Position numbers and translations under genes: made by a program. This document shows positions 1 to 64,000 of a stretch of 64,000 nt of DNA, piece by piece. This DNA is from Sporosarcina koreensis (GTDB lineage Bacteria; Bacillota; Bacilli; Bacillales_A; Planococcaceae), in assembly GCF_000826145.2 (NCBI RefSeq), contig NZ_LN651336.1:291501-355500 (forward strand). Reading direction: 5' to 3'. How positions within the stretch are numbered: the stretch's first letter is position 1; each line of letters opens with the position of its first letter. A model generated the notes under the pieces. It saw only the letters and a list, made by a program, of their open reading frames with translations, was not told the DNA's origin and ran no database searches.

Positions 1-147
1 TTCCGCACCGACCGTCACCGTCTGCCCGCCTTTGCCATGCCCTTTGTGCTTCTTGCTGCCGTTCCAGTACTGGTTATCCGCCAGTGCGGCTGTGCACGTC
101 GTCATGATCAGCAGTGCTGTCAGCACCATCATCATCCACTTTTTCAT
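1..147 (-). CDS. Secreted protein, N-terminus only (probable NamZ/DUF1343 exo-muramidase)
   Basis: Only the first 49 codons are inside the window; the gene continues beyond base 1. ATG at 147 follows AAGGGAGCGGTACG, a good ribosome site. The protein starts MKKWMMMVLTALLIM, a signal peptide that probably ends near ALA-DNQ, then a His/Lys/Gly-rich stretch. It is the last visible gene of a minus-strand run AmiE-like, NagZ, this gene, 13 bases after the nagZ stop. In Bacillus subtilis amiE-nagZ are followed by namZ (ybbC), which releases terminal MurNAc from wall fragments. The NamZ assignment is inferred from position only; no catalytic part is visible. Confidence 0.6.
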   Translation of the reverse strand, partial: MKKWMMMVLTALLIMTTCTAALADNQYWNGSKKHKGHGKGGQTVTVGAE

Positions 148-160
148 CGTACCGCTCCCT

Positions 161-2278
161 TCAGTTGTCATACGTCAGTCCATGGCCGAACGGATACAGC
201 GTCCCGCCCGACGGATCCGGAATCGTCACCGGCAGTTTGCCCTGTGGTGAGATCTCACCGAATATGGCGGATGCGGCCGCGTCAAAGCTCGCCGAACGGA
301 AACTGTACTGCGCGAGATACGCGTCGACTTCCGGATACGCCATGATGTCATACGGGTTCCGCACGCCGACCGCGATGACCGGCACGTCCGTCTTGGCCAT
401 CAATCCATTCACCATCTGCATCTGCGGATGGGATGGCGCACGGCCCGCCACCGTTGAAGTTGTCGTGCCTGCGATGATGGCGGACACGTCCGCAAGCTGT
501 GCATATTGCTCATCCGTCAGCGGTTCCCCTGTCTTGATGAGCACCGTGTTGGTATGGCGCTTCTTCACAGAGGTGTATAGATCATCGATATACGAACTGC
601 CGACAACCGCGATCTTGTCCGTCGCTTCAGGCACAAGCGGCAAGACCGACTCATTCTTTACAAGCGTCACGGATTTCTCCGCCACCTCCCGCTCGACCTG
701 CTTATGCGCATCGGAACCGACTGTCTTTTCAGCGTTGGCGATCACTGATTCGATCGGTGCCGGCAATTCTTCCTTCACGATACCGCGTTTCAGTTTGAGT
801 GACAGAATCCGCTCCACGGACTGCTCGATGCGCTGCTCCGAAATGTCACCGGAACGTACAGCGCCCAACAGACCGTCCGCAACACTTTCCAATCCGACTG
901 GCATGAGGACGAGATCCGTACCTGCCTGTACTGCACGGATGACTGCATCGACCGGTCCGAAGTGTTCGACGATGGCTCCCATATTGAGGGCATCCGTCGT
1001 GATCAGTCCTTCATATCCCATCTCCTCGCGCATCAGTTCCGTCAGTACTTTGTGCGAAAGTGTCGCCGGCAGGGTGATCTCCGTGCCGTCCTTCTTCGAG
1101 ATCACCGTCGTGCCGTCTATCTTCGGGAACGTCACGTGCGCTGTCATGATCGCATCGACTCCCGCATCCATCGCCTGCTGGAATGGATACAGCTCGACCT
1201 GTTTCAGCCGTTCCTTGTCATACGGTACTTCTGGAAGTCCGAGGTGGGAGTCGACTGCCGTATCCCCGTGGCCCGGGAAGTGCTTCGCCGTCCCGGATGT
1301 CCCGGTTCCCTGAAGGCCGTTCGTGTAAGCAACCCCGAGCTTGGCCGTAAGTTCCGGATCCTCGCTGAACGAACGGACGCCGATGACCGGATTGTCCGGG
1401 TTATTGTTGATATCGAACGATGGGGCGAAGTTCATGTTGATGCCGAGTGCATGCAGTTCCTCACCGATCGCCTGACCGACCTGGTGTGCAAGCTCTTCAC
1501 TGCGCGCTGCACCGAGTGCCATGTTGCCCGGCATATCCGTCCCGGACTGGAGACGCGTCACGATGCCGCCTTCCTGGTCGATCGACATGAGGAGGCCGTA
1601 TTTTTCGGAAGCCTTCTGATAATCCGCGACCAGTCTTGCGGTCTGCTCCGTCGTTACGACATTCTCGCGGAAGAGGATCACACCGCCAAGATGATGTTTC
1701 TTGACAAGTGCTTCGATTTCCGGCGTCAGTTCGGTGACATTCTTGCCGTTCATTGTCCGGAAATCAGGCATGAGCATCTGCCCGACTTTCTCTTCCAGCG
1801 TCATGCCGCGGATTGCGTTCGGCACGAGGTCATACTGCTTGCCGTGCATCTTCTTCACTTCGTACGACAGCGAGAATTTCCCGTGTTGCTTGCCTGAGTT
1901 TTTCACCGGCTTTGCGATGACGAGGACCCGGTCCGTCAGCCGCCCGTCCCGCACCAGAATCGTCGAAGCGCCGGGTTTTCCGGTCATCTTGACAACGCCG
2001 TCACGGCTGACAGAAGCGACGCGGCGGTTCGTCGATGTCCATTGCAGGCGGGCCGCCGGTTTCACGAAATGCCCGTCTTTGTATACATGCAGCGGTGTCA
2101 GCTGCAGCGTGCCGTCTTCGAACTGATCAGTCGACTGCGGCACGTTCTGCAGCAGGACAAGATCATGCCCCTGTGAATGGTGCGGTTTTGCCTGGACTGC
2201 AGTGCCGCTCATCGCTGCAGTCAGCACCAGGATTCCCGCCAGCAGCGGGACGAACAGATAGTTGCGCAGTTTCTTCAT
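161..2278 (-). CDS. nagZ: Secreted GH3 beta-N-acetylglucosaminidase (NagZ-like)
   Basis: Removes terminal GlcNAc from peptidoglycan fragments outside the cell. About 705 residues: signal peptide 1-30, a bacterial Ig-like (BIG2-type) domain about 45-125, then a glycoside hydrolase family 3 domain with the NagZ hallmark KHFPGHGDT near 332-340 (catalytic Asp-His dyad) and ITTDALNM carrying the likely nucleophile Asp. A C-terminal GH3_C-like alpha/beta domain follows. Of two nearby ATGs (2284, 2278) the second fits the AAAGGGAGAG ribosome site better. It lies 10-16 bases after the AmiE-like gene, so co-transcribed. The N-terminal Ig-like domain suggests wall attachment; this is inference. Confidence 0.9.
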   Translation of the reverse strand: MKKLRNYLFVPLLAGILVLTAAMSGTAVQAKPHHSQGHDLVLLQNVPQSTDQFEDGTLQLTPLHVYKDGHFVKPAARLQWTSTNRRVASVSRDGVVKMTGKPGASTILVRDGRLTDRVLVIAKPVKNSGKQHGKFSLSYEVKKMHGKQYDLVPNAIRGMTLEEKVGQMLMPDFRTMNGKNVTELTPEIEALVKKHHLGGVILFRENVVTTEQTARLVADYQKASEKYGLLMSIDQEGGIVTRLQSGTDMPGNMALGAARSEELAHQVGQAIGEELHALGINMNFAPSFDINNNPDNPVIGVRSFSEDPELTAKLGVAYTNGLQGTGTSGTAKHFPGHGDTAVDSHLGLPEVPYDKERLKQVELYPFQQAMDAGVDAIMTAHVTFPKIDGTTVISKKDGTEITLPATLSHKVLTELMREEMGYEGLITTDALNMGAIVEHFGPVDAVIRAVQAGTDLVLMPVGLESVADGLLGAVRSGDISEQRIEQSVERILSLKLKRGIVKEELPAPIESVIANAEKTVGSDAHKQVEREVAEKSVTLVKNESVLPLVPEATDKIAVVGSSYIDDLYTSVKKRHTNTVLIKTGEPLTDEQYAQLADVSAIIAGTTTSTVAGRAPSHPQMQMVNGLMAKTDVPVIAVGVRNPYDIMAYPEVDAYLAQYSFRSASFDAAASAIFGEISPQGKLPVTIPDPSGGTLYPFGHGLTYDN

Positions 2279-2293
2279 CGCCATCTCTCCCTT

Positions 2294-3940
2294 TTAATGA
2301 TTTCGTCGTTCCCATTCGGACGATTGCTTCGCAGGCTTCACCGTCCTGCCGTCCAGTTTGAAGTCCCCGACATACCAGCCGCGGCCATTGACCAGTGTAT
2401 CGGTCGTATACCGGAAGCGGACGAACTGTGTGCCTGGAGGCAATGAAACCGACATCTGACGCCATTTCGAGTTCGTCCCTGTGAGCCGGATGCCCGCTCC
2501 CTGCCAGTCAGTCCCGTTCACGGACGTTTCGACGATACCGAAATCGGAGTCCTGTTCAAGCTCGTACCACGTGCCGAACGTCAATTTTCGTGCGTTCTTC
2601 CAGGTCTCCAGCACCAGCGTGCGGTCCTGCTTATCACCGTATCCTGCGAACCAGGCATCCGTCCGTCTCGGAATCGGTGCAGGGATTGCATCCGCAGCGT
2701 GACGGACGAACTGACGGCGGACACCGTTCAGCGAGATGGTCTTGCGGGTCGGGTGCACCCGATTCGTCAGCAGCACCGCAACCGTTTTGTTGGTCGGACT
2801 GATCACGAGGCTCGTACCCGTGAATCCGGTATGGCCGGCGGTCGACGGACTTGCGAGCGCATCCATATACCATCCTTGGTTCAGTTCCCAGCCAAGACCA
2901 TGATCATTCCCTTTGGATTCAGGAATTTGATTCTGCCCAAGAAGTTTTACAGTGGACGGCTTCAGAATCCGTTTGCCGCCGTAACGACCTTCATTCAAAA
3001 TCATATGGCCGAAAATACCCAAGTCCTTCGCTGTCGAGAAAACGCCGGCATGTCCTGCCACCCCGCCGAGTGACCAGGCGTTTTCATCATGCACCTCTCC
3101 CCAGACGAGGCCGCGCCCGATTTCCGGCTGGTATTCCGTCGCAGCAATCCGCTGTTTCAGTGATGCCGGCGGATTGTACATCGTGTCCTTCATGCCGAGC
3201 GGTCCGGTGATCTGCTCCTTCACAAACTGATCGAGACGTTTGCCTGACAGTTTTTCGATGACCGCGCCGAGCGTGATCATGTTCAGGTCACTGTACGTAT
3301 ACCGGGTTCCGGGCTCCGCTTCCAGACCTTGCGCGAATACGAGCTGCAGCCTGTCCTCCCGATTGTTCCCCTTCGAGTGAAGCGGAATCCACGCCGTGAA
3401 CCCGGACGTATGGGTCATCAGCTGCCGGATCGTCACCGCCTCCTTGCCGTTCGCCGCAAATTCCGGGATGTAGCGCGCAACCGGCGCATCGAGTTCGAGC
3501 CTGCCGCTTTCGTACAGCTTCATGGCGGCGACCGTCGTGAAGATCTTGCTGATCGACGCCACGTCGAAGATTGTGTCCGTCCGCATGGCGACCGGCTTGT
3601 CCATCTCTGTGAACTGATTATCCGTGTAGCGTGCAGCATCCCCGTAGGCCTGCTGCTTCACGATATGGCCGCTGCGCGCGACCAGTACGACAGCACCCGG
3701 AATCGTCTTCTCCGCAATCGCCTGTTCCATGACCCCATCGATCGCCCGCAGCGGTTCCTGCCGCATTCCTGCGCCCTTCGCGGAACCCGGATGCAAAACA
3801 GGCGCCCCGTGCCCTGGATTGTTCCACGCCTTGTGCGGAACCGAACCTCCATACGCTTCTGTCGTACCCGCCATCACCAGCCCACCGGCAAGTGCACCGG
3901 CCAGCAGCGCCGCCAGCAGTTTCCTCCTCGGTTTCCCCAT
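2294..3940 (-). CDS. Secreted serine hydrolase, beta-lactamase fold (AmiE/YbbE-like amidase)
   Basis: Probable N-acetylmuramyl-L-alanine amidase acting on muropeptides outside the cell. The start at 3940 (MGKPRRK) follows GAGGGGATGGACTG; upstream in-frame ATGs lack a site. Signal peptide 1-30. Penicillin-binding/beta-lactamase motifs: SISK at 129-132 (nucleophile Ser and Lys), a YSDLN element, and HTGFTGT as the third motif. The family core ends near residue 400; the remaining about 130 residues form an extra beta-sandwich-like domain with VNGRGWYVGDFKLDG, resembling immune-inhibitor-A/MAM-type modules, probably for substrate or wall binding. First gene of the AmiE-NagZ-NamZ run. Exact substrate is inferred from neighbours. 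Confidence 0.82.
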   Translation of the reverse strand: MGKPRRKLLAALLAGALAGGLVMAGTTEAYGGSVPHKAWNNPGHGAPVLHPGSAKGAGMRQEPLRAIDGVMEQAIAEKTIPGAVVLVARSGHIVKQQAYGDAARYTDNQFTEMDKPVAMRTDTIFDVASISKIFTTVAAMKLYESGRLELDAPVARYIPEFAANGKEAVTIRQLMTHTSGFTAWIPLHSKGNNREDRLQLVFAQGLEAEPGTRYTYSDLNMITLGAVIEKLSGKRLDQFVKEQITGPLGMKDTMYNPPASLKQRIAATEYQPEIGRGLVWGEVHDENAWSLGGVAGHAGVFSTAKDLGIFGHMILNEGRYGGKRILKPSTVKLLGQNQIPESKGNDHGLGWELNQGWYMDALASPSTAGHTGFTGTSLVISPTNKTVAVLLTNRVHPTRKTISLNGVRRQFVRHAADAIPAPIPRRTDAWFAGYGDKQDRTLVLETWKNARKLTFGTWYELEQDSDFGIVETSVNGTDWQGAGIRLTGTNSKWRQMSVSLPPGTQFVRFRYTTDTLVNGRGWYVGDFKLDGRTVKPAKQSSEWERRNH

Positions 3941-4274
3941 CAGTCCATCCCCTCTCATCGTAGTGTAAGCCCTTTCACTATAATCAATAACCGATGTAGC
4001 CGCCATACGACCGAAGGGCAAATGTTTCCAGTGAACATGGGAGATAAGAACAAAACATTGCTAGTATAATTGTCTGATAAATGAAATAAATAATCCGTGT
4101 TATTCCGATTAATTATGAAACAAAACGACAAAAAACACCCTCCGTCGAAGACGGAAAGTGTTTGATTTGATACTTGCAGACTAGACCATCTCAGCAACTG
4201 AATGCCCAGTAGTCTGGAAACGTACTGGGCAGAGATAGACACAGGGCAGAAGGAAATCCAATTCCTATTCAGGG
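3941..4274. other. Intergenic region between two minus-strand genes
   Basis: No credible gene. It must hold the promoter of the muropeptide operon (an AT-rich stretch at 4040-4130) and the terminator of the gene at 4275-4862. I see no convincing MurR or CcpA box. Confidence 0.5.
4132..4163 (-). terminator. Rho-independent terminator
   Basis: Read on the minus strand: AAACAC-TT-TCCGTC, loop TTC, GACGGA-GG-GTGTTT followed by TTTTTTG. It sits downstream of the stop at 4275. Confidence 0.7.
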
Positions 4275-4862
4275 TCATTTCCCGATAACACCAATCACAA
4301 ATCCTTCATATAGGTTTTCCCGATCCGTTCCCCATCTGAGATGCAGCGAAGACAGGATTTCCACGTGGTCAGCCGGGAACTCACCAGATCTTGAACCGGT
4401 ACTGACCATTTCATTCTCCACCTCATCCGGGGCAGGATCATAGTCAGCACCCGAGCTGATGACGCTTTGGATCTTTCCGGCCGATGGATCGATATCCACA
4501 ACCATCTGCAGACGGACAGTCCCCTCTTTCGTCGGAACCTCCCTCACCACTTGCCGCTCAGGTCCGGAACCGAGGGATTCTCCATATGTATACAGAACGT
4601 CTTCGGTGTCTTTATCCGTGACATCGACAAACACATGGGAATCCGTCGTCCGCTTCGTCAGGAGGACATCCTTTTTCTCATAAGGAATTTCCACATACAG
4701 CTGATTCAGCGCCAGCTGGTGTCCCGTCAGCCCCGGCGGATCAGTATACTCGGATGTACCGTACTGTTCCGCAGGATCTTCCTCATCTGGACGGTCGATC
4801 ACCAGCACCGCCAAAAATATGACTACTGCCAGAAGGACAGCAATCCAATATTCCTTCTTCAT
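4275..4862 (-). CDS. Membrane-anchored hypothetical protein with extracytoplasmic domain
   Basis: 195 residues. ATG at 4862 follows GAGGGGAGGATGTGGA, a strong site; an in-frame extension to 4925 has none. Residues about 5-22 form one transmembrane segment (YWIAVLLAVVIFLAVLVI), then an acidic linker and a soluble domain of about 150 residues with regularly spaced beta-like segments. No recognised catalytic motif. Next gene upstream is a small membrane protein 31 bases away. Function unknown; topology suggests the bulk is outside the membrane. Confidence 0.7.
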   Translation of the reverse strand: MKKEYWIAVLLAVVIFLAVLVIDRPDEEDPAEQYGTSEYTDPPGLTGHQLALNQLYVEIPYEKKDVLLTKRTTDSHVFVDVTDKDTEDVLYTYGESLGSGPERQVVREVPTKEGTVRLQMVVDIDPSAGKIQSVISSGADYDPAPDEVENEMVSTGSRSGEFPADHVEILSSLHLRWGTDRENLYEGFVIGVIGK

Positions 4863-4893
4863 TCCACATCCTCCCCTCACTGCCGAAAAAACC

Positions 4894-5052
4894 CTACTTG
4901 CGCGCTTCACGCTTCGCCCAGACAATGGACAGCAGACAACTCACTACGAACGCGACAATCGCGCCAAAGACACTTTGCGAAATGGAACGATTGGCTATAT
5001 AAATGCCGACGAACGTTCCGATCGTGATTCCAAGCGGCAGTGTCCACTTCAT
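4894..5052 (-). CDS. Small membrane protein, 52 aa
   Basis: Starts MKWTLPLGIT at 5052 behind AGGGGAGGTGCTGCT, an excellent site that decides the start against the longer in-frame reading. Two hydrophobic segments (about 4-20 and 26-46) and a basic C-terminus WAKREARK. Follows the gene at 5069-5299 by 16 bases, so likely an operon. Function unknown. Confidence 0.7.
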   Translation of the reverse strand: MKWTLPLGITIGTFVGIYIANRSISQSVFGAIVAFVVSCLLSIVWAKREARK

Positions 5053-5068
5053 AGCAGCACCTCCCCTT

Positions 5069-5299
5069 TCAGTTCCCACGGCTGTCATCCTGATCATCTC
5101 GTGTACACTGTTCCGCCGTAACACTGCGTTTGTTTTTCCGATTCCAGACTGTGAACAACAGCCAGCCCCAGGCAACCAGATAAGCGACACCGAGCCCTTT
5201 GGTCGCCCAATGGCTGAAGCCAAGCGTGAACACGCACACCACATACGCCAACCATGCCACAGCACCGGCTGCCAGCAACCCTGGATATTTCTTTTCCAC
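5069..5299 (-). CDS. Small membrane protein, 76 aa
   Basis: Likely GTG start at 5299 (VEKKYPGLL) behind AAGCAGGTGCC; longer in-frame ATG starts lack a good site. Two transmembrane segments (AAGAVAWLAYVVCVFTLGF and GVAYLVAWGWLLFTV) and a charged C-terminal tail. Clustered with two other small membrane proteins at 4275-5052. No family recognised. Confidence 0.6.
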   Translation of the reverse strand: MEKKYPGLLAAGAVAWLAYVVCVFTLGFSHWATKGLGVAYLVAWGWLLFTVWNRKNKRSVTAEQCTRDDQDDSRGN

Positions 5300-5474
5300 A
5301 CGGCACCTGCTTTCGCGGTTTCTCAGAGACATTCCGATACAGAGACTCTCCACACAGCCTACCATTCGTTGAATTGTTTGTCAGCAGCAGATCTTGTTTG
5401 CTTTGATTCAGCAGACATCGCGCTTACCCAAACAGCCGCGGCCGGTTCAGAAAGAGATCCGTTTTTTGAGCAAA

Positions 5475-5500
5475 TAAAAAAGACCCTGCATAATGCAGGG
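5475..5500 (-). terminator. Terminator of the cold-shock gene
   Basis: Minus strand: CCCTGCAT, 1-base loop region, ATGCAGGG then TCTTTTTTATTTG. It lies 19 bases after the csp stop codon. Confidence 0.85.
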
Positions 5501-5518
5501 CCCTTTCCATGATGGTAA

Positions 5519-5719
5519 TCAGTTCTTTTCAACGTTAGCAGCTTGCAGGCCGCGCTGTCCTTGCTCCACATCGAATGTGACGCTTTGACCTTCGTCTAAA
5601 GATTTGAAACCTTCACCTTGGATAGCTGAGAAATGTACGAATACGTCTTCTCCGCCTTCACGCTCGATGAAACCGAATCCTTTGTCTGCGTTGAACCACT
5701 TAACTGTACCTTGTTCCAT
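5519..5719 (-). CDS. Cold-shock protein, CspA family
   Basis: 66 residues, the full normal length of a single OB-fold cold-shock domain that binds single-stranded RNA and DNA and acts as RNA chaperone in the cytoplasm. RNP1 KGFGFI (13-18) and RNP2 VFVHF (26-30) are intact, as are the aromatic residues of the binding face (W8, F9). RBS is CAGGAGGCAAACCATT. The 250 bases upstream are AT-rich and gene-free, which fits the long structured 5' leader typical of csp genes, though I did not fold it. Confidence 0.96.
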
Positions 5720-6014
5720 AATGGTTTGCCTCCTGGTGCGGATCTCCGCACAATTTGTTACTATGCTTGCTCAAATACTTTAGACGAAAAACAAAACTTT
5801 TTGTCGTACTGATAAAGAACAAAGATAATACTCTCTAACCATAACAGGTATGTGCTGGAATAGCAAACAATATCGTCAAATTAAATAAATCTCCGCCGCA
5901 ATCCATCCGTCGCGTCGGCGGCCGACGTCTCACTGCTGGGCGTGCTGAACCGAATAGCATCCCGGCTTCCCGGTGAATACAGTATGGGAGATGAATGATA
6001 AGGAGAGAAGCGGA

Positions 6015-7157
6015 TTGCAAATCCACACCGTAAAACAAGGCGATTCCTTATGGGCCATTGCCCAGAGAACCGGAGTCACAGTAAATCAGATCGTCGCAGC
6101 CAATGGGCTCGCGAACCCGAATGCGCTCGTTGTCGGTCAAGCTCTGGTCATTCCCACGGCATCCCGCGCCACGGCGGCGAAACCGGTTATCGACGTCAAT
6201 GCATATACCATCAATGCCGGTGAAACCGGCGCGCAGGAGATCCAGGAAGTCGGCCGGTATCTGACGTATTGGATGCCGTTCGTCTACAGGGTGAAAGAAG
6301 ACGGCACGTTATCAACGCTCGATGACACGGAAATGCTGAGATCCGCCGCAGCCGAACGGATTGTGCCGGTGCTGGCGATCACCAACTTCAGTTCCACTGA
6401 GTCCGGAACGGCCCTCGCACATACCATCTTATCGAGCAAGGAACTCCAGGAGAAAACCATCGCCAGCATCCTCACGGTCATGAAAGCGAAAGGCTACCGG
6501 GGGCTCAACATCGATTTCGAGAACGTCCGCCCGTCGGACCGTGAATTCTATAACCAATTCCTGCAGCTGGCCGTCGACCGCCTGCATCCTGAAGGGTACT
6601 TCGTCTCCTCCGCGCTGGCCCCGAAAACAAGCAGTGACCAGAAAGGACTGCTCTATGAAGCGCATGACTACGAAGCACACGGCAGGATCGTGGATTTCGT
6701 CGTGCTGATGACGTATGAATGGGGCTACCGGAAAGGACCCGCCCAAGCCATCTCCCCGCTCAATGAAATCAAGAAAGTGCTCGATTACGCGGTCACCGTC
6801 ATCCCGCGCGACAAGATCCTGATGGGCTTCCAGATCTACGCACGCGACTGGCAGCTGCCGTTCGTCCGGGGCCAGGAGGCGGAGACCTTCAGCCAGCAGG
6901 AAGCGGTCCGCCGCGCCATCCAGCATCAGGTCGCGATCCAATATGACCCCGTCGCGCAATCCCCGTTCTTCCGGTACACCGATTCAGCCGGACACCGGCA
7001 CGAAGTGTGGTTCGAAGATGCCCGAAGCGCCCAGGCGAAATTCGACCTGGTGAAACAGTACAACCTGAGAGGTATCAGTTATTGGGTATTGGGCTATCCA
7101 TACCCGCAGAACTGGCTGCTGCTGGAGGATAACTTTACAATCCGGAAGCGTCTGTAA
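6015..7157 (+). CDS. LysM-GH18 peptidoglycan/chitin hydrolase (YaaH/YdhD type)
   Basis: TTG start at 6015 (MQIHTVKQGD) chosen because AAGGAGAG lies 6-7 bases upstream and family members begin this way. Residues 1-47 are one LysM wall-binding module; about 60-380 are a glycoside hydrolase 18 barrel with GLNIDFEN at 163-170, where E169 is the expected catalytic acid, and WVLGYPYPQNW near the end. Bacillus homologues are SleL/YaaH/YdhD spore-cortex N-acetylglucosaminidases. No signal peptide is seen, as in the spore enzymes. Whether this organism sporulates is not shown here. Confidence 0.9.
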   Translation: MQIHTVKQGDSLWAIAQRTGVTVNQIVAANGLANPNALVVGQALVIPTASRATAAKPVIDVNAYTINAGETGAQEIQEVGRYLTYWMPFVYRVKEDGTLSTLDDTEMLRSAAAERIVPVLAITNFSSTESGTALAHTILSSKELQEKTIASILTVMKAKGYRGLNIDFENVRPSDREFYNQFLQLAVDRLHPEGYFVSSALAPKTSSDQKGLLYEAHDYEAHGRIVDFVVLMTYEWGYRKGPAQAISPLNEIKKVLDYAVTVIPRDKILMGFQIYARDWQLPFVRGQEAETFSQQEAVRRAIQHQVAIQYDPVAQSPFFRYTDSAGHRHEVWFEDARSAQAKFDLVKQYNLRGISYWVLGYPYPQNWLLLEDNFTIRKRL

Positions 7158-7162
7158 GATTT

Positions 7163-7214
7163 AAAAAACCGGAACTCCATTGAATTCAGCATTCAGAGGA
7201 GTTCCGGCTTTTTG
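7163..7214. terminator. Bidirectional terminator
   Basis: AAAAAACCGGAACTCC and GGAGTTCCGGCTTTTT form a 10-bp perfect stem with a 19-base loop. It ends the GH18 gene and, in the other direction, the Fic/small-ORF transcript. Confidence 0.85.
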
Positions 7215-7269
7215 GATAAGTTCATATCTCAGCAACAGAGGTAAACAGAGTCGTATGCCGTAACTTTAT

Positions 7270-7425
7270 TCAAAATGGTAAATCATCATCTTCTATGTCT
7301 GGAATTCCAGCACCATCAGCAAAGAGATTTTCCGTTTCTGCTTGTACCCATGTTATCCCGTAAGGCGCTCCGCCTGACGTGTATCCTGCTGTATAGAACA
7401 GTCCGCTGCCTTGACAGTCTTCCAT
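7270..7425 (-). CDS. Small protein (51 aa) ending in an SSB-like DDDLPF tail
   Basis: Minus-strand frame from ATG 7425 to TGA 7270 reads MEDCQGSGLFYTAGY..., with GGAPYGITWV in the middle and a C-terminus PDIEDDDLPF. The last six residues match the acidic tip by which single-stranded-DNA-binding proteins recruit repair and replication partners. GGAAGAG lies 9 bases before the ATG. The frame stays open and basic (RAKRHKRNDWKSDQY) back to a stop at 7471, so the gene may have lost its N-terminus. It follows fic by 60 bases. Coding status and function are inferred. Confidence 0.5.
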   Translation of the reverse strand: MEDCQGSGLFYTAGYTSGGAPYGITWVQAETENLFADGAGIPDIEDDDLPF

Positions 7426-7484
7426 GTACTGATCGCTCTTCCAGTCGTTCCTCTTGTGTCGTTTAGCCCTCTATAGCTCTCCCT

Positions 7485-8210
7485 CTACAGAACACTCAAA
7501 TACAAATCGAGTGAGTCTTCCACTTCCCGTGCCACCAAGGCAATGAAATCATCATAATTCCCTGTAGTATGGGCTTTATCAAGCGCCTCGTAATAAGCCA
7601 GCCGATTGCTGACTTTGATGACCACCGCTGGAAATCCTTCTTTCATGATCTCCAGGTTCAGCAACAGTCTGGACGTGCGTCCGTTCCCATCAATGAACGG
7701 GTGGATCCCGACAAATAGGGCATGCAGCATAGCTCCGCGCTCAACAGGATGGAGGTGGGTCCCTTCCGTTTCATACCACCTCAACAGCTGCTCCATTTCC
7801 TCTTGGATCAGAAAATGGGCAGGCGGTCGATGGTTCGCCCCTGAGATGAAAACCTGTTCTTTCCGATAGACACCGGCATGTTCCTCATGAATCCCTTTCA
7901 GAACGAGCCGATGCAGGTTTTTGATCTGCCATTCGGAAAGCGGTTCTTCGTTTCGGACAATTTCCTCGACATATTGGATTGCATCCCGATGGTTGATAAC
8001 TTCCAGATGCTCCCGTAACGTCTTGCCTCCCACCGTAATTCCTTCCAGCACCACTTTTGTCTCGTTGATGGTCAGCGTATTCCCTTCAATGGCATTGGAA
8101 TTATATGTCCACTCTAGGAACAATTTCTCTTTCAAGCTTTTTAATGTGTAGGCAGGCAGTGGCCTGGCAGCATCCAACCGGGCTTTCTTTTCATCGATGA
8201 TTTCAAACAA
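7485..8210 (-). CDS. Fic family protein (probable AMP-transferase)
   Basis: 241 residues. Fic proteins usually transfer AMP from ATP to a hydroxyl of a target protein. The active-site motif HPFIDGNGRTSR at 170-181 is complete (catalytic His, acidic Asp, phosphate-binding Arg). An N-terminal inhibitory helix motif SNAIEG at 38-43 fits (S/T)xxxE(G/N), making it a self-inhibited class II Fic. TTG start at 8210 with AGGGGG upstream. Target unknown. It stands alone apart from the tiny downstream ORF. Confidence 0.9.
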   Translation of the reverse strand: MFEIIDEKKARLDAARPLPAYTLKSLKEKLFLEWTYNSNAIEGNTLTINETKVVLEGITVGGKTLREHLEVINHRDAIQYVEEIVRNEEPLSEWQIKNLHRLVLKGIHEEHAGVYRKEQVFISGANHRPPAHFLIQEEMEQLLRWYETEGTHLHPVERGAMLHALFVGIHPFIDGNGRTSRLLLNLEIMKEGFPAVVIKVSNRLAYYEALDKAHTTGNYDDFIALVAREVEDSLDLYLSVL

Positions 8211-8279
8211 TCCCGCCGCCCCCTGTCTCCCGATTTTGCGTTAGCTTTAGTATATCGCAGTACATGGAAATATGTAAAA

Positions 8280-8348
8280 AACGCACCTGCGCAGGATACA
8301 ATCGTGTTTATTCAATCATTCACGTTTGTTTGGTGCACAGATGCGCTA
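8280..8348. repeat. Dispersed imperfect palindromic element, copy A
   Basis: Arms CGCACCTGCGCAGGATACAA and, after a loop TTTATTCAATCATT, CACGTTTGTTTGGTGCACAG continuing ATGCGCT, are imperfect inverted repeats of about 25 bases. The loop and right arm closely match the element at 20744-20826 read in reverse, and the half element at 19651-19684. The right arm runs into the 3' end of the kinase gene at 8312. Confidence 0.7.
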
Positions 8349-9265
8349 TTCGTTGTCCTAGAGCCGCGTCTAAACGTCACTTCAATCACAAAGTCCCCGT
8401 CCTCCATCCCTGCCGCCGCACGGCCGCCCTGTTTCTCCGCGAGCTGGCGGACGATGTGCAGGCCGAGGCCGAGCTGGCCGCCGCTGCGGCTCGGGTCCAT
8501 GCGGTAGGTGCGGTCGAAGATACGGTCGAGCTCCGCTGCATCGAAGGTGTCGGTGTCATTGGCTGCACGCAGGCGGATGGTCTCCGCGTCCTCGATCAGG
8601 TCGATCGCGATATAGCTTTTGCTGTAGGCGAGCGCATTCTGGATGATGTTTGCAACGATGCGGCCCGCCGCTTTCCGGTCAGCGAGCGCCGGAACCGCCG
8701 TCAGCCCGCCCATGCGAACTTCGAATCCTTTTTCTTCGAACGTATTGTGCAGTGTCAGCATCGCATCGATGATGAGCTGATCGAGGGCCACTTCCTCGAG
8801 GACAAGCTCATGGTCCAGCGAGTCGAGCTGCGACAATTCGAAGAACAGATCGACCGTGCCGATGAGATGGTCGATCTTCTTCTGGACGACAGCCAAATAC
8901 TCTGCTTTCTCCTCTGCGGGCATCGAAGCGGACGCCAGCAGATCCGAAAACCCTTTGAGGGAAGTGAGCGGCGTCCGCAAGTCATGCGAGATATTGGTGA
9001 TCTCCCGCTTCAGATCGAGCTCCGCTTTCCGGCTCTGCTGCTGCTTCTGTTTGGTGTCCTCGATAAGCCGATTGACCGCCTCGACAAAGCGGGACAGCGG
9101 CCGGCTGTGCGTAGTCGTGCGCACCCGTTCGTTGGTCATATCCGTCCCGATAATCCCGTCGAGCTGCCGGGTCATCTTCCGCATATCTGCATGCACGATC
9201 AGCAGCCAGCCGCATGCCAGCAGCAGAAGAACCGCAAGTAGTAACGCAACCAGCCAGCCGCCCAT
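8312..9265 (-). CDS. Sensor histidine kinase beside a BcrAB-like ABC exporter
   Basis: 317 residues, one N-terminal transmembrane segment (4-24) and almost no extracellular domain, typical of kinases that read the state of a partner ABC transporter. HisKA H-box ISHDLRTPLTSLKGF with phospho-acceptor H94; N-box NIIQNALAYS; G-box GQLGLGLHIVRQL. Starts 15 bases after the permease stop, so it is last in an ATPase-permease-kinase operon. No response regulator is adjacent; the nearest is at 18263. The last about 15 residues (TTNSASVHQTNVND) are encoded by a dispersed repeat element. Confidence 0.9.
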   Translation of the reverse strand: MGGWLVALLLAVLLLLACGWLLIVHADMRKMTRQLDGIIGTDMTNERVRTTTHSRPLSRFVEAVNRLIEDTKQKQQQSRKAELDLKREITNISHDLRTPLTSLKGFSDLLASASMPAEEKAEYLAVVQKKIDHLIGTVDLFFELSQLDSLDHELVLEEVALDQLIIDAMLTLHNTFEEKGFEVRMGGLTAVPALADRKAAGRIVANIIQNALAYSKSYIAIDLIEDAETIRLRAANDTDTFDAAELDRIFDRTYRMDPSRSGGQLGLGLHIVRQLAEKQGGRAAAGMEDGDFVIEVTFRRGSRTTNSASVHQTNVND

Positions 9266-9280
9266 ACGCCTTCCCCTCCC

Positions 9281-10030
9281 TCAGTCGATCGTCTGTTTCG
9301 TAAATTTCGTGATGCCGATTCCGATGGCCACAGCCGACAGGATTGCGCCTGTCATCCAGCAGGCCGCGCTGAACTGCAACGACTGATCCATAAAGTCCAT
9401 CAGATTCCGGCCAAGCAGCGTATCGGGCGCATAGTCATAGAGTGTCCGGAAGATATCCAGCTTCTGAGCACCGATGCGCATCAAATAGCCGGAGAACATA
9501 TAGACCCCAAACAGGACGATGAACACATAGACATCCCCGATTCTGATCATCTTGAGTGAATGGATGAACAGGAACGCACTGAATACGATCGGCGCCATGT
9601 TGCCGAGTGCCGTCAGGAAGTTCCCTGCCGACCCGCTGTCTGTGACAAGCATCGTTTCACCGAGTGCCAGCATGAGTGCGACTCCTACGATACTGATCAG
9701 CACAAAATAGACGAGTGTCAGCAGCAGTTTGCTCCAATAGATCGTACTGCGCGGGATTCCGAACGACACTGCGTTCTTCAGGACATCTGTATCCCGGCCA
9801 GTCAGACTGGCGTTGAACAAGAAAATGACGATTAACACCAAGACGGTACTGCCCAGGACATTCGAATAGTAGAAACTTGCTGTCCCATAGGGGAACGTCG
9901 GATCCGTCTGCTTGAAGTAGGCCAAGACAACCGCCGCTGCGGCAATTAATGCAAGACAGACGAAACTCGTGATGTACAGCGATTTCTTGCGAATCATCCG
10001 GTAGCCTTCACTCTTCACATAGTTCATCAT
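9281..10030 (-). CDS. ABC-2 type exporter permease
   Basis: 249 residues with about six transmembrane segments: one near 17-37, then around 55-75, 95-120, 140-160, 170-190 and 220-240. Starts with an ATGA overlap inside the end of the ATPase gene, so translation is coupled. Size and topology match BcrB/lantibiotic-immunity permeases that move peptides or lipids out of the membrane. Substrate not shown by sequence. Confidence 0.85.
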   Translation of the reverse strand: MMNYVKSEGYRMIRKKSLYITSFVCLALIAAAAVVLAYFKQTDPTFPYGTASFYYSNVLGSTVLVLIVIFLFNASLTGRDTDVLKNAVSFGIPRSTIYWSKLLLTLVYFVLISIVGVALMLALGETMLVTDSGSAGNFLTALGNMAPIVFSAFLFIHSLKMIRIGDVYVFIVLFGVYMFSGYLMRIGAQKLDIFRTLYDYAPDTLLGRNLMDFMDQSLQFSAACWMTGAILSAVAIGIGITKFTKQTID

Positions 10031-10941
10031 GCCGGCTCACCTCCGACCAGTCCGAGGAAGTACTCCTCGAGATTGCGGGCATCGACACGGAACTCCGTGA
10101 CGGCCACCCCGTTCGTCAGCAGCAGCCGATTGATGTCCGCGCTGCGGTCAATATGGTTGTGAATGGTCAGCATCCCGTCCGGCAGAACCCGGTAGTCAAT
10201 ATCCGGATATGCCTGTTCGAGCAGGCGGGCTGCCGTTGCCGAATTATCCACCGACACAACGAGCTGTTTACGGCTCTTCGCCTGCAGCGTCTCCTTGCTG
10301 ACGTCCTCGACGATCGCGCCGTCTTTCAGGAAGACGAACCGCGTCGCAAGCAAGTGCAGCTCCGCCAGAATGTGACTGGAGATGAAGATCGTGATCTGCA
10401 GCTCCTCGTTCAGCCGCAGCAGGAGATTCCGGATTTCCCGGATCCCTTCCGCATCGAGCCCGTTGATCGGTTCGTCGAGCACGAGACAGTCGGGATGGCT
10501 GAGCAGACAGAGTGCGAGGCCGAGTCGCTGCTTCATCCCCATCGAGTAGGCCTTGAATTTCTTGCGTTTCTCCTGGGCGAGTCCGACAATCGCGAGCACT
10601 TCCTGCACACGTTTCTTCTCCACGACACCGCGCTGCAGCCGATAATACTCCAAATTCTGTGCTCCTGTGAAATCTGGGAAGAAAGCCGGCGTCTCAACTA
10701 AGAATCCCATTCGGCTGCGGGCATCCCCCGCCCCGCTCCCCGTCTTGCCGAACAGCCGGATCTCACCGGCTGTCGGTACAAGCTGCCCCGACAGCATCTT
10801 GAAGATCGTCGACTTCCCGGCACCGTTCCGTCCGATCAGCGCACAGATCTCCCCCTGCCGCAGCGTGAAATCGAGCGGCTCGATCACCTGTGTGTTATTG
10901 AATGTCTTCGTCAATTGATGGGTCTGGATGACCGTCTCCAT
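10027..10941 (-). CDS. ABC exporter ATPase (BcrA-like)
   Basis: 304 residues. Walker A GRNGAGKST (37-45), signature YSMGMKQRLGLA, Walker B CLVLDEPINGLD, switch His in ISSHIL, and a C-terminal extension of about 90 residues typical of bacitracin/lantibiotic-type ATPases. RBS GAAGGAGTGAACGCAG. It powers the permease at 9281. The trio with a one-TM kinase suggests antimicrobial-peptide or envelope-stress resistance; the drug is not known. Confidence 0.92.
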   Translation of the reverse strand: METVIQTHQLTKTFNNTQVIEPLDFTLRQGEICALIGRNGAGKSTIFKMLSGQLVPTAGEIRLFGKTGSGAGDARSRMGFLVETPAFFPDFTGAQNLEYYRLQRGVVEKKRVQEVLAIVGLAQEKRKKFKAYSMGMKQRLGLALCLLSHPDCLVLDEPINGLDAEGIREIRNLLLRLNEELQITIFISSHILAELHLLATRFVFLKDGAIVEDVSKETLQAKSRKQLVVSVDNSATAARLLEQAYPDIDYRVLPDGMLTIHNHIDRSADINRLLLTNGVAVTEFRVDARNLEEYFLGLVGGEPA

Positions 10942-11051
10942 CTGCGTTCACTCCTTCGCTTGCCTTGTGATACTTCCAGTCTAGCAAAGGGTGTTTTAAA
11001 AACCTTTAAGCAAAACGTAAAGATATCGTAAGGACTGGATCAGGGATGAAA

Positions 11052-11534
11052 TCATCGGCTGTGCAGCACCTGATAGGACACCAAGTACGACAGCAGCCCT
11101 GCAACCGGGATGGCCGCTGTGGAAAACATCGGATACCAGACATAGTCCAGATAATACGTTGGGATGATCATATACGAGCCGATCACGAAGAACGACACGA
11201 CGAGAACGGTGACAAACGCAATCCGGACCGCTTTTCCTGTATTCGCCACCGCCCGTTCGTCGCGGACATCGTATTCCGGCAGAATGTATTCCTTCGTATG
11301 CGCATGACGGTTCCTCGCCGTCATCACCACCTGCACGATATTGAGCACCACAAGCAAACCCGTCACGGCGATGAACACCCAGCCCGGCCAATCAATGATC
11401 GTCGTCGTGAACCCATTTGTATACCCGCGCGCCATCAAGTCGAACTGCTGCTCGACCCGCACGAAATCGAATACCATGAATGCCAGGGACAAGTACAGCA
11501 GCACACGCAGCACTACCGTTATCATCATATTCAT
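11052..11534 (-). CDS. Four-TM membrane protein coupled to an XRE regulator
   Basis: 160 residues with four hydrophobic segments (about 5-25, 50-72, 105-127, 133-155) separated by a polar loop [17 protein letters not shown]. Its ATG overlaps the stop of the upstream regulator by four bases. Such XRE/integral-membrane pairs are common in Bacillales; the role of the membrane partner is mostly unknown, possibly controlling the regulator. Confidence 0.75.
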
Positions 11535-11740
11535 TCCTTTTCCTCCCCTTCCTTCCTGAAAATCTCCTCGATCGGCACCCCGAACACTTCCGCAATATTC
11601 ATCGCCAGCAGCAGCGACGGCGTGTAACTGCCTTTCTCCAGCGACACGATCGTCTGCCGGGTGACGCCGACCCGCTCCGCCAATTTCCCCTGCGTGAGAT
11701 CATACCGTGCCCTGAACTCCTTCACCCGATTCACCAGCAT
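11531..11740 (-). CDS. XRE family HTH regulator
   Basis: 69 residues, almost only a Cro/C1 helix-turn-helix: [28 protein letters not shown] spans helices 2-4 (the motif is split here by reading positions 14-41). ATG 11740 is preferred because AGGAGG lies 8 bases upstream; a GTG at 11749 sits inside the site. An inverted repeat TTGTCAA-N6-TTGACAA overlaps its -35 region, so it probably represses itself. Confidence 0.88.
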
Positions 11741-11763
11741 CGCCAGCACCTCCTATTATTTAG

Positions 11764-11805
11764 ATAGTATAGTCAACTTTACTTTTTGTCAATTCAACTT
11801 GACAA
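11764..11805 (-). promoter_or_regulatory. Promoter and candidate operator of the XRE gene
   Basis: Minus strand: -35 TTGACA (11792-11787), 17-base spacer, -10 TACTAT (11769-11764). An inverted repeat TTGTCAA-TTCAAC-TTGACAA at 11786-11805 covers the -35 hexamer, a natural autoregulatory site. The -10 match is moderate. Confidence 0.55.
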
Positions 11806-11809
11806 AACG

Positions 11810-11870
11810 AAAAAAGTGCCGTGAATCCTCACCCCGGTAGGTTACCCACCAGGTGAGAGATTCACGGCAC
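11810..11870 (-). terminator. Strong terminator after the gene at 11888
   Basis: Minus strand: GTGCCGTGAATC, TCTCACC, loop, GGTGAG-GATTCACGGCAC, then TTTTTTCG. The stem exceeds 17 bp with small bulges. Confidence 0.85.
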
Positions 11871-11887
11871 TCAACAGCCGAACCCTA

Positions 11888-12358
11888 TCATGGTTCCGTC
11901 ACGTCAATGACAGCTGTATGGATTTGAGTAAAATACGTCTCCAGCCGCTGTTCCAGCTTCGCCTCGAGCGCATGGTACGCACCATCCGCCTGCTCCGCAA
12001 CCTCGTAAAACTCTTCTTCTGCTCTGTCATTCCCCTCTAGGGAGATGAACAGCCGCCACAATTCCGGTCCGTATGTCTTTTCGATCACGGCATACTCCTC
12101 CGCCCCTATTATTGCAAGAGCGTCCGCGAGCTGCTGTACATAGCTGCCGATCCCCATCTCCGAGATCTCATCACCGAACCACGTCAGCAATCCTTCATGG
12201 CCGCCGCTCTCCATCTCCGAATAATAATGATACAGCAGGAAGGCTTCGCGCATCACTGGGTCATCTTCCGGCAGGTCTGCCTCGCTCAGGACGGAAACGA
12301 CCGCATTCCAAATACTCTCGTTGTCCAACAGCTCGTTCCGATTCATCGTCGGCTTCAT
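11888..12358 (-). CDS. Hypothetical helical protein, DUF4375/DMP19-like
   Basis: 156 residues, acidic, mostly helical. RBS GGGAGGATAATTG decides ATG 12358. The segment YYSEMESGGHEGLLTWFG followed by ADALAIIGAEEYA resembles the DMP19/DUF4375 pattern (an NGG-like turn, then helix with AL..IGA), a fold proposed to mimic DNA or nucleotide partners. The match is from memory and weak. No operon partner. Confidence 0.55.
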   Translation of the reverse strand: MKPTMNRNELLDNESIWNAVVSVLSEADLPEDDPVMREAFLLYHYYSEMESGGHEGLLTWFGDEISEMGIGSYVQQLADALAIIGAEEYAVIEKTYGPELWRLFISLEGNDRAEEEFYEVAEQADGAYHALEAKLEQRLETYFTQIHTAVIDVTEP

Positions 12359-12494
12359 CAATTATCCTCCCACTTTCCGCATGCCGGATCATCAGGTGCC
12401 GGCAGCTCTATCATAGATTCTTCCATATTTCAGATTCATCCTATCAATGCCGAACCGCCCACGATACATACAGATCACGCAAATGTATCTCAAA

Positions 12495-12851
12495 TTATAA
12501 ACGTGTGCAAATACGCAGCTGGTTGCCATCAGGATCGGTGAGGGTCATCATCCGAAGTCCTTCGAGATCTTCATTCGGAGGCACCGTGATGCAAAGTTCC
12601 TTCGCGTTTTTCAAATCGCTGTACCAACGGTCAACGTTGGGAACAAAGAAGTGGATCAGCCCGCCCACCTGGCAGTCTCCAGCATGTTGGGTCAAGTAGA
12701 GAGTCATGTCGTCCTTCGTCAGTTGAAGGAATGCCGGGAAATGCGGTTCAAAGCGATGCTCCCAGTCCACTGCAAACCCCAAGGTGTCCACGTAAAATGC
12801 CATACTGCGATCATAATCGGTGATGCGGAAAGCAGGAATCACTGTTTGCAT
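12495..12851 (-). CDS. VOC superfamily protein (glyoxalase/bleomycin-resistance fold)
   Basis: 118 residues, one vicinal-oxygen-chelate domain with two beta-alpha-beta3 halves: PAFRITDYDRSMAFYVDTLG starts the first half and the second ends LTDPDGNQLRI. Length and FxxxxLGF/DPDGN patterns match bleomycin-binding-type members. Acts either by binding a drug or as a metal enzyme; no clear full metal triad was assigned. RBS AAGGAGGGGACTGT. Confidence 0.85.
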   Translation of the reverse strand: MQTVIPAFRITDYDRSMAFYVDTLGFAVDWEHRFEPHFPAFLQLTKDDMTLYLTQHAGDCQVGGLIHFFVPNVDRWYSDLKNAKELCITVPPNEDLEGLRMMTLTDPDGNQLRICTRL

Positions 12852-12929
12852 ACAGTCCCCTCCTTGAATTGGATAAATTCAAAAATCTTCTATGCATTGT
12901 TTGGTCTAAGGTTCTTGAAAACCCGTCCG

Positions 12930-13382
12930 TCACAGCAGCTGCGCCTGGAACAGCGTCAGCGGATACACACGCTGGTGCAGCAGATTATCGACGATCTGCT
13001 GCATGACCTGCGAATCCCGGTGAGGCTGCTGCAGAAAGACCGATAAGTCACCTAGCGAAATCCATTCCCCGGCAAGCAGTCCATCTTACAGGCGTACAGA
13101 ACCTCCGACCATCTCCCCCACAAAGTGGAAGAGGATCCCCTGATCGCCTGAATCGCTGACGAAATTATATACACCCGTGCTGCTACGCAGCTTCACATCC
13201 AAGCCAGTCTCCTCTTTCGCTTCTCTGCAGGCGGCTGTAAGGATGTCTTCGTTATATTCGATACGGCCGCTCGGAAAGTTCCATTTACCGTGTGCAGCCG
13301 GCTTTCCTTCCTGGACAAGGAACACCTTGCCTTCTCGAATGATGGAGACACTTGTGACCAGTACACTGTGCTTTTCCGCCAT
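12930..13382 (-). pseudogene. NUDIX hydrolase interrupted by an in-frame stop
   Basis: Reading from ATG 13382 gives a NUDIX start (VSIIREGKVFLVQEGKPAAH, Nudix box GRIEYNEDI-LTAACREAKEETGLD) but stops at TAA 13086-13088 after GGSVRL, about 98 residues. The same frame continues past the stop with DGLLAGEWISLGDLSVFLQQ and ends DNLLHQRVYPLTLFQAQLL at 12930, exactly the C-terminal part such proteins normally have. One base change explains the stop. The truncated product may still fold around the Nudix box, but the gene is best called a pseudogene unless it is a sequencing error. Confidence 0.75.
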
Positions 13383-13484
13383 TTTCCCACTTCCCCTTCC
13401 TTTGTGCCCCGTGCCAGCAACGATCCATCGGATTGTCGCAGATGCCCCGTTCGGCAGCCATCCCGATGGACATCCGGCAGCCCG

Positions 13485-13934
13485 TTACAAGTGCAGCTTC
13501 ATCCCCTCGTGGCTTGCTTCGAATCCCAATCTTTCGTAAAACCGATGGGCATCGGACCGGTGCTTATCTGTCGTAAGCTGCACCAGACTGCAACGTCCCG
13601 CTCGCGCTATGGAGATGGCCTCCTGGAACAGCTGTTCACCGATCCTTTGACTCCGATACTGACGATCCACCCGGACCCCTTCGATCTGCGCCCGTTTCAT
13701 CCCCCGCCGGGCCAACCCAGGAATGAGAGTCAGTTGGAGGCACCCGACAACCTTTTGGCCGTCGACCGCAACAATCATTTGATTTCCAGTCTGAGAATCC
13801 ATTGCTTCAAAGGCTTCAAGATATTCGGCGGGCAGCGGATCTTCGTATCGCTCACGCTGTGCTCCTAATTCGTCATCGGCCAGCAGCCGTACAATGGCCG
13901 GCACATCCGCTCTTGTCGCCTGTCGGATTTCCAT
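13485..13934 (-). CDS. GNAT family N-acetyltransferase
   Basis: 149 residues from ATG 13934 (MEIRQATRADVPAIVRLL), preceded by GGAGGTACTGCAG. The acetyl-CoA pyrophosphate loop is RSQRIGEQL (Q/RxxGxG/A), and RFYERLGFEASHEGMKL is the usual C-terminal beta6-7 region. Substrate not predictable. It sits next to a broken NUDIX gene in a run of accessory genes. Confidence 0.9.
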   Translation of the reverse strand: MEIRQATRADVPAIVRLLADDELGAQRERYEDPLPAEYLEAFEAMDSQTGNQMIVAVDGQKVVGCLQLTLIPGLARRGMKRAQIEGVRVDRQYRSQRIGEQLFQEAISIARAGRCSLVQLTTDKHRSDAHRFYERLGFEASHEGMKLHL

Positions 13935-14030
13935 CTGCAGTACCTCCATTTCTATCAGTTTCTCACTTCTTCAACTCACATACAGCAGACAAGCATACGG
14001 GGGCATTCATCATCCGACCGGAAGCCACCG

Positions 14031-14477
14031 TCAGTCCAACAGCCACGGCACATTCAGTTGGATCTCAAATTGAACAGCCGGCTGCGGAAAATTGTCCGGG
14101 ACCAAGTCCAGCTCGTCGCTGAAATCCATCTCCACCCGATCCGGACACACGAACCGAACATCGTGTTCACCGCCCACAGCTGGATAAGGACCTGGTCCAG
14201 CTAAGATCTCCCCGACCAGATGATAGAACGCAACATAGAGATGCGTGCCATCGGCATTCACGCCAACCTCGGAGACCTCCCCTTCTTTCCGGGGGTCAAT
14301 CCCGAGAACGTCAAACAGATCCTGGATTTCCTGTGGGAAGTGATCACAAGCCAACCTGTAATTCGCACAATACGAACAGCCGCAATCCTCCGTGATGAAC
14401 TGGTGCGTATCATAATAGTTTTTTGTGCTCGTACGATCGATTGTCACTACATAGCGTCCTGTTGTAAGTCTGATCAC
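14031..14477 (-). CDS. Hypothetical protein with CGCSYC cluster
   Basis: 148 residues. GTG 14477 is chosen since AGGAGGGG precedes it by five bases; the open frame reaches back to overlap argS. The first third is basic with two beta strands (IRLTTGRYVVTIDR), then EDCGCSYCANYRLACDHFP, a Cys/His-rich segment (C, C, C, C, H) that could bind zinc. The remainder is acidic and beta-rich. Follows argS by 69 bases and may be co-transcribed. Family not recognised. Confidence 0.65.
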   Translation of the reverse strand: MIRLTTGRYVVTIDRTSTKNYYDTHQFITEDCGCSYCANYRLACDHFPQEIQDLFDVLGIDPRKEGEVSEVGVNADGTHLYVAFYHLVGEILAGPGPYPAVGGEHDVRFVCPDRVEMDFSDELDLVPDNFPQPAVQFEIQLNVPWLLD

Positions 14478-14545
14478 AATCCCCTCCTGCATCCGACCGT
14501 TTACTATCGGCCGCCTGTTCCCTAAATTCTGCGGGCAGGTGGCCG

Positions 14546-16225
14546 TCACATTTCATCCGGCGAGGAAATGCCCAATAGCTTGAGCGCGTCCTTCAGAACG
14601 ATTCGCACACACGAAACGAACGCCAGCCGGTCCTGCCTCCCCGGACTTTGTTCCAGCACTCTGGTTGTAGCGTAGTACTTATTGAATTCCCGTGACAGCT
14701 TCAGACTGAACTTCGCAATCAGGGACGGGTCCGCTTGGTCGAAGGCTTTCTGGATCATGAGCGGATACTCGCCAAGCAGCTTAACAACAGGCCATGCCGA
14801 TTCCCCTAAACCATCGAAACTTGGCGTGCCCTCTTCATCCCCTCCTTTTGTCAGCAGCGAAGAGATCCGGGCAATCGTATACTGGACATAGGGACCGGTT
14901 TCCCCCTCGAAGTTCATCATTTGCTCTATTGAGAAATCGATATCATGTAAGCGGTAGGTTTTCAAGTCGTTGAACAGGACAGCTCCGACGCCCACTTGGA
15001 CGGCTACCTTGTCTTTCTGCAGAAGGGCCGGGTTTTTTTCTTCGATATTCCGCTTGGCTGTTCCAATCGCCTCGTCCAGCACATCTGCCAGCAATACGAT
15101 TTTCCCCTTGCGCGTGGACATCTTCTGGCCGTCCTGCAGGATCATCCCGAATGGCACATGCGTCAAATTCTTTGACCACCCAAAACCCATTTTACCAAGC
15201 ACCGTGAAAAGTTGTTTGAAGTGCAGAGATTGCTCATTACCCACTACATACAGCACTTTTTCGGGAATGTATGTTTGTTGACGATAGATGGCGGCCGCGA
15301 GATCGCGGGTCGCGTACAGCGTGGCCCCGTCCTTTTTCGTAATCAGACAGGGCGGCAGGTCTTCAAGTTCCACGACATGCGCGCCGTCGGATCGGGTCAA
15401 CAGCGATTTCTCCTTCAGCTCCTGGACGACCGTTTCCATCTTGTCGTTATAGAACGCTTCCCCTGCATACGAGTCGAATCGGATTCCCAGCAGCTCATAA
15501 ATCGCTTCGAATTCCTTCAGCGACTCTTCCCGGAACCACTCCCACAGTGCGTAAGCCTCCGGATCGCCGTCTTCCAGCGACTTGAAAGCCACACGCGCCT
15601 CCTCATTCAACGAGTCGTCCGTTTCGGCAGCTTCGTGGAACTTCACGTAGATGTTCAGTAATTCCCGGATCGGGGACTCTGCAATAGCTGCCTGGTCTCC
15701 CCAGCGTCTGTACGCCACAATCAATTTACCGAACTGTGTGCCCCAATCCCCTAGATGATTGATCCGGATCGGCGTAAACCCGTTCTTTTCCGCGATGTTC
15801 GCCAGTGCGTTTCCAATTACCGTGGACCGCAGATGACCCATGGAAAAGGGCTTCGCAATATTAGGGGATGAATAATCAATGAGCACGTTCCCCCGCATCG
15901 CTCCATGCGAGCCGTACTGTTCCTTGGCAGCCAGTATTTCCTGCAGAACCTGGTCCATCACGATCTGGCGGTCTAAGGAAATGTTCACATACGGACCGAC
16001 TGCGGTAACATTTAGTATCAGATCGTGGTGTAGCCGGCCTGCTAAGTCGGCGGCAATCAGATGCGGAGCTTTCCTTTGTTCCTTCTCAAGGCGGTAGCAA
16101 GGGAATGCGATGTCCCCCAATTTCGGATCTTTCGGTTTTTCCAACAGCTGTTCAAACTGAGAACGCGAGACTATGTGATCCAGCGCTTCGGCAAGCAGCT
16201 CTGCAATCATTCGGTTTTTATCCAT
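14546..16225 (-). CDS. argS: Arginyl-tRNA synthetase
   Basis: 559 residues, normal ArgS length, class I synthetase joining arginine to tRNA-Arg. N-terminal Add1 domain, HIGH-region variant PNIAKPFSMGHLRS near 125-138, RINHLGDWGTQFGKLI, KMSKS-region KMSTRKGKI, and the helical anticodon domain ending SREFNKYYATTRVLEQ. RBS GGAGGGAAAA. It is preceded by a T-box leader, so expression depends on uncharged tRNA-Arg. It sits among accessory genes, so it could be a second, inducible copy; that is inference. Confidence 0.95.
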   Translation of the reverse strand: MDKNRMIAELLAEALDHIVSRSQFEQLLEKPKDPKLGDIAFPCYRLEKEQRKAPHLIAADLAGRLHHDLILNVTAVGPYVNISLDRQIVMDQVLQEILAAKEQYGSHGAMRGNVLIDYSSPNIAKPFSMGHLRSTVIGNALANIAEKNGFTPIRINHLGDWGTQFGKLIVAYRRWGDQAAIAESPIRELLNIYVKFHEAAETDDSLNEEARVAFKSLEDGDPEAYALWEWFREESLKEFEAIYELLGIRFDSYAGEAFYNDKMETVVQELKEKSLLTRSDGAHVVELEDLPPCLITKKDGATLYATRDLAAAIYRQQTYIPEKVLYVVGNEQSLHFKQLFTVLGKMGFGWSKNLTHVPFGMILQDGQKMSTRKGKIVLLADVLDEAIGTAKRNIEEKNPALLQKDKVAVQVGVGAVLFNDLKTYRLHDIDFSIEQMMNFEGETGPYVQYTIARISSLLTKGGDEEGTPSFDGLGESAWPVVKLLGEYPLMIQKAFDQADPSLIAKFSLKLSREFNKYYATTRVLEQSPGRQDRLAFVSCVRIVLKDALKLLGISSPDEM

Positions 16226-16239
16226 TTTTTCCCTCCATA

Positions 16240-16470
16240 TAAAAAAGCCCCGTCTCCAATAAGAGACGAGAACATAGATTCCCGTGGTACCACTCCAGTT
16301 GCCACAATACGTGACCGCTTTCCATTGGTAACGGGGTGTCGCCCCGATCTTCTCTACTGTAGTTCAAGAAACATCTCAGAAGTGCGTTTCGTTTACGTAC
16401 CGTGTATTAGGCTCCCACTCTCCCTAACTCGCTTGCCACGGACCCGTAAATTACTCTCTTCGTCATCGAT
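16240..16470 (-). promoter_or_regulatory. T-box riboswitch upstream of argS
   Basis: Minus-strand leader contains the T-box core TGGTACCACGGGAA (about 16292-16279), preceded by GTGGCAACTGGAG, and a terminator GTCTC..GAGAC..GGGGCTTTTTT at 16272-16241. The stem I AG-bulge/apical part (AGGGAGAGTGGGAGCC) lies near 16425-16405. A CGC codon followed by A at 16386-16384, before CTTCTGAG, is the best specifier and matches arginine. Uncharged tRNA-Arg would favour read-through into argS. Confidence 0.88.
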
Positions 16471-16603
16471 TTTAAATTATTGTAATTTATCCAACAATAC
16501 ACATCTTGCGGACGGCTGTCAAGGTTGTCGTGGGTACAATGGAAATTCAAGACAGTCCGTACCGGCCGAATTCGCAAGCCGCAGCCGCCTGCTGAAGAAG
16601 AAT

Positions 16604-17011
16604 TCATTTCACGAACCGCACCAATGTTTTTTCCGGCATGCGAATCCGGTCCATATCAAAGTTGTTGAGCGGTAATGTGACTTCCCCTTCCCGCTTATCG
16701 CATTCTTCTCCTACCCAACAAGTGTAGTGCTCAAAGAACTCTCCCGTCTCAAGATATTGGTCCATGAGTTCACAAAGTCTGGACAGCTTCATTTTTGAGT
16801 CATCCAAGATAGCGGTGTCCGTATGCTCGGATATCTCAATGCCCCAATCACTTGACACTTCATAGACATACGGCGTAGAGAATTGACATTCCTTCACATT
16901 CCGGAGTTCAGCAGGACTCGAAAAGCAGGGCCCGATGATAAGGAGATCCTCCGAACCGTCGCCGCTGAGCGGTATTTCTTTCATACATCCAATATAGCCC
17001 GCTAAACTCAT
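16604..17011 (-). CDS. Hypothetical protein
   Basis: 135 residues from ATG 17011, with GGAGGGAGGG upstream. Mixed alpha/beta, starts MSLAGYIGCMKEIP, contains EHYTCWVGEECDKREG and ends in LPLNNFDMDRIRMPEKTLVRFVK. No signal peptide or membrane segment. No family recognised. Looks like a cytoplasmic single-domain protein of the immunity/SMI1-size class, but no motif proves that. Confidence 0.6.
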   Translation of the reverse strand: MSLAGYIGCMKEIPLSGDGSEDLLIIGPCFSSPAELRNVKECQFSTPYVYEVSSDWGIEISEHTDTAILDDSKMKLSRLCELMDQYLETGEFFEHYTCWVGEECDKREGEVTLPLNNFDMDRIRMPEKTLVRFVK

Positions 17012-17103
17012 GGGCACATCCCTCCCTCCTAAAATTTGTTTGCCAAGCCCTGATATGTACCTTTCCCCATTATGATTGCCTCCACTTCTGGCATCATGTA
17101 GGT

Positions 17104-17301
17104 TCAGTCATTCCTGCGATGCACGAACTGCTTGATGGACTGGGAAAGTACTAAATAGAGTGCGACTGCAATCGCCACTCCGGCCGCGGTTATACTGACT
17201 GTCATCATATAGCCGCCGATCGCCGTGTGAAAGACATTGGTCAATAGAAGAGTCGCAGCCACAAATACGATCCCTGCTATCCAGATGGTTTTTCTGCTCA
17301 T
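17104..17301 (-). CDS. Small membrane protein, 65 aa
   Basis: ATG 17301 (MSRKTIWIAG) follows CGGAGGTGTTACG. Two transmembrane segments (6-26, 33-53) and a basic tail QFVHRRND on the inside. Stand-alone small gene; function unknown. Confidence 0.65.
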   Translation of the reverse strand: MSRKTIWIAGIVFVAATLLLTNVFHTAIGGYMMTVSITAAGVAIAVALYLVLSQSIKQFVHRRND

Positions 17302-17363
17302 CGTAACACCTCCGTAATTCATGCGTACGCCTGCCCACTGTACAGGTTCGCCATGATAGCGGA

Positions 17364-18227
17364 TTACAGTAACATACTCTTCAAGATCGAAAGGTTCTTG
17401 TCAAAAAACATTGCGTTCTTCTCAATGCCGCGTCGTGCACACCAGCCAATACTATTGAACGCATCGGTAAATTGATAAAACGGCAGAACCGCCTCTAAGT
17501 CCATTAAGGGTCTCACACTGGTATAGCCTTCTTGATAGGACTGATACAAGCTGGTATCGAAGCTCAGAAAATCGCGATACAGTTTTGTGAAATCGATTTC
17601 TGTGGCGCCGAACCGGACACTTTCGAAATCGATCACGCCGGATACCCGGTCTCCGTCCACGATGATGTTGGCTGGCCGGAAATCCATATGGAGGAAGCAC
17701 GGGCCGTCGGGTGGCGGCAGCTCTCGTTTCATGCGTTCAAACGTTTCCATCGACTGGTTGTATAGCGTTCCGTCCAAGAGCTCTTTCACGTCTTCCGCGA
17801 AACTGGTAAATTGGCGTTCCACAAAGTCGGGCCACCCCGGGTATTCATTGTCGATCCCGGCCAGTTCCATATCAGCTGGCGGCCGGACCTCGTGCATGGC
17901 GGCATGCAGCACCCCGACTTGGAACGCGACGGCGGGGCTGTCCGTATTGGCCAGCGGCCGCCCCTTCAGTTCAGATAGAATGAACGCGCCCGGACACTCT
18001 TCATCGCCCGGCCAAAAATCCAACATGTCCGGGATGGACACCTGGTCTTTCAGCACTTTGTAGGCGGCCAGCTCCCGGTCATATTTCACTTTTGTATACG
18101 GGATCTTCAAATAGACCTGTTCCCCTGTACGCAGTCTGCACTTGTACACAGTGGAACTGTGGGAATCGTCGACTTCGTCAAAGGACAGGACATCCAATTT
18201 CAATTGCTGCAGGACACGAGTCAGCAT
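17364..18227 (-). CDS. Aminoglycoside phosphotransferase (APH) family kinase
   Basis: 287 residues from ATG 18227 behind AAGGAGGAGTTGG; an in-frame extension to 18545 overlaps the response regulator and is not real. Protein-kinase-like fold: ATP Lys in VYLKIPY (41), catalytic loop FLHMDFRPANI at 178-188 with Asp and Asn, and metal-binding DFESV near 200-204. Members phosphorylate aminoglycosides, macrolides, choline or sugars; the substrate cannot be read here. It follows the response regulator gene by 35 bases and could share its transcript. Confidence 0.85.
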   Translation of the reverse strand: MLTRVLQQLKLDVLSFDEVDDSHSSTVYKCRLRTGEQVYLKIPYTKVKYDRELAAYKVLKDQVSIPDMLDFWPGDEECPGAFILSELKGRPLANTDSPAVAFQVGVLHAAMHEVRPPADMELAGIDNEYPGWPDFVERQFTSFAEDVKELLDGTLYNQSMETFERMKRELPPPDGPCFLHMDFRPANIIVDGDRVSGVIDFESVRFGATEIDFTKLYRDFLSFDTSLYQSYQEGYTSVRPLMDLEAVLPFYQFTDAFNSIGWCARRGIEKNAMFFDKNLSILKSMLL

Positions 18228-18262
18228 CCAACTCCTCCTTTCTTTGCGAGGCTCGCATCCAA

Positions 18263-18943
18263 TTATACGAGCATGAACCCGATGCCCCAGATCGTCTTGA
18301 AATACTCCTCGTCCGTCACCGCGGCGATTTTCTTCCGCATGTTGGACATATGGACGCTGATCGTGTTGTCGTCGCCGTAATACGGACCTGTCCAGAGGCT
18401 TTCGTAGATCTCCTTTTTCGAGAACGCCTTTTCCGGATGGCGCAGCAGCAGGGTCAGGATGTCGAACTCGGCGTTCGTCAGCTGAAGGGGCTCTCCAGAG
18501 AGTGTGACGGTCAGTTTGTCCGTGTCGACAGCGAGATCCCGCCACGCAAGTTCCGCGGACGGCGGCTCTGCTCCAGCGGATTTCCGCAGCTGGACCGCCA
18601 CCCGTGCGGCGACTTCCTCCTGATGGAACGGCTTCGTCATATAATCATCCGCTCCCATCTGCAGCACCGCCACCTTATCGGCAACCCCCGCCTTTGCGGA
18701 GATGACGAGGATCGGCACCGCGCTGTCCCGCCGGATTTCGCGGATCAGCTCCTCTCCGCTCATCCCCGGCAGCATAAGATCGAGCAGCACAAGATCGAAC
18801 AAGTCCGTCCGCAGCCGCAGCAGTCCCTCCGTCCCCGAATACGCCGCCGTAATCGCCCGGCTTTCCTCTGCCAGCATCACTTGCAGCAGCCGGCTGATAT
18901 CCGGATCGTCCTCGATGATCAGTATCCGTTTCGTATCGTCCAT
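18263..18943 (-). CDS. OmpR/PhoB family response regulator (no adjacent kinase)
   Basis: 226 residues. Receiver domain with acidic pocket E11/D12, phospho-acceptor D55 in LVLLDLMLPG, and K-containing KPFH near 105; C-terminal winged helix ending NTISVHMSNMRKKI..IWGIGFML. No histidine kinase is next to it. The kinase at 8312, which itself lacks a regulator, is the natural partner candidate 9 kb away; this is inference. Confidence 0.93.
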   Translation of the reverse strand: MDDTKRILIIEDDPDISRLLQVMLAEESRAITAAYSGTEGLLRLRTDLFDLVLLDLMLPGMSGEELIREIRRDSAVPILVISAKAGVADKVAVLQMGADDYMTKPFHQEEVAARVAVQLRKSAGAEPPSAELAWRDLAVDTDKLTVTLSGEPLQLTNAEFDILTLLLRHPEKAFSKKEIYESLWTGPYYGDDNTISVHMSNMRKKIAAVTDEEYFKTIWGIGFMLV

Positions 18944-19024
18944 GTCGCGTCACCTGTCTTTTGGAATGTATTGGTTTGAGTATACAGCAATGGGTGGGAA
19001 GAGTGGGAGAATTCGGGGAATGAA

Positions 19025-19067
19025 AAATAACCACCCTCTGCTGTCCTGGTAAGCAGATGGGGTGGTT
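19025..19067 (-). terminator. Terminator after doc
   Basis: Minus strand: AACCACC..AT.TGCT, loop, AGCA..GGTGGTT followed by ATTTTTC; 15 bases past the doc stop. Confidence 0.75.
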
Positions 19068-19081
19068 GAACCTGACTATTT

Positions 19082-19483
19082 CTATAGGGACACTTTCTTA
19101 TGGCAATGACGCGCTATCCACTGGACAACTTCCTGAAACGCCGGTCGGGTCTCACTGTCGACCACCAGAATGACAAATCGATAAATCTCCTCGTCCTCAA
19201 CGCTCAATTGGCAGCCATTGATGTCCAAAAAGGTGAAGGCCGCCAAGAAGGAGGTTCTCTTGTTCCCATCCTTAAAACAATGGCCACTCGCCAGTTCGTA
19301 CAGATAACAGGCGGCTTTCTCTTCTAAGGAAGGGTACCTTTCATGACCGAAGACATTCGTTTTAGGCAATGCCAATTTTGCATCCAGCTTATTCATGTCC
19401 ACACCTGGCAGGCCTTCATAATCTTGAAGGGCCAGATCATGAAGCATGATGACATCCTCGACATCGAAATAATCCACCGCCAT
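19082..19483 (-). CDS. doc: Death-on-curing (Doc) family toxin
   Basis: 133 residues, compact Fic-fold kinase. Phage P1 Doc phosphorylates EF-Tu and stops translation. The motif HCFKDGNKR at 68-76 is the Doc form of the Fic motif (Lys replaces the second Gly), so kinase-type rather than AMP-transfer activity is expected. The ATG overlaps the stop of a 39-residue upstream ORF by one base (TGATG), indicating coupled translation as in toxin-antitoxin pairs. Confidence 0.88.
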   Translation of the reverse strand: MAVDYFDVEDVIMLHDLALQDYEGLPGVDMNKLDAKLALPKTNVFGHERYPSLEEKAACYLYELASGHCFKDGNKRTSFLAAFTFLDINGCQLSVEDEEIYRFVILVVDSETRPAFQEVVQWIARHCHKKVSL

Positions 19484-19602
19484 CAGTTCTTACTAAGCTT
19501 TTCCAAAGCTTTCCCGTTTGCCTTCACAGCTTTTTCGTAGCTGGCCTTGATCATTTCTTTTCGTTTTGCGGATTCGGTTTGTTTCTTATCTGTAGCTTGC
19601 AT
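19483..19602 (-). CDS. Putative small antitoxin of the Doc toxin, 39 aa
   Basis: MQATDKKQTESAKRKEMIKA at the start, ending GKALEKLSKN. ATG 19602 with AAGGAGGATTCAACT. Highly charged, helical, with no Phd DNA-binding domain. It overlaps the toxin start by one base, the position where an antitoxin is expected. It may correspond to only the toxin-binding tail of Phd-type proteins. Antitoxin role is inferred from position. Confidence 0.6.
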   Translation of the reverse strand: MQATDKKQTESAKRKEMIKASYEKAVKANGKALEKLSKN

Positions 19603-19650
19603 AGTTGAATCCTCCTTTTCGTTCTTCATTTGATCGCCCTCCGTACATAC

Positions 19651-19684
19651 ATTGATTGTTTGGTGCATAGGTGCGTTCTTCAAA
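19651..19684. repeat. Dispersed palindromic element, half copy B
   Basis: CATTGATTGTTTGGTGCATA continuing GGTGCGTTCTTC matches the right arm of the elements at 8280-8348 and 20744-20826; the left arm is not visible. Confidence 0.55.
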
Positions 19685-19730
19685 AGCCAGGACCCCCGTT
19701 CTACGGTGCAATCGGTAGGATACTGGCTTT
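19683..19730. terminator. Probable terminator hairpin
   Basis: AAAGCCAG and CTGGCTTT make an 8-bp stem with a 32-base loop; T runs occur on both sides (AATTTTTG on plus, TTTTG on minus). It lies 47 bases after the Ltp pseudogene stop. Confidence 0.5.
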
Positions 19731-19776
19731 AATTTTTGTATTTTTAAGGTGAACTTTTCTAATCTAGTTAAGCTTT

Positions 19777-20627
19777 TTATAAGCCGACTTGAGTAACAGC
19801 ATACAATGCTACATCATTACTAAAGCCTTCAAAAACCAACTGCTCAATCAATCCGCTACGCGAGAATGCAGTATAGTCCAAGTAGTTCTGAGCCATTAGC
19901 ACAGCCTGCTCTTTCCAATCTACACGAATAGAATTGACAGCATACTTGGCATCCGCCTCACTAAAACCTTCAAATACCAATTGTTCGATTAAACCACTAG
20001 GTGAGAATGCAGTATAATCAAGGTAACTCATCGCCATTTTTACTGCTTGTTGTTGGGAAACCGTTTCTGCATCCCTTTGCTTCTGTTCTGCTTCCACGGC
20101 TGCTTGGGCTTTTGCTTCTTGCGCCTTTTTTTCAGCGTCAGCCTTTGCTGTCGCCTCTCGTTCTTTCTTCTCCGCTTCTGCTTTAGCTTTAGCTTCTTGT
20201 TATTTCTTAGCTGCCTCTTCCTTAGCTTTGGCTTCTTGTTCTTTCTTAGCTATTTCTTCCTCAGCTTTGGCTTCTTGTTCTTTTCTAGCAGCCTCTTCCT
20301 CAGCTTCGGCCTCTTGTTCTTTCCTAGCGGCCTCTTCTTCTTGTTTCGCTTCCTCTTCTAACTTAGCAGCATTTTTTCGTCGTCATCTTGCTGAGCACTT
20401 TTTTCTATTGCACTTTGTTCACTTACCTCTGCAACGTCGTTCTCAGGGGGCAAGGTAACACCAAAGAGAATAAAGAATGCAATGACAGCTAGCCCGAAGT
20501 ATAGTGCGGCTGATTTTCTAGATCTCTTATCCATCGGCATCCACCGCAACAAAAGAACTGGGCGAATCAAGCCAACAATTAAGGCTAAGAAAGATAATAA
20601 AAACAAAAGAAAAAATAAGTTATTCAT
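19777..20627 (-). pseudogene. Broken Ltp-family (superinfection-exclusion-like) lipoprotein gene
   Basis: From ATG 20627: two hydrophobic segments (LFFLLFLLSFLALIVGLI and FGLAVIAFFILFGVTLP), then SEQSAIEKSAQQDDDE. At the A6 run 20372-20377 the frame breaks; adding one A continues into a long Ala/Glu/Lys coiled coil (KLEEEAKQEEEAARKEQEAE and similar repeats), interrupted by TAA at 20200-20202 where a GAA codon is expected. The frame ends with two Ltp repeats, each with YLDYTAFS.SGLIEQLVFEGF (107 terminal codons). Ltp proteins of phage TP-J34 block DNA entry of other phages. Two lesions make this a pseudogene, unless the 106-residue repeat part is translated alone. Confidence 0.8.
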
Positions 20628-20743
20628 CTGTCTCCTTCATTCTCGCTATTTCATTCATATACGAGTAGAATTCCACAAGACACCAATAAGTTACATTTAT
20701 ATTTTAATCTCGCTAATTTTTTACATCGCACTATATTCAACTT

Positions 20744-20826
20744 ATAATAGGGCACCTATGCATGAAACAAACGTGATTGTTTGAATGAACAGTAACGGTT
20801 GTTTGCTGCACAGATGCACTCTTCAT
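20744..20826. repeat. Dispersed imperfect palindromic element, copy C/D
   Basis: Left arm AGGGCACCTATGCATGAAAC continuing AAACGT and right arm ACGGTTGTTTGCTGCACAGA continuing TGCACT are imperfect inverted repeats around a 19-base loop GATTGTTTGAATGAACAGT. In reverse it aligns with the element at 8280-8348, including the loop TTCATTCAAACAATCACG. It ends 7 bases from the helicase stop codon. Confidence 0.7.
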
Positions 20827-20832
20827 AATTCA

Positions 20833-23800
20833 CTAAATCACCCGCAAACTCCTACCACTCATCCCTGCCGGCATCGCTTCGTGCAAGCGCCAGACAAAAC
20901 TGATCGGCTGATTGCCTTCGTGGCTTACATACTCCGCTGTGCCAAAGAACGTAAACGGTGACGTAAAGCCGTCTTGTTGCCGATACTCGCGCACAAATAA
21001 CGCAATCGTGTTACCGGTATCCCGTTGATGAATGTAGCGCTGCCCCGTCGGACTCGTGACCGATGTTCGATTCTGGGATTGCCAGTGGAACAAGTGGTCA
21101 TTGATCGCATAGTCTTCATATTGCGTGGAAGGAGAAAAATCCTTTTCCGTTTTATTTAATGTGATGAAGAAAATATCCGTCTGCTTGTCCTCTAAGTACT
21201 TGACCCCTTCTCGAAATGCAGGTTTTGCCGATTCATTGAAATAGCCAAATGCCGCTAATACTTGGTCGGACGTATACTGTGCATGCACGCGTAACGGAGA
21301 GACATACGAAAACGGCGATGGTTTCTCAACGGTTCTAATCCGATTCAGGCATATTGTCAAAACCTCTGTTACTTCCTCTTTCAATTCCTTGCTCATTAGT
21401 AATCGCTGCAGCCCATCGTCCATGCTTGAAAATCCCTGTTTCTCCGGCGGGTTGGCAAAGAAAGAGTAGTAGAGCATTCCAATCATCAGGTGCTGTTCTT
21501 CCGTGTCTACTCGCCCTGTCGACAAGTATGCTAAATAGAACCGAATGAGATCAACGGAGTCTAAATGGAAAAGAGAATGAATTCGTTTACAGACGATCTC
21601 CTCATAGGCACTTGTGAATTCTTCTTTGACCCCAGCTTCCACTCGCAAGCGAGCAAATGTCCGATTGCGACCCTTCCCATAAAAATCAGCAAACGACAAA
21701 TCATAGTAGCGAAGGAAATTCGCCAGCGTCATTTCTTCCCCTGTATCCGCTTTAAAATAACGCATTTTACGAATCAAATTCGCTTTCGATGTCCGTGACT
21801 CTTGGACATTTCGTAGAATATAGTCCTTCGCCTGGCGCTCCATGACAATGGCCGATCCTTTCGGCATTTGAGAAAACCCGTTTTCTACGTAGTGACGAAT
21901 GGAATGCTTTGTTTTTCCAATGAGCGCTCTAAATTTTGATTCGAATGGATAGTCGGCGTGCGCTTGCCCGACAAAGTCTAATACAGTTAAGCACTCTTTA
22001 TTATCGGCTAATCGTAATCCCCTTCCGAGCTGTTGCAAGAACACCGTTAGACTTTCCGTCGGACGCAAAAAGAGAATGGTATTCACAGTTGGAATATCGA
22101 CGCCTTCGTTATATAAATCGACAACGAAGATAAACTGAACGTCTCCAGCTTCAAGCTTTCGTTTTGCTGAGGATCTCTCGTCATCCGATGATTGCCCGTG
22201 CAGCGCAATTGAGGACAATCCCTTCGCGTTAAAGTAACGGGCCATATAGAGGGCATGGTCAACAGAGACGCAAAAACCAATCGCTTTCACTTCATCAAGA
22301 CCTGTGACGTATTTCCGAACGCTCTGGATGACCAGGTCACTCCGCCGGTCATTCGCCGTATACAAATTGGACAGCTCTTGCACGTCATAGCCTTTTCGTG
22401 TCCATTTGATTGCAGAAAGATCTACTGTATCCGTTACACAAAAATAATGAAATGGGCTCAACAACTTCCGATCAATCGCTTCTGTCAGTCGCATTTCCGA
22501 AGCAATCCGATCATCAAAATACTCCAAAACATTTTCGTTATCCATTCGTTCAGGAGTTGCAGTTAACCCTAACAAAATTGTAGGCGTATAATGACCGAGC
22601 AAAGCCCGATAACTTGGTGCGATCGCGTGATGGAATTCATCCACGACAATGAAGTCATAGAAATCAGCAGACGTTTTCTCGATCATCTTGCAGCTGTTCC
22701 AACTTTGTATACTCATGAACACATGATTCAAACTAGTCGGCTCATGGCGTCCTACAAACAATTCACCGAAGTTAGCGTCCTTTAGAATAGCCCGGAACGT
22801 ATGTAAGCTTTGCTTTAAGATCTCTTCACGATGCGCAATAAATAAAAGTTTCGCCTGTCGATTGTTCGCATAAAAACGTTTGAAGTCAAAAGCGGAAATC
22901 ACAGTCTTCCCAACACCCGTTGCCGCAACTATCAAGTTCCGTCTATGTCCGTAAATCGTACGCTCTGCTTCCAATTCGTCCAATATTTCTTGCTGGTAAT
23001 GATAGGGCCGTATATCTAGAAAGTACTGTTCCGCCGGATCGTAAAGCACGTTCTTACGCAATGACGTTTGCACAAGAGCCCAATTATCTTCATGCTCCAT
23101 CGCCAAGCTCTTAAATTCCTCGTCATTCCAATAACTCTCAAAGGTCGCTTCAAATTTGCGAATGATATCAAACGAATCTTGCTCGGTTACTTTCAGATTC
23201 CACTCCAAGCCAGACGTAAGGGCCGGATTCGACAAATTCGACGAGCCAATATACGCCGTACTGAATCCAGTCTTTCGTTTAAACAAATAAGCCTTGGCAT
23301 GCAAACGAGTCCGTTCTTTGTCGAGCGATACGCGCACTTCCGTATTTGGCAATTGACGCAGCTCTTGGAGCGCTTTGACGTCGGTCGCCTCCATATAAGA
23401 GGTCGTAATGACATGAAGACGTCCACCTCGTTCTGTGAATCGACGTAACTCTTCCATAATGATTCGCAAGCCCGACCATTTCATAAAAGACACGAGCCAT
23501 TCAATCTCGTCAGACGACTCGATTTCTTTCTTGAGCTCTTCGACCATATTCGGTTCTGCATGTGAGCCCGTAAACAAAGAGCTTTGCGACAAAGGGGTCA
23601 GCGGACGCTGTACGTTTTGCGCACCAAATGAACGGGCGTTGTTCAACGTCGAATAGACAGCGGTCAGGACTTCAGCTTGTTCATCAATCTTCAAATCGGC
23701 AAACTCTGTGTCATCCAGTTGCCGCTGCAAAACATCGATTACTTCGTTACACGTTTGGATCTGGCGTAATAGCGCTTCGTTACGATCGCCACCTTCGCGT

Positions 23801-23970
23801 ATATGCGACAGTGCGATTTTCGTCACAGCCGACACATAGCTCGCCAACACGACACGAGCCTCCGCTTCCTCTAGCGATTCCTTCTCAATTGCAAACGCAT
23901 CGGAGGATAAAGAAGCCAACTCCTGCTTGACTCGTTCATTGATCAGCTGCTCATACAATCCTTCTTGCAT
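20833..23970 (-). CDS. PLD-like nuclease plus SF2 DEAD/DEAH helicase, DUF3427 C-terminus
   Basis: 1045 residues from ATG 23970 behind AAGGGTGATTGCGTT. Helical N-terminus 1-130, PLD-like domain about 140-285 with one HKD motif (HAKAYLF at 224-230, GSSN at 242-245), then an SF2 helicase: Walker A ATGVGKT 350-356, DEFHH box, GLTATPERMD, and QQLGRGLRL (motif VI). The C-terminal about 400 residues fit DUF3427, with FYGKGRNRTFARL and a beta-rich end. A helicase fused to a single-HKD nuclease suggests DNA or RNA cleavage or repair. Overlaps the NUDIX gene at 23943 by 28 bases, so coupled. Defence function is inference. Confidence 0.88.
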   Translation of the reverse strand: MQEGLYEQLINERVKQELASLSSDAFAIEKESLEEAEARVVLASYVSAVTKIALSHIREGGDRNEALLRQIQTCNEVIDVLQRQLDDTEFADLKIDEQAEVLTAVYSTLNNARSFGAQNVQRPLTPLSQSSLFTGSHAEPNMVEELKKEIESSDEIEWLVSFMKWSGLRIIMEELRRFTERGGRLHVITTSYMEATDVKALQELRQLPNTEVRVSLDKERTRLHAKAYLFKRKTGFSTAYIGSSNLSNPALTSGLEWNLKVTEQDSFDIIRKFEATFESYWNDEEFKSLAMEHEDNWALVQTSLRKNVLYDPAEQYFLDIRPYHYQQEILDELEAERTIYGHRRNLIVAATGVGKTVISAFDFKRFYANNRQAKLLFIAHREEILKQSLHTFRAILKDANFGELFVGRHEPTSLNHVFMSIQSWNSCKMIEKTSADFYDFIVVDEFHHAIAPSYRALLGHYTPTILLGLTATPERMDNENVLEYFDDRIASEMRLTEAIDRKLLSPFHYFCVTDTVDLSAIKWTRKGYDVQELSNLYTANDRRSDLVIQSVRKYVTGLDEVKAIGFCVSVDHALYMARYFNAKGLSSIALHGQSSDDERSSAKRKLEAGDVQFIFVVDLYNEGVDIPTVNTILFLRPTESLTVFLQQLGRGLRLADNKECLTVLDFVGQAHADYPFESKFRALIGKTKHSIRHYVENGFSQMPKGSAIVMERQAKDYILRNVQESRTSKANLIRKMRYFKADTGEEMTLANFLRYYDLSFADFYGKGRNRTFARLRVEAGVKEEFTSAYEEIVCKRIHSLFHLDSVDLIRFYLAYLSTGRVDTEEQHLMIGMLYYSFFANPPEKQGFSSMDDGLQRLLMSKELKEEVTEVLTICLNRIRTVEKPSPFSYVSPLRVHAQYTSDQVLAAFGYFNESAKPAFREGVKYLEDKQTDIFFITLNKTEKDFSPSTQYEDYAINDHLFHWQSQNRTSVTSPTGQRYIHQRDTGNTIALFVREYRQQDGFTSPFTFFGTAEYVSHEGNQPISFVWRLHEAMPAGMSGRSLRVI

Positions 23971-24359
23971 AACGCAATCACCCTTTCTACAGCCGGGATA
24001 TCTGCCGGCGCCCACTCAAGTGCATGTAACTCTTGCCAAGGGACCCAGCGTAGTTCACTGTGCTCCGTTGCGACTGGCAGGCCCTCTACCAGTGTGGCCA
24101 TGTATGTCTCTAATCGAATGGTAATGAATCCATATGTATGGGTCGTGTTTTCAACAAAAGCGCCAACAGCAATTTGGCAACCCAGCTCCTCTTGTATCTC
24201 TCTTGCTAATGCTACTTCAGCAGTCTCTTCACTCTCCACTTTCCCGCCAGGAAATTCCCAAAAGCCAGGTAACGTCATTTGAAAAGATCGACGAGCGCAG
24301 AGAATTTCACGTTGGGCATTTTGGATGATGGCTGCGACTACGTGGATGGGTGTGAGCAT
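23943..24359 (-). CDS. MutT-like NUDIX pyrophosphohydrolase
   Basis: 138 residues from ATG 24359 (MLTPIHVVAAII). Nudix box GKVESEETAEVALAREIQEE LG matches GX5EX7REUXEEXGU at about 35-57, with GFWEFPGG before it, the MutT/8-oxo-dGTPase and CTP-pyrophosphohydrolase pattern. Hydrolyses damaged or modified nucleoside triphosphates to monophosphates. Its last nine codons overlap the helicase start, so the two are made together; it could remove a modified nucleotide that the helicase pathway deals with. Confidence 0.88.
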   Translation of the reverse strand: MLTPIHVVAAIIQNAQREILCARRSFQMTLPGFWEFPGGKVESEETAEVALAREIQEELGCQIAVGAFVENTTHTYGFITIRLETYMATLVEGLPVATEHSELRWVPWQELHALEWAPADIPAVERVIALCKKDCMSS

Positions 24360-24408
24360 TTTTATCAATTCCTTTTAAACGTGATATTCCAATGACTTTA
24401 AAAGTAAT

Positions 24409-24630
24409 TCAATATTGATTGTCTAGTATTTCTTTTAATTGTTTAATCACTTCTTCACTCATTTGGATAGTTTGACTAACTGACCCTTGTACTTTACGAT
24501 CATTTGAACCATATGTATTTATCTGGATGTATTTCCTTCCACCACTCTTAAAAACATTATATGTCGCTTCAACTGAACTGTGGAGTTTAGCATTTCTTAC
24601 TTTTTTCTTAATTTGATTCACTAACGCCAT
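24409..24630 (-). CDS. Small conserved-type protein (73 aa) beside the helicase cluster
   Basis: Basic N-terminus LVNQIKKKVRNAKLHSSVEA, a beta-rich middle (YIQINTYGSNDRK), and a helical end EEVIKQLKEILDNQY. RBS AGGAGCTGATATGG. Similar about 70-residue proteins with a DRK..G..SQ(S/T)IQ pattern recur in Bacillota genomes, often beside restriction or helicase genes and sometimes misnamed; I recall the pattern, not a proven function. It is divergent from the MazG-like gene, 84 bases apart. Confidence 0.65.
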   Translation of the reverse strand: MALVNQIKKKVRNAKLHSSVEATYNVFKSGGRKYIQINTYGSNDRKVQGSVSQTIQMSEEVIKQLKEILDNQY

Positions 24631-24675
24631 CCATATCAGCTCCTAATAGTTTTGAAAAGTCTATGTTATCCTTTA

Positions 24676-24684
24676 TGATATACT
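24676..24684 (+). promoter_or_regulatory. Extended -10 promoter of the MazG-helicase operon
   Basis: TGATATACT, a TGnTATACT extended -10, 31 bases before the ATG at 24715; no good -35 at 17 bases is seen (TTGAAA is 21 bases away). RBS AGAGGGATCTAT follows. Confidence 0.5.
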
Positions 24685-24714
24685 AAAAGTAAAATCCAGG
24701 AAAGAGGGATCTAT

Positions 24715-25041
24715 ATGCCAACCTACAACAAACTAGTAAGAGACCTAATTCCACAAATCATCGAAAATGACGGCAAAACTCCTGTGACTCGGGTTTTATC
24801 TGGTGCTGAATTTGCAGAGGAAGTGAAGCGTAAACTCGCGGAGGAATTGTCAGAGTATGAAGAAGCAGCAACCTCTCGTGAGCGGCTGGAGGAGCTGGCG
24901 GATCTGTTGGAGTTGGTCTATGCAGCTGCTAGCTTGGAAGGAGCGGATGAGGATGCATTGCAGGTAATCCGTGAAGAGAAACGCGCGTTACGCGGATCGT
25001 TTGATGAGAGGCTCTATTTAGTCGAGGTGCAGGATGACTGA
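24715..25041 (+). CDS. MazG/HisE-like nucleotide pyrophosphohydrolase
   Basis: 108 residues, all-alpha NTP-PPase fold. Metal-binding motifs ExxE at 44-47 (EELSEYEE) and ExxD at 60-63 (EELADLLEL) are intact. N-terminus MPTYNKLVRDLIPQII is typical of the phosphoribosyl-ATP pyrophosphohydrolase-like house-cleaning family in Bacillales; no histidine genes are nearby, so a HisE role is unlikely. The stop overlaps the start of the helicase gene at 25034 by eight bases. Likely removes non-canonical or excess NTPs as a partner of the helicase. Confidence 0.85.
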   Translation: MPTYNKLVRDLIPQIIENDGKTPVTRVLSGAEFAEEVKRKLAEELSEYEEAATSRERLEELADLLELVYAAASLEGADEDALQVIREEKRALRGSFDERLYLVEVQDD

Positions 25042-27481
25042 TGTCCGGCTGCTGACGCGCAATTTGCTGAGCGAATTGCAGCGGCTTGGCGAGACGGCGG
25101 ATACGATTTATATCGTGACCGCCTTTTTGATGCGTTCGGGGGTTCGTGAATTGCTGCCAATGCTACAGCGGGCGATCGTGCGGGGTGCCGATATGAAGAT
25201 CGTCACGGGCGACTATTTAGCAATTACCCAGCCGGATGCTCTTACGCTGCTTTTTGAATCACTGCCTGAAGCTGAGATCCGGATGATCGAAAGCGGCGGT
25301 GTTTCGTTTCATCCGAAAGCCTATCTATTTGGGTCGTCTGCTGGTGATTCTGTGATCGTTGGCTCGTCAAATGTGTCGAAATCAGCACTGACGACTGGGA
25401 TTGAGTGGAACCTTCACGCTCCCTCGTCAGCCTCTCCCCTACTGTTCGAATCGGCGGCTGCGAAGTTTATGGAGCTGTTTTTATCACCACTCGCTCATGT
25501 TGTGAATCTGGAGCAGATCGCTCACTATCGCGAACAGTATGATCGGATGAATGCCCGCCTGCCCTTCAGCCGGGAGTGGGAGGAGGCTGAGGAACTAGCA
25601 CTAACACTGGGTGCGGCGGAGAAACCGGATGTCGTGTTCGAACGAGCTGACGACTACGGGCCTGTTATATTGGAACCTCGCCCTGCGCAGGCACTTGCCT
25701 TGCAGGCGCTGAATGACTCTCTCGCTGAAGGTCGCACTTCTGCGCTTGCCGTGCTTGCGACCGGGCTCGGCAAGACATATTTAGCTGCATTTTTTGCTAA
25801 GTCGTTTGGCCGCATATTGTTCATTGCCCATCGGGAGGAACTGCTGTTACAGGCAAAGGCATCATTTGAGCGAGTACACCCTAAACGATCTTGCGGAATT
25901 GTCAACGGATTTACGAAAGAAACTACCGCTGACATTGTATTTGCCTCCATTCAAACACTCAGCATGGATCGTCATCTGCGACAATTTGACAGCGATACGT
26001 TCGACTTGGTGATTGTCGATGAGTGTCACCATGTGATGGCTGCTTCATATGAGCGGGTGTTGGCTCATTTCACACCAAGGTTCCTGCTGGGACTAACAGC
26101 GACGCCTGAACGTCTGGACAATAAAGACGTCTACAGTTTGTGTGATGGAAATGTAGCGCTTTCCGTGAATTTCTTTGAAGCCATTCGAAACGGCTGGCTG
26201 TCCCCCTTTGTGTACTACGGCGTATTTGACGAGACCGATTACAGCGGCCTGTCGTTTCGTAATAATCGCTACGATGAGGAAGAATTGCTACAGCTGCAGA
26301 TCCAAACAGATTATGCGGCAGCCGTATGTGCTGCCTGGTGCAAGCATAAACAAACACGCACACTCGCGTTCTGTTCTTCCGTACGGCAGGTACAGTTTTT
26401 AAGCAGCTATTTTGCGCAGAAAGGAGTTCGTTCTGTTGCATTGCACGGCAGTAGTGAACGAACTGTGAGAACTACTGCACGAGAGCGGCTGGAGACTGGA
26501 CAACTCGATATTATTTTTACTGTCGATCTATTCAACGAAGGGGTTGATATCCCCCGTACTGACACACTGCTGTTTGTACGACCAACTGAATCGACGGCTG
26601 TCTTTACGCAGCAAATCGGCCGCGGGCTGAGGCTTGCGAACGGCAAATCTCAATGTGTTATTATCGACCTGATCGGCAATTATCGGACAGCTCGCAGTAA
26701 GTTTACTGTCTTTACGGATCAGGATTTGAGTGGGACTGCGACAATCACTAGTGAGACGCTCTCCCTGCCTGGCCAATGGGAGTTCAACTTTGAAACAGCC
26801 GTCATCGACTTGCTGGAAGCCCTGAAGCCTAAAATGAATCGGAAGGCAGAATTGGTCGCGGCTTTTCAGGATTTGAAACGAACACTCGGACGGCGACCGA
26901 CTTATTTGGAGTATCACTTGAAGGCGGACGCTAATGCACGGGATATCAAACAATTATTTAAATCCTATCCTCTGTTTCTCCAGAAAGCCGATACACTCAG
27001 TGAACTGGAAGAAGAGGTTTTAACATCGTATCGCGAATGGTTTGTCAATGTGTCAACGACCAGCATGACCAAGAGTTACAAGATGGTATTGTTACATGTC
27101 ATGCTTGCACGGGGTGAACAAGATTGGTATAAACCGATCTCGCCAAAGGAAGCGGCAGCCGAATTTCATCGGTATTTGACGGCAGCACCTTACCGGCAAA
27201 AAGACTGGTCTTCCAAGAAAGGCAAAGCACTGTTGACCTATGATGAAACCACTGTAGCGAAACTGATTGCCGATATGCCGATGAACAAATGGAGCGGGTC
27301 TGCTAATGGGATTGTGTTGTTTGAGGACGGATTATTTTCCATACAGATCAATCCGCCCGCTGAACATTTGGCCATTTTGTTCGACTGGACACAGCAGATT
27401 TGTAACGGGGCCTTGCATATGTATTTTGAACGACGATCAAATGAAGACTTCTCTATTTACCAATCGACTTACACGCCCTGA
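25034..27481 (+). CDS. PLD-like nuclease plus SF2 helicase, shorter paralogue
   Basis: 815 residues. PLD-like domain 1-150 with HPKAYLF at 93-99 and GSSN at 110-113, then SF2 helicase: Walker A LATGLGKT 241-248, DECHH box, LGLTATPERLD, and QQIGRGLRLANGK. A C-terminal helical region of about 220 residues (LKRTLGRRPTYLEYHL..) differs from DUF3427. It shares order and motifs with the helicase at 20833 but is clearly diverged, so not a recent copy. Translation is coupled to the MazG-like gene. DNA/RNA translocation with cleavage is expected from domains; biological target unknown. Confidence 0.88.
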   Translation: MTDVRLLTRNLLSELQRLGETADTIYIVTAFLMRSGVRELLPMLQRAIVRGADMKIVTGDYLAITQPDALTLLFESLPEAEIRMIESGGVSFHPKAYLFGSSAGDSVIVGSSNVSKSALTTGIEWNLHAPSSASPLLFESAAAKFMELFLSPLAHVVNLEQIAHYREQYDRMNARLPFSREWEEAEELALTLGAAEKPDVVFERADDYGPVILEPRPAQALALQALNDSLAEGRTSALAVLATGLGKTYLAAFFAKSFGRILFIAHREELLLQAKASFERVHPKRSCGIVNGFTKETTADIVFASIQTLSMDRHLRQFDSDTFDLVIVDECHHVMAASYERVLAHFTPRFLLGLTATPERLDNKDVYSLCDGNVALSVNFFEAIRNGWLSPFVYYGVFDETDYSGLSFRNNRYDEEELLQLQIQTDYAAAVCAAWCKHKQTRTLAFCSSVRQVQFLSSYFAQKGVRSVALHGSSERTVRTTARERLETGQLDIIFTVDLFNEGVDIPRTDTLLFVRPTESTAVFTQQIGRGLRLANGKSQCVIIDLIGNYRTARSKFTVFTDQDLSGTATITSETLSLPGQWEFNFETAVIDLLEALKPKMNRKAELVAAFQDLKRTLGRRPTYLEYHLKADANARDIKQLFKSYPLFLQKADTLSELEEEVLTSYREWFVNVSTTSMTKSYKMVLLHVMLARGEQDWYKPISPKEAAAEFHRYLTAAPYRQKDWSSKKGKALLTYDETTVAKLIADMPMNKWSGSANGIVLFEDGLFSIQINPPAEHLAILFDWTQQICNGALHMYFERRSNEDFSIYQSTYTP

Positions 27482-27550
27482 TATGTTCACTACCTCCTAA
27501 TGAAGGTTATATTTACAAGTAGATTAACCAGCAGAATGGAGGTCATTTCT

Positions 27551-28084
27551 ATGAAGAAGAACTTACTGCTTTTGCTTGTTGCATCTGTATTAGGATTGGC
27601 TGCCTGTGGAGAAACTAGTGAGGAAAATGTTGGAGGTACAGTGAACTCTGATGATTCAGGTCCGGAAGCCACAGAACCCGCTGAAGATACCGAACAAAAC
27701 GTCGAGGGAGAAGACAATGAAATTAATGAAGTAATTGCTGACAACGAAAACTTGAAGGCAACTCTAGTCAAGATTGTAAAGAAAACTCACAGTACTTGGG
27801 GAAACTCGATAGAAGTGATTTTCGATGTGGAAAATAAACGTCAAGATAAAATCGAAGTACAAGCACGAAGTGTCTCTGCGGATGGAAGAATGGTCGATGA
27901 GACATTACTAAGCATGAGTCAAGAAGTAGCGGCTGGTAAGTCTGCTAAAGCAACCTTGAGTATTGAAGATTACGAGGGATATAAATTCCCCGAATTAAAT
28001 TCTGACTTAGAAATGGAACTTCATGTATTTAGTTGGGATGACATGGAGTATGAAGAAAACTTCCCTGTGAAAGTGGAGCTATAA
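27551..28084 (+). CDS. Lipoprotein with C-terminal beta domain (DUF5067-like)
   Basis: 177 residues from ATG 27551 with GGAGGTCATTTCT. Lipobox LGLAAC gives lipidation at Cys 19-20. A Glu/Asp-rich linker of about 45 residues is followed by a beta-sandwich-like domain (LVKIVKKTH..SIEVIFDVENK.. to the end), the telokin-like/DUF5067 pattern common in Bacillus lipoproteins. Follows the helicase by 69 bases but has its own strong ribosome site; not clearly part of the helicase system. Confidence 0.75.
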   Translation: MKKNLLLLLVASVLGLAACGETSEENVGGTVNSDDSGPEATEPAEDTEQNVEGEDNEINEVIADNENLKATLVKIVKKTHSTWGNSIEVIFDVENKRQDKIEVQARSVSADGRMVDETLLSMSQEVAAGKSAKATLSIEDYEGYKFPELNSDLEMELHVFSWDDMEYEENFPVKVEL

Positions 28085-28095
28085 TTATATTGTTC

Positions 28096-28130
28096 AAAGA
28101 CAGGCAGCTACTAAAGTGCCTGTCTTTATT
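28096..28130 (+). terminator. Terminator of the lipoprotein gene
   Basis: AAAGACAGGCA, loop of 10, TGCCTGTCTTT then ATTCATTC. Confidence 0.8.
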
Positions 28131-28206
28131 CATTCATTCGCAACCCTTTTATTCTATTGCCTCCTTGCTCACTTTCAATTAATTTAAGTGCAATATGAAA
28201 TATATC

Positions 28207-28234
28207 TTGCAACATTCTGATAATTGAGTATAAT
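28207..28234 (+). promoter_or_regulatory. SigA-type promoter of the symporter gene
   Basis: TTGCAA, 16-base spacer, TATAAT; transcription would begin near 28241, leaving a leader of about 65 bases. Confidence 0.6.
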
Positions 28235-28247
28235 AGGTTTCATTCTT

Positions 28248-28271
28248 AGAGCCGACAGAGTTGGTTCTTTT
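28248..28271 (+). promoter_or_regulatory. Leader hairpin with T run before the symporter gene
   Basis: AGAGCCGAC, loop AGA, GTTGGTTCT form nine pairs (two G-U) followed by TTTATT. It sits between the promoter and the ATG at 28305, so it may act as a weak attenuator. Confidence 0.4.
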
Positions 28272-28304
28272 ATTACTCAGTTATGAGAAATCGGGGGTTT
28301 TTGC

Positions 28305-29291
28305 ATGAAAGTGCTGGAATCGGTGAGTTCGTTTGCCGGGAAGTATTTTGCGGTGTGGGTGATTTTGGCTGCGGCTTTGGCGTTTCTGTTTCCGACGCCG
28401 TTTCTTGGACTCGGGGCGTATATTTCGATTTTGCTGGGCGTGGTGATGTTCGGCATGGGACTGACACTGAAGGCGGTGGATTTCAAGATCATTGCGACAA
28501 ATCCGCTGCCGGTCCTTGTCGGGGTGGCGGCGCAGTTCGTGATCATGCCGCTCGTGGCGTTCGGCTTGGCGTATCTGTTCCAGCTGCCGTCTGAGTTGGC
28601 GGCGGGGCTTGTGCTGCTCGGCTGTGTGCCGGGCGGGACGGCGTCGAATGTGATGGTGTATTTGGCGAAGGGGAACTTGGCGCTGTCGGTGGCGATGACG
28701 TCGCTGTCGACGCTGCTCGCACCCATTGTAACGCCGGTACTGTTGTTGTGGCTTGCGGGCCAATGGCTGCCGGTCGATCCGCTGTCGATGTTCAAGTCGA
28801 TCGTGCAGGTGATCATCGTGCCGATCGTGCTCGGCCTGCTGATCCGCCGGTTCTTCCCGGCGGCGGTTGAGAAGAGCGTGTCGGTCGTGCCGCTCATTTC
28901 GGTGCTTGCCATCCTGATCATCGTGGCGGCGGTGACGTCCGCGAATGCGGGCAATGTCATCTCATCCGGGTTCGTCGTCTTTGCGGCGGTGTTCCTGCAT
29001 AACGGGTTCGGCCTGCTGCTCGGCTATATGACGGCGCTCATGCTGCGGCTGAACGAGACGGACCGCCGCGCGATTTCGATCGAGGTCGGCATGCAGAATT
29101 CGGGGCTTGGTGTCGCGCTCGCGACGGCGCACTTCGGACCGCTTGCGGCGCTGCCGAGTGTGTGGGGTGCGATCTGGCATAACATTTCGGGGCCGATCTT
29201 AGCGACGATCTGGTCGAAGAAGCCGGCCGCGGAACTTGCGCCTGAGGCGGAGCCGGTCGAACCGTCTGTGCAGCGGGCGGAGACGCTTTGA
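28305..29291 (+). CDS. Bile acid:sodium symporter family (BASS) transporter
   Basis: 328 residues, about nine to ten transmembrane segments. Family marks include PLVAFGLAYLFQLPSELAAG, GCVPGGTASNVMVYLAKGN (the sodium-site crossing helix) and SIEVGMQNSGLGVALA (second crossing helix). Bacterial members resemble Bacillus YocS and carry pantoate, keto acids or related organic anions with sodium; the true substrate is not predictable. RBS is a weak GGGGG before ATG 28305. Monocistronic: own promoter and terminator. Confidence 0.9.
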   Translation: MKVLESVSSFAGKYFAVWVILAAALAFLFPTPFLGLGAYISILLGVVMFGMGLTLKAVDFKIIATNPLPVLVGVAAQFVIMPLVAFGLAYLFQLPSELAAGLVLLGCVPGGTASNVMVYLAKGNLALSVAMTSLSTLLAPIVTPVLLLWLAGQWLPVDPLSMFKSIVQVIIVPIVLGLLIRRFFPAAVEKSVSVVPLISVLAILIIVAAVTSANAGNVISSGFVVFAAVFLHNGFGLLLGYMTALMLRLNETDRRAISIEVGMQNSGLGVALATAHFGPLAALPSVWGAIWHNISGPILATIWSKKPAAELAPEAEPVEPSVQRAETL

Positions 29292-29316
29292 ATTGATTTA
29301 TGGACATACGGAGTGT

Positions 29317-29349
29317 ACCGGGTATCCTGAGGCGGATGCCCGGTTTTTT
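29317..29349 (+). terminator. Terminator of the symporter gene
   Basis: ACCGGGTATCC, loop, GGATGCCCGGT then TTTTTG. Confidence 0.85.
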
Positions 29350-29489
29350 GGTGTGTCTTCAGACCGTGCTGCATCCCTAATTGATTCTCAGAGAAGGCTG
29401 TTAAGAGAATCTTCATAGATATGCTGCCCTGCGCTTCATTATTTCGTCGTATGCTTGAGGCTGAGGTTTGATCAGAAAGGCTGATACTG

Positions 29490-30395
29490 ATGTGGAAATT
29501 ATTCCGTTTGATACTCGTAATTGCATTGCTTTTCTTTATTGGCTCCCAAGTCGCCGGCCGCGTCCATATCGGCCTGCCTGGAATGTTGGGCGGCGCTCCA
29601 GCGGACGGGTATGCGAGCCCTCATATCTATATGACGGAACGCGGCAGCGGGAAGATTGCCTATGCGAAAGAAGCGGAGGCAAAAGCTTTTCCGGCATCGC
29701 TGACGAAAGTGATGACAGTGCTCGTCGCTCTGGAGCACATCGATGATTTATCGGCTGCCGCGCCTGTCGATGTCGAGACCTACCAGCGGATGGTGGCGGT
29801 GAACGCATCGATGGCCGGGTTCTACGGCCGTGAACGGGTCACATACCGGGATCTGCTGTACGGGACGATGCTGCCGTCAGGTGGTGAGGCAGCGAATTCG
29901 CTCGCTGTCAATATCGCGGACAGTCCGGACAAGTTCGCCGTCCTGATGAATGAAAAAGCGAAAGCGACCGGGATGACCGGGACGCATTTCGTGAATCCGG
30001 AAGGGCTGCATGATCCGCAGCAGTATACAACGGCGGCCGATATGGCGAAGCTGCTGGATCATGCGCTGGACAACCGGGACTTCCGCGCAATCTTCACGCG
30101 GGATCAGTTCCAGACGACGGCGACCGCCGATCATCCGGGCGGCCTTCTGCTCCGATCGACGGTGCTGTCCTCGCTCGCTGGCGCGGAACAGCCAGGGTTC
30201 GAGATTCTCGGCGGGAAATCGGGCACTACCTACGAAGCCGGCCAGTGCTGGGCGACCTTGGCGGCAATCGGAGACGCTGAATATATCACAGTCGTGATGG
30301 GCGCACCGCTCGGCGATATCAGCCATCCGGATTTTGCCCAGCGGCAGGATACGCTGGCGCTGTTGCACGAGGCAGCTGCGGGGTGGCTGAAGTAA
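29490..30395 (+). CDS. D-alanyl-D-alanine carboxypeptidase (peptidase S11)
   Basis: 301 residues. N-terminal hydrophobic segment 1-20 (signal or anchor). Penicillin-binding motifs: SLTK near 70-73 (PASLTKVMTVLVALEH), SGG..AN near 130 (PSGGEAANSLA) as the SxN motif, and KSGTT near 245 (GGKSGTT) as the KTG motif. It trims terminal D-Ala from wall stem peptides. Shorter than DacA, with no clear C-terminal amphipathic anchor, closer to the minimal S11 proteins. Stands alone before the pyruvate oxidase gene. Confidence 0.9.
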   Translation: MWKLFRLILVIALLFFIGSQVAGRVHIGLPGMLGGAPADGYASPHIYMTERGSGKIAYAKEAEAKAFPASLTKVMTVLVALEHIDDLSAAAPVDVETYQRMVAVNASMAGFYGRERVTYRDLLYGTMLPSGGEAANSLAVNIADSPDKFAVLMNEKAKATGMTGTHFVNPEGLHDPQQYTTAADMAKLLDHALDNRDFRAIFTRDQFQTTATADHPGGLLLRSTVLSSLAGAEQPGFEILGGKSGTTYEAGQCWATLAAIGDAEYITVVMGAPLGDISHPDFAQRQDTLALLHEAAAGWLK

Positions 30396-30534
30396 TTTCT
30401 CATACCTCTCGGCCGACTCACTGAAGTACCGGTTTTCGCAGAATCACCTCCAGCGTTTGTTGCGGATTCATCCAGGGAAGACTGAGAATGATCGGAATGA
30501 CTGCAGACACAACAGCGATGAGGAGAGTGATCGT

Positions 30535-32151
30535 GTGGCAAACACAGTGAAAACAGTGGCACAGGTGATGCTTGAGCAGCTGTCGATGTATGGGGTGGAA
30601 CGGATTTACGGAGTGGTCGGCGATGCGAGTTTCGGACTGATCGATGCGCTTGCGAAGCAGGATGAGATTGAATTCATCGCCTGCAAGCATGAGTCGGTGG
30701 CGGCCTTCATGGCGTCGGCGGAAGCGAAATTGACCGGCCGGCTCGGTGTCTGCACGGCAACGATGGGTCCGGGAGCGACGAACTTGCTGAACGGTCTCGG
30801 GGATGCCTATGCGGATCATGCGCCGGTGCTTGCGCTGACCGGACAGGCGCCGAGTGACAAGATCGGCACGGAGTTTCCGCAGTTCATCAACCTGCAGGAT
30901 CTGGTCAAGCCGTTTGCGCTGTATTCGGCGAACCTCGCGAGTCCGGATGCCGCACTCGACCTGCTGGAACGGGCCGCTGGGACGTCGCTCCGTCAGCGGG
31001 GCGTCACGCATTTGTCCGTGCCGAAGGATCTGTTCATGGCGCAGTCGACGGATACCCCCCGCCCGCTTGCGGATGTCATTGAAGGGGCCGCCGTCTTCAC
31101 GCAGGAAAGTCTGGAGAAAGCGGTATCCATCATGAAGTCCGCCAAGCGGCCGATGATCCTCGCGGGATCGGGAGCCGCGGAAGCTGTCGAGGACCTGAAG
31201 CGGCTGTCGGACAGCTGGGGCGCCGGTATCCTTGCGAGCCTCGGCGGGAAAGGGCTCGTGGAAGCGTCCTTCCCCAACATGCTGCAGGGGATCGGTGAAG
31301 GCGGCAATCCGCATGCGACACCGCTGATGAAGGATGCGGATGTTGTCCTGCTGGCTGGTACGACGTGGTGGCCGGAGGGGCATGTGCCGTCCGATGCGCA
31401 GGTGATCCAGATCGACCGCCACTTCGATAAACTTGAAAAGACGATCCCCGTCGACCTCGGTATCACGGGCAAGACGGATGACGTGCTGCCGCTGCTGGCG
31501 GACAGTCTGGAAGGGTTCTCCCGTTCCGATGACTGGCTGGTGCGCTGTGCGGATGTGAAAGAGAAATGGGACCGCCAGAACGAAGAGGAAGGCAATACGG
31601 AAGGCTTCCCGGTCCATCCGTCGCGGCTCATACGCGCGCTCGACCGCACGGTTTCGTCCGACGCCATCCTGGCACTCGATACGGGTGATAACACCGTGTG
31701 GATGAACCGAAACTTCCGGCAGACGGACCAGACGATTCTCGTATCCGGCTACTGGCGGACGATGGGCTTCGGCCTGCCTGCCGCGATGGCCGCGAAACTC
31801 GCGCAGCCGGAGAAACAGGTCGTGGCGATCGTCGGGGACGGCGGTCTCGAGATGGTGCTCGCGGATCTGCTGACGGCAGCCCGGTACCATCTCAATATTA
31901 CGGTCGTCGTCCTGAATAACGGCTCGCTGCAGATGGAAGTTGATAAGCTGAAAGTGCTCGATGCAAAAGGGATCGGTACCGAGCTGACGAACCCCGATTT
32001 TGTCGGCGTCGCGGAAGCATGCGGCTGGACAGGGTTCCGGCCGGATTCCGATCAGGCTCTTGAGTCGGTGCTGGAAGAGGCACTCCGCACGGACGGCCCG
32101 GCGCTCGTCGATGTCCGGACGGCGCAGGCGTTCTTCCCGGAGACGGAATAA
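30535..32151 (+). CDS. Pyruvate oxidase-like ThDP enzyme (YdaP type)
   Basis: 538 residues from GTG 30535 (VANTVKTVAQ), with GAGGAGAGTGATC upstream. Three-domain acetolactate synthase/pyruvate oxidase fold: Pyr domain with catalytic Glu 53 in CKHESVAAF, central FAD-type domain, PP domain with GDGGLEM..NN thiamine diphosphate/metal motif. Sequence features such as YGVVGDASFGLIDAL and FPQFINLQDLVKPF fit Bacillus YdaP and PoxB rather than IlvB. It would turn pyruvate into acetate or acetyl phosphate with CO2. No ilv genes are nearby, supporting oxidase over acetolactate synthase. Confidence 0.87.
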   Translation: MANTVKTVAQVMLEQLSMYGVERIYGVVGDASFGLIDALAKQDEIEFIACKHESVAAFMASAEAKLTGRLGVCTATMGPGATNLLNGLGDAYADHAPVLALTGQAPSDKIGTEFPQFINLQDLVKPFALYSANLASPDAALDLLERAAGTSLRQRGVTHLSVPKDLFMAQSTDTPRPLADVIEGAAVFTQESLEKAVSIMKSAKRPMILAGSGAAEAVEDLKRLSDSWGAGILASLGGKGLVEASFPNMLQGIGEGGNPHATPLMKDADVVLLAGTTWWPEGHVPSDAQVIQIDRHFDKLEKTIPVDLGITGKTDDVLPLLADSLEGFSRSDDWLVRCADVKEKWDRQNEEEGNTEGFPVHPSRLIRALDRTVSSDAILALDTGDNTVWMNRNFRQTDQTILVSGYWRTMGFGLPAAMAAKLAQPEKQVVAIVGDGGLEMVLADLLTAARYHLNITVVVLNNGSLQMEVDKLKVLDAKGIGTELTNPDFVGVAEACGWTGFRPDSDQALESVLEEALRTDGPALVDVRTAQAFFPETE

Positions 32152-32160
32152 GCAAGCAAA

Positions 32161-32196
32161 CAGCGGTGATCGCACATTCGATCACCGCTGTTTTTT
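32161..32196 (+). terminator. Terminator of the pyruvate oxidase gene
   Basis: CAGCGGTGATCG, loop CACATT, CGATCACCGCTG then TTTTTT: a perfect 12-bp stem. Confidence 0.92.
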
Positions 32197-32286
32197 GTTG
32201 GCACAGCTGCTATTCGGTATTTCCAGCTGATCACGAATGCTTGCTGTGAAGGTCTGGAATTCATCCAGGGACTCTTCCCTTCCCAG

Positions 32287-32943
32287 TCACATCGCTTCCT
32301 TGATGCCCCTTTTGATGAGCCATGCATTGGCGGGGTAGCTGGTGGCAAACCCTAAAATCATCGCGATCTGCATCATGAACCAGTAGACGGGGCTTGTCGG
32401 TTCGGGGGGTGTCTGGAACAGCACGTAGTGGACGAGCGCCATCCAGCCGAACATGCCGACCTCGAAAGCGATCAGCGAGATGGTGTCGGCTTTGGCGGCG
32501 CCGATGAGGGCGTGCCACTTCCCCTGCTCTTTGTTCATCGGATAGATGGAGGCGAACTGGAACAGGATGCCGAAGATGTAAGCGAGCACGAATTGGACGG
32601 CGTAGTGGGCGAACAAGACGGATCCGGCGATTCTGAAGCTGGTCAGGACGACGATCGGCACGCCAAGCGCATCGCCGAACGAACAGCCGGATGCACAGTG
32701 CGATGTGGACACAAAGGTTTTGGCGCTCCGGCCGCGGCTGTCGTCCAAGTTGAGATCCTTCGCCTGGATGCGCCCCCATTTGAAGTAGGACACGAGGGCG
32801 ATCGGGCCGAAGAACCAGCCGTTCAGCGGCCAGACGACATTCATGATCGCCATCTTCTGCGGATGGCGGAGGACGTCGATGATGATGACGGCACTGCTGA
32901 GCAGGCCGATGCCAATAGCAATCCAGGAAATGACGACAAGCAT
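32287..32943 (-). CDS. DUF4396 membrane protein
   Basis: 218 residues from ATG 32943 with AGAGGTGAGAAT. About five transmembrane segments; the segment SHCASGCSFGDALG followed by a TM helix is the family hallmark and its two Cys could bind metal. GMFGWMALVHYVLF is the second conserved block. Lies 92 bases after the YdhK-like lipoprotein gene and probably shares its transcript. DUF4396 has no established biochemical role that I can cite; metal handling is a guess from the Cys pair and neighbours. Confidence 0.82.
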   Translation of the reverse strand: MLVVISWIAIGIGLLSSAVIIIDVLRHPQKMAIMNVVWPLNGWFFGPIALVSYFKWGRIQAKDLNLDDSRGRSAKTFVSTSHCASGCSFGDALGVPIVVLTSFRIAGSVLFAHYAVQFVLAYIFGILFQFASIYPMNKEQGKWHALIGAAKADTISLIAFEVGMFGWMALVHYVLFQTPPEPTSPVYWFMMQIAMILGFATSYPANAWLIKRGIKEAM

Positions 32944-33035
32944 ATTCTCACCTCTCTTCCGTCTATAACCTTCAAGCCGTAAATGAAAACAGCAGCACCG
33001 CTTTCCCAGTATGGGATGCGGTGCTGCGCGGCTGA

Positions 33036-33653
33036 TCAGTCTTCTTTCGCTGATAGTTCGTCTTCCGTCACCCATTTATGATTCTTCACTTCGTCTCCGC
33101 CGTCGGTCGGCATGTAGTCGATCATATAGACGGTCGTCTCTTTGGACGTTTCGATGACGGCTTCCGCTCCTTTCATGCCTTTCATATGATCGGCGAGCAC
33201 GGTCACTTCGGTGCCGTCTTCCACGGGCGCTTCCGGAGCATCCTCGAGTTCTTCCTGAATGACCCACTTATGATTCTCCACTTTCGCTCCGCCGTCCGTC
33301 GGCTCGTAGGTGATGACATACGCCGTCGTACCATACGCACCGACGATGGTCGCCGTCGCGCCTTTCATGCCGGGCATATGGTCGGTCTCGATGATCGCTT
33401 CCGATCCGACCGGATACTTTGGATCGGCCGCTTCCTGCAGCCCGTCCGGGATCGAGCCGTCGGAAGAGTGCTCCATTCCTTCGTGCCCGGACTCCTCCTG
33501 CTCCCCGGCGTCCTGATTTTCATCAGCAGCTGTATTCTGATCCGCGCCTCGGGTTTCCTCGACGCCGTTTTTCTCCTGCTCTTCCCCTTCGGAAGCGCAT
33601 CCCGCGAGGACGAGGGCGAGCGCTGCGCTTGCTGTCAGTAAATATTTTTTCAT
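33036..33653 (-). CDS. YdhK family lipoprotein with two DUF1541 domains
   Basis: 205 residues from ATG 33653 (MKKYLLTASA) with AAGGAGTGGAATTTTC. Lipobox LVLAGC. A Glu-rich linker is followed by two tandem copies of about 60 residues, each with HMxGMKGAxA.I and Y.PTDGG..V.NHKWV, the DUF1541 pattern. Surface-exposed; YdhK-like proteins are often placed beside copper or metal genes. Divergent from the histidine kinase at 33843, which may control it. Confidence 0.9.
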   Translation of the reverse strand: MKKYLLTASAALALVLAGCASEGEEQEKNGVEETRGADQNTAADENQDAGEQEESGHEGMEHSSDGSIPDGLQEAADPKYPVGSEAIIETDHMPGMKGATATIVGAYGTTAYVITYEPTDGGAKVENHKWVIQEELEDAPEAPVEDGTEVTVLADHMKGMKGAEAVIETSKETTVYMIDYMPTDGGDEVKNHKWVTEDELSAKED

Positions 33654-33729
33654 GAAAATTCCACTCCTTTTTCCGATGTCGCTGTCTGTCTTCCCCGGAG
33701 ACTTCACGGGATAACCGATTTTCGCGAAG

Positions 33730-33752
33730 TCCTTACAAACTCCTTATTTGCG
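33730..33752 (-). promoter_or_regulatory. Possible response-regulator site: two direct repeats
   Basis: Minus strand reads AAGGAGTTTGT directly followed by AAGGACTTCGC, two 11-base direct repeats between ydhK-like and the kinase gene, the spacing used by OmpR-type regulators. A palindrome TTCGCGAA overlaps one end. Confidence 0.35.
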
Positions 33753-33842
33753 TTCGATTTGATGATGTTTCCCGTGCGTTCTGCACAAATTTTCGATACG
33801 TTAGCGGTATACTGTGGACACGAATGAAAAGGGGCACACATT

Positions 33843-35201
33843 GTGAACAAGATATCGACGAAGCTGGCAGCCGCATTCATCGTCTCCTTTCTGGTCATGG
33901 ACACGGCGCTGATGCTGTATTTGCACCATATGATCACGGATGCCCGGGTCGAGGAAGAGCTCGATCGGCTGCTCGAGGCCGGCGGCAATCACCGGGATGT
34001 ACTGGAAGACAACTTCAGCGACCGGACGCTCGCACACATCTTCCTCATGGAGCGCGGGGACAGACGCAGCGTCGCCGTCCTGGACAGTGACGGCCGGCCG
34101 ATCGGGTTTTCATCCGGAAGCGAAGAGCGGTTTTCGCCGTATCTTCCGGACGTCCGCGATATGGCCGGGGCCGATGACAGGATCCTGTCCCGTGACTGGA
34201 AGTCCTCGCCGTATCTCGTCGGCGTCCATCCGTTCCGCGCCGGGGCGGACAGCGGCACGCTTGTCATGCTGCAGAGTACGGCGCCGATCCGCCAGCTCGT
34301 CAGCCAGCTGAATGTGCATTTCCTGCTGGCGGGCGGCGGCAGTCTCGTGATCCTCGTGTTCGTCTATTGGCTGCTGTCGAAGTGGCTGACGCGCCCGCTC
34401 ATCCGCATGAAGGAAGCGGCGGAGCAGATGAGCGACGGGTCGTATGACGTCGATCTGCCGGTGATGCAGGAGGACGAACTCGGCGAACTCGCTGCCGCCA
34501 TCCGGAAGCTGTCCGGCGATCTCCGGCGGGTCAAGCGGGAGCGGAACGAATTCCTCGCCTCCGTGTCCCACGAAATGGGGACGCCGCTCACCTATTTGAA
34601 AGGATATACCCGCGTCGCGCAGCGGCCGGATCTTCCGGAGGACGAGCGGACCCGGTATTTATCCATCATCGAAGAAGAGGCGGCCCGGCTCGAGTCGCTC
34701 GTCAAGGATCTGATGGCACTTGCGCGGATGGATGAAATGACGTTCAGTGTTGAGAAAACGGACTTTGAGGCGGAGGAATTTATCCACACCGTGCTGCAGC
34801 TGGTGAAGCCGGCGTATGATGCGAAAGGCATTGCGCTGCACCTTATCCTGTCCGGAGATTTCACGGTGCAAGCGGACCGGATGCGGCTGGAGCAGATCGT
34901 GCTCAATCTGCTGGACAACGCCCTTCATTATTCGGAAAGCGGCACAGCGGTGACGGTGCGGATGGCCCGGGAGCAGAAGCAGACCGTCCTGCAGATCGAG
35001 GACGAAGGACGCGGCATCCCGGTGGACGAACAGCCGTATGTGTTCGACAAATTGTACCGGGTGGAAAAATCACGGTCCCGAGCGTTCGGCGGTGCGGGGC
35101 TCGGTCTCGCCATCGTGAAAGAGCTGACGGAGGCGCACGGCGGGACGATCCGGCTGGATAGCGAACCCGGGCGCGGCAGCATCTTCACGATCCGCTTATG
35201 A
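33843..35201 (+). CDS. Two-component sensor histidine kinase
   Basis: 452 residues, GTG start 33843. TM1 9-28, extracytoplasmic sensor about 29-158, TM2 160-178, HAMP 180-232, HisKA with H243 in VSHEMGTPLTYLKGY, and HATPase: N-box LNLLDNALHYSES, G-boxes DEGRGIPVDEQ and GGAGLGLAIVKEL. The H-box has Met-Gly instead of the common Leu-Arg. The cognate regulator follows after 15 bases. Signal unknown; the divergent metal-type lipoprotein suggests an envelope or metal cue. Confidence 0.95.
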   Translation: MNKISTKLAAAFIVSFLVMDTALMLYLHHMITDARVEEELDRLLEAGGNHRDVLEDNFSDRTLAHIFLMERGDRRSVAVLDSDGRPIGFSSGSEERFSPYLPDVRDMAGADDRILSRDWKSSPYLVGVHPFRAGADSGTLVMLQSTAPIRQLVSQLNVHFLLAGGGSLVILVFVYWLLSKWLTRPLIRMKEAAEQMSDGSYDVDLPVMQEDELGELAAAIRKLSGDLRRVKRERNEFLASVSHEMGTPLTYLKGYTRVAQRPDLPEDERTRYLSIIEEEAARLESLVKDLMALARMDEMTFSVEKTDFEAEEFIHTVLQLVKPAYDAKGIALHLILSGDFTVQADRMRLEQIVLNLLDNALHYSESGTAVTVRMAREQKQTVLQIEDEGRGIPVDEQPYVFDKLYRVEKSRSRAFGGAGLGLAIVKELTEAHGGTIRLDSEPGRGSIFTIRL

Positions 35202-35216
35202 GGAAGGAGTTTGGCG

Positions 35217-35891
35217 ATGCAGACAATTTTACTGGTGGATGACGAACAGCGGATGCTTGACCTGCTGGAGCTGTTTTTGCTGCCGGCGGGCTACCGGTGC
35301 CTCAAGGCGGACAATGGGGACGACGCACTCCGGCTGTTGGCGGCGGAGACGGTCGATCTCGTCCTGCTCGACGTCATGATGCCCGGGATGGACGGCTGGG
35401 AGGTATGCCGGCGCATCCGGCAGCAGTCCGCCGTGCCCGTCATCATGCTGACGGCGCGCGACAGCATGCCCGATGTCGTGAAAGGGCTTGACGAAGGCGC
35501 GGACGATTACATGACGAAGCCGTTCGATGAGCGGGAACTTTTGGCACGGGTCCGGGCGGCGCTGCGGCGGGTGCCGGTCGGATCGGAGACAGAGGTGCTC
35601 CGTGCCGGGGAAGTCGTGTTGGATTTGGAGTCCTATTCCCTGCGATTCCGGGAATTTGTTGTGCAGCTGACAATGAAGGAATTTTTAATTGTGGAAGCGA
35701 TGATGCGCCGGCCGAACCGGACGTTCACGCGGGAGGACCTGCTGCAGGTGGCGTGGGAGCACGATACCTACACGGAAGGCCGGACCGTCGATTCCCACAT
35801 CCGCAACTTGCGGGACAAACTGCGGCGGGCGGATTTCCCGGTGGAGTCGATTTTGCAGACGGTGTGGGGCATCGGGTACAGGTGGAAATGA
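35217..35891 (+). CDS. OmpR/PhoB family response regulator
   Basis: 224 residues from ATG 35217, with AGGAAGGAG 7 bases upstream. Receiver with DDE at 8-10, phospho-acceptor D52 in VLLDVMMPGMDGWEV, and MTKPFDE; winged-helix DNA-binding domain ending TVDSHIRNLRDKL..TVWGIGYRWK. Partner of the kinase just upstream and overlapping the next gene (ATGA), so all three form one operon. Confidence 0.95.
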   Translation: MQTILLVDDEQRMLDLLELFLLPAGYRCLKADNGDDALRLLAAETVDLVLLDVMMPGMDGWEVCRRIRQQSAVPVIMLTARDSMPDVVKGLDEGADDYMTKPFDERELLARVRAALRRVPVGSETEVLRAGEVVLDLESYSLRFREFVVQLTMKEFLIVEAMMRRPNRTFTREDLLQVAWEHDTYTEGRTVDSHIRNLRDKLRRADFPVESILQTVWGIGYRWK

Positions 35892-36820
35892 GGGATATTG
35901 TGAGAAACTCGTGGATAGCAGGGGCGGCGGTCAGCACGGTGCTGCTGCTCGGCGCCTGCTCTGGAAAAGATGAGGCTTCGTTCGCATATGAGCCTGTGAA
36001 AAACACCGAAGTCAGCCATATCCATGGCATGGGGTACATCAACGGCGACGACGATCTGGTCATCGCCTCGCACGCCGGCCTGTATGCCTACGGTGCGGAC
36101 GGCTGGACCGAAACCAACCAGATGAAGAACGACTACATGGGCTTCCAGGCGGTGGACGACGGCTTTTTCGCAAGCGGACACCCTGCAGTCAATTCCGACA
36201 TGAAGAATCCGTTCGGTCTCATGAAGAGCACGGACAAAGGGGCGACATTCGATCAGCTCGCCTTCTACGGCGAGATTGACTTTCATTATCTCGGCGCCGG
36301 CTACGGTTCGAATGCGGTGTATGTGTACAATGAAACACCGGTCCCCGGTCTCCCCGGCGGTCTGAATTACACGCTGGATGAAGGCGAAACGTGGTCCGCG
36401 GCTGCCATGGAAGGATTCGAGGCATCGACCCTGTCAAATGTGGCGGTGCATCCGACACGGCCGGAAACAGTCGCACTCGGCAGCCAGGAAGGTCTCTTTA
36501 TCTCGGAAGATGCCGGTGATACCTTCACACGGCTCGGCGACATGGACGGCGTAACGTATGTCGTGCTGACGGAAGACGGCGGCTTCTTCGCTGCGATGGA
36601 CAGCGACGAGCGGCCGTCCCTCTGGAAATTTGAGAACGGAGGCGGGACTGTCACCGGAGTGCCGCTGGGTCCGGAAATCCGGACGCCGATCCAATTCATC
36701 GCCGTTTCTCCGGAAAGCACGGAAACGCTTGACGTCGCGACGTTCGACAATTCAATTTACCGGTTGAAGGGTGCGGCGTGGGAACCGATCGCCGAAGACG
36801 GGACCCTGCTGGAAAGCTGA
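35888..36820 (+). CDS. F510_1955-type BNR/beta-propeller lipoprotein
   Basis: 310 residues from ATG 35888, overlapping the regulator stop (ATGA); GTG 35900 with GAGGG before it is an alternative. Lipobox LLLGAC, then repeated Asp-box-like units such as STDKGATFDQL, LDEGETWSA and SEDAGDTFTRL, spaced about 50-70 residues, which mark a sialidase-type beta-propeller. No glycosidase active site was identified despite the family name glycosylhydrolase. The HGMGY segment near 45 is conserved in this family. Likely a surface sensor or binding partner of the two-component system. Confidence 0.82.
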   Translation: MRDIVRNSWIAGAAVSTVLLLGACSGKDEASFAYEPVKNTEVSHIHGMGYINGDDDLVIASHAGLYAYGADGWTETNQMKNDYMGFQAVDDGFFASGHPAVNSDMKNPFGLMKSTDKGATFDQLAFYGEIDFHYLGAGYGSNAVYVYNETPVPGLPGGLNYTLDEGETWSAAAMEGFEASTLSNVAVHPTRPETVALGSQEGLFISEDAGDTFTRLGDMDGVTYVVLTEDGGFFAAMDSDERPSLWKFENGGGTVTGVPLGPEIRTPIQFIAVSPESTETLDVATFDNSIYRLKGAAWEPIAEDGTLLES

Positions 36821-36840
36821 CGTGAATTTAAATAATGAAA

Positions 36841-36872
36841 TCCCGGCGCTCTGTTGTGCGCCGGGACTTTTT
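36841..36872 (+). terminator. Terminator of the kinase-regulator-lipoprotein operon
   Basis: TCCCGGCGC, loop TCTGTTGT, GCGCCGGGA then CTTTTTT. Confidence 0.9.
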
Positions 36873-36916
36873 TATTGCGACTCGGGGCAGGTTTGGCGCG
36901 TGAGTCGCAGTTGGAA

Positions 36917-37698
36917 CGCGTTTATTTGCACGAAGACCTTGTTTTCTTCTCGCTTCGTGCAGTTAGGACGGCTCTATTTGCACGAAGGCCCCCGGTTCAC
37001 CGTCCCAGATGCAATAAGACCGGCTCTATTTGCACGAAGCCCCCCGGTTCACCGCCCGAGATGCAATAAGACCGGCTCTATTTGCACGAAGCCCCCCGGT
37101 TCACCGCCCGAGATGCAATAAGACCGGCTCTATTTGCACGAAGCCCCCCGGTTCACCGCCCGAGATGCAATAAGACCGGCTCTATTTGCACGAAGCCCCC
37201 CGGTTCACCGCCCGAGATGCAATAAGACCGGCTCTATTTGCACGAAGCCCCCCGGTTCACCGCCCGAGATGCAATAAGACCGGCTCTATTTGCACGAAGC
37301 CCCCCGGTTCACCGCCCGAGATGCAATAAGACCGGCTCTATTTGCACGAAGCCCCCCGGTTCACCGCCCGAGATGCAATAAGACCGGCTCTATTTGCACG
37401 AAGCCCCCCGGTTCACCGCCCGAGATGCAATAAGACCGGCTCTATTTGCACGAAGCCCCCCGGTTCACCGCCCGAGATGCAATAAGACCGGCTCTATTTG
37501 CACGAAGCCCCCCGGTTCACCGCCCGAGATGCAATAAGACCGGCTCTATTTGCACGAAGCCCCCCGGTTCACCGCCCGAGATGCAATAAGACCGGCTCTA
37601 TTTGCACGAAGCCCCCCGGTTCACCGCCCGAGATGCAATAAGACCGGCTCTATTTGCACGAAGGCCCCCCCGGTTCCCCGCCCGAGATGCAGTTAAGA
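36917..37698. repeat. Tandem array of a 52-bp unit, 14 copies plus degenerate edges
   Basis: Units begin CGGCTCTATTTGCACGAAGC, continue through CCCCCCGGTTCACCGCCCGA and end GATGCAATAAGAC, starting at 36969 and every 52 bases to 37645. Copies 2-13 look identical; the first and last differ at a few bases, and 36917-36968 is a diverged copy with an inverted GCACGAAG/CTTCGTGC pair. The unit is not a multiple of three and there are no unique spacers, so it is neither a coding repeat nor CRISPR. Near-perfect identity implies recent expansion. The 900-base gap holds no gene. Confidence 0.95.
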
Positions 37699-37798
37699 CT
37701 GTTTCATCAGCACGAAACCCAGATCCCTTTCCGCATCACGACATTCGCCCATTCAGAAACAGCATCCCGATCGCGCAGGATGCTGTTTTGTGTCTTTC

Positions 37799-38002
37799 TT
37801 ATAAGGTGCCTTTGAATTTCTCTGGGTTGCTGACGTAGGATTCGAGGATAAAGCCGCAGTCGGTGCAGAGCAGGAACTCGACGGCCGAGCCGAACCGGAT
37901 TTTGCTGACGGGTGTCATGACGGCGTAGCCGTTCTGTTTGCCGCGGCCGAGTTCACGGCTGCCGCATTTCGGGCATTGGTCGGGTGTGTGGGCGGTGTCC
38001 AT
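37799..38002 (-). CDS. Zinc-ribbon protein, 67 aa
   Basis: ATG 38002 behind AAAGGAGGTCGACCA. Two CxxC pairs, CPKCGS at 10-15 and CTDCGF at 45-50, form a zinc ribbon around a beta-rich middle (KIRFGSAVEFLL). Probably a nucleic-acid or protein adaptor. Follows the gene at 38020 by 17 bases on the same strand, so co-transcribed. Precise role unknown. Confidence 0.8.
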   Translation of the reverse strand: MDTAHTPDQCPKCGSRELGRGKQNGYAVMTPVSKIRFGSAVEFLLCTDCGFILESYVSNPEKFKGTL

Positions 38003-38019
38003 TGGTCGACCTCCTTTTG

Positions 38020-38517
38020 TCAGAATGCAGCGGCGGATGAGGCGGCGGACTGGTCGGCTTTGACGCAGTCGATCGCGACGACGAGGGCGATGATGAACGT
38101 TTCCATCGATTCGTCGAAGACTTGGACGGAATACGTATCGCCCCAGTCGAACCATTTCTTGTCGACCGTGCCGGCCACTTTGCCGTCTTTCAGCACGTCG
38201 AAATTCATCTCCCACCAGGTGCCGAGCACTTCGATGCCGGCTGCGTCGATCGTGTAGCGCGGTTTGAAGAACGTGAACTCTTTCCGAATGGTGACCGTCT
38301 CCCGCCCTTCCGTCTCCACCGTGAACACCGGCAGGAAACTGAACGGTTTTTTTGTGATCACCGAAATTTCGTGACCCGCCATGTCCTGGATCGTATACGT
38401 CTTCGGAATCCGGAGAAAACTTCCTTCCACTTCGTAGACATCGCTGCCTTCCAGATCTTTCACCGTGAACTGGCCGTTCAGCCGCATCAGTTTCTGCCGG
38501 ATGATGAATTCCTTCAT
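38020..38517 (-). CDS. LURP-one-related (tubby-like) family protein
   Basis: 165 residues from ATG 38517 with GGGGGAGCCAGT. Begins EFIIRQKLMRLNGQFTVKDL, then GSFLRIPKTYTIQDMAGHEI and repeated beta-strand pairs, the LOR/YxjI fold related to phospholipid scramblase and tubby domains. No catalytic residues; likely a membrane-associated binding protein. The C-terminus is hydrophobic (IIALVVAIDCV). Family function in bacteria is unknown. Confidence 0.85.
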   Translation of the reverse strand: MKEFIIRQKLMRLNGQFTVKDLEGSDVYEVEGSFLRIPKTYTIQDMAGHEISVITKKPFSFLPVFTVETEGRETVTIRKEFTFFKPRYTIDAAGIEVLGTWWEMNFDVLKDGKVAGTVDKKWFDWGDTYSVQVFDESMETFIIALVVAIDCVKADQSAASSAAAF

Positions 38518-38589
38518 ACTGGCTCCCCCGCTTTCCGTTTCGTTCTTATCCATTCTACGGAAGCTGCAGCTGTAAAGTTTCAGTCCGTT

Positions 38590-39681
38590 CTACTTATATA
38601 CAACTTCAAACCGCTCGCAGACGACAGGGATATCCTCTTGGAACTCCATCCCTTCGGCAATGAACTCCCGTGTGAAGAAGTCTTCGTGGACATCCCGCCA
38701 GTACCCGAGGGACCGGTCGCCTTCCCCCTCGAGATAGGCATGCTCCGCGGGCACTTCATTGAACGGAAGGACATCGACCGCAACGCATCGGATGACGGCG
38801 ACAGCCGAACCGCTTCCGTCAAGGACGATGTCGTACTGGCCGACTTTCGGGAGCGGCTCATCCCCGAGTTCATACATCTTATAGTTGGAGGCGGTCGCCG
38901 TCTTGGTTCCGTCAGCGACCAGCGCCGCGAGCGTATCGGCCATCTCTTCAGAGTCGCCGAATCCCCAGGCCGCGGCGGATTCCGGTGCCTCAGGGTGCAA
39001 CTCGCGGAATTCGTTCCAGAGCTGCTCAGGTGTTTTCATTGTCATGTCACTACTCCCTTTCCTGTTGAACAGGTGCGTCTGTATTCCCTCTATGACCGTC
39101 CTGTAATACTCTTCGGTATGCGGAACGAAATCCGCGCGCGTGATCGTCTTCCGGAAGGGATGCTGCCGCCCCTCGGGACCTCTTGTGACGCCGGCAGTGT
39201 CGATGGCATCCCGGCAGCCGCTCCATAGGTCGGCAAAATCGTCCAGATCCACCCGGCTGATGCCGGCGACTTCTTCAGGCTGCAGTTCAAACTCTGCGGG
39301 TTCACGGTCCGTCACATACAGGAAGACGTGGGCGAATTCGTTGTCGTCGATCAGTTCCGTGCGGATGCAGTCGCGGATGACGCCTAGCGGATGAAGTTCA
39401 TCGAATGAAACCGGCACGCCGAGCTCTTCCTCGATTTCCCGCACGCCGTCATGGACGGTTTCGGTTGCAAGCAGATGACCTGCGGCAGTGATGTCGAACA
39501 GGCCCGGGTAATCTTCCTTATCCGGGCTGCGCTGCTGCAGATAGACGGAACCGCCATCCGGGGACACGAACCAGCACTGGAATGTTTCGTGCCACAGTCC
39601 GTCGCGGTGGATGTCATCGCGCAACGCGGTGCCGACCGGCTGCCGCTGTTCATCGAAAATCGTTAGCCGTTCGGCTGTCAT
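38590..39681 (-). CDS. NUDIX hydrolase fused to an ASCH domain protein
   Basis: 363 residues from ATG 39681, with AGGAGGGAGAGATTGCC. Residues about 1-185 are an isopentenyl-diphosphate-isomerase-like NUDIX (YfcD type): Nudix box GHLLATETVHDGVREIEEEL. Residues about 215-363 form a complete ASCH/YqfB-like domain (LVADGTKTATAS, GDRSLGYWRDVHEDFF). The two are normally separate genes. The junction DNA contains GGAAAGGGAGTAGTGAC followed by ATGACAATG, a working-looking ribosome site inside the frame, so an independent ASCH protein may also be made. Fusion by loss of a stop codon is inferred. Confidence 0.85.
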   Translation of the reverse strand: MTAERLTIFDEQRQPVGTALRDDIHRDGLWHETFQCWFVSPDGGSVYLQQRSPDKEDYPGLFDITAAGHLLATETVHDGVREIEEELGVPVSFDELHPLGVIRDCIRTELIDDNEFAHVFLYVTDREPAEFELQPEEVAGISRVDLDDFADLWSGCRDAIDTAGVTRGPEGRQHPFRKTITRADFVPHTEEYYRTVIEGIQTHLFNRKGSSDMTMKTPEQLWNEFRELHPEAPESAAAWGFGDSEEMADTLAALVADGTKTATASNYKMYELGDEPLPKVGQYDIVLDGSGSAVAVIRCVAVDVLPFNEVPAEHAYLEGEGDRSLGYWRDVHEDFFTREFIAEGMEFQEDIPVVCERFEVVYK

Positions 39682-39817
39682 GGCAATCTCTCCCTCCTGC
39701 GGTTTCCTCCTATTGTAACAGACCGGCCGAAGCGAGTGACTTGATATCCCGTCCTGCGTCCTGAATACTTGATGAAACTGAGTGATTGAACAAGTATCCG
39801 GAAAGGGGCTGGAGCGG

Positions 39818-40057
39818 ATGGGACCGGAGATCACTGTCTATACGTCACGCACTTGCCCGGTCTGCGGGATGGTGAAGCAGTTCCTCGACGATAACGGATT
39901 CACTTACACTGAAGTACCTGTCGACCTGAACCCGCTGGCGATGCTGCGGCTGATCGCCAGGCGCGGCCGGTTCACTGTGCCGCAGACAGAGGTGAACGGC
40001 GTCTGGATCGGCGGATTCGACCCTGTGCGGATGCTGAAAGTGATGAATACGGACTGA
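39818..40057 (+). CDS. Glutaredoxin family protein
   Basis: 79 residues from ATG 39818 behind AAAGGGG. Thioredoxin fold with CPVC at about 13-16 as the redox pair, cis-Pro motif TVPQTEVNG (TVP) and GGFD near the end, all standard for glutaredoxin/NrdH-like proteins. Reduces disulfides in the cytoplasm, probably via bacillithiol or thioredoxin reductase. Monocistronic with a strong shared terminator. Confidence 0.92.
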   Translation: MGPEITVYTSRTCPVCGMVKQFLDDNGFTYTEVPVDLNPLAMLRLIARRGRFTVPQTEVNGVWIGGFDPVRMLKVMNTD

Positions 40058-40059
40058 CG

Positions 40060-40101
40060 AAAAAAGCAATTCTCCGCATTCACCGGGAGAATTGCTTTTT
40101 C
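40060..40101. terminator. Bidirectional terminator between convergent genes
   Basis: AAAAAAGCAATTCTCC and GGGAGAATTGCTTTTT form a 12-14 bp stem; A and T runs on both sides serve the glutaredoxin gene and the DUF4256 gene. Confidence 0.92.
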
Positions 40102-40104
40102 GGT

Positions 40105-40647
40105 TCAGATCAGGACACGGCCGCGGAATCCCCGTGCGCCGTAATACGAATCCGCCCCATTATGATACGTGAAGACATGGTCGTAGCGTCTGTCGCAGAA
40201 CAGCGCCCCGCCCTTCTTGCGGATCGCTTCCGGTGTCAGGATCCAGCTGGATGTTTTCCGGTCCAGCGGCTCGATTTCCTGAAGCGCTCTGTACTGCGCT
40301 TCGTCCAGGATTTCGATGCCGAGCTCGGCCGCCAGTTCGGCAGCACTCGTCTCGGGCTTGTTCTTCTTCCGTGCCGCCAGTGCCGCCCCGTCGTAGCAGA
40401 TACTTCTGCGGCCAGCCGGACTTTCCGGTGAACAGTCACACACGATATAGGCGTCTTCCGCGCTGTCATAGCCGATAACGTCCGGCTCCCCGCCTGTCCG
40501 CTCCATGCCGGAGAGGACTTCCAGTTTCTCCGGATCGGCTTCGAGCCTTCTTTGGATTTCCACCCAGCGGATGCCAGGATGACGGTGTTCGTTCTCTTCG
40601 AACCGTTTCTGCAGAAGCGTGAGGAGTCCGTTCTCCTGTTCAGTCAT
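40105..40647 (-). CDS. DUF4256 family protein
   Basis: 180 residues, cytoplasmic alpha/beta protein. Family marks: RFEENEHRHPGIRWVEIQRR near the N-terminus, MERTGGEPDVIGYD, DCSPESPAGRRS.CYD, and the C-terminal CDRRYDHVFTYHNGADSYYG. Single gene with its own terminator. Biochemical function is not known; a conserved Cys/Asp/Arg-rich centre hints at an enzyme. Confidence 0.88.
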   Translation of the reverse strand: MTEQENGLLTLLQKRFEENEHRHPGIRWVEIQRRLEADPEKLEVLSGMERTGGEPDVIGYDSAEDAYIVCDCSPESPAGRRSICYDGAALAARKKNKPETSAAELAAELGIEILDEAQYRALQEIEPLDRKTSSWILTPEAIRKKGGALFCDRRYDHVFTYHNGADSYYGARGFRGRVLI

Positions 40648-40705
40648 CTATACATCCTCCATTCCTGATTCGCATACTTGCGCTTTTTGGCAGTTGCGCT
40701 ATGGA

Positions 40706-40732
40706 GTTAAACGTAGCTCAAGAGCCGGATAA
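40706..40732 (+). promoter_or_regulatory. Possible SigB-type promoter of the B12/STAS operon
   Basis: GTTAAA, 15-base spacer, GGATAA, compared with the general-stress consensus GTTTAA-N12-15-GGGTAT: five of six and four of six matches. It lies 88 bases before the first start codon. Weak, but apt for an operon with a stressosome-type protein. Confidence 0.3.
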
Positions 40733-40819
40733 ACGCAATGGATTTTTATATGCCTGTTCTTGTGGTAAACTAGCCTAAGATAATTGGAAACACGAAATAC
40801 GTACGCAAAGGAGCCTGCC

Positions 40820-41125
40820 ATGTATATCGTCAATTCGACATTCAACGTACCCGCCGGGAAAGCGGAGGAAGTGATCCGGATCTACAGCGGCCGCTCGAAG
40901 CGGGTCGACCGGGCAGCAGGCTTCCTCTCTTTCCAACTGCTGCAGAACCAGAAACGCCCCGGCGAACTCGTCGTCCATATGGAATGGGACACGCGGGAGC
41001 ACTATCTGGCCTGGGCGCGGAGCGATGAATTCAAAGAGATCCACGAACTCGAGAAGAAATACCCGGATCAGGAACTTGCGGGGATCATCCCGAAAGTGGC
41101 GCAATATAAGGTGGTGGCGGACTGA
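40820..41125 (+). CDS. Antibiotic-biosynthesis-monooxygenase (ABM/HmoA-like) protein
   Basis: 101 residues from ATG 40820 with GCAAAGGAGCCTGCC. Ferredoxin-like ABM domain: NSTFNVPAGKAEEVIRIYSG, FLSFQLLQNQ, VHMEWDTREHYLAWARS, the layout of the Bacillus heme-degrading monooxygenases HmoA/HmoB and IsdG. A heme-ligand His is not certain. First gene of a four-gene operon; the next gene starts at its stop codon (TGATG). Confidence 0.8.
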   Translation: MYIVNSTFNVPAGKAEEVIRIYSGRSKRVDRAAGFLSFQLLQNQKRPGELVVHMEWDTREHYLAWARSDEFKEIHELEKKYPDQELAGIIPKVAQYKVVAD

Positions 41126-41481
41126 TGGAGCAGGAGGCAAAAGACCGGGTTGTCGATGAAGTCGTCTGGCAGATCTATGATGCCCACCCGTGGCTGACCG
41201 AAAAATTCGGCGATAACGGACGGATGCGGACTGCTGAGGATAACTACCATCATCTGAACCACCTGGAGACGGCGTTCCAGATGAGCGACAGCAAGTTTTT
41301 CACGGATTATACAAAATGGCTCGATCAGGTGCTGACAAGCCGGAATGTCGGCACGGACCTGATCATCGATAATTTCGAACGGCTGCTCGCCGTCCTGCCC
41401 GGCGAGGTGGATATTGAGAGGCAATCCGCGTACACGGATTATCTGAAGAAGGCACTTGCCATCTTGCAGCCGAATGACTGA
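41125..41481 (+). CDS. Helical protein of the B12/STAS operon, possibly RsbR-N-like
   Basis: 118 residues, ATG overlapping the previous stop. Predicted mostly helical: VVDEVVWQIYDAHPWLTEKF, AEDNYHHLNHLETAFQMSDS, FTDYTKWLDQVLTSRN and LIIDNFERLLAVL. The Y..WL..VL..R and NFERL pattern resembles the non-heme-globin N-terminal sensor modules of RsbR proteins or the helical caps of B12 photoreceptors. Here it is a separate protein beside a B12-binding and a PAS/STAS protein. Assignment is inference from pattern and operon. Confidence 0.65.
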   Translation: MEQEAKDRVVDEVVWQIYDAHPWLTEKFGDNGRMRTAEDNYHHLNHLETAFQMSDSKFFTDYTKWLDQVLTSRNVGTDLIIDNFERLLAVLPGEVDIERQSAYTDYLKKALAILQPND

Positions 41482-41503
41482 AGACCGATTGAGGAGGGAT
41501 CGA

Positions 41504-42166
41504 ATGACCGAATACGCCAAACAGCTGACCGACCTGCTGCTGAGGGGAGATGAGCAGGCGGCCATTTCCTATATAGACGGCGTGCTCGCCGGGAATGACC
41601 GGCTTACGCTGTACGAGGATCTCCTGACACCGGCAATGATCCGTATCGGTGAACTGTGGGAACAGAATGAGATCACCGTGGCGGACGAACACCTGGCGAC
41701 TGCGGTTTGTGACTATGTGATCTCCGATTATGAGTACCGTTCGTCTTCGGACGACGCGCCGGATCGGAAGAAAGTGATGCTGTTCGGAGTCGAAGGTGAA
41801 GAGCACTATATCGGTTTGAAGATGGCGGCGGCCGTGTTCCAGGAATTCGGCTGGCGTGTCCGGTATCTCGGCCCGAATTTGCCGCTCCGCCATGCTGAGA
41901 CCGCTGTCAATGCCTGGCAGCCCGACGTTGTCGCCATGTCCGCGGCATTGTCCTATCGGCTGCCGATCCTGCGGAAATCTGTCCAGGTACTCGCGAATAC
42001 GGACTGCCGGCCGTCCATCGTGATCGGCGGGCGGATGGCGCCGCATGCATCCTTCACAGAGGAAGCGGCGCCCGGCCAGGTGCTCGTCATGCCGAATCTG
42101 CGGGAACTGCACGAATGGCTGGCAGCTGAGGGAAAAGGAGCGAGCGTGAAACATGTCCTATCCTAA
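41504..42166 (+). CDS. Cobalamin-binding protein with CarH/LitR-type W-x9-EH motif
   Basis: 220 residues from ATG 41504 behind GAGGAGGGATCG. Residues 1-80 form the four-helix cap, with W52 and E62-H63 spaced as W-x9-EH (LWEQNEITVADEHLAT), the signature of adenosylcobalamin photoreceptors CarH/LitR. Residues 90-215 are the Rossmann B12 domain with E99-x-H101-x-x-G104 (the DxHxxG motif with Glu for Asp; His is the lower cobalt ligand) and a later GGRMAPH loop. There is no MerR DNA-binding domain, so the output must pass through a partner, most likely the overlapping PAS/STAS protein. Confidence 0.85.
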   Translation: MTEYAKQLTDLLLRGDEQAAISYIDGVLAGNDRLTLYEDLLTPAMIRIGELWEQNEITVADEHLATAVCDYVISDYEYRSSSDDAPDRKKVMLFGVEGEEHYIGLKMAAAVFQEFGWRVRYLGPNLPLRHAETAVNAWQPDVVAMSAALSYRLPILRKSVQVLANTDCRPSIVIGGRMAPHASFTEEAAPGQVLVMPNLRELHEWLAAEGKGASVKHVLS

Positions 42167-42941
42167 TCCCCTGATGCCGCTTCCGATGTACACGATCGAT
42201 ACGGATCTCCAGATCGTCCGGGTCAATCAGGCGGCCGCGACAATGCTCGCCGCCGGCTCGAGCATCCTGGACGTCATCGAGTCCGAAAGCCGCCGGAAGG
42301 TCGAGCGGCGGATCCGGGAATCGGACACAGTCGAAGCGCTCGAAGTCAATGTCCTGTCCCCCTCCGGTTCCGTCCTGCTTGCTGATCTGTATGCTTCCTG
42401 GACGGAGGAGCCTGCCTGCGAGGTGGTCATCGTCAAAAAAGACCAGGCGATCCTGAAAGTGAGCGAACAGCTGACGCGGCTGCGCACCCGCCTGACGGAG
42501 ACCGACTTCCAGCTGCTCGAGGCGAAGGAATCGGCGGAAACCCTGCTGCAGGAAAACATCAAGCTGTCCTCCCCGTTCATCGAGCTGACGGATACGGTCG
42601 CTGTCGTGCCGATTTTTGGCGATCTGGATGAGGAAAAATCTTCCGCCATCGCACGCGGGCTCACCGAACGGTCTGCGAAATCGGGCGTGCAGACGATCAT
42701 CCTCGACTTCACCGCGGTCGGGCGGATTGAGCAGGATGGCTTATATGGATTCGAAAAACTGATCGGCGTATTGGAACTGCTCGGCTTTTCCCTGATTGTG
42801 ACCGGCCTGAACCCGCTTCACGTGAAAGTCTGGAATCAGCTGGACTTCACCGCCGAGGTGCGGTTCGTGAAAACATTGAAGCGGGCCATTGCCGAGCTCA
42901 CGCAAAAGAAAACACAGTCCATCCGAAAACCAGCCTTGTGA
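42153..42941 (+). CDS. PAS-STAS protein, RsbR/stressosome type
   Basis: 262 residues; ATG 42153 overlaps the B12 gene by 14 bases. N-terminus is PAS-like (MYTIDTDLQIVRVNQAAATM), then a coiled-coil linker about 95-140 (LTETDFQLLEAKESAETLLQ) and a C-terminal STAS domain with the RsbR-type start SSPFIELTDTVAVVPIFGDL and IILDFTAVGRIEQDG, where the Thr matches an RsbT-type phosphorylation site. Such proteins form the stressosome that releases RsbT and turns on SigB. Translation coupling with a B12 photoreceptor-like protein suggests light- or cobalamin-dependent stress signalling. Confidence 0.85.
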   Translation: MSYPNPLMPLPMYTIDTDLQIVRVNQAAATMLAAGSSILDVIESESRRKVERRIRESDTVEALEVNVLSPSGSVLLADLYASWTEEPACEVVIVKKDQAILKVSEQLTRLRTRLTETDFQLLEAKESAETLLQENIKLSSPFIELTDTVAVVPIFGDLDEEKSSAIARGLTERSAKSGVQTIILDFTAVGRIEQDGLYGFEKLIGVLELLGFSLIVTGLNPLHVKVWNQLDFTAEVRFVKTLKRAIAELTQKKTQSIRKPAL

Positions 42942-42954
42942 GGGCTGGTTTTTT
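42928..42954 (+). terminator. Terminator of the B12/STAS operon
   Basis: AACCAGCC, loop with the stop codon, GGCTGGTT then TTTT. Confidence 0.85.
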
Positions 42955-43008
42955 CATTGTCCGGGTTGTGCTGGATCCATTTCCTGTTCAGCCGCCAGCG
43001 CGCTTCTT

Positions 43009-43941
43009 TCAATCCACCCGTTTTTCACTCATCAGCTCACTCACCATGCCGAGCCGCAGACCTTTCGCTTTGATTTGCTTGATCATCTCATCTAATCCTT
43101 TGGCCACAGGATCTGTCGGGTGCATGAGAATCATCGTGCCATTCTCCGTTTGCGACAGGACACGCTGCACCATCTCGGACGGCTCGGGCTTTTTCCAGTC
43201 GACCGTATCGGCTGTCCAAAGGATCGTCTTCATGTCGAGCTCGGCAGCAACAGCGACCGTCTGCGCGTTGAAGCTGCCGCTTGGCGGTCCGAACCATTTG
43301 GGCTGGATGCCGAGTGTCTGCTGGATGACCTCGTTCGTCTTCTGCAGTTCTTCCCTCGTCTCTGCGGCGGAACGTTTCTGCAGGTCAGGATGGCTGTATG
43401 CATGATTGCCGATCTCATGTCCCGCCTCGTGAATCGTTTTTGCCACTTCAGGATTTTTTGCCGTCCAGCTGCCGTCGAAGAAGAACGTCGCTTTGACTTC
43501 GTTTGTCTTCAAAATCTGCAGGATGGCAGGGATGTATTCCTCTCCCCACGCGACATTGATGAGCAGCGACACCATGGGCTTGCCAGGATTGCCCCGATAG
43601 ATCGGATGGGGATCCAGATCATCCAGGTGCACCCTCGGCTCTGTCTCCTTGAATACCAGCTTGGTTTTATCGAATCTCCCAGTTTTCTTCATCCGGTCAT
43701 GGCTGGCCACCCGGTCGACCTGCCAGCCGTTATAGCCGGGAACCGCTTTCCATATCCGGTCCACGACGGCATCGACAGGCTTGATATCATGCTGGGCTGC
43801 GTACGCTTGGATTTTTCGTCTCAGCTCATCTTTCGGCAGTCCGCCGTGCTGTCCCATCGCACTTTCCGAGAACAGTAAATTGCCGATCAGTATAATGGAA
43901 ATACCGATCACTCCTGCGAACACCCACCTGCTTGTCTTCAT
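43009..43941 (-). CDS. Polysaccharide deacetylase-like protein (YlxY type)
   Basis: 310 residues from ATG 43941 with CGGAGGACTGACT. N-terminal signal/anchor 5-25, a helical region about 30-120, then a NodB/CE4 barrel: MVSLLINVAWGEEY replaces the normal T/S-F-DD motif, so the catalytic base Asp is missing, while the metal-type HEIGNHAYSHPDL (HxxxH) is present, and GPPSGSFNAQT and LMHPTD follow. Loss of the first Asp is also the pattern I recall for Bacillus YlxY, a sporulation-type paralogue of unclear activity. Confidence 0.85.
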   Translation of the reverse strand: MKTSRWVFAGVIGISIILIGNLLFSESAMGQHGGLPKDELRRKIQAYAAQHDIKPVDAVVDRIWKAVPGYNGWQVDRVASHDRMKKTGRFDKTKLVFKETEPRVHLDDLDPHPIYRGNPGKPMVSLLINVAWGEEYIPAILQILKTNEVKATFFFDGSWTAKNPEVAKTIHEAGHEIGNHAYSHPDLQKRSAAETREELQKTNEVIQQTLGIQPKWFGPPSGSFNAQTVAVAAELDMKTILWTADTVDWKKPEPSEMVQRVLSQTENGTMILMHPTDPVAKGLDEMIKQIKAKGLRLGMVSELMSEKRVD

Positions 43942-44138
43942 AGTCAGTCCTCCGTCCGGCGTTTTGCGTTTAGGATTACCTGTCCGAAGGGAACTATTCA
44001 CATTTGCCGGAACAGCCGCGTCTTGCCCAGTCCGAAAGCACAGCATTCATCCCCTTTCAGCCGGGTATCAAAACGGGTAAGATGATATACTGGTGTCAGG
44101 TATCTGAGAATGTTCCAAAGCAGATATACGGTATCCAA

Positions 44139-44196
44139 GATCCTGTCTGCGGTTACACGGCCCGACCGCCGGGCCTGCGGGATAGCTGACAGGATC
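44139..44196 (+). promoter_or_regulatory. Structured RNA leader candidate before the Ca/Na antiporter
   Basis: Perfect outer pair GATCCTGTC (44139-44147) and GACAGGATC (44188-44196) enclose an inner GGCCCG-ACCGC-CGGGCC hairpin. No T run follows, so it is not a simple terminator. It lies 40 bases before the GTG at 44237. I cannot match it to a known riboswitch class. Confidence 0.45.
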
Positions 44197-44236
44197 CCTC
44201 CAAAACAACCTGTTACAGAACTGGAGCTGAGCGTAC

Positions 44237-45193
44237 GTGACTTATGTGTTATTGCTGATCGGATTTGTCTTACTCATAAAAGGGGCGGACTTTTTCGTCG
44301 ATGGGTCGTCCAACATTGCAAGGCTGCTGCGGGTTCCGCCGATCTTGATCGGGCTGACGATCGTCGCGTTCGGAACGAGTTCTCCCGAAGCGACGGTCAG
44401 TATCATCGCGGCACTGGAAGGCACGGCAGGCGTCGCGGTGGGGAATGTCGTCGGCAGTAACATTTTCAATATCACCCTCGTTGTTGGGGTCGCGGCGATT
44501 TTGTATCCGCTGAAAGTCGAGAGTGAAAACGTCAAGAAAGAGATCCCGTTCACGCTGCTCGCAAGCATTGCGCTGTTCATCGTCATGAGTGATGTGGCGC
44601 TGCAGGGCTTCGGCAGCAATATGATCACGCGGGCCGATGGGTTCATCTTCCTGCTGTTCCTGTCGATCTTCTTGTATTATGTGATCGAGCACGGTCTGAA
44701 AAGCCGGAAGGAGTCGATGAACGAACCCATGGCAGCTGTCAGCGGGTCGTGGGGGAAAAACATCCTCATCACCCTGCTCGGGCTTGCCGCTATCATCTTC
44801 GGCGGGGATCTGGTCGTCGATAACGGCACCGCGATCGCCTACTCCCTCGGGATGAGTGAGACACTTGTAGGTCTGACGATCATCGCGATCGGCACGTCGC
44901 TGCCTGAACTGGTGACGTCGATCACCGCGGCGCTGAAGAAAGAGAGCGAGATTGCGCTCGGCAATATTATCGGCAGCAATATCTTCAACATCCTGTTCGT
45001 GCTCGGTGTCTCTTCGGCCATTTCGCCGCTTGCGGTGGACGGCAAAGTGCTGATCGACGTCGTGTTCATGATCGCACTGACACTCGTCCTGCTCGTCTTT
45101 GCGCGGACCGGCTACCGCATCGGAAAACGGGAAGGCTGGGTGCTCGCTGCGTTCTATGTAATCTATCTGGTGTACATCATCGTTCGGAACTGA
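44237..45193 (+). CDS. Calcium/sodium antiporter (CaCA family, YrbG-like)
   Basis: 318 residues, GTG start at 44237 with GGAG 10 bases upstream. Ten transmembrane segments in two inverted halves; each half carries an alpha-repeat: GTSSPEATVSI near 48-58 and GTSLPELVTSI near 218-228, both with the ion-binding Glu, plus VGSNIFNI and IGSNIFNI in the second alpha helices. Exchanges cations (Ca, possibly Mn) for Na or H across the membrane. A structured leader precedes it. Confidence 0.93.
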   Translation: MTYVLLLIGFVLLIKGADFFVDGSSNIARLLRVPPILIGLTIVAFGTSSPEATVSIIAALEGTAGVAVGNVVGSNIFNITLVVGVAAILYPLKVESENVKKEIPFTLLASIALFIVMSDVALQGFGSNMITRADGFIFLLFLSIFLYYVIEHGLKSRKESMNEPMAAVSGSWGKNILITLLGLAAIIFGGDLVVDNGTAIAYSLGMSETLVGLTIIAIGTSLPELVTSITAALKKESEIALGNIIGSNIFNILFVLGVSSAISPLAVDGKVLIDVVFMIALTLVLLVFARTGYRIGKREGWVLAAFYVIYLVYIIVRN

Positions 45194-45203
45194 CATCACG
45201 GCA

Positions 45204-45250
45204 AAAAGGCTGCCGGCTGCAAGGATTCCTTGCAGCCGGCAGCCTTTATT
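45204..45250. terminator. Bidirectional terminator between convergent genes
   Basis: AAAAGGCTGCCGGCTGCAAG and CTTGCAGCCGGCAGCCTTTA: an 18-bp perfect stem around GATTC. Confidence 0.93.
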
Positions 45251-45264
45251 CAATCCAGTCCGGG

Positions 45265-45924
45265 TCAGTCCCGGATGTTCCTCACGTAACTCCATTTTTC
45301 CTGATCGAGCAGGTCGTTCATGTCCACTTGCACGTTTCCGCCCAGATAGACGATGTCCCCTTCGATCGCGACAATCATCGCTTCCATGTCAATTTCGCTG
45401 TCCGCCCTGCGGCAGATATCCCCGATGCCCGGGATGTAGACTTCCTGCAGGTCGTCGCCGGATGGTTCGTCTTCTCCATCATCCGTTTCCAGATCCGGGT
45501 CCTGAAGGTCGATGACCGTCGCACCGTCTGACAATCCGGGCACCATGACCCAATATTCGTTGAAACGGATACCGTTGGACTGGTTCGTGATGACCCCGTT
45601 CCCTTCGACGGACGAGACGGCCTCGATCGTATTCAGATGATGCTGGTCGAGCGGGTCCGGCTGCGGGTTGATGACGATGATGTAGTCCCCGACTTCAGCT
45701 TTGACCGTTTTGTCGAGCGTGTACCGTTCCCGGTTGAATACGAAACTGTCGAGGTGCTTCGGCTTATAGAAATCGATCTCTTTCGCTGTTGCCAGCTTCT
45801 GTTTGAAATCCTCCATGCGGATCAGATGGACCGACTTCTTGAAGAACGGCTTCACCGAATAGACCTTATGCAATTTGTTCTGATAGTAGACGAATTGTCC
45901 TTTCCGGACGTTGACGAGTTTCAT
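45265..45924 (-). CDS. Hypothetical protein coupled to the betaine transporter
   Basis: 219 residues, beta-rich cytoplasmic protein. N-terminus MKLVNVRKGQFVYYQNKLHK gives an SH3-like strand pattern seen also in KOW-like or elongation-factor-type domains (VYSVKPFF.KSVHLIRM), with a second related beta segment near the C-terminus (GDIVYLGGNVQVDMNDLL). The middle has an Asp/Glu-rich loop. Its ATG overlaps the BCCT transporter stop by four bases, so it is co-translated and may modulate the transporter. No family recognised with confidence. Confidence 0.7.
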   Translation of the reverse strand: MKLVNVRKGQFVYYQNKLHKVYSVKPFFKKSVHLIRMEDFKQKLATAKEIDFYKPKHLDSFVFNRERYTLDKTVKAEVGDYIIVINPQPDPLDQHHLNTIEAVSSVEGNGVITNQSNGIRFNEYWVMVPGLSDGATVIDLQDPDLETDDGEDEPSGDDLQEVYIPGIGDICRRADSEIDMEAMIVAIEGDIVYLGGNVQVDMNDLLDQEKWSYVRNIRD

Positions 45925-47438
45925 TTTTTCTCACGCCTTTCCATAGATGTCGTTCGCAGTCTCCGTCCTTCATTCTCCCTGATGGTTCTGTAAAAAGCAA
46001 TGACCATCATGATCAATATCAAAGAGAATGGCAGTGCCGCAATGATCAGCATGTTCTGGAACCCTTGGATGCCGCCGGAGTACAGGACGATCGCCGCCAT
46101 ACCCGATAACAGCAGTCCCCAGGCGATCTTGACGACGTTCGACGGATTCAGCTGTCCGCCCGTGGTGAACATGCCGAGGACGAATGTCGCGGAATCCGCG
46201 GAGGTGATGAAGAAGATCGCGATGACCACAACGGTCAGCAGCGACAGGACCGCGGTCATCGGATAATGGGTATACATGCCGAACGTGACGGTTTCCGTCG
46301 CCAGCTCGGATAATTTCGCAATGCCGTTCATCTGCACATTCAACGCCGAGCCGCCGAACACCCCGAAAAAGATGAAGGTCACGAGTGTCGGTGCGACCAG
46401 CACGCCGATGATGAATTGCCGGATTGTGCGGCCTTTCGATACCCGGGCGATGAACATTCCGACGAATGGCGCCCAGGAGATCCACCAGGCCCAGTAGAAG
46501 AGCGTCCAGTCATTCACGAAACCGCGCTGGGTGACATTGACCGGCTTCAAGTCGAAGCTCATCTGGACAAAATGGCTGATGTAATTGCCGAATGAGGTGA
46601 CGGAAATATTCATGATGTAGACTGTCGGGCCGACGACGAACAGCAGCACCAGCAAAATGCCCGCAAGCCACAGATTAATGGTGCTGAGGTGTTTGATGCC
46701 GTTGCCGAGACCCGACCAGGCGGATGCGATGAATGTGACGGTCGCGATACCGAGAATGATCATCTGGAACCAGAACGTGTTCGGGGCATCGAACAGGAAT
46801 GTCAGCCCGCTGTTGATCTGCGCGGAGCCGAAACCGAGGGTGGACGCCACACCGACAACCGTGGCGAAGACGGCAAGGGTATCGATGATCTGTCCCAGCG
46901 TGCCGCGCATCAGTTTCTGTCCGAGCAGCGGTTCAAGTGTCGCGCTGACAAGCCCTGGGGCGCCGACACGGAACTTGAAATACGCGAAAATCATCGCGAC
47001 GACCGCATACAGCCCCCATCCATGGAAGCCCCAGTGGAGAAACGCATATTGCAGCGAGTCGAGGACAGCCTGTTCGGAACCCGGCTCTCCGTTCGGTGAC
47101 TGAATGAACGCATGCGAAATGGTTTCCGCGGTCGTGAAGAACATCAGACCGATCCCCATTCCTGCGCTGAACAGCATGGCGAACCACGCCATCAGGCTGA
47201 AGTCGGGTTCGTCATTGTCCTTACCGAGTTTGACATTGCCGTACTTCGAAAACATCATATAGATGCAGAAGCTGATGAGGGCGATGATGACCAGTGTGTA
47301 GAACCAGCCGAAATCATTGGAGATGAGTGCCGTCGCCTGGCTGGTGATGCTATTAAGATTGTCAGGGGCTACGAACCCCCAGATGACAATCGCCATACAG
47401 ATGGCGACCGCGTACCAGAATACGTTTGTTATGTGCAA
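45921..47438 (-). CDS. opuD: BCCT family glycine betaine/choline transporter
   Basis: 505 residues, TTG start at 47438 with AGGGGAATTCAA. Twelve transmembrane segments; signature GFHGWGLYAVVA and the Trp-rich TM8 block FYWAWWISWAPFVGMFIARVS (aromatic cage and Na site, here noted in two parts of under 20 residues) match OpuD/BetP. FFTTAETISHAF and GMGIGLMFF form TM3. Imports compatible solute with sodium for osmotic protection. C-terminal tail is short (about 20 residues), so the osmosensing tail of BetP is absent. Confidence 0.93.
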   Translation of the reverse strand: MHITNVFWYAVAICMAIVIWGFVAPDNLNSITSQATALISNDFGWFYTLVIIALISFCIYMMFSKYGNVKLGKDNDEPDFSLMAWFAMLFSAGMGIGLMFFTTAETISHAFIQSPNGEPGSEQAVLDSLQYAFLHWGFHGWGLYAVVAMIFAYFKFRVGAPGLVSATLEPLLGQKLMRGTLGQIIDTLAVFATVVGVASTLGFGSAQINSGLTFLFDAPNTFWFQMIILGIATVTFIASAWSGLGNGIKHLSTINLWLAGILLVLLFVVGPTVYIMNISVTSFGNYISHFVQMSFDLKPVNVTQRGFVNDWTLFYWAWWISWAPFVGMFIARVSKGRTIRQFIIGVLVAPTLVTFIFFGVFGGSALNVQMNGIAKLSELATETVTFGMYTHYPMTAVLSLLTVVVIAIFFITSADSATFVLGMFTTGGQLNPSNVVKIAWGLLLSGMAAIVLYSGGIQGFQNMLIIAALPFSLILIMMVIAFYRTIRENEGRRLRTTSMERREKK

Positions 47439-47801
47439 TTGAATTCCCCTATTCTCTATCCATCAGATTTCGCACGCCTTCGCGCCTGCCCCAGGCAGTC
47501 GGGCGGTTTACAGAAGTCCTGGTTTGAAACATATGTAATAAGAACCAGTAACAGGATACCGTCATTCCGCTTAGCGAATTCCGCGCCAGTAGTATAGTGT
47601 TCCACACAGCGCCCTCCTGCAAACCTTCAGACTGCAATTTTCTGTATGTCCAGCGGTATTGGCAGAGGTTATAGGAACTGAAAAGGCCGCCTGGACTGCA
47701 GCCAGGCGGCATATATGTTTATATTCATCGTGTTTCCTCAGCAGTCGTGTCACCCGGATCCGTCACCGGTTCCCGGCTTGCGGTTTGCAGAGCAGCATCG
47801 A
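47439..47801. other. Intergenic region
   Basis: No gene seen. It contains the leader of the BCCT gene (47440-47640) and the terminator of the nuclease-like lipoprotein gene. Likely osmotic promoter of opuD lies here but no clear hexamers stand out. Confidence 0.5.
47681..47710 (-). terminator. Terminator of the nuclease-like lipoprotein gene
   Basis: Minus strand: GCCGCCTGG, loop CTGCAGT, CCAGGCGGC then CTTTTC. It is 92 bases after the stop codon. Confidence 0.65.
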
Positions 47802-48827
47802 TCATTCTCCCACCATGCCGTCGTGGTCGTTGTCCCGCATGTATTTGTATAACCAGTGGTCGCTCGTGATCGGCATACTGAAGCCGGCCGCTTTCGCTTC
47901 GGCGATGGTCACCATGCCGTTCCCGTTTGCGTCCACGCTGGAGAGATCCCCTTCTTCGGAAGAAGGGGCAGCTGGTGCCGAAGGCGTGGATGGAGCAGAT
48001 GGCTGTGATTCGTTTTTCGGTGCCGTCCCGCCATTGCCCGTCAATCCGAGCGATTCGTTCACACTGTCCGGGTTTTCATTGTCAAAATCCTCGGTGACCT
48101 GGTTGCCTTTCACCGTATAGGTGTAATGGTAATGGGATGGGATCTGGGTCTCCGTATCCGGGTAGGTGATGATCGCTTCGAAGTCCGTCGCACCGCCCGC
48201 TGTACGGATCACTTTTTCCATATAGGCCTGGTCGCCATGCCGGTTGAGCACACTGTCCTGCGGGGTGATGTTATACGCATTGGAGACGCCGCCCAGGGAA
48301 TCGGCGATGACATGCCCTTCATCCAGCACGGGACTTTCCACGCCAGGGACCTTGGCTTCATCGGAATAATATCTGCCGGATGATGTTACCGATTCGTTGC
48401 TGTCGTCCTGCGGGATAATCTCGTCCGCCGTGACACGCACCAGCTGCCCATGTTCGTTCGTGAATCCCCAATATTCCCGGCCCCCGTATCCGATATCGAC
48501 GACCGTATTCGGTTCACGTGTCCCCGAGAGGTCTCCGCCGTCAACGTCGATCAGGTGGTATCCGGCGAACCGTTCCTCTACCGGCTGGGCGGGCGGTTCC
48601 TCCGCTTTGGGCTCTTCTGCTGCTGGTTCCTCCTCTTCCGGTTCACCGGAAGCCGGCTCCTCCGCAGGAGCTGTAACGGGTGATTCGTTTTGACCTGTAT
48701 TTGTTACGGCGGCCGTCTGCTCTTGTGAAATCTTCTGCTCGTCCGATTCCGCCGTATCTCCTGAATCGGTACAGCCGGCCAGCAAGATCATCATTGCCGA
48801 TAAAATCAAATAGTTTAGTCTTTTCAT
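47802..48827 (-). CDS. Lipoprotein nuclease (NucA/DNA-entry-type) with EF-hand-like repeats
   Basis: 341 residues. Lipobox ILLAGC, then a Pro/Glu-rich spacer to about 85 (EEEEPAAEEPKAEEPPAQP). Residues 90-255 resemble the DNA/RNA non-specific endonuclease domain of NucA-like proteins: DEGHVIADSLGG (DxGH core), SNAYNITPQDSVLN, and YMEKVIR. The C-terminus carries two EF-hand-like loops, DANGNGMVTIAEA and DNDHDGMVGE, as in excalibur-type surface nucleases. Probably a surface calcium-dependent nuclease used for DNA uptake or nutrient scavenging. Nuclease activity is inferred from the motif. Confidence 0.75.
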   Translation of the reverse strand: MKRLNYLILSAMMILLAGCTDSGDTAESDEQKISQEQTAAVTNTGQNESPVTAPAEEPASGEPEEEEPAAEEPKAEEPPAQPVEERFAGYHLIDVDGGDLSGTREPNTVVDIGYGGREYWGFTNEHGQLVRVTADEIIPQDDSNESVTSSGRYYSDEAKVPGVESPVLDEGHVIADSLGGVSNAYNITPQDSVLNRHGDQAYMEKVIRTAGGATDFEAIITYPDTETQIPSHYHYTYTVKGNQVTEDFDNENPDSVNESLGLTGNGGTAPKNESQPSAPSTPSAPAAPSSEEGDLSSVDANGNGMVTIAEAKAAGFSMPITSDHWLYKYMRDNDHDGMVGE

Positions 48828-48987
48828 TAATATAAACCCCTGTATATGGTATTTTATACGGATATCACAGGATTTACCTGCGCAACCGCATAAAAACCAT
48901 AGTACGTCACATTCATCCGGGACGCAATGTAAATTTTCAATTTATGGAATGAAAAAGTGAAAGATCCCTCTCGCATCACCATCAACC

Positions 48988-51258
48988 TTATGCCTCCACA
49001 GCTTCCCGCAGCCATCTTGCCGTGGCTGTGTCCGCTTTCAGCATGTCGGCCGGAGTTCCTTCAAACATTACGGAGCCGCCTTGTTTGCCGCCGCCGGGAC
49101 CCATCTCGATGATCCAGTCGCTCGCTGCGAGCAGGTCCAGATTGTGTTCGATGATGATGACCGTGTTCCCCCGCTCCACAAGCTTCTGAAAGACGTCGAG
49201 CAGTTTCTCCCGGTCGTCTGCGTGCAATCCGGACGAAGGTTCATCCAGCAAATAGATCTGGCCTTCCTTCTGCAGCTGGCTCGCGAGCTTGAGCCGCTGG
49301 ATCTCCCCGCCGCTCAGGGAACTGGTCGTCTGGCCGAGCGTCAGGTAGCCGAGTCCGACATCTCGGAGCGTCTTCACCCGGTTCAGGATCTTCGGCTGCG
49401 TGAAATAGTCACCGGCTTCGTCGATTGTCAAAGCCAGGATTTCGATGATGTTTTTCCCTTCATACCGGTAGGACAGCGCTTCGTCCGAGTATCTAGTGCC
49501 GCCGCACGCTTCACAAGGAATCGTCACTGGATCCGCAAACGCCACTTCCGGCGTCAGCACACCCTTCCCTTTGCAGACGGGACAGGCGCCGAGTGAGTTG
49601 AAGCTGAACAGTCCCGCCGGCTGCCCCGTCGCTTTTGCGAATGTGTGGCGAATGTCTTCCATAATGCCCATGTACGTCGCCATCGTGGAACGGCTGGAGG
49701 TTCCGATCCCGCCTTGCCCCACGGTGATCGATTCGGGATAACGGCTTTTGAAGGCGTCGAGTATCAAGGAACTTTTCCCCGAACCGGAGACTCCGCAGAC
49801 CGAGACAAAGACGCCTTTTGGAATCCGGATGTCCACGTTCCGCAGATTGTTGGTCGACGCTCCCTGGATGGAATAGCTGCCCGTCCGCTCCCTCGGGTGT
49901 CCGTTGACCCTCAGTTTGTGCTGCAGTGCGAGTGCGGTCGGGGACTCCGTCATGCCTGCGAGAGGACCTGCGTAGATCACTTCCCCGCCATTCGCGCCGG
50001 CACCCGGCCCCAGCTCGATGATTTCATCCGCCATCTGGATGACAGCCAGGTTGTGTTCGATGACGATGACGGTATTATGCTGCTGTTTGATGCGCTGCAG
50101 CATGTGGATCAGCAGCTCCCCTTCACTCGGATGGAGTCCCGCGCTCGGTTCATCGAAGATATACGTCATATTGTTCAGGCTGCTGCCAAGATGGCGGGCA
50201 ATCTTCACCCGCTGGCCTTCCCCGCCAGACAGCGTAGCCATTTTCCGGGAAAGGCTCAGATAGCCCAAGCCCATGTCGATCAGCTGTGTCACGTACGGAA
50301 TTGCCTGCCGAGCGATCGATTTCCCCATCGGCTCCTGGATGGCCTCGAGTTCCCGGAGGAGTTCCGGCAGCTCGAGCTGGTCGTAGTCCGCGATGTTCAG
50401 GCCGTTGATTTTACTGGCCAGCACTTCCGGATTAAGGCCGGATCCCTGACACGTCTTGCACGGAGCCTGGGTCGTCATCGCGAGGACATCCTCTTCGGTC
50501 AGCGTTTTCAGCTTGGAGATATCCCGGTTGATGTACACCCGTGTGAAGCGCGGCAGCAGGCCGTCCCAATCGGCTTTGTGCGGGCCGTCCTTCGTATGGA
50601 ACGGCGCATTGACCCGTTCCCCTTCCGGCGGACCGTAGAGGAACAGTTCAAGCGTCTCCTCCGGATAGTCCTTCAGCGGCAGATCGGGGTCGAACAGTCC
50701 GCATGTCATCATCCAGTGGCCCTGCCAGCCGGTCGGCGACAAGGGCTTGAACTGCACCGCACGCTCCCGCAGCGATTTAGTGAAATCGACAAGCTTGTTC
50801 ACGTCCGGTGCAACCACTTGGCCGAACCCTTTGCACTCCGGGCATCTGCCGAACGAGCTCTGGCTCGAGAAGTCCGTCGCGGACCCGATCGCCGGCTGGC
50901 CGATCCGCGAAAACAGCAGCCGGATCAGCGGATGGATATCCATGTACGTCCCGACCGTCGACCGGGTGCTGCTGCCGATCGGCTTCTGCTCCACGACGAC
51001 GACCGGGCTCAAATTCTGCATCAGATCCGCCTGCGGCCGCTCGTACCGCGGCATCTGGTTCCGGACATAGAGCGGGTAGTTCATCGTCATCTGCCGCCGG
51101 CTTTCCGTCGCCAGTGTATCGAACACGACCGAGCTCTTGCCGGAACCGGACAGTCCTGTGAACACGACGATCTTCTCTTTCGGTATCGTCAGGTCGATGT
51201 TTTTCAGGTTGTTTTCTTTGAGCCCTTTGAGGATGATTTCGTCTTTGGCATTTGCCAT
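48988..51258 (-). CDS. UvrA-like ABC ATPase, short form
   Basis: 756 residues, about 190 shorter than DNA-repair UvrA. Two ABC modules: Walker A GLSGSGKSS (about 34-42) and GVSGSGKSS, signature LSGGE in both (TLSGGEGQRVKIARHLG, SSLSGGEIQRLKLASQLQ), Walker B YIFDEPSAGLHP and YLLDEPSSGLHA. Zinc modules CPECKGFG, CKTCQGSG, CPVCKGKG and CEACGGTR are present, but the UvrB-binding insertion is missing, as in DrrC-like or class III UvrA proteins of drug resistance or unknown function. A standard uvrA presumably lies elsewhere. Confidence 0.9.
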   Translation of the reverse strand: MANAKDEIILKGLKENNLKNIDLTIPKEKIVVFTGLSGSGKSSVVFDTLATESRRQMTMNYPLYVRNQMPRYERPQADLMQNLSPVVVVEQKPIGSSTRSTVGTYMDIHPLIRLLFSRIGQPAIGSATDFSSQSSFGRCPECKGFGQVVAPDVNKLVDFTKSLRERAVQFKPLSPTGWQGHWMMTCGLFDPDLPLKDYPEETLELFLYGPPEGERVNAPFHTKDGPHKADWDGLLPRFTRVYINRDISKLKTLTEEDVLAMTTQAPCKTCQGSGLNPEVLASKINGLNIADYDQLELPELLRELEAIQEPMGKSIARQAIPYVTQLIDMGLGYLSLSRKMATLSGGEGQRVKIARHLGSSLNNMTYIFDEPSAGLHPSEGELLIHMLQRIKQQHNTVIVIEHNLAVIQMADEIIELGPGAGANGGEVIYAGPLAGMTESPTALALQHKLRVNGHPRERTGSYSIQGASTNNLRNVDIRIPKGVFVSVCGVSGSGKSSLILDAFKSRYPESITVGQGGIGTSSRSTMATYMGIMEDIRHTFAKATGQPAGLFSFNSLGACPVCKGKGVLTPEVAFADPVTIPCEACGGTRYSDEALSYRYEGKNIIEILALTIDEAGDYFTQPKILNRVKTLRDVGLGYLTLGQTTSSLSGGEIQRLKLASQLQKEGQIYLLDEPSSGLHADDREKLLDVFQKLVERGNTVIIIEHNLDLLAASDWIIEMGPGGGKQGGSVMFEGTPADMLKADTATARWLREAVEA

Positions 51259-51400
51259 GGATTGATCCCGTTCCCTTCATGTTTAATCATTCGTTTCTGT
51301 ATACCCTACCATATCGGTTTCATGACTTGAGCGGATGGTGCTTAATGGGGCAGACCAGACGGTAGAAATCGAGCATATTTCTGTTTCATAAATTGAAACT

Positions 51401-51431
51401 AAAAATCCTCCAGGCTGATTCGCCTGGAGGA
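51401..51431 (-). terminator. Terminator of rlmCD
   Basis: Minus strand: TCCTCCAGGC, loop GAATCA, GCCTGGAGGA then TTTTTAG. Confidence 0.88.
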
Positions 51432-51484
51432 CTGCATATACATCTTACGACTTAAACGAATCTCATCACCCTGCTGACGACGAT

Positions 51485-52849
51485 TTACCGCAGCTCGATC
51501 CGGGCCACGCACTCGACATGTGTACTATGTGGGAACATATCCACCGGCTGGACTTCCTTCGTTTGATAGCCGCCGTCTTCCAGGATGCGGAGGTCGCGGG
51601 CGAGTGTAGCCGGATTGCAGGAGACATAGACGATGCGGGCCGGTTTGTGGGTGAGGATCGTTTCCAGCAGTTTTTCGTCGCAGCCTTTGCGCGGCGGGTC
51701 GACGACGAGGACGTCGAATGTCTTGCCTTCGCTGTACCATTTCGGAATGACGTCTTCCGATGCGCCTGTTTCAAAATGGGCGTTGTCGATGCCGTTCAGG
51801 ACGGCGTTCCGTTTTGCGTCTTCGATCGCCTGCGGGACGATTTCGACGCCGTATACCTCTTTCGCCTGCTTGGCGAGGAACAGCGAAATCGTGCCGATGC
51901 CGCAGTAGGCGTCGATGACGGTTTCCTGTCCGGTGAGCTGGGCATATTCGAGTGCCTTGCTGTACAGCGTCTCCGTCTGAACGGGGTTCACCTGGTAGAA
52001 CGACCGGGCCGAAATTTCAAAGTCGACGTCGCCGATCGTGTCGATGATGACGTCCTTGCCGTAGAGGCAGAGGGTTTGATCGCCGAAGATGACGTTGGTC
52101 TTCTGGGTGTTGACGTTCTGCATGATGGACGTGACGTCCGGCACGGTGCGTTTGATGGCGTCGATGACTTGCGCCGCTTCCGGGAATTTGCGGCGGGCGG
52201 TGACGAGGACGACCATGAGCTCGCCGGTCGCGCGTGCTTTCCGGACGACGAGGTGGCGCAGGAAGCCTTTGTGCGTGCGTTCGTCGTAGGTGTCGATACC
52301 GAGTATCTGCAGCTCGCGCTTCAGCATGGCCATGAGGTCGTCGGCTTCGGTGCTCTGGATGATACAGACGTCGGTGTCGACAATGTGATGCGTTTTTGAG
52401 CGGTAGAAGCCGGAGACGATCCGGTCCTCGCGCTCTCCGAACGGGATCTGGGATTTGTTGCGGTAACGCCATGGGTCGTCCATGCCGAGCGTCGGATGCA
52501 CAGGGACGTCCGGGAGCTTGGCGATGCGGTCCATGACGTCCCGGACGGTTTTCTGTTTCTGTCTGAGCTGTGCGTCATACGTCAGGTGCTGGATCTGGCA
52601 GCCGCCGCATTCCGGATACACATGGCACGGGCCCGTGATGCGGTCGGGGGACGGCGTGAGGATGTTGAGCAGCTTGGCGAAGCCGTAGTTCTTCAGTGTC
52701 TTGCCGACTTTCACTTCGACTTCCTCGCCAGGCAGCGCGCCGGGGATGAAAAGCGGATAGCCCTGCACTTTGCCGACGCCGGAGCCGTCGTGCGTGAGGT
52801 CTTCTATTTGGACGACGAGTCTGTCGTTTTGGTGGACTGCATAGGTCAT
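51485..52849 (-). CDS. rlmCD: 23S rRNA (uracil-C5) methyltransferase RlmCD
   Basis: 454 residues. TRAM RNA-binding domain 5-65, Fe-S cluster Cys in CHVYPECGGCQI near 78-89 plus a fourth Cys near 165, SAM-binding domain with DAYCGIGTISLFLA, and the catalytic loop YVSCNPATLARDL near 410. Gram-positive RlmCD methylates U747 and U1939 in 23S rRNA. ATG 52849 with GAGGCACCGAACC. In Bacillales it lies next to dagK and gatCAB; here a cyd operon and a NUDIX gene are in between. Confidence 0.95.
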   Translation of the reverse strand: MTYAVHQNDRLVVQIEDLTHDGSGVGKVQGYPLFIPGALPGEEVEVKVGKTLKNYGFAKLLNILTPSPDRITGPCHVYPECGGCQIQHLTYDAQLRQKQKTVRDVMDRIAKLPDVPVHPTLGMDDPWRYRNKSQIPFGEREDRIVSGFYRSKTHHIVDTDVCIIQSTEADDLMAMLKRELQILGIDTYDERTHKGFLRHLVVRKARATGELMVVLVTARRKFPEAAQVIDAIKRTVPDVTSIMQNVNTQKTNVIFGDQTLCLYGKDVIIDTIGDVDFEISARSFYQVNPVQTETLYSKALEYAQLTGQETVIDAYCGIGTISLFLAKQAKEVYGVEIVPQAIEDAKRNAVLNGIDNAHFETGASEDVIPKWYSEGKTFDVLVVDPPRKGCDEKLLETILTHKPARIVYVSCNPATLARDLRILEDGGYQTKEVQPVDMFPHSTHVECVARIELR

Positions 52850-52931
52850 GGTTCGGTGCCTCCAGTTTGTGGTCTGACCTGTAGTTTATCATAGGTTGGC
52901 GGCGGGTGCTTGGGGGAATGGGCGGGTTGCG

Positions 52932-53342
52932 TGAATAGAGCGGTTCGTTGGCAGAATTGATCACTTGGCTGATGGTATTGATCGGTCCGGCAGTGCAATT
53001 GAGCGGTTGGCCGGTGGAATTGATCGGTTCGGCATTGGAATTGATCGGTTCGTCCCCGGAATGGAGCGCTCAGCGCTGCCACTCCCTCAACAGAAAATGC
53101 GGAGCGGCAGCGGAGCCGACCATTCAATCTTGGTTCTGATTGGTGGAAGGGCATTCAGCGCGGCAGAAGATTCGCATGCAACCAGATGGCCGGCCGCGGG
53201 AATGGAGCGGTTTGCCGGCGGAATTGAGCGCTCCGCTGTGTGAATTGATCGCTTAGCGGGAGGAATTGAGCGCTTCACCGTGGGTAATGATCGCTTAGCT
53301 GGGAGAATTGAGCGGTACGCCGCGGGAATGGAGCGGTCAGCC
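52932..53342. repeat. Two blocks of 21-bp period repeats
   Basis: Block 1 (52932-53078) and block 2 (53198-53342) each hold about seven units of 21 bases built on GAATTGAGCGGTT or GAATTGATCGCTT followed by a variable 8-base end (for example CGGCATTG, TAGCGGGA). The core is conserved, the rest is not, so units are old or under selection only at the core. The 120 bases between blocks look unique. This 545-base gap has no credible gene. Confidence 0.85.
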
Positions 53343-53364
53343 GCAAATTTTCGCTCCCCCCACC

Positions 53365-53390
53365 AAAAAGAGCTGCCCGCGGGCAGCTCT
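53365..53390 (-). terminator. Terminator of the cytochrome bd operon
   Basis: Minus strand: AGAGCTGCCCG-CGGGCAGCTCT, then TTTTTGG; four bases after the small ORF stop. Confidence 0.92.
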
Positions 53391-53394
53391 CCTC

Positions 53395-53514
53395 TCACTT
53401 CTTCTTTTTTTCATTCTTCAAAACCCATCCGTCCATCGGTGCCACGACGAACGCGGCGATGATCAGTCCGATGAGGACGATGAAAGGTGCATAGAATATG
53501 ATGAACTGTTCCAT
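53395..53514 (-). CDS. CydS-like small subunit of cytochrome bd oxidase, 39 aa
   Basis: MEQFIIFYAPFIVLIGLIIA starts a single transmembrane helix, followed by APMDGWVLKNEKKKK. ATG 53514 with ATAAGGAGACGATACT, 12 bases after the cydB stop and directly before the operon terminator. Geobacillus CydS (about 33 residues, also an xxFxIxYAPxV start) sits in the bd oxidase complex and blocks access to a heme. Position, size and the FYAP segment agree. Too small for most gene finders. Confidence 0.75.
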   Translation of the reverse strand: MEQFIIFYAPFIVLIGLIIAAFVVAPMDGWVLKNEKKKK

Positions 53515-53526
53515 AGTATCGTCTCC

Positions 53527-54552
53527 TTATGCATGGTAGTCGCCTTTGCCGCGGACATAATCCTTATCGAACAGGAACAGCCGCAGCACGAGATACAGCG
53601 CCGGAATGAGCAGGCACAGTCCGAGGATGAAGACGACGACGAGCGAGATGGCCATGGCCGGGTTCGTGAAGCTGTCGTAGATCGTCAAGTACGGATACAG
53701 CAAGTACGGGTAGTGCGATGCGCCGTAGCCGTAGAACGCGAAGGCGAACTGGCCGGCGAGCATCGCGAACGCCCAGCCGTACTGGCGCTTCGTGTAGAGC
53801 AGGAACACCGTGCCGGCGAACAGCAGTGCGGAAATCAGGAACATCGGCCAGAAGTTCTGGATGTTGCTGTAATGCTCCGGCTGATAACGCCGCAGCTCGA
53901 CAATGATGCCGCCTGCTGCGATGATGGTCGGCAGCGCCCACGTCAGTGCGTAGCGCCGCAGCAGCGCAGCGGCTTCCGTGTCTCGCGCCTTATTCGCATA
54001 CCATGTCAGGAACACGGCAGAAATGTAAAGCGTCGCGGACAGGCTGAGCACGACGATGGACCATGTCAGCGGGCTCGTGAACAGCTTCCAATAGTCGAGC
54101 ACCGGATTGTCGTCCACCAATTCGATGAAGCCGCCTTCCGAGATCGTCAGCACGATCGACAGCGACGCCGGGATCAGCAGTCCGGCGAGACCGTACATGA
54201 ACGAATAGCCTTTGTGCCCGCGTGCCCCGTACGTCTCGAACGCATAATACGAGCCGCGGATTGCGAGCAGGATCAGCCCGAAGCTGACCGGCACGAGCAG
54301 TGTCGTGCCGTAGTAGAACGCCGTTTTCGGGAAGAACCCGATGATGCCGACGAAGAAGAACACGAGGAAGACGTTCGTGATCTCCCAGACTGGCGACAGA
54401 TAGCGCTGGATGACCCGGGTGAGCACGCGCTCTTTCCCCGTGATCAGGCTGTAGGCATTGAAGAACCCTGCACCGAAATCGATGGCGCCGACCATGATGT
54501 AGCCGAACAGGAACGTCCATAAGACGCTGATTCCGAGTATCTCGAGGTTCAT
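53527..54552 (-). CDS. cydB: Cytochrome bd ubiquinol oxidase subunit II
   Basis: 341 residues, eight to nine transmembrane segments. N-terminus ILGISVLWTFLFGYIMVGAI and DFGAGFF are the family start. Holds no heme but forms the pseudo-symmetric half with CydA. The ATG overlaps the cydA stop by four bases. No cydCD genes are in the window. Confidence 0.95.
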   Translation of the reverse strand: MNLEILGISVLWTFLFGYIMVGAIDFGAGFFNAYSLITGKERVLTRVIQRYLSPVWEITNVFLVFFFVGIIGFFPKTAFYYGTTLLVPVSFGLILLAIRGSYYAFETYGARGHKGYSFMYGLAGLLIPASLSIVLTISEGGFIELVDDNPVLDYWKLFTSPLTWSIVVLSLSATLYISAVFLTWYANKARDTEAAALLRRYALTWALPTIIAAGGIIVELRRYQPEHYSNIQNFWPMFLISALLFAGTVFLLYTKRQYGWAFAMLAGQFAFAFYGYGASHYPYLLYPYLTIYDSFTNPAMAISLVVVFILGLCLLIPALYLVLRLFLFDKDYVRGKGDYHA

Positions 54553-55898
54553 CGCACATCACGTCCTCTCATCGCATGGCGGTCTTCCAGTTCCTTCTCG
54601 ACCGGGTTGCGGCGGAACATCCGGCGCAGCACGACGATACTGCCGACACCGAGCACGAGATACAGCCCGGCGAACAGCACGAGCATGAGGTCGACCTGAC
54701 CACTTGTTGTTGCCGCTTCGGACACTTTCATGATATCCCGCAGGATCCATGGCTGCCGTCCGACTTCTGCGAACCACCAGCCGAACTCGATGGCGAGTAC
54801 CGACAGCGGGCCGCCGAGCACGATCAGCCAGCGGAACCATTTACTTGAGACGAAGTTCCAGTTCCGCCACTTGCCGAGCAGGAACACGGCGGACAAGAGC
54901 GACAGCCACATGCCGATGAACACCATGAAGTTGAACAGATAGTGGATGTACAGCGGCGGCACTTCATCTTCCGGGAACTGATCGAGCCCGGTCACTTCCG
55001 CGAATGGGTTGTTCGCAGCGAGCACGGACAGGCCATACGGGATCTTCAGGGCGTACTTGACTTCATTGTCCTCGGTCAAGACCCCCATGAGGATGAGCTC
55101 CGCCTTATCGGTCGTCTCGAAATGCCATTCGGCGGCCGCGAGTTTCTCCGGCTGGTATTCCGCAAGATATTTCCCGGAGAAGTCGCCGATGATCGCAGCG
55201 CCGATCGAGAAGATGAAGCCGACTTTCAGCGTCAGCATGAGCGCTTTCTTGTGATAAATATGGTTCGACCCGCGCAAGAGCCGGAATGCTGCAATGGACG
55301 CCAGAAGGAACGCTGCGGTCATGAAGGCGGTCACGACGACGTGCGCCACTTTCGTCGGCATCGCCGGGTTGAACATCGCGAGCAGCGGGCTGATGTTGAC
55401 GAGCTCTCCGTTGACGATGTCAAAGCCGCGTGGTGCGTTCATGAACGCATTGACGATTGTGATGAAGACTGCCGAGAACGCAGCTCCGAGCGCTACCGGA
55501 ATGAGCAGCAGCAAGTGTTTCTTCTGGTTTTCGAAGCGGTCCCACGTATACAGGTAGATCCCGAGGAAGATCGCTTCGAAGAAAAATGCAAAGGTTTCCA
55601 TGAACAGCGGAAGTGCGATGACATTCCCGGCTAGTTCCATGAAATTCGGCCATAATAAGGACAGCTGCAGGCCGATTGCCGTCCCGGTCACGACGCCGAC
55701 CGCCACGGTGATGACGAATCCGCGAGCCCACCGTCTGGCGAGCAGGATGTAATGTTCGTCGTTCTTCTTGATGCCCACCCATTGGGCGATCATGATCATG
55801 AGCGGCACCCCGACACCGATGGTCGCATAGATGATATGGAATGACAGCGTCAATTCGGTGAGGACCCGCGAGAAAAATACGGCTTCTTCATTTCCCAT
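54549..55898 (-). CDS. cydA: Cytochrome bd ubiquinol oxidase subunit I
   Basis: 449 residues, about nine transmembrane segments. Heme ligands: His in TLSFHIIYA (about 20), His near 185 in MPTKVAHVVVTAF, and a Met in the later membrane region; conserved GRQPW is present in EVGRQPWILRDIM, and the Q-loop is short as in Bacillus/Geobacillus enzymes. Reduces oxygen with quinol, a high-affinity terminal oxidase. RBS AAGGAGGCAACTTGG. Second gene of a run: small ORF, cydA, cydB, cydS-like. Confidence 0.97.
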   Translation of the reverse strand: MGNEEAVFFSRVLTELTLSFHIIYATIGVGVPLMIMIAQWVGIKKNDEHYILLARRWARGFVITVAVGVVTGTAIGLQLSLLWPNFMELAGNVIALPLFMETFAFFFEAIFLGIYLYTWDRFENQKKHLLLLIPVALGAAFSAVFITIVNAFMNAPRGFDIVNGELVNISPLLAMFNPAMPTKVAHVVVTAFMTAAFLLASIAAFRLLRGSNHIYHKKALMLTLKVGFIFSIGAAIIGDFSGKYLAEYQPEKLAAAEWHFETTDKAELILMGVLTEDNEVKYALKIPYGLSVLAANNPFAEVTGLDQFPEDEVPPLYIHYLFNFMVFIGMWLSLLSAVFLLGKWRNWNFVSSKWFRWLIVLGGPLSVLAIEFGWWFAEVGRQPWILRDIMKVSEAATTSGQVDLMLVLFAGLYLVLGVGSIVVLRRMFRRNPVEKELEDRHAMRGRDVR

Positions 55899-55937
55899 CC
55901 AAGTTGCCTCCTTGTAGTGAATAAATCGTACGATGTG

Positions 55938-56030
55938 TCAGCTGAACAATCTGCCGAGAATGGACAGAAGCATGATTCCCGCGACACCAAACGCCAGCCA
56001 CATGAGGACTTTTTCTTGTTTCTTGTACAT
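55938..56030 (-). CDS. Small membrane ORF (30 aa) upstream of cydA
   Basis: MYKKQEKVLMWLAFGVAGIM starts it and it ends LLSILGRLFS: one transmembrane helix after a basic N-terminus. ATG 56030 behind AAAGGATGTGTCCCG; the stop is 39 bases before cydA. It is the first reading frame of the cyd transcript and could be a leader peptide or a second tiny subunit. Unnamed as far as I can tell. Confidence 0.55.
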   Translation of the reverse strand: MYKKQEKVLMWLAFGVAGIMLLSILGRLFS

Positions 56031-56078
56031 CGGGACACATCCTTTCGTTCTCCTGTTACCCTTATTCTACTTGTTTCT

Positions 56079-56096
56079 ATTAGGGTTTTCCCTAAT
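56079..56096 (-). promoter_or_regulatory. 18-bp palindrome upstream of the cyd operon
   Basis: ATTAGGG-AAAA-CCCTAAT on the minus strand, perfect 7-base arms, about 50 bases before the small ORF ATG. A likely operator; it does not match the Rex site TTGTGAA..TTCACAA. Confidence 0.55.
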
Positions 56097-56164
56097 CAGG
56101 ATTGAAATATGCAGGTTTGGGTATAGAGATGTGACAGATGTGTAACGGGGGTTCAAATAAATAC

Positions 56165-56193
56165 TTGAATTATTCTAAATTAAGTGGTATAAT
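56165..56193 (+). promoter_or_regulatory. SigA-type promoter of the NUDIX gene
   Basis: TTGAAT, 17-base spacer, TATAAT preceded by TGG (extended -10). It is 26 bases before the ATG at 56219. Confidence 0.75.
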
Positions 56194-56218
56194 TGATCAA
56201 TTAAGCGAGGTGAACACA

Positions 56219-56650
56219 ATGAAATTAAAACGGAAAGTACTTGCCTATATTACGCGGGGCGAAGAAGAGGACCGGGACCTTCTTGTGTTCGAACACAGGG
56301 ACCACCCGGAAGCGGGGCTTCAAGTTCCCGGCGGGACGATCGAGCGGGATGAACTGCTGATCGACGCGCTGTACCGGGAAATCGAGGAAGAATCGGGCAT
56401 CCGCCGTGACGAGCTGATGCTGTGCGGCAAGCTGCACAAGACAAACTTCTTCCCAAAGGACAAAGACGAAGTACTGGAACGGAACGTCTTCCATTTCGAC
56501 TATCTTGGAGATCATGATGGCGAGTGGGATTACCAAGTGCAGGGCGATGGGAAAGATGAAGGACTCATCTTCCACTTCAAATGGCTCCCTGTCGAGGAAC
56601 TGCCGAAACTTGCAGCGAAGCAGGATGCTGCCTTGGAGTTCATCGAATAA
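56219..56650 (+). CDS. NUDIX hydrolase
   Basis: 143 residues from ATG 56219 with AAGCGAGGTGAACACA. Nudix box GGTIERDELLIDALYREIEE followed by ESG fits GX5EX7REUXEEXGU at about 39-61. The N-terminus KRKVLAYITRGEEEDRDLLV and LQVPGGT place it in the general MutT-like group without a specific substrate motif. Own promoter; divergent from the cyd operon. Confidence 0.9.
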   Translation: MKLKRKVLAYITRGEEEDRDLLVFEHRDHPEAGLQVPGGTIERDELLIDALYREIEEESGIRRDELMLCGKLHKTNFFPKDKDEVLERNVFHFDYLGDHDGEWDYQVQGDGKDEGLIFHFKWLPVEELPKLAAKQDAALEFIE

Positions 56651-56730
56651 CAGAACGCGGAAAGCAGCGGGCAGATGCCTGCTGCTTTTTTGTGTGGGGG
56701 GATGGTGTGCCGGTTCGCTTCCTGAGTTCG

Positions 56731-56880
56731 TGAAGCGATCCATTCCTGCAGCTAAGTGATCTATTCTACCGGCGGACCGCTCTATACTTCTGCTAACCGC
56801 TCCATTCGAACGCTTAACCGCTCCATTCCGCCGTCTGACCGCTCTATTCGAACATTTAACCGCTCTATTCACCCGCCCGC
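56731..56880. repeat. 21-bp period repeat array, inverted relative to 53 kb arrays
   Basis: About seven units such as TAACCGCTCCATTCGAACGC and TGACCGCTCTATTCGAACAT; read in reverse they give GAATGGAGCGGTTA, the same core as the arrays at 52932-53342. They fill the gap after the NUDIX gene; no gene is present. Confidence 0.8.
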
Positions 56881-56916
56881 TTGAGTGCTCTGCCGCCCGC
56901 GCCATCTTCTTCAAAC

Positions 56917-56942
56917 AAAAAAACTCCGCCAAGGCGGAGTTT
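56917..56942 (-). terminator. Terminator of dagK
   Basis: Minus strand: AAACTCCGCC, TT, GGCGGAGTTT then TTTTGTTTG; 14 bases after the dagK stop. Confidence 0.9.
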
Positions 56943-56955
56943 CCGGGTACAGCTA

Positions 56956-57870
56956 TCACCACGTACGGTCCTGTTCGCGCAGTTGGTCGAACGGGACGCA
57001 CATCTCGATATGACAGGACAGGTTTTCGAAGACAGCGGGAGTCTTTCCGCCGTACTCCCCATCCAGATTGATGAGCACTTCCTCTTCTGATGTTACTTTC
57101 ACAGATTGGGCTTTGCGTGAGATGACGAGCGGATCATTGAGATGTTCCCCCCGTACAGCGAGCGTGACCACCCTGATGAATTCGGCGATGTTGCACTTTT
57201 TCAGGATGAGCACCGTGAACTTCCCGTCGTTGATGCTGGATTCGGGAGCAAGTTTCTCGAAACCGCCGACGGAGTTCGTCAGGCCGACGAGGAACAGCAT
57301 CGCTTCATCGTCAAACACTTCTCCGTCATATTCAATCTTGACCCGGCTTGCGTGGATGGACGGCAGCATCTCGATGCCTTTCAAATAATACGCAAGCTGC
57401 CCGAGCATCGTTTTCAGCCGGGACGGCACTTCATAGGTCAGTTCCGTCATCCGGCCGCCGCCTGCGATATTGATGAAGAACCGGTCGTTCATCTTGCCGA
57501 CGTCGACAGGGATTTTCTTATCCTCCAGGATGATATCGAGCGCTTTGTCGATATCGCGGGGAATCCGGAGCGCCCGGGCAAAGTCGTTCGTCGTGCCCAT
57601 CGGGATCAGACCGATCGGAGGGCGGTTGTCGTAACCGGAAATGCCGGCGACGACTTCGTTGAGCGTTCCGTCACCGCCTGCTGCGATGATCAGGTCGAAG
57701 CCGCGTTCCACTGCCGCCGCGGCTGCAGTTGTCGCATCCCCTTCACAAGTCGTCGCATGGGCGGACGCTTCATATCCTGCCTGTTCGAGCCGGATCAGCA
57801 CCTCCGCCAGGTTTTTGCGGAATGCTTCCCGTCCAGCCGTCGGGTTGTAAATAATACGAGCACGCTTCAT
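56956..57870 (-). CDS. dagK: Diacylglycerol kinase (DgkB/YerQ)
   Basis: 304 residues. Lipid-kinase family: ARIIYNPTAGREAF at the N-terminus, GGDGTLNEVV (ATP-binding GGDGT) near 65-74, IGLIPMGTTNDFARAL, and a C-terminal beta-sandwich domain with GGRMTEL. Phosphorylates diacylglycerol to phosphatidic acid, feeding it back into phospholipid and lipoteichoic acid cycles. Position between gatB and rlmCD matches the Bacillales order. Confidence 0.95.
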   Translation of the reverse strand: MKRARIIYNPTAGREAFRKNLAEVLIRLEQAGYEASAHATTCEGDATTAAAAAVERGFDLIIAAGGDGTLNEVVAGISGYDNRPPIGLIPMGTTNDFARALRIPRDIDKALDIILEDKKIPVDVGKMNDRFFINIAGGGRMTELTYEVPSRLKTMLGQLAYYLKGIEMLPSIHASRVKIEYDGEVFDDEAMLFLVGLTNSVGGFEKLAPESSINDGKFTVLILKKCNIAEFIRVVTLAVRGEHLNDPLVISRKAQSVKVTSEEEVLINLDGEYGGKTPAVFENLSCHIEMCVPFDQLREQDRTW

Positions 57871-57916
57871 ACGTTGTTCCCTCTTTCTTCTGCACTCTTA
57901 CTGACAGAGGCGCGCC

Positions 57917-58486
57917 TTACACGTGCGCCTGCAGTTCAGGCGTCCAGGTGTTTCGGATGTCTTCATAAACTGTCAGCCACAATTCGGGCTTCGCTGTGTA
58001 TTCCGATGTGATCCGTCCGAGGACCGTCCGCTGTTTCTCTTCGAAATCCGGCGCGTCTTTCGGCGGAATCTCTTTCTTCAATTCCATGACGTGTTCCTGA
58101 ATCGTTGCAGCGCGCGGTCCCCACTTTGCGAACACGTCGCCGTCAGCATCGAGCAGCAGGTAGATCGGGATCGATCGTCCGCCGTTCGTCAGATGCCGGT
58201 CGATCAGTTCGGTGTCTTCATCCCGGTACACAGCACGGACGTCGAGGTCCGCGGCTTCCGCAATGCGGCGGAGCACCGGATTGTTCAGCATCGCATCGCC
58301 GCACCAGTCCTCGGTGATGACGAGGATCCGGGGGTTCACTTCCTTCAGCAGTTCGATGAACCCGTCATCCTGCGGCACATCGAATTGTTCGTAGATTGAA
58401 AAGCTGCTGTCTTTATGGTGCTCCATCTTGTCCATATACGCCTGCAGTGAAATCGCCTGTTCAAAGTATTCCAGCTCAGTAGTCAA
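57917..58486 (-). CDS. Thioredoxin-family protein with single active-site Cys
   Basis: 189 residues, TTG start at 58486. Thioredoxin-like fold: ILVITEDWCGDAMLNNPVLR carries WCGDAM, so only the first Cys of a CxxC is present, and SIPIYLLLDADGDVFAKWGP has the cis-Pro. The Bacillus relatives of this size are annotated as thioredoxin family proteins without known partner. AAGGAG is 11 bases from the TTG, a long spacing that lowers start confidence. It lies between gatB and dagK. Confidence 0.8.
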   Translation of the reverse strand: MTTELEYFEQAISLQAYMDKMEHHKDSSFSIYEQFDVPQDDGFIELLKEVNPRILVITEDWCGDAMLNNPVLRRIAEAADLDVRAVYRDEDTELIDRHLTNGGRSIPIYLLLDADGDVFAKWGPRAATIQEHVMELKKEIPPKDAPDFEEKQRTVLGRITSEYTAKPELWLTVYEDIRNTWTPELQAHV

Positions 58487-58556
58487 CAGTCTTCACACTC
58501 CTTTTCTTCAGTGTACCCCCATCGGCGTGCGCAAAGCAATTTTCCAGCAGTCAGGA

Positions 58557-58600
58557 AAACGCCCTGCCCCCGGCTAACGCAGCCGGCGTGCAGGACGTTC
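58557..58600 (-). terminator. Terminator of the gatCAB operon
   Basis: Minus strand: ACGTCCTGCACGCCGGCT, loop GCGTT, AGCCGGGGGCAGGGCGT then TTTCC. The stem is long with one bulge. Confidence 0.75.
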
Positions 58601-58609
58601 CGATAGCCG

Positions 58610-60040
58610 TTATCGTTTGCTGATTTCGTCCAGCAGCAGTTTGTTGACCATCGGCGGGTTCGCCTGGCCTTTTGTCGCTTTCATGACCTGGCCGACGAGG
58701 AATCCGACAGCACGGTCTTTGCCGTTCTTGTAGTCTTCGATCGACTGTTCGTTCTTATCGAGGATTTCCCCGATGATCGTACGCAGGGTGCCTTCATCGG
58801 AAATCTGGACAAGCCCTTTGTCTTTGACGATCTGGGCTGCATCGCCGCCGTTTTCAGCGAGTTCTTTGAACACTTTTTTCGCGATTTTCGACGAGATTGT
58901 GCCGTCTGCGATCAGCTTGACGAGGCTTGCAAGCCCTGCTGGTGTGAGCGGTGTCTCGCCCAGTTCCTTGCCTTCCGCATTGAGGTAGGCGGATACTTCA
59001 CCCATCAGCCAGTTCGAAGCCAGTTTCGCATCCGCGCCCGCCTGTACCGTTTCATCGAAGAAATCGGACATCTCCTTCGTGAGCGTCAGGACATGCGCGT
59101 CGTATGCCGGCAGGCCCAGCTCGCTGACATAGCGCGCTTTCCGGGCATCCGGCAGTTCAGGAATCTCATTCTTGACCCGTTCAATCCAGTCTTCGTCGAT
59201 GACGACATCCGACAGATCCGGATCGTTGATGAACCGGTAGTCGTTCGCACTGCCTTTGACACGCATGAGCACCGTCTGGCCTGTCGCTTCGTCGTACCGG
59301 CGCGTTTCCTGGACGATCTTGCCGCCGGACAGCAGGACTTTTTCCTGTCGTTCGACTTCGTTCGCGATTCCGCGGCGGACGAAGTTGAAGGAGTTCAGGT
59401 TCTTCAGCTCCGTTTTCGTGCCGAATTCCTCTTGGCCGAACGGTCGCAGGGAGATGTTGGCGTCGCAGCGGAGGGACCCTTCCTCCATCCGGACATCGGA
59501 GACACCGGTGTACTGGATGATTGCTTTCAGTTTTTCGAGGAATGCATACGCTTCGTTCGGAGTGCGGATGTCCGCTTCCGTGACAATCTCGATGAGCGGC
59601 GTCCCTTGACGGTTCAGGTCGACGAGTGAATAGCCGCCTTCCGCGTGTGTCAGTTTGCCGGCGTCTTCTTCGAGGTGGACACGTTCGATACGGATTTTCT
59701 TCTTATAGCCGTCCACTTCGATTTCGATCCAGCCGTTCGATCCGACAGGACGGTCATCCTGGGAGATCTGATACGCCTTCGGGTTATCGGGATAGAAGTA
59801 ATGCTTGCGGTCGAAGTTCATGACGCGGGCGATCTCACAGTTGAGGGCCATGGATGCCTTCATGCCGAAGTCGATCGCCTGTTTGTTCATGGTCGGCAGC
59901 GTGCCGGGGTACGCAAGGTCGGTCGGGTGGATGTTCATATTCGGTTCTGCGCCGAAGTGGGCAGGTGCCGGTGAAAAGATTTTCGTATCTGTTTTCAGTT
60001 CAACGTGGACTTCAAGTCCGACGATCGTTTCAAAGTTCAT
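58610..60040 (-). CDS. gatB: Asp-tRNA(Asn)/Glu-tRNA(Gln) amidotransferase subunit B
   Basis: 476 residues. GatB kinase-like module starts [20 protein letters not shown], metal and ATP-binding residues follow ([19 protein letters not shown]), and the C-terminal YqeY-like helical tail ends [15 protein letters not shown]. It activates the Glu or Asp on the mischarged tRNA for amidation. RBS GGGAGGGGAACTGACC; two bases after the gatA stop. Confidence 0.98.
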
Positions 60041-60042
60041 GG

Positions 60043-61503
60043 TCAGTTCCCCTCCCTTGCAGGCGGCGTCTGCTTGTGGAATTCAGTCGCTTGCTCATAT
60101 GCGTGCGCCACTTTATACAGCAGCGGTTCGTCGAAATGGTTGCCGATGATCTGCATGCCGACCGGAAGTCCTTCTGCAAATCCGCACGGTACGGAGATCG
60201 CCGGGATTCCGGCAAGGTTCATCGGTGTTGTCAGCAAGTCGTTCGCATACAGCGTCAGCGGATCCTTGATGGTCTCACCGAGTTTGTAGGCGTTCGTCGC
60301 ACTCGTCGGTCCGACAATGATGTCGTATTTCTTGAAGACATCCTGGAAGTCCTGCGCGATCAGCGTACGAACTTTCTGTGCGCGTTCGTACAGGTCTTCA
60401 TGGTGGCCGGCGCTCAGTGCGTACGTACCGTACAGCACACGCTTCTTCACTTCATCCCCGAAGCCTTCCGCACGGGAACGCAGGTAGATCTCGTTCAGGT
60501 CCTTTGCATCCTCAGGACGGTAGCCGTACCGGATGCCATCGAACCGCGCCAGGTTGGAAGAGGCCTCTGCCGATGAAATGACGTAGTACGTCGGTGCGGA
60601 GTAACGGGAATAATGAAGGTCGATCTCGTCCACCTCGGCACCGAGGGATTCGAGGACGCCGATCGCCGTCTTCACGGCATCCCGCACTTCCGGCTGGACA
60701 CCTTCGCCGAGGTAGCGCGCCGGCACTGCGATCTTGAGTCCTTTGATATCGCCTGTCAGGGCGCTCCGGTAGTCCGGCACCGCTTTCTCGGAAGCGGATG
60801 GATCCCGGTAATCGGATCCGGCGATCGCGCTCAGCAGCATGGCGTTATCTTCGACCGTCTTCGTGATCGGCCCGATCTGGTCGAGGGATGATCCGAATGC
60901 GACAAGGCCTGAACGGGACACACGTCCGTATGTCGGCTTCATGCCGACGACGCCGCAGAAAGCTGCAGGCTGCCGTACGGAACCGCCTGTATCCGAACCG
61001 AGCGAGAAGAGGACTTGTCCCGAAGCGACCGCAGCGGCCGAGCCGCCTGACGATCCGCCCGGCACACGGTCGAGTCCCCAAGGGTTATGCGTCTTCTGGA
61101 AGGCGGAGTGCTCAGTTGTGGAACCCATTGCGAACTCATCCATGTTGAGTTTCCCGACGATCACCATACCGCTGTCCTTCACGCGCTCCGTCGCTGTCCC
61201 TTCATAGACAGGCACGAAGTTCTCGAGCATCTTGCTCGCGCATGTCGTCCGGATGCCTTTCGTGATGATGTTATCCTTGATGCCGATCGGCATGCCGAAA
61301 AGACCGCCGCGCTGCTCGTCCGGCAGGTTGTCCAGCTGTTCAGCCGCCTGCAGCGCTTCAGTTTCCGTGACGGTCAGGAATGCCTGGATCGGACCGTCCG
61401 TTTCTTTGATGGTCTGGAGCGTTTCCTTCGTCAGTTCCGTCACCGACAGTTCGCGGCTATGTAAAAGTGACTGAAGTTCAGACGCTGTTTTGTTTACTGC
61501 CAT
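60043..61503 (-). CDS. gatA: Asp-tRNA(Asn)/Glu-tRNA(Gln) amidotransferase subunit A
   Basis: 486 residues, amidase-signature family; releases ammonia from glutamine for GatB. Ser-cis-Ser-Lys triad: Lys in GIKDNI near 78, [12 protein letters not shown] with the cis-Ser and nucleophile Ser near 170-180, and [34 protein letters not shown]. Middle gene of gatC-gatA-gatB. Confidence 0.98.
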
Positions 61504-61527
61504 AAGTCAATTCCTCCTCTATACGGG

Positions 61528-61818
61528 TCAATCCAGGATGTTCGGTACTTTGATCATACCGTCTTCGTGCTCCTCGACACTCTTCAGCATATCATCACGG
61601 TCGAGGATGTCCGCAGGCGTGTCTTCACGCAGGACATTTGTAAAGGCAAGCGGATGGGTCATCTTGGCCACATCCGACGTATCGATCTCTTTCAGGCGAT
61701 CCGTGAACTCGAGCAGGGTGTCCAGGCGGTCTGCAAATTTCTGTGCTTCTGCATCCGGCATGTCGATCCGGGCGAAATTCGCATAGTACTGGACTTCCTC
61801 TTTAGTGTAATTGGACAT
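61528..61818 (-). CDS. gatC: Asp-tRNA(Asn)/Glu-tRNA(Gln) amidotransferase subunit C
   Basis: 96 residues, the normal size. Wraps the GatA-GatB interface. VQYYANFARIDMPDAEAQKF and LAFTNVLREDTP are the conserved N- and C-terminal blocks. RBS AGGAGGAGAGAGT. First gene of the operon; 24 bases before gatA. Confidence 0.97.
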   Translation of the reverse strand: MSNYTKEEVQYYANFARIDMPDAEAQKFADRLDTLLEFTDRLKEIDTSDVAKMTHPLAFTNVLREDTPADILDRDDMLKSVEEHEDGMIKVPNILD

Positions 61819-61891
61819 ACTCTCTCCTCCTGGCTTTTATACAGTACGATTCATCATAACACCTTCGATGGATGATGAAAAGTTCCCCCGG

Positions 61892-63019
61892 TCAATAGGA
61901 ATAAATATGGATGGACGGCTCTTCATCCCCCGCATTCTTCGTGATGAGGGACTCCGGCCCATTGCCGGACGTGATGCTCACTTCCACTTCGGTTTTCGGG
62001 TAGTATTTCATGATGAGCGAGGTCATGTACTGTGTCAGCGCGACGACCTCGTTCTTGCCGTAGAACTGGATCGGGACGTTGATCTTGATGGATTCCAAGT
62101 TGTTGTCGCTGTAGAATGCCGTTCCGACGACACTGATGAAACCCGGGAAATAGTCATTGATATCTTGTTTGACCTTCTCGAACCTTTCGTTGACATCCCG
62201 GTAATTGTCAACGTCCGATGAAGCCGGCAGAAGGACGAATTTCTCCTTCACTTCCTTCCAGCCATTCGGTTTGTCTTTCCCTTTGTCGACGTACGCCTGT
62301 GCGAAATACGTACCCGGCACGATGGAATTGCGGGACTGCTGTTTGAACAGGCCGACCGTGATCGGGACATCCCCGACACCGTCCAGCTTGCGCATACGCT
62401 GCACGATCGTCTCCGCCATCTTCATCCCCTGCTGTTCGATCGTCTTGTCAGGGATCTTCGCCTCGGCCGCGTCCCGCTGATAATAGACCGAGTTCATGGC
62501 GAGACCGATGGAGATCCCGGCAAGACCTACTTTCTTATCGCCTGTCTTGACGTAATAGTTCTGTTCGACGATGTGCGCCAGGTACACAGGCGCTTTCTCG
62601 CTGATTTCCTGAGGCGTCATCTTGTCGTTGATGGGCGGGTTGAGTCCGTCGTCGAATTTCGAGCTCCGGGACAGCCAATGAATCGCTGTCTTCTCATCGA
62701 TGAACTGCCCTTCCTGGAAGAAGTGATCGTTCGGATCAAAATGCTTCGCGGACAGCCGGAGCAGCCCTTCTTCGACTTCCCCGATATCATATTTGCTGTA
62801 GACCTGATTGACGATCAGCCCGCGGGTCGCACTTTTCTTGAATGGCAGCAGTGTCCGGTAGTATTGCTCATTCAGCTGTACTTCGGGAATGAGTACGGTT
62901 TCCTGCTCGACGTCTTCGTTCTCCTGGATGACTTCCTCTTTTTCGGGCCCGATCGAGGGGATGCACCCGCCGAGCACGAGAACTGCAGCGAATGCCGGCA
63001 GTGTGAATAACCTTTTCAT
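61892..63019 (-). CDS. camS: CamS family lipoprotein (sex pheromone precursor)
   Basis: 375 residues. Lipobox VLVLGGC with lipidated Cys near 19. In enterococci and staphylococci the cleaved lipoprotein signal peptide gives the cAM373-type pheromone; the mature part with QLNEQYYRTLLPFKKSATRG and YPKTEVEVSI is the conserved CamS domain of unknown role. ATG with AAAGGAGTAAAACAACGT. Position between ligA and gatC is conserved in Bacillales. Eight bases separate it from ligA. Confidence 0.95.
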   Translation of the reverse strand: MKRLFTLPAFAAVLVLGGCIPSIGPEKEEVIQENEDVEQETVLIPEVQLNEQYYRTLLPFKKSATRGLIVNQVYSKYDIGEVEEGLLRLSAKHFDPNDHFFQEGQFIDEKTAIHWLSRSSKFDDGLNPPINDKMTPQEISEKAPVYLAHIVEQNYYVKTGDKKVGLAGISIGLAMNSVYYQRDAAEAKIPDKTIEQQGMKMAETIVQRMRKLDGVGDVPITVGLFKQQSRNSIVPGTYFAQAYVDKGKDKPNGWKEVKEKFVLLPASSDVDNYRDVNERFEKVKQDINDYFPGFISVVGTAFYSDNNLESIKINVPIQFYGKNEVVALTQYMTSLIMKYYPKTEVEVSITSGNGPESLITKNAGDEEPSIHIYSY

Positions 63020-63027
63020 ACGTTGTT

Positions 63028-64000
<973 letters not shown>

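Follow-up and report, generated by a model that had tools for sequence, protein, structure and literature searches.

Can light reach the general stress response through a vitamin B12 protein that does not bind DNA? The question is raised by a locus of a Sporosarcina genome, lying within the 64,000-nucleotide stretch of DNA that we analysed (the window), where four genes on the (+) strand occupy positions 40820-42941 (Table 1). A preliminary description of the locus proposed a CarH-type cobalamin photoreceptor acting, through an RsbR-type STAS protein, on the stressosome and SigB, encoded by a four-gene operon with overlapping starts. The four same-strand open reading frames are real and correctly placed, but only two of the three junctions overlap (by 1 and 14 bases), a 22-base gap separating the second gene from the B12 gene. 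Likewise, the CarH-type B12/STAS/SigB context stands, whereas the identity given to gene 2 and the claim that nothing similar had been described do not. Our analysis suggests that the cassette probably encodes a photocobilin-type light sensor whose two halves are separate proteins and which is linked in trans to the stressosome of SigB.

Table 1. Features of the four-gene cassette, in coordinates of the window
Feature	Coordinates	Strand	Evidence
ABM-fold monooxygenase, 101 aa (gene 1)	40820..41125	+	Pfam ABM, IsdI alignment, conservation
Stand-alone photoglobin, 118 aa, five helices (gene 2)	41125..41481	+	Profile matches, AlphaFold2, Foldseek, VIA-align, residues
Stand-alone cobalamin-binding protein, 220 aa, B12-binding_2 + B12-binding (gene 3)	41504..42166	+	Pfam, solved relatives, signature
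PAS - coiled coil - STAS protein, 262 aa, RsbR/YtvA relative (gene 4)	42153..42941	+	Pfam STAS, AlphaFold2, fold matches
Terminator-like inverted repeat CCAGCC/GGCTGG, then T run	42930..42954	+	By eye; overlaps STAS gene end

The B12 protein has the CarH-type CBD with W...EH and E/DxH motifs that is found in photocobilins. Specifically, it contains W-x9-EH (W52, E62-H63) and E99-x-H101-x-x-G104, and only its B12 domains score above the Pfam cut-offs (B12-binding_2, 2.7e-16; B12-binding, 6.3e-14), which bears out the earlier view of a B12 protein with no DNA-binding domain. Its closest solved sequences are SasPcob (3e-19), CtMerR, and 1Y80, followed by CarH (2e-11). According to the available text of PMC11796333, the W/EH adenosyl-contact set separates light-responsive CBDs from decoys. 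A search with 417 pattern matches gave 286 relatives, and we followed these residues in the best 80, where G49, W52, E62, H63, and H101 occur in 80/80 loci, so that the W-x9-EH residues are not lost in orthologues, a loss that the preliminary description had set against its own reading. Since the two search patterns cover E62-H63 and E99-x-H101, the conservation of E62, H63, and H101 is partly by construction; W52, as well as the globin residues D39 and W65 and the ABM residues considered below, falls outside both patterns.

Control domains behaved in line with this signature. All 15 MetH-type domains, called MetH from frame length (1145-1233 aa) rather than by family search, have F, V, and L at the W, E, and H positions and thus no photoreceptor signature. 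Four controls with frames near 300 aa (L011, L012, L016, and L017) carry both W and EH, which fits CarH-type proteins; a further one (L025) has EH and lacks the Trp. In addition, a cobalamin adenosyltransferase family is present, which counts in favor of the photocobilin-type reading. Two features of the B12 protein count against the photocobilin assignment: H130, which aligns with SasPcob His137, is His in just 53/80 loci and is also His in two photoglobin-less loci, and G98, the glycine of GxxH, is kept in 35/80 and the proline of GxxxP in 69/80 (all among the best 80 of 286).

The product of gene 2 had been labeled RsbR-N-like, which proved wrong: profile searches, AlphaFold2, Foldseek, and VIA-align all point to a phycobiliprotein-type globin. 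The single sequence matches no Pfam family above cut-off (LPD22 and DUF2153 fall below), and the Pfam Phycobilisome model touches 2/8 members of the family, with a best value of 0.083. An 8-sequence profile, however, retrieves SasPcob (8J2X/8J2W) as its top match (E = 0.0012), with phycocyanin alpha at 0.0064 and AbPcob at 0.038; the PDB match after these stands at 0.33. For the AlphaFold2 model (pLDDT 94.8), all 50 Foldseek matches listed are phycobiliproteins or smURFP (TM 0.68-0.80), although the best E value is 0.0029 and none reaches 0.001, which counts against the assignment. VIA-align Z scores go as high as 14.3 (115 residues superposed at rmsd 2.3), on a scale where a chance Z of 13 is possible for helical folds. 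Both sequence and fold thus show kinship to phycobiliproteins. An RsbR-N identity was rejected, as no such Pfam model matched and the fold matches listed, 50 per comparison, are phycobiliproteins or bilin-binding relatives; RsbR-N is missing from those rows, an absence that is not decisive by itself.

The globin also retains both key residues with which SasPcob contacts its biliverdin. Its D39 and W65 align with Asp270 and Trp296, the biliverdin (BV)-contact residues of SasPcob (PMC10979010, available text), and each is present in 78/78 loci with the globin (among the best 80 of 286 relatives), the same Asp and Trp recurring in 12/12 fused globin-B12 rows. On profile, model, and residues, gene 2 is therefore a phycobiliprotein-fold photoglobin and a predicted bilin binder. 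Because it has no cysteine, any bilin binding would be non-covalent; the CXRD-cysteine position is Cys in 18/33 stand-alone globins examined and Thr in the window's globin. In the photoglobin family (Schneider 2022, CSBJ), a non-heme globin reportedly occurs in linkage with domains for B12 binding and signalling. With gene 2 as the bilin-globin half of a photocobilin, the cassette becomes a probable B12/bilin sensor, and a possible meaning emerges for gene 1.

Gene 1 encodes an ABM monooxygenase, as previously proposed (Pfam ABM, 9e-18, 64.7 bits against a cut-off of 23.1; 13 solved sequences match with E of at most 0.01), and its best NCBIfam model is HmuQ (49.3 bits, cut-off 130). The protein shares the ABM domain of IsdG-type heme oxygenases but not their Asn-Trp-His catalytic triad (PMC6018153, available text), in place of which alignment to IsdI gives Ser6-Trp65-His75. 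Ser occupies the catalytic-Asn position (IsdG Asn7) in 77/78 loci, with one gap (among the best 80 of 286), and in 31/31 rows of a second, partly overlapping ABM set, which includes the window twice and overlaps in its genomes with the 80 loci. The Asn-Trp-His triad is retained by two ABM paralogues encoded at other places in the genome. The canonical heme oxygenase family gives no match in 30/30 genomes carrying the B12 gene. In a sample of 398 class genomes, each of the 34 ABM-subfamily copies has a photoglobin gene at most 90 bases away; among 398 genomes sampled from the phylum, 14 have the globin. From its sequence and setting, the ABM protein may make or tailor the bilin, which we treat as a lead only because Ser replaces the IsdG catalytic Asn. 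A more specific version is tentative and on balance doubtful: that this is a new, photoreceptor-dedicated Ser-Trp-His class of heme-cleaving enzymes, whose product would be a bilin distinct from the biliverdin of heme oxygenases, for instance of staphylobilin or formyl type, and would be used by the globin as an antenna, or as a second chromophore, of the B12 switch on the stressosome.

On the output side, the PAS/coiled-coil/RsbR-type STAS architecture ascribed to gene 4 holds for the STAS domain (Pfam, 2.1e-9) and for the predicted fold, as the AlphaFold2 model (pLDDT 86.3) best matches YtvA (5.8e-13) and then a Listeria stressosome (4.4e-7). By contrast, PAS models all score below their cut-offs, and NCBIfam YtvA_fam covers residues 123-246 only, below its cut-off. 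The N-terminal sensor domain, helix, and C-terminal STAS of RsbR proteins are present; counting against membership, the RsbR phosphosites T171 and T205 correspond by alignment to E160 and Q194 in the window, and the five most frequent residues at each of these positions do not include Thr (best 80 of 286 loci). By eye, no LOV motif occurs in the protein (C89 is the sole Cys in residues 1-95), in agreement with the earlier distinction from the LOV-STAS protein YtvA. The same genome contains an rsbR-S-T-U-V-W-sigB-rsbX run (rsbR, rsbS, and rsbT named by eye). SigB scores above cut-off in 28/30 genomes, a presence that is probably background for these bacteria.

The four genes recur in the same order and on one strand in 78/80 loci (best 80 of 286 relatives), including one (L094) with only a 77-aa ABM fragment, these loci being related species rather than independent events and overlapping with the class sample. 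Because order and strand recur in 78/80 nearest loci, the four-gene linkage exceeds chance. The wiring nevertheless varies, since six loci (L161, L175, L177, L180, L207, and L208) have the ABM-globin pair with no B12 gene in the 1.5 kb seen. Globin and B12 domains are fused in a single chain in P0005 and in 10/15 loci of one relative set. In some relatives, a CheB/CheR-kinase comes after the same globin, and in others, a hybrid histidine kinase comes after the fused globin-CBD.

A SigB-type promoter driving the cassette was considered and rejected for lack of enrichment: 3/79 upstream regions, the window's own among them, score at least 10, against 8.6 expected from Markov-resampled controls. 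SigA-type scores of at least 9 in the same scan (51 observed, 41.1 expected) were not used as evidence.

The mechanism that we propose goes beyond the observed gene order, homologies, predicted photoglobin and STAS folds, conserved contact residues, and SigB pathway genes: that the proteins bind their cofactors, assemble, respond to light, and enter the stressosome is inferred, as are the output sign and the ABM function. In the dark, the AdoCbl-loaded B12 protein would dimerize as in CarH and SasPcob, and the photoglobin would dock on it, placing a bilin beside the corrin. Green light (via B12) or red light (via the bilin) would break the Co-C bond, and loss of the adenosyl group would shift the E62-H63 helix so that the dimer falls apart. 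This change would be relayed to the PAS-coil-STAS protein, which would be a stressosome member alongside the RsbR proteins and would alter RsbT release and hence SigB. The ABM protein would make, modify, or load the bilin.

We weighed this split B12/bilin sensor against three other explanations. The CBD could sense green light and drive the STAS protein by itself, the globin being a bilin-free structural subunit with a retained fold. Consistent with this, BV binding by AbDPcob is weak, with ~20% occupancy (PMC10979010, available text), and two loci keep B12 and STAS genes where neither an ABM nor a whole photoglobin is seen (L133 still encodes the last part of a globin, 23 residues, 61% to L118 with E 3e-5; L123 has just an 11-residue trace, E 0.47). 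However, these two loci miss ABM and globin together, and the BV-contact Asp, which is His in AbPcob, is kept along with Trp65 in all 78 globin-bearing loci (among the best 80 of 286), and we consider this explanation unlikely.

The cassette could also be a bilin or heme/redox sensor, in which the ABM protein and globin would report heme breakdown, the B12 protein would be structural or report cobalamin status, and the STAS protein would relay a redox or nutrient signal. To this we assign a low probability: the ABM protein is kin to heme-degrading enzymes, and Asn-Trp-His persists in its two paralogues, but the CBD carries the adenosyl-contact set that marks light responsiveness (PMC11796333). 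Finally, an MtaC/MtbC-like role for the B12 protein, as a methyl carrier that partners a corrinoid methyltransferase and has no link to light, is very improbable. NCBIfam does return weak matches to MtgC (43.8 bits, cut-off 370) and MtaC (38.7 bits, cut-off 420), and its CarH model is also far below cut-off (62.6 of 400 bits); against this, the nearest solved sequences are a photocobilin and CtMerR, ahead of 1Y80 and CarH, the genes that make up the conserved cassette are the four of Table 1, and W52 and E62-H63 occur in every locus of the best 80 of 286.

If the split-sensor reading is true, non-photosynthetic Gram-positives have a two-colour (B12 + bilin) light input to the general stress response beside the known LOV input, YtvA, and photocobilin domains are able to act in trans and be rewired. 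The fate and cell role of bilins from bacterial heme breakdown are largely unknown, according to a review (PMC6018153, available text); if the Ser-Trp-His reading of the ABM protein is true, an IsdG-type bilin would gain a role as chromophore, and the strict pairing of the ABM subfamily with the globin makes the question of a bilin role testable. The small separate genes could also suit optogenetics.

How does this cassette compare with known systems? The claim that no system of this make-up had been described was too strong, as photocobilins (PMC10979010) and Myxococcales globin-plus-B12 gene pairs (PMC10151467) are published. With photocobilins (2024) and photoglobins (2022) already known, what looks new is the split, STAS-linked, ABM-bearing form; the literature searched, which did not include the 2022 photoglobin study, yielded no description of an operon that combines globin, B12, ABM, and STAS genes, and the one mention of "B12-binding" in PMC8508746 refers to a BLUF+B12 protein. 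The photocobilins SasPcob and AbDPcob (8J2W, 8J2X, 8J2Y) share the CBD, the bilin-binding globin, the W/EH/H motif, and the BV-contact Asp and Trp, but they are single polypeptides, whereas here two separate ORFs are accompanied by an ABM and a PAS-STAS gene, and their hosts are Saccharothrix and Acidimicrobiaceae rather than Bacillus relatives. STAS, SpoIIE, and PP2C-type proteins have been named as potential SasPcob partners (PMC10979010, available text). Myxococcales BBAG-2, which binds biliverdin, is likewise encoded apart from its B12 protein and, in the available text, has no CXRD cysteine; unlike here, its genes accompany a bilin reductase or heme oxygenase, and the word "STAS" is absent from that text (PMC10151467).

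CarH/LitR proteins have CBD domains and adenosyl-contact residues in common with the B12 protein, but CarH adds a MerR-type DNA-binding domain, and no HTH is found here. In TtCarH, a His (H132) directly follows the conserved Trp (PMC11796333, available text); the corresponding residue is Glu53 (E in 68/80 and Q in 12/80 of the best 80 of 286 relatives), and a bis-His light state is therefore not expected. IsdG, HmuQ, and HmoB share the ABM fold and the Trp and His positions of gene 1, with the catalytic Asn changed to Ser here. Lastly, YtvA and the RsbR paralogues have the same succession of PAS-fold sensor, helix, and STAS as the PAS-STAS protein, and YtvA resembles it at the RsbR phosphosites too, with Glu in place of T171 and a residue other than Thr in place of T205. 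YtvA, however, has a flavin-binding LOV domain, whereas the PAS-STAS protein shows no LOV motif and would depend on other proteins for light input.

The four genes at 40820-42941, all on one strand (see table), are most simply read as a photocobilin acting in trans, in which the cobalamin-binding domain (CBD) and the bilin globin that SasPcob and AbPcob carry in one chain would be separate proteins. The preliminary description gave these genes overlapping starts, which holds for genes 1 and 2 (1 shared base) and genes 3 and 4 (14 shared bases) and fails for genes 2 and 3, which are separated by 22 bases; the residues it cited for the B12 protein are correct in the window sequence.

Features of the window, its genome (G000) and related loci (L numbers)
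Feature	Coordinates	Description	Pfam result
Gene 1	40820-41125 (+)	ABM-domain protein, 101 aa	ABM over cut-off
Gene 2	41125-41481 (+)	helical protein, 118 aa	no family over cut-off
Gene 3	41504-42166 (+)	B12-binding protein, 220 aa	B12-binding_2 and B12-binding
Gene 4	42153-42941 (+)	PAS/STAS protein, 262 aa	STAS supported; PAS below cut-offs
Nearby ORF	38590-39834 (-)	NUDIX and ASCH domains in one ORF	
B12-binding match	G000:C2:366967-367422	open frame 367 aa, 28% to gene 3 protein	
Family f6	L212:4091-7720; L217:4154-7801	ABM-photoglobin pair, then 1200-aa CheB-CheR-PAS-histidine kinase	
L216	L216:3402-6589	ABM, fused photoglobin-CBD, then hybrid histidine kinase with receiver and Hpt domains	
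L214 (G757)	L214:4359-5168	different STAS protein (STAS 42 bits, no PAS match) upstream of ABM-globin-B12	
L215 (G510)	L215:2938-3693	STAS gene and globin fragment on opposite strands	

Among the best 80 of 286 relatives with the B12 gene, found in Sporosarcina, Planococcus, Halobacillus, Pontibacillus, Thalassobacillus, Marinococcus, Virgibacillus and others, 78 loci have the four genes adjacent on a single strand (one ABM being a fragment). The other two, L123 and L133, keep the B12 and STAS genes, with no ABM seen and, of the globin, no more than remnants of its tail (23 residues, E 3e-5, in L133; 11 residues, E 0.47, in L123), which suggests that the ABM and globin genes were lost jointly. 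Of the 61 genomes in the genus sample, 7 have the B12 gene at 69% identity or more, counting that of the window.

By its sequence, gene 3 encodes a cobalamin domain of the light type. Among solved sequences, SasPcob (8J2W, 3e-19) and CtMerR (8JBS, 2e-17) come nearest, followed by 1Y80 and CarH. G49, W52, E62, H63 and H101 are each present in 80/80 of the best-matching loci, and the W, E and H positions are occupied by Phe, Val and Leu in 15/15 MetH-type domains. The window protein has all four signature elements given in section 8 of PMC11796333; across the 80 loci, the GxxH glycine is present in 35 and the GxxxP proline in 69. The genome holds two adenosyltransferase-family genes. It also contains another B12-binding match (see table), possibly a CarH/LitR-type regulator.

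Gene 2 is, on sequence and modelled structure, a predicted bilin-type globin. A single-sequence search placed three photocobilins and phycocyanin on top at E values of only 0.77-1.5, and a profile of eight orthologues reached SasPcob (E 0.0012), phycocyanin alpha (0.0064) and AbPcob (0.038), after which the best match is at 0.33. The AlphaFold2 model (mean pLDDT 94.8, five helices) gave no Foldseek match at E 0.001 (best 0.0029), and the best 50 of 868 matches (E up to 10) are each a phycobiliprotein or the biliverdin-binding smURFP. VIA-align returned Z up to 14.3 (rmsd 2.3 across 115 residues), where chance Z for helical folds can be 13; therefore, the assignment relies on profile, fold and residues pointing the same way. 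Regarding the latter, section 7 of PMC10979010 places SasPcob Asp270 and Trp296 at the biliverdin, and the profile alignment pairs them with D39 and W65 (chain numbering offset of 6, anchored by W61, E71 and H72 through the gene 3 search of solved sequences and the same paper), each invariant in 78/78 four-gene loci from the best 80 of 286 relatives. The window protein has zero cysteines, which fits non-covalent binding by a predicted bilin binder, as in SasPcob.

A Cys at the phycocyanin bilin-attachment position (motif CxED) is found in 18/33 stand-alone photoglobins of the class sample, window included (L138, L175, L177, L180, L182, L193-L195, L197, L199-L201, L203-L205 and L207-L209; count without L149, 202 aa with Ala, and two fragments), in 0/12 rows of fused photoglobins (11 genomes) and in 4/78 cassette loci (L129, L131, L135 and L136). 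Attachment may be covalent in these lineages.

Gene 1 belongs to a distinct ABM subfamily. Among NCBIfam models, HmuQ scores highest (49.3 bits vs a cut-off of 130), with IsdG-type models next. Aligned with IsdI, Trp65 and His75 match the triad and Ser6 stands at the Asn place. In two overlapping sets, the second containing the window twice, Ser6 occurs in 77/78 loci (one gap) and 31/31 rows, His75 in 78/78 and 31/31, and Trp65 in 77/78 and 30/31. The window's genome has three other ABM matches, and the two compared, L054 and L055 (L056 being left out), have Asn-Trp-His. Since Asn7 is critical in IsdG, according to a passage of PMC6018153, and the paralogues retain the triad, Ser6 marks a distinct subfamily and leaves bilin synthesis by gene 1 hypothetical. 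A family search gave no canonical heme oxygenase in the window's own genome or in 30/30 genomes with the B12 gene, a result that is partly background, since B. subtilis gives no match either.

The pairing of ABM and globin was also surveyed in one set of 398 genomes of the class. At E up to 1e-6 the globin profile matches 58 of them, and at E up to 1e-15 the ABM profile matches 34. Each of the 34 ABM matches is found upstream of a globin match on the same strand, at most 90 bases away (largest gap 89). Sorted by the length of their open frames, 22 globins are of the fused type (357-391-aa frames), 2 of them with ABM, and 36 sit in shorter frames, 32 with ABM (exceptions: G070, G569 and the fragments G510 and G643), counts that are not independent because the species are related. 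A profile confirmed the globin-CBD fusion in 10/15 loci examined, plus L176 and L181 (L181 and L143 being one genome).

From sequence and model, gene 4 is a YtvA/RsbR relative. The best fold match of its model (pLDDT 86.3) is full-length YtvA (5.8e-13) and the second is the Listeria stressosome (4.4e-7); the NCBIfam YtvA model stays below its cut-off and reaches no further than the STAS half. Glu160 and Gln194 align with the places of the RsbR threonines T171 and T205. The window's genome also has a gene run rsbR, S, T, U, V, W, sigB, rsbX (names assigned by eye), of which the STAS genes and SigB were confirmed by family searches. In passages of PMC3944199, both T171 and T205 lie inside the STAS domain, YtvA is known only as positive-acting, and YtvA alone seemingly does not form stressosomes with RsbS.

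Beyond homology, we infer the steps of the in-trans photocobilin: the split sensor would carry AdoCbl and bilin, green and red light would cause loss of the adenosyl group, this loss would break the dimer, and the break would signal to the PAS-STAS protein and then the stressosome. As for the output, in L212 and L217 the globin is followed by the CheB/CheR-PAS-histidine kinase, a possible different output for the ABM-photoglobin pair, and further relatives have no STAS or no B12 gene close to ABM/globin. Such relatives would suit a portable input module and weaken the claim of STAS as the sole output.

Several neighbouring arrangements are listed in the table. L215 resembles a cassette that has decayed or been rearranged, and the counterpart of the NUDIX-ASCH ORF in locus L046 is a 211-aa frame whose start resembles the NUDIX part.

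The light state of gene 3 is expected to be SasPcob-like rather than CarH-like: section 11 of PMC11796333 describes a His after the tryptophan in TtCarH, whereas the gene 3 proteins of the 80 loci have Glu (68/80) or Gln (12/80) there. Our literature search found no paper on a globin, B12, ABM and STAS operon, although a 2022 photoglobin paper outside that search may show it in its gene-neighbourhood figure. The preliminary description's claim of no described system of this make-up is too strong: sections 6, 7 and 9 of PMC10979010 already report photocobilins with their two-pigment photochemistry and name STAS among possible partners, and separate globin and B12 genes are described for Myxococcales in part of PMC10151467.
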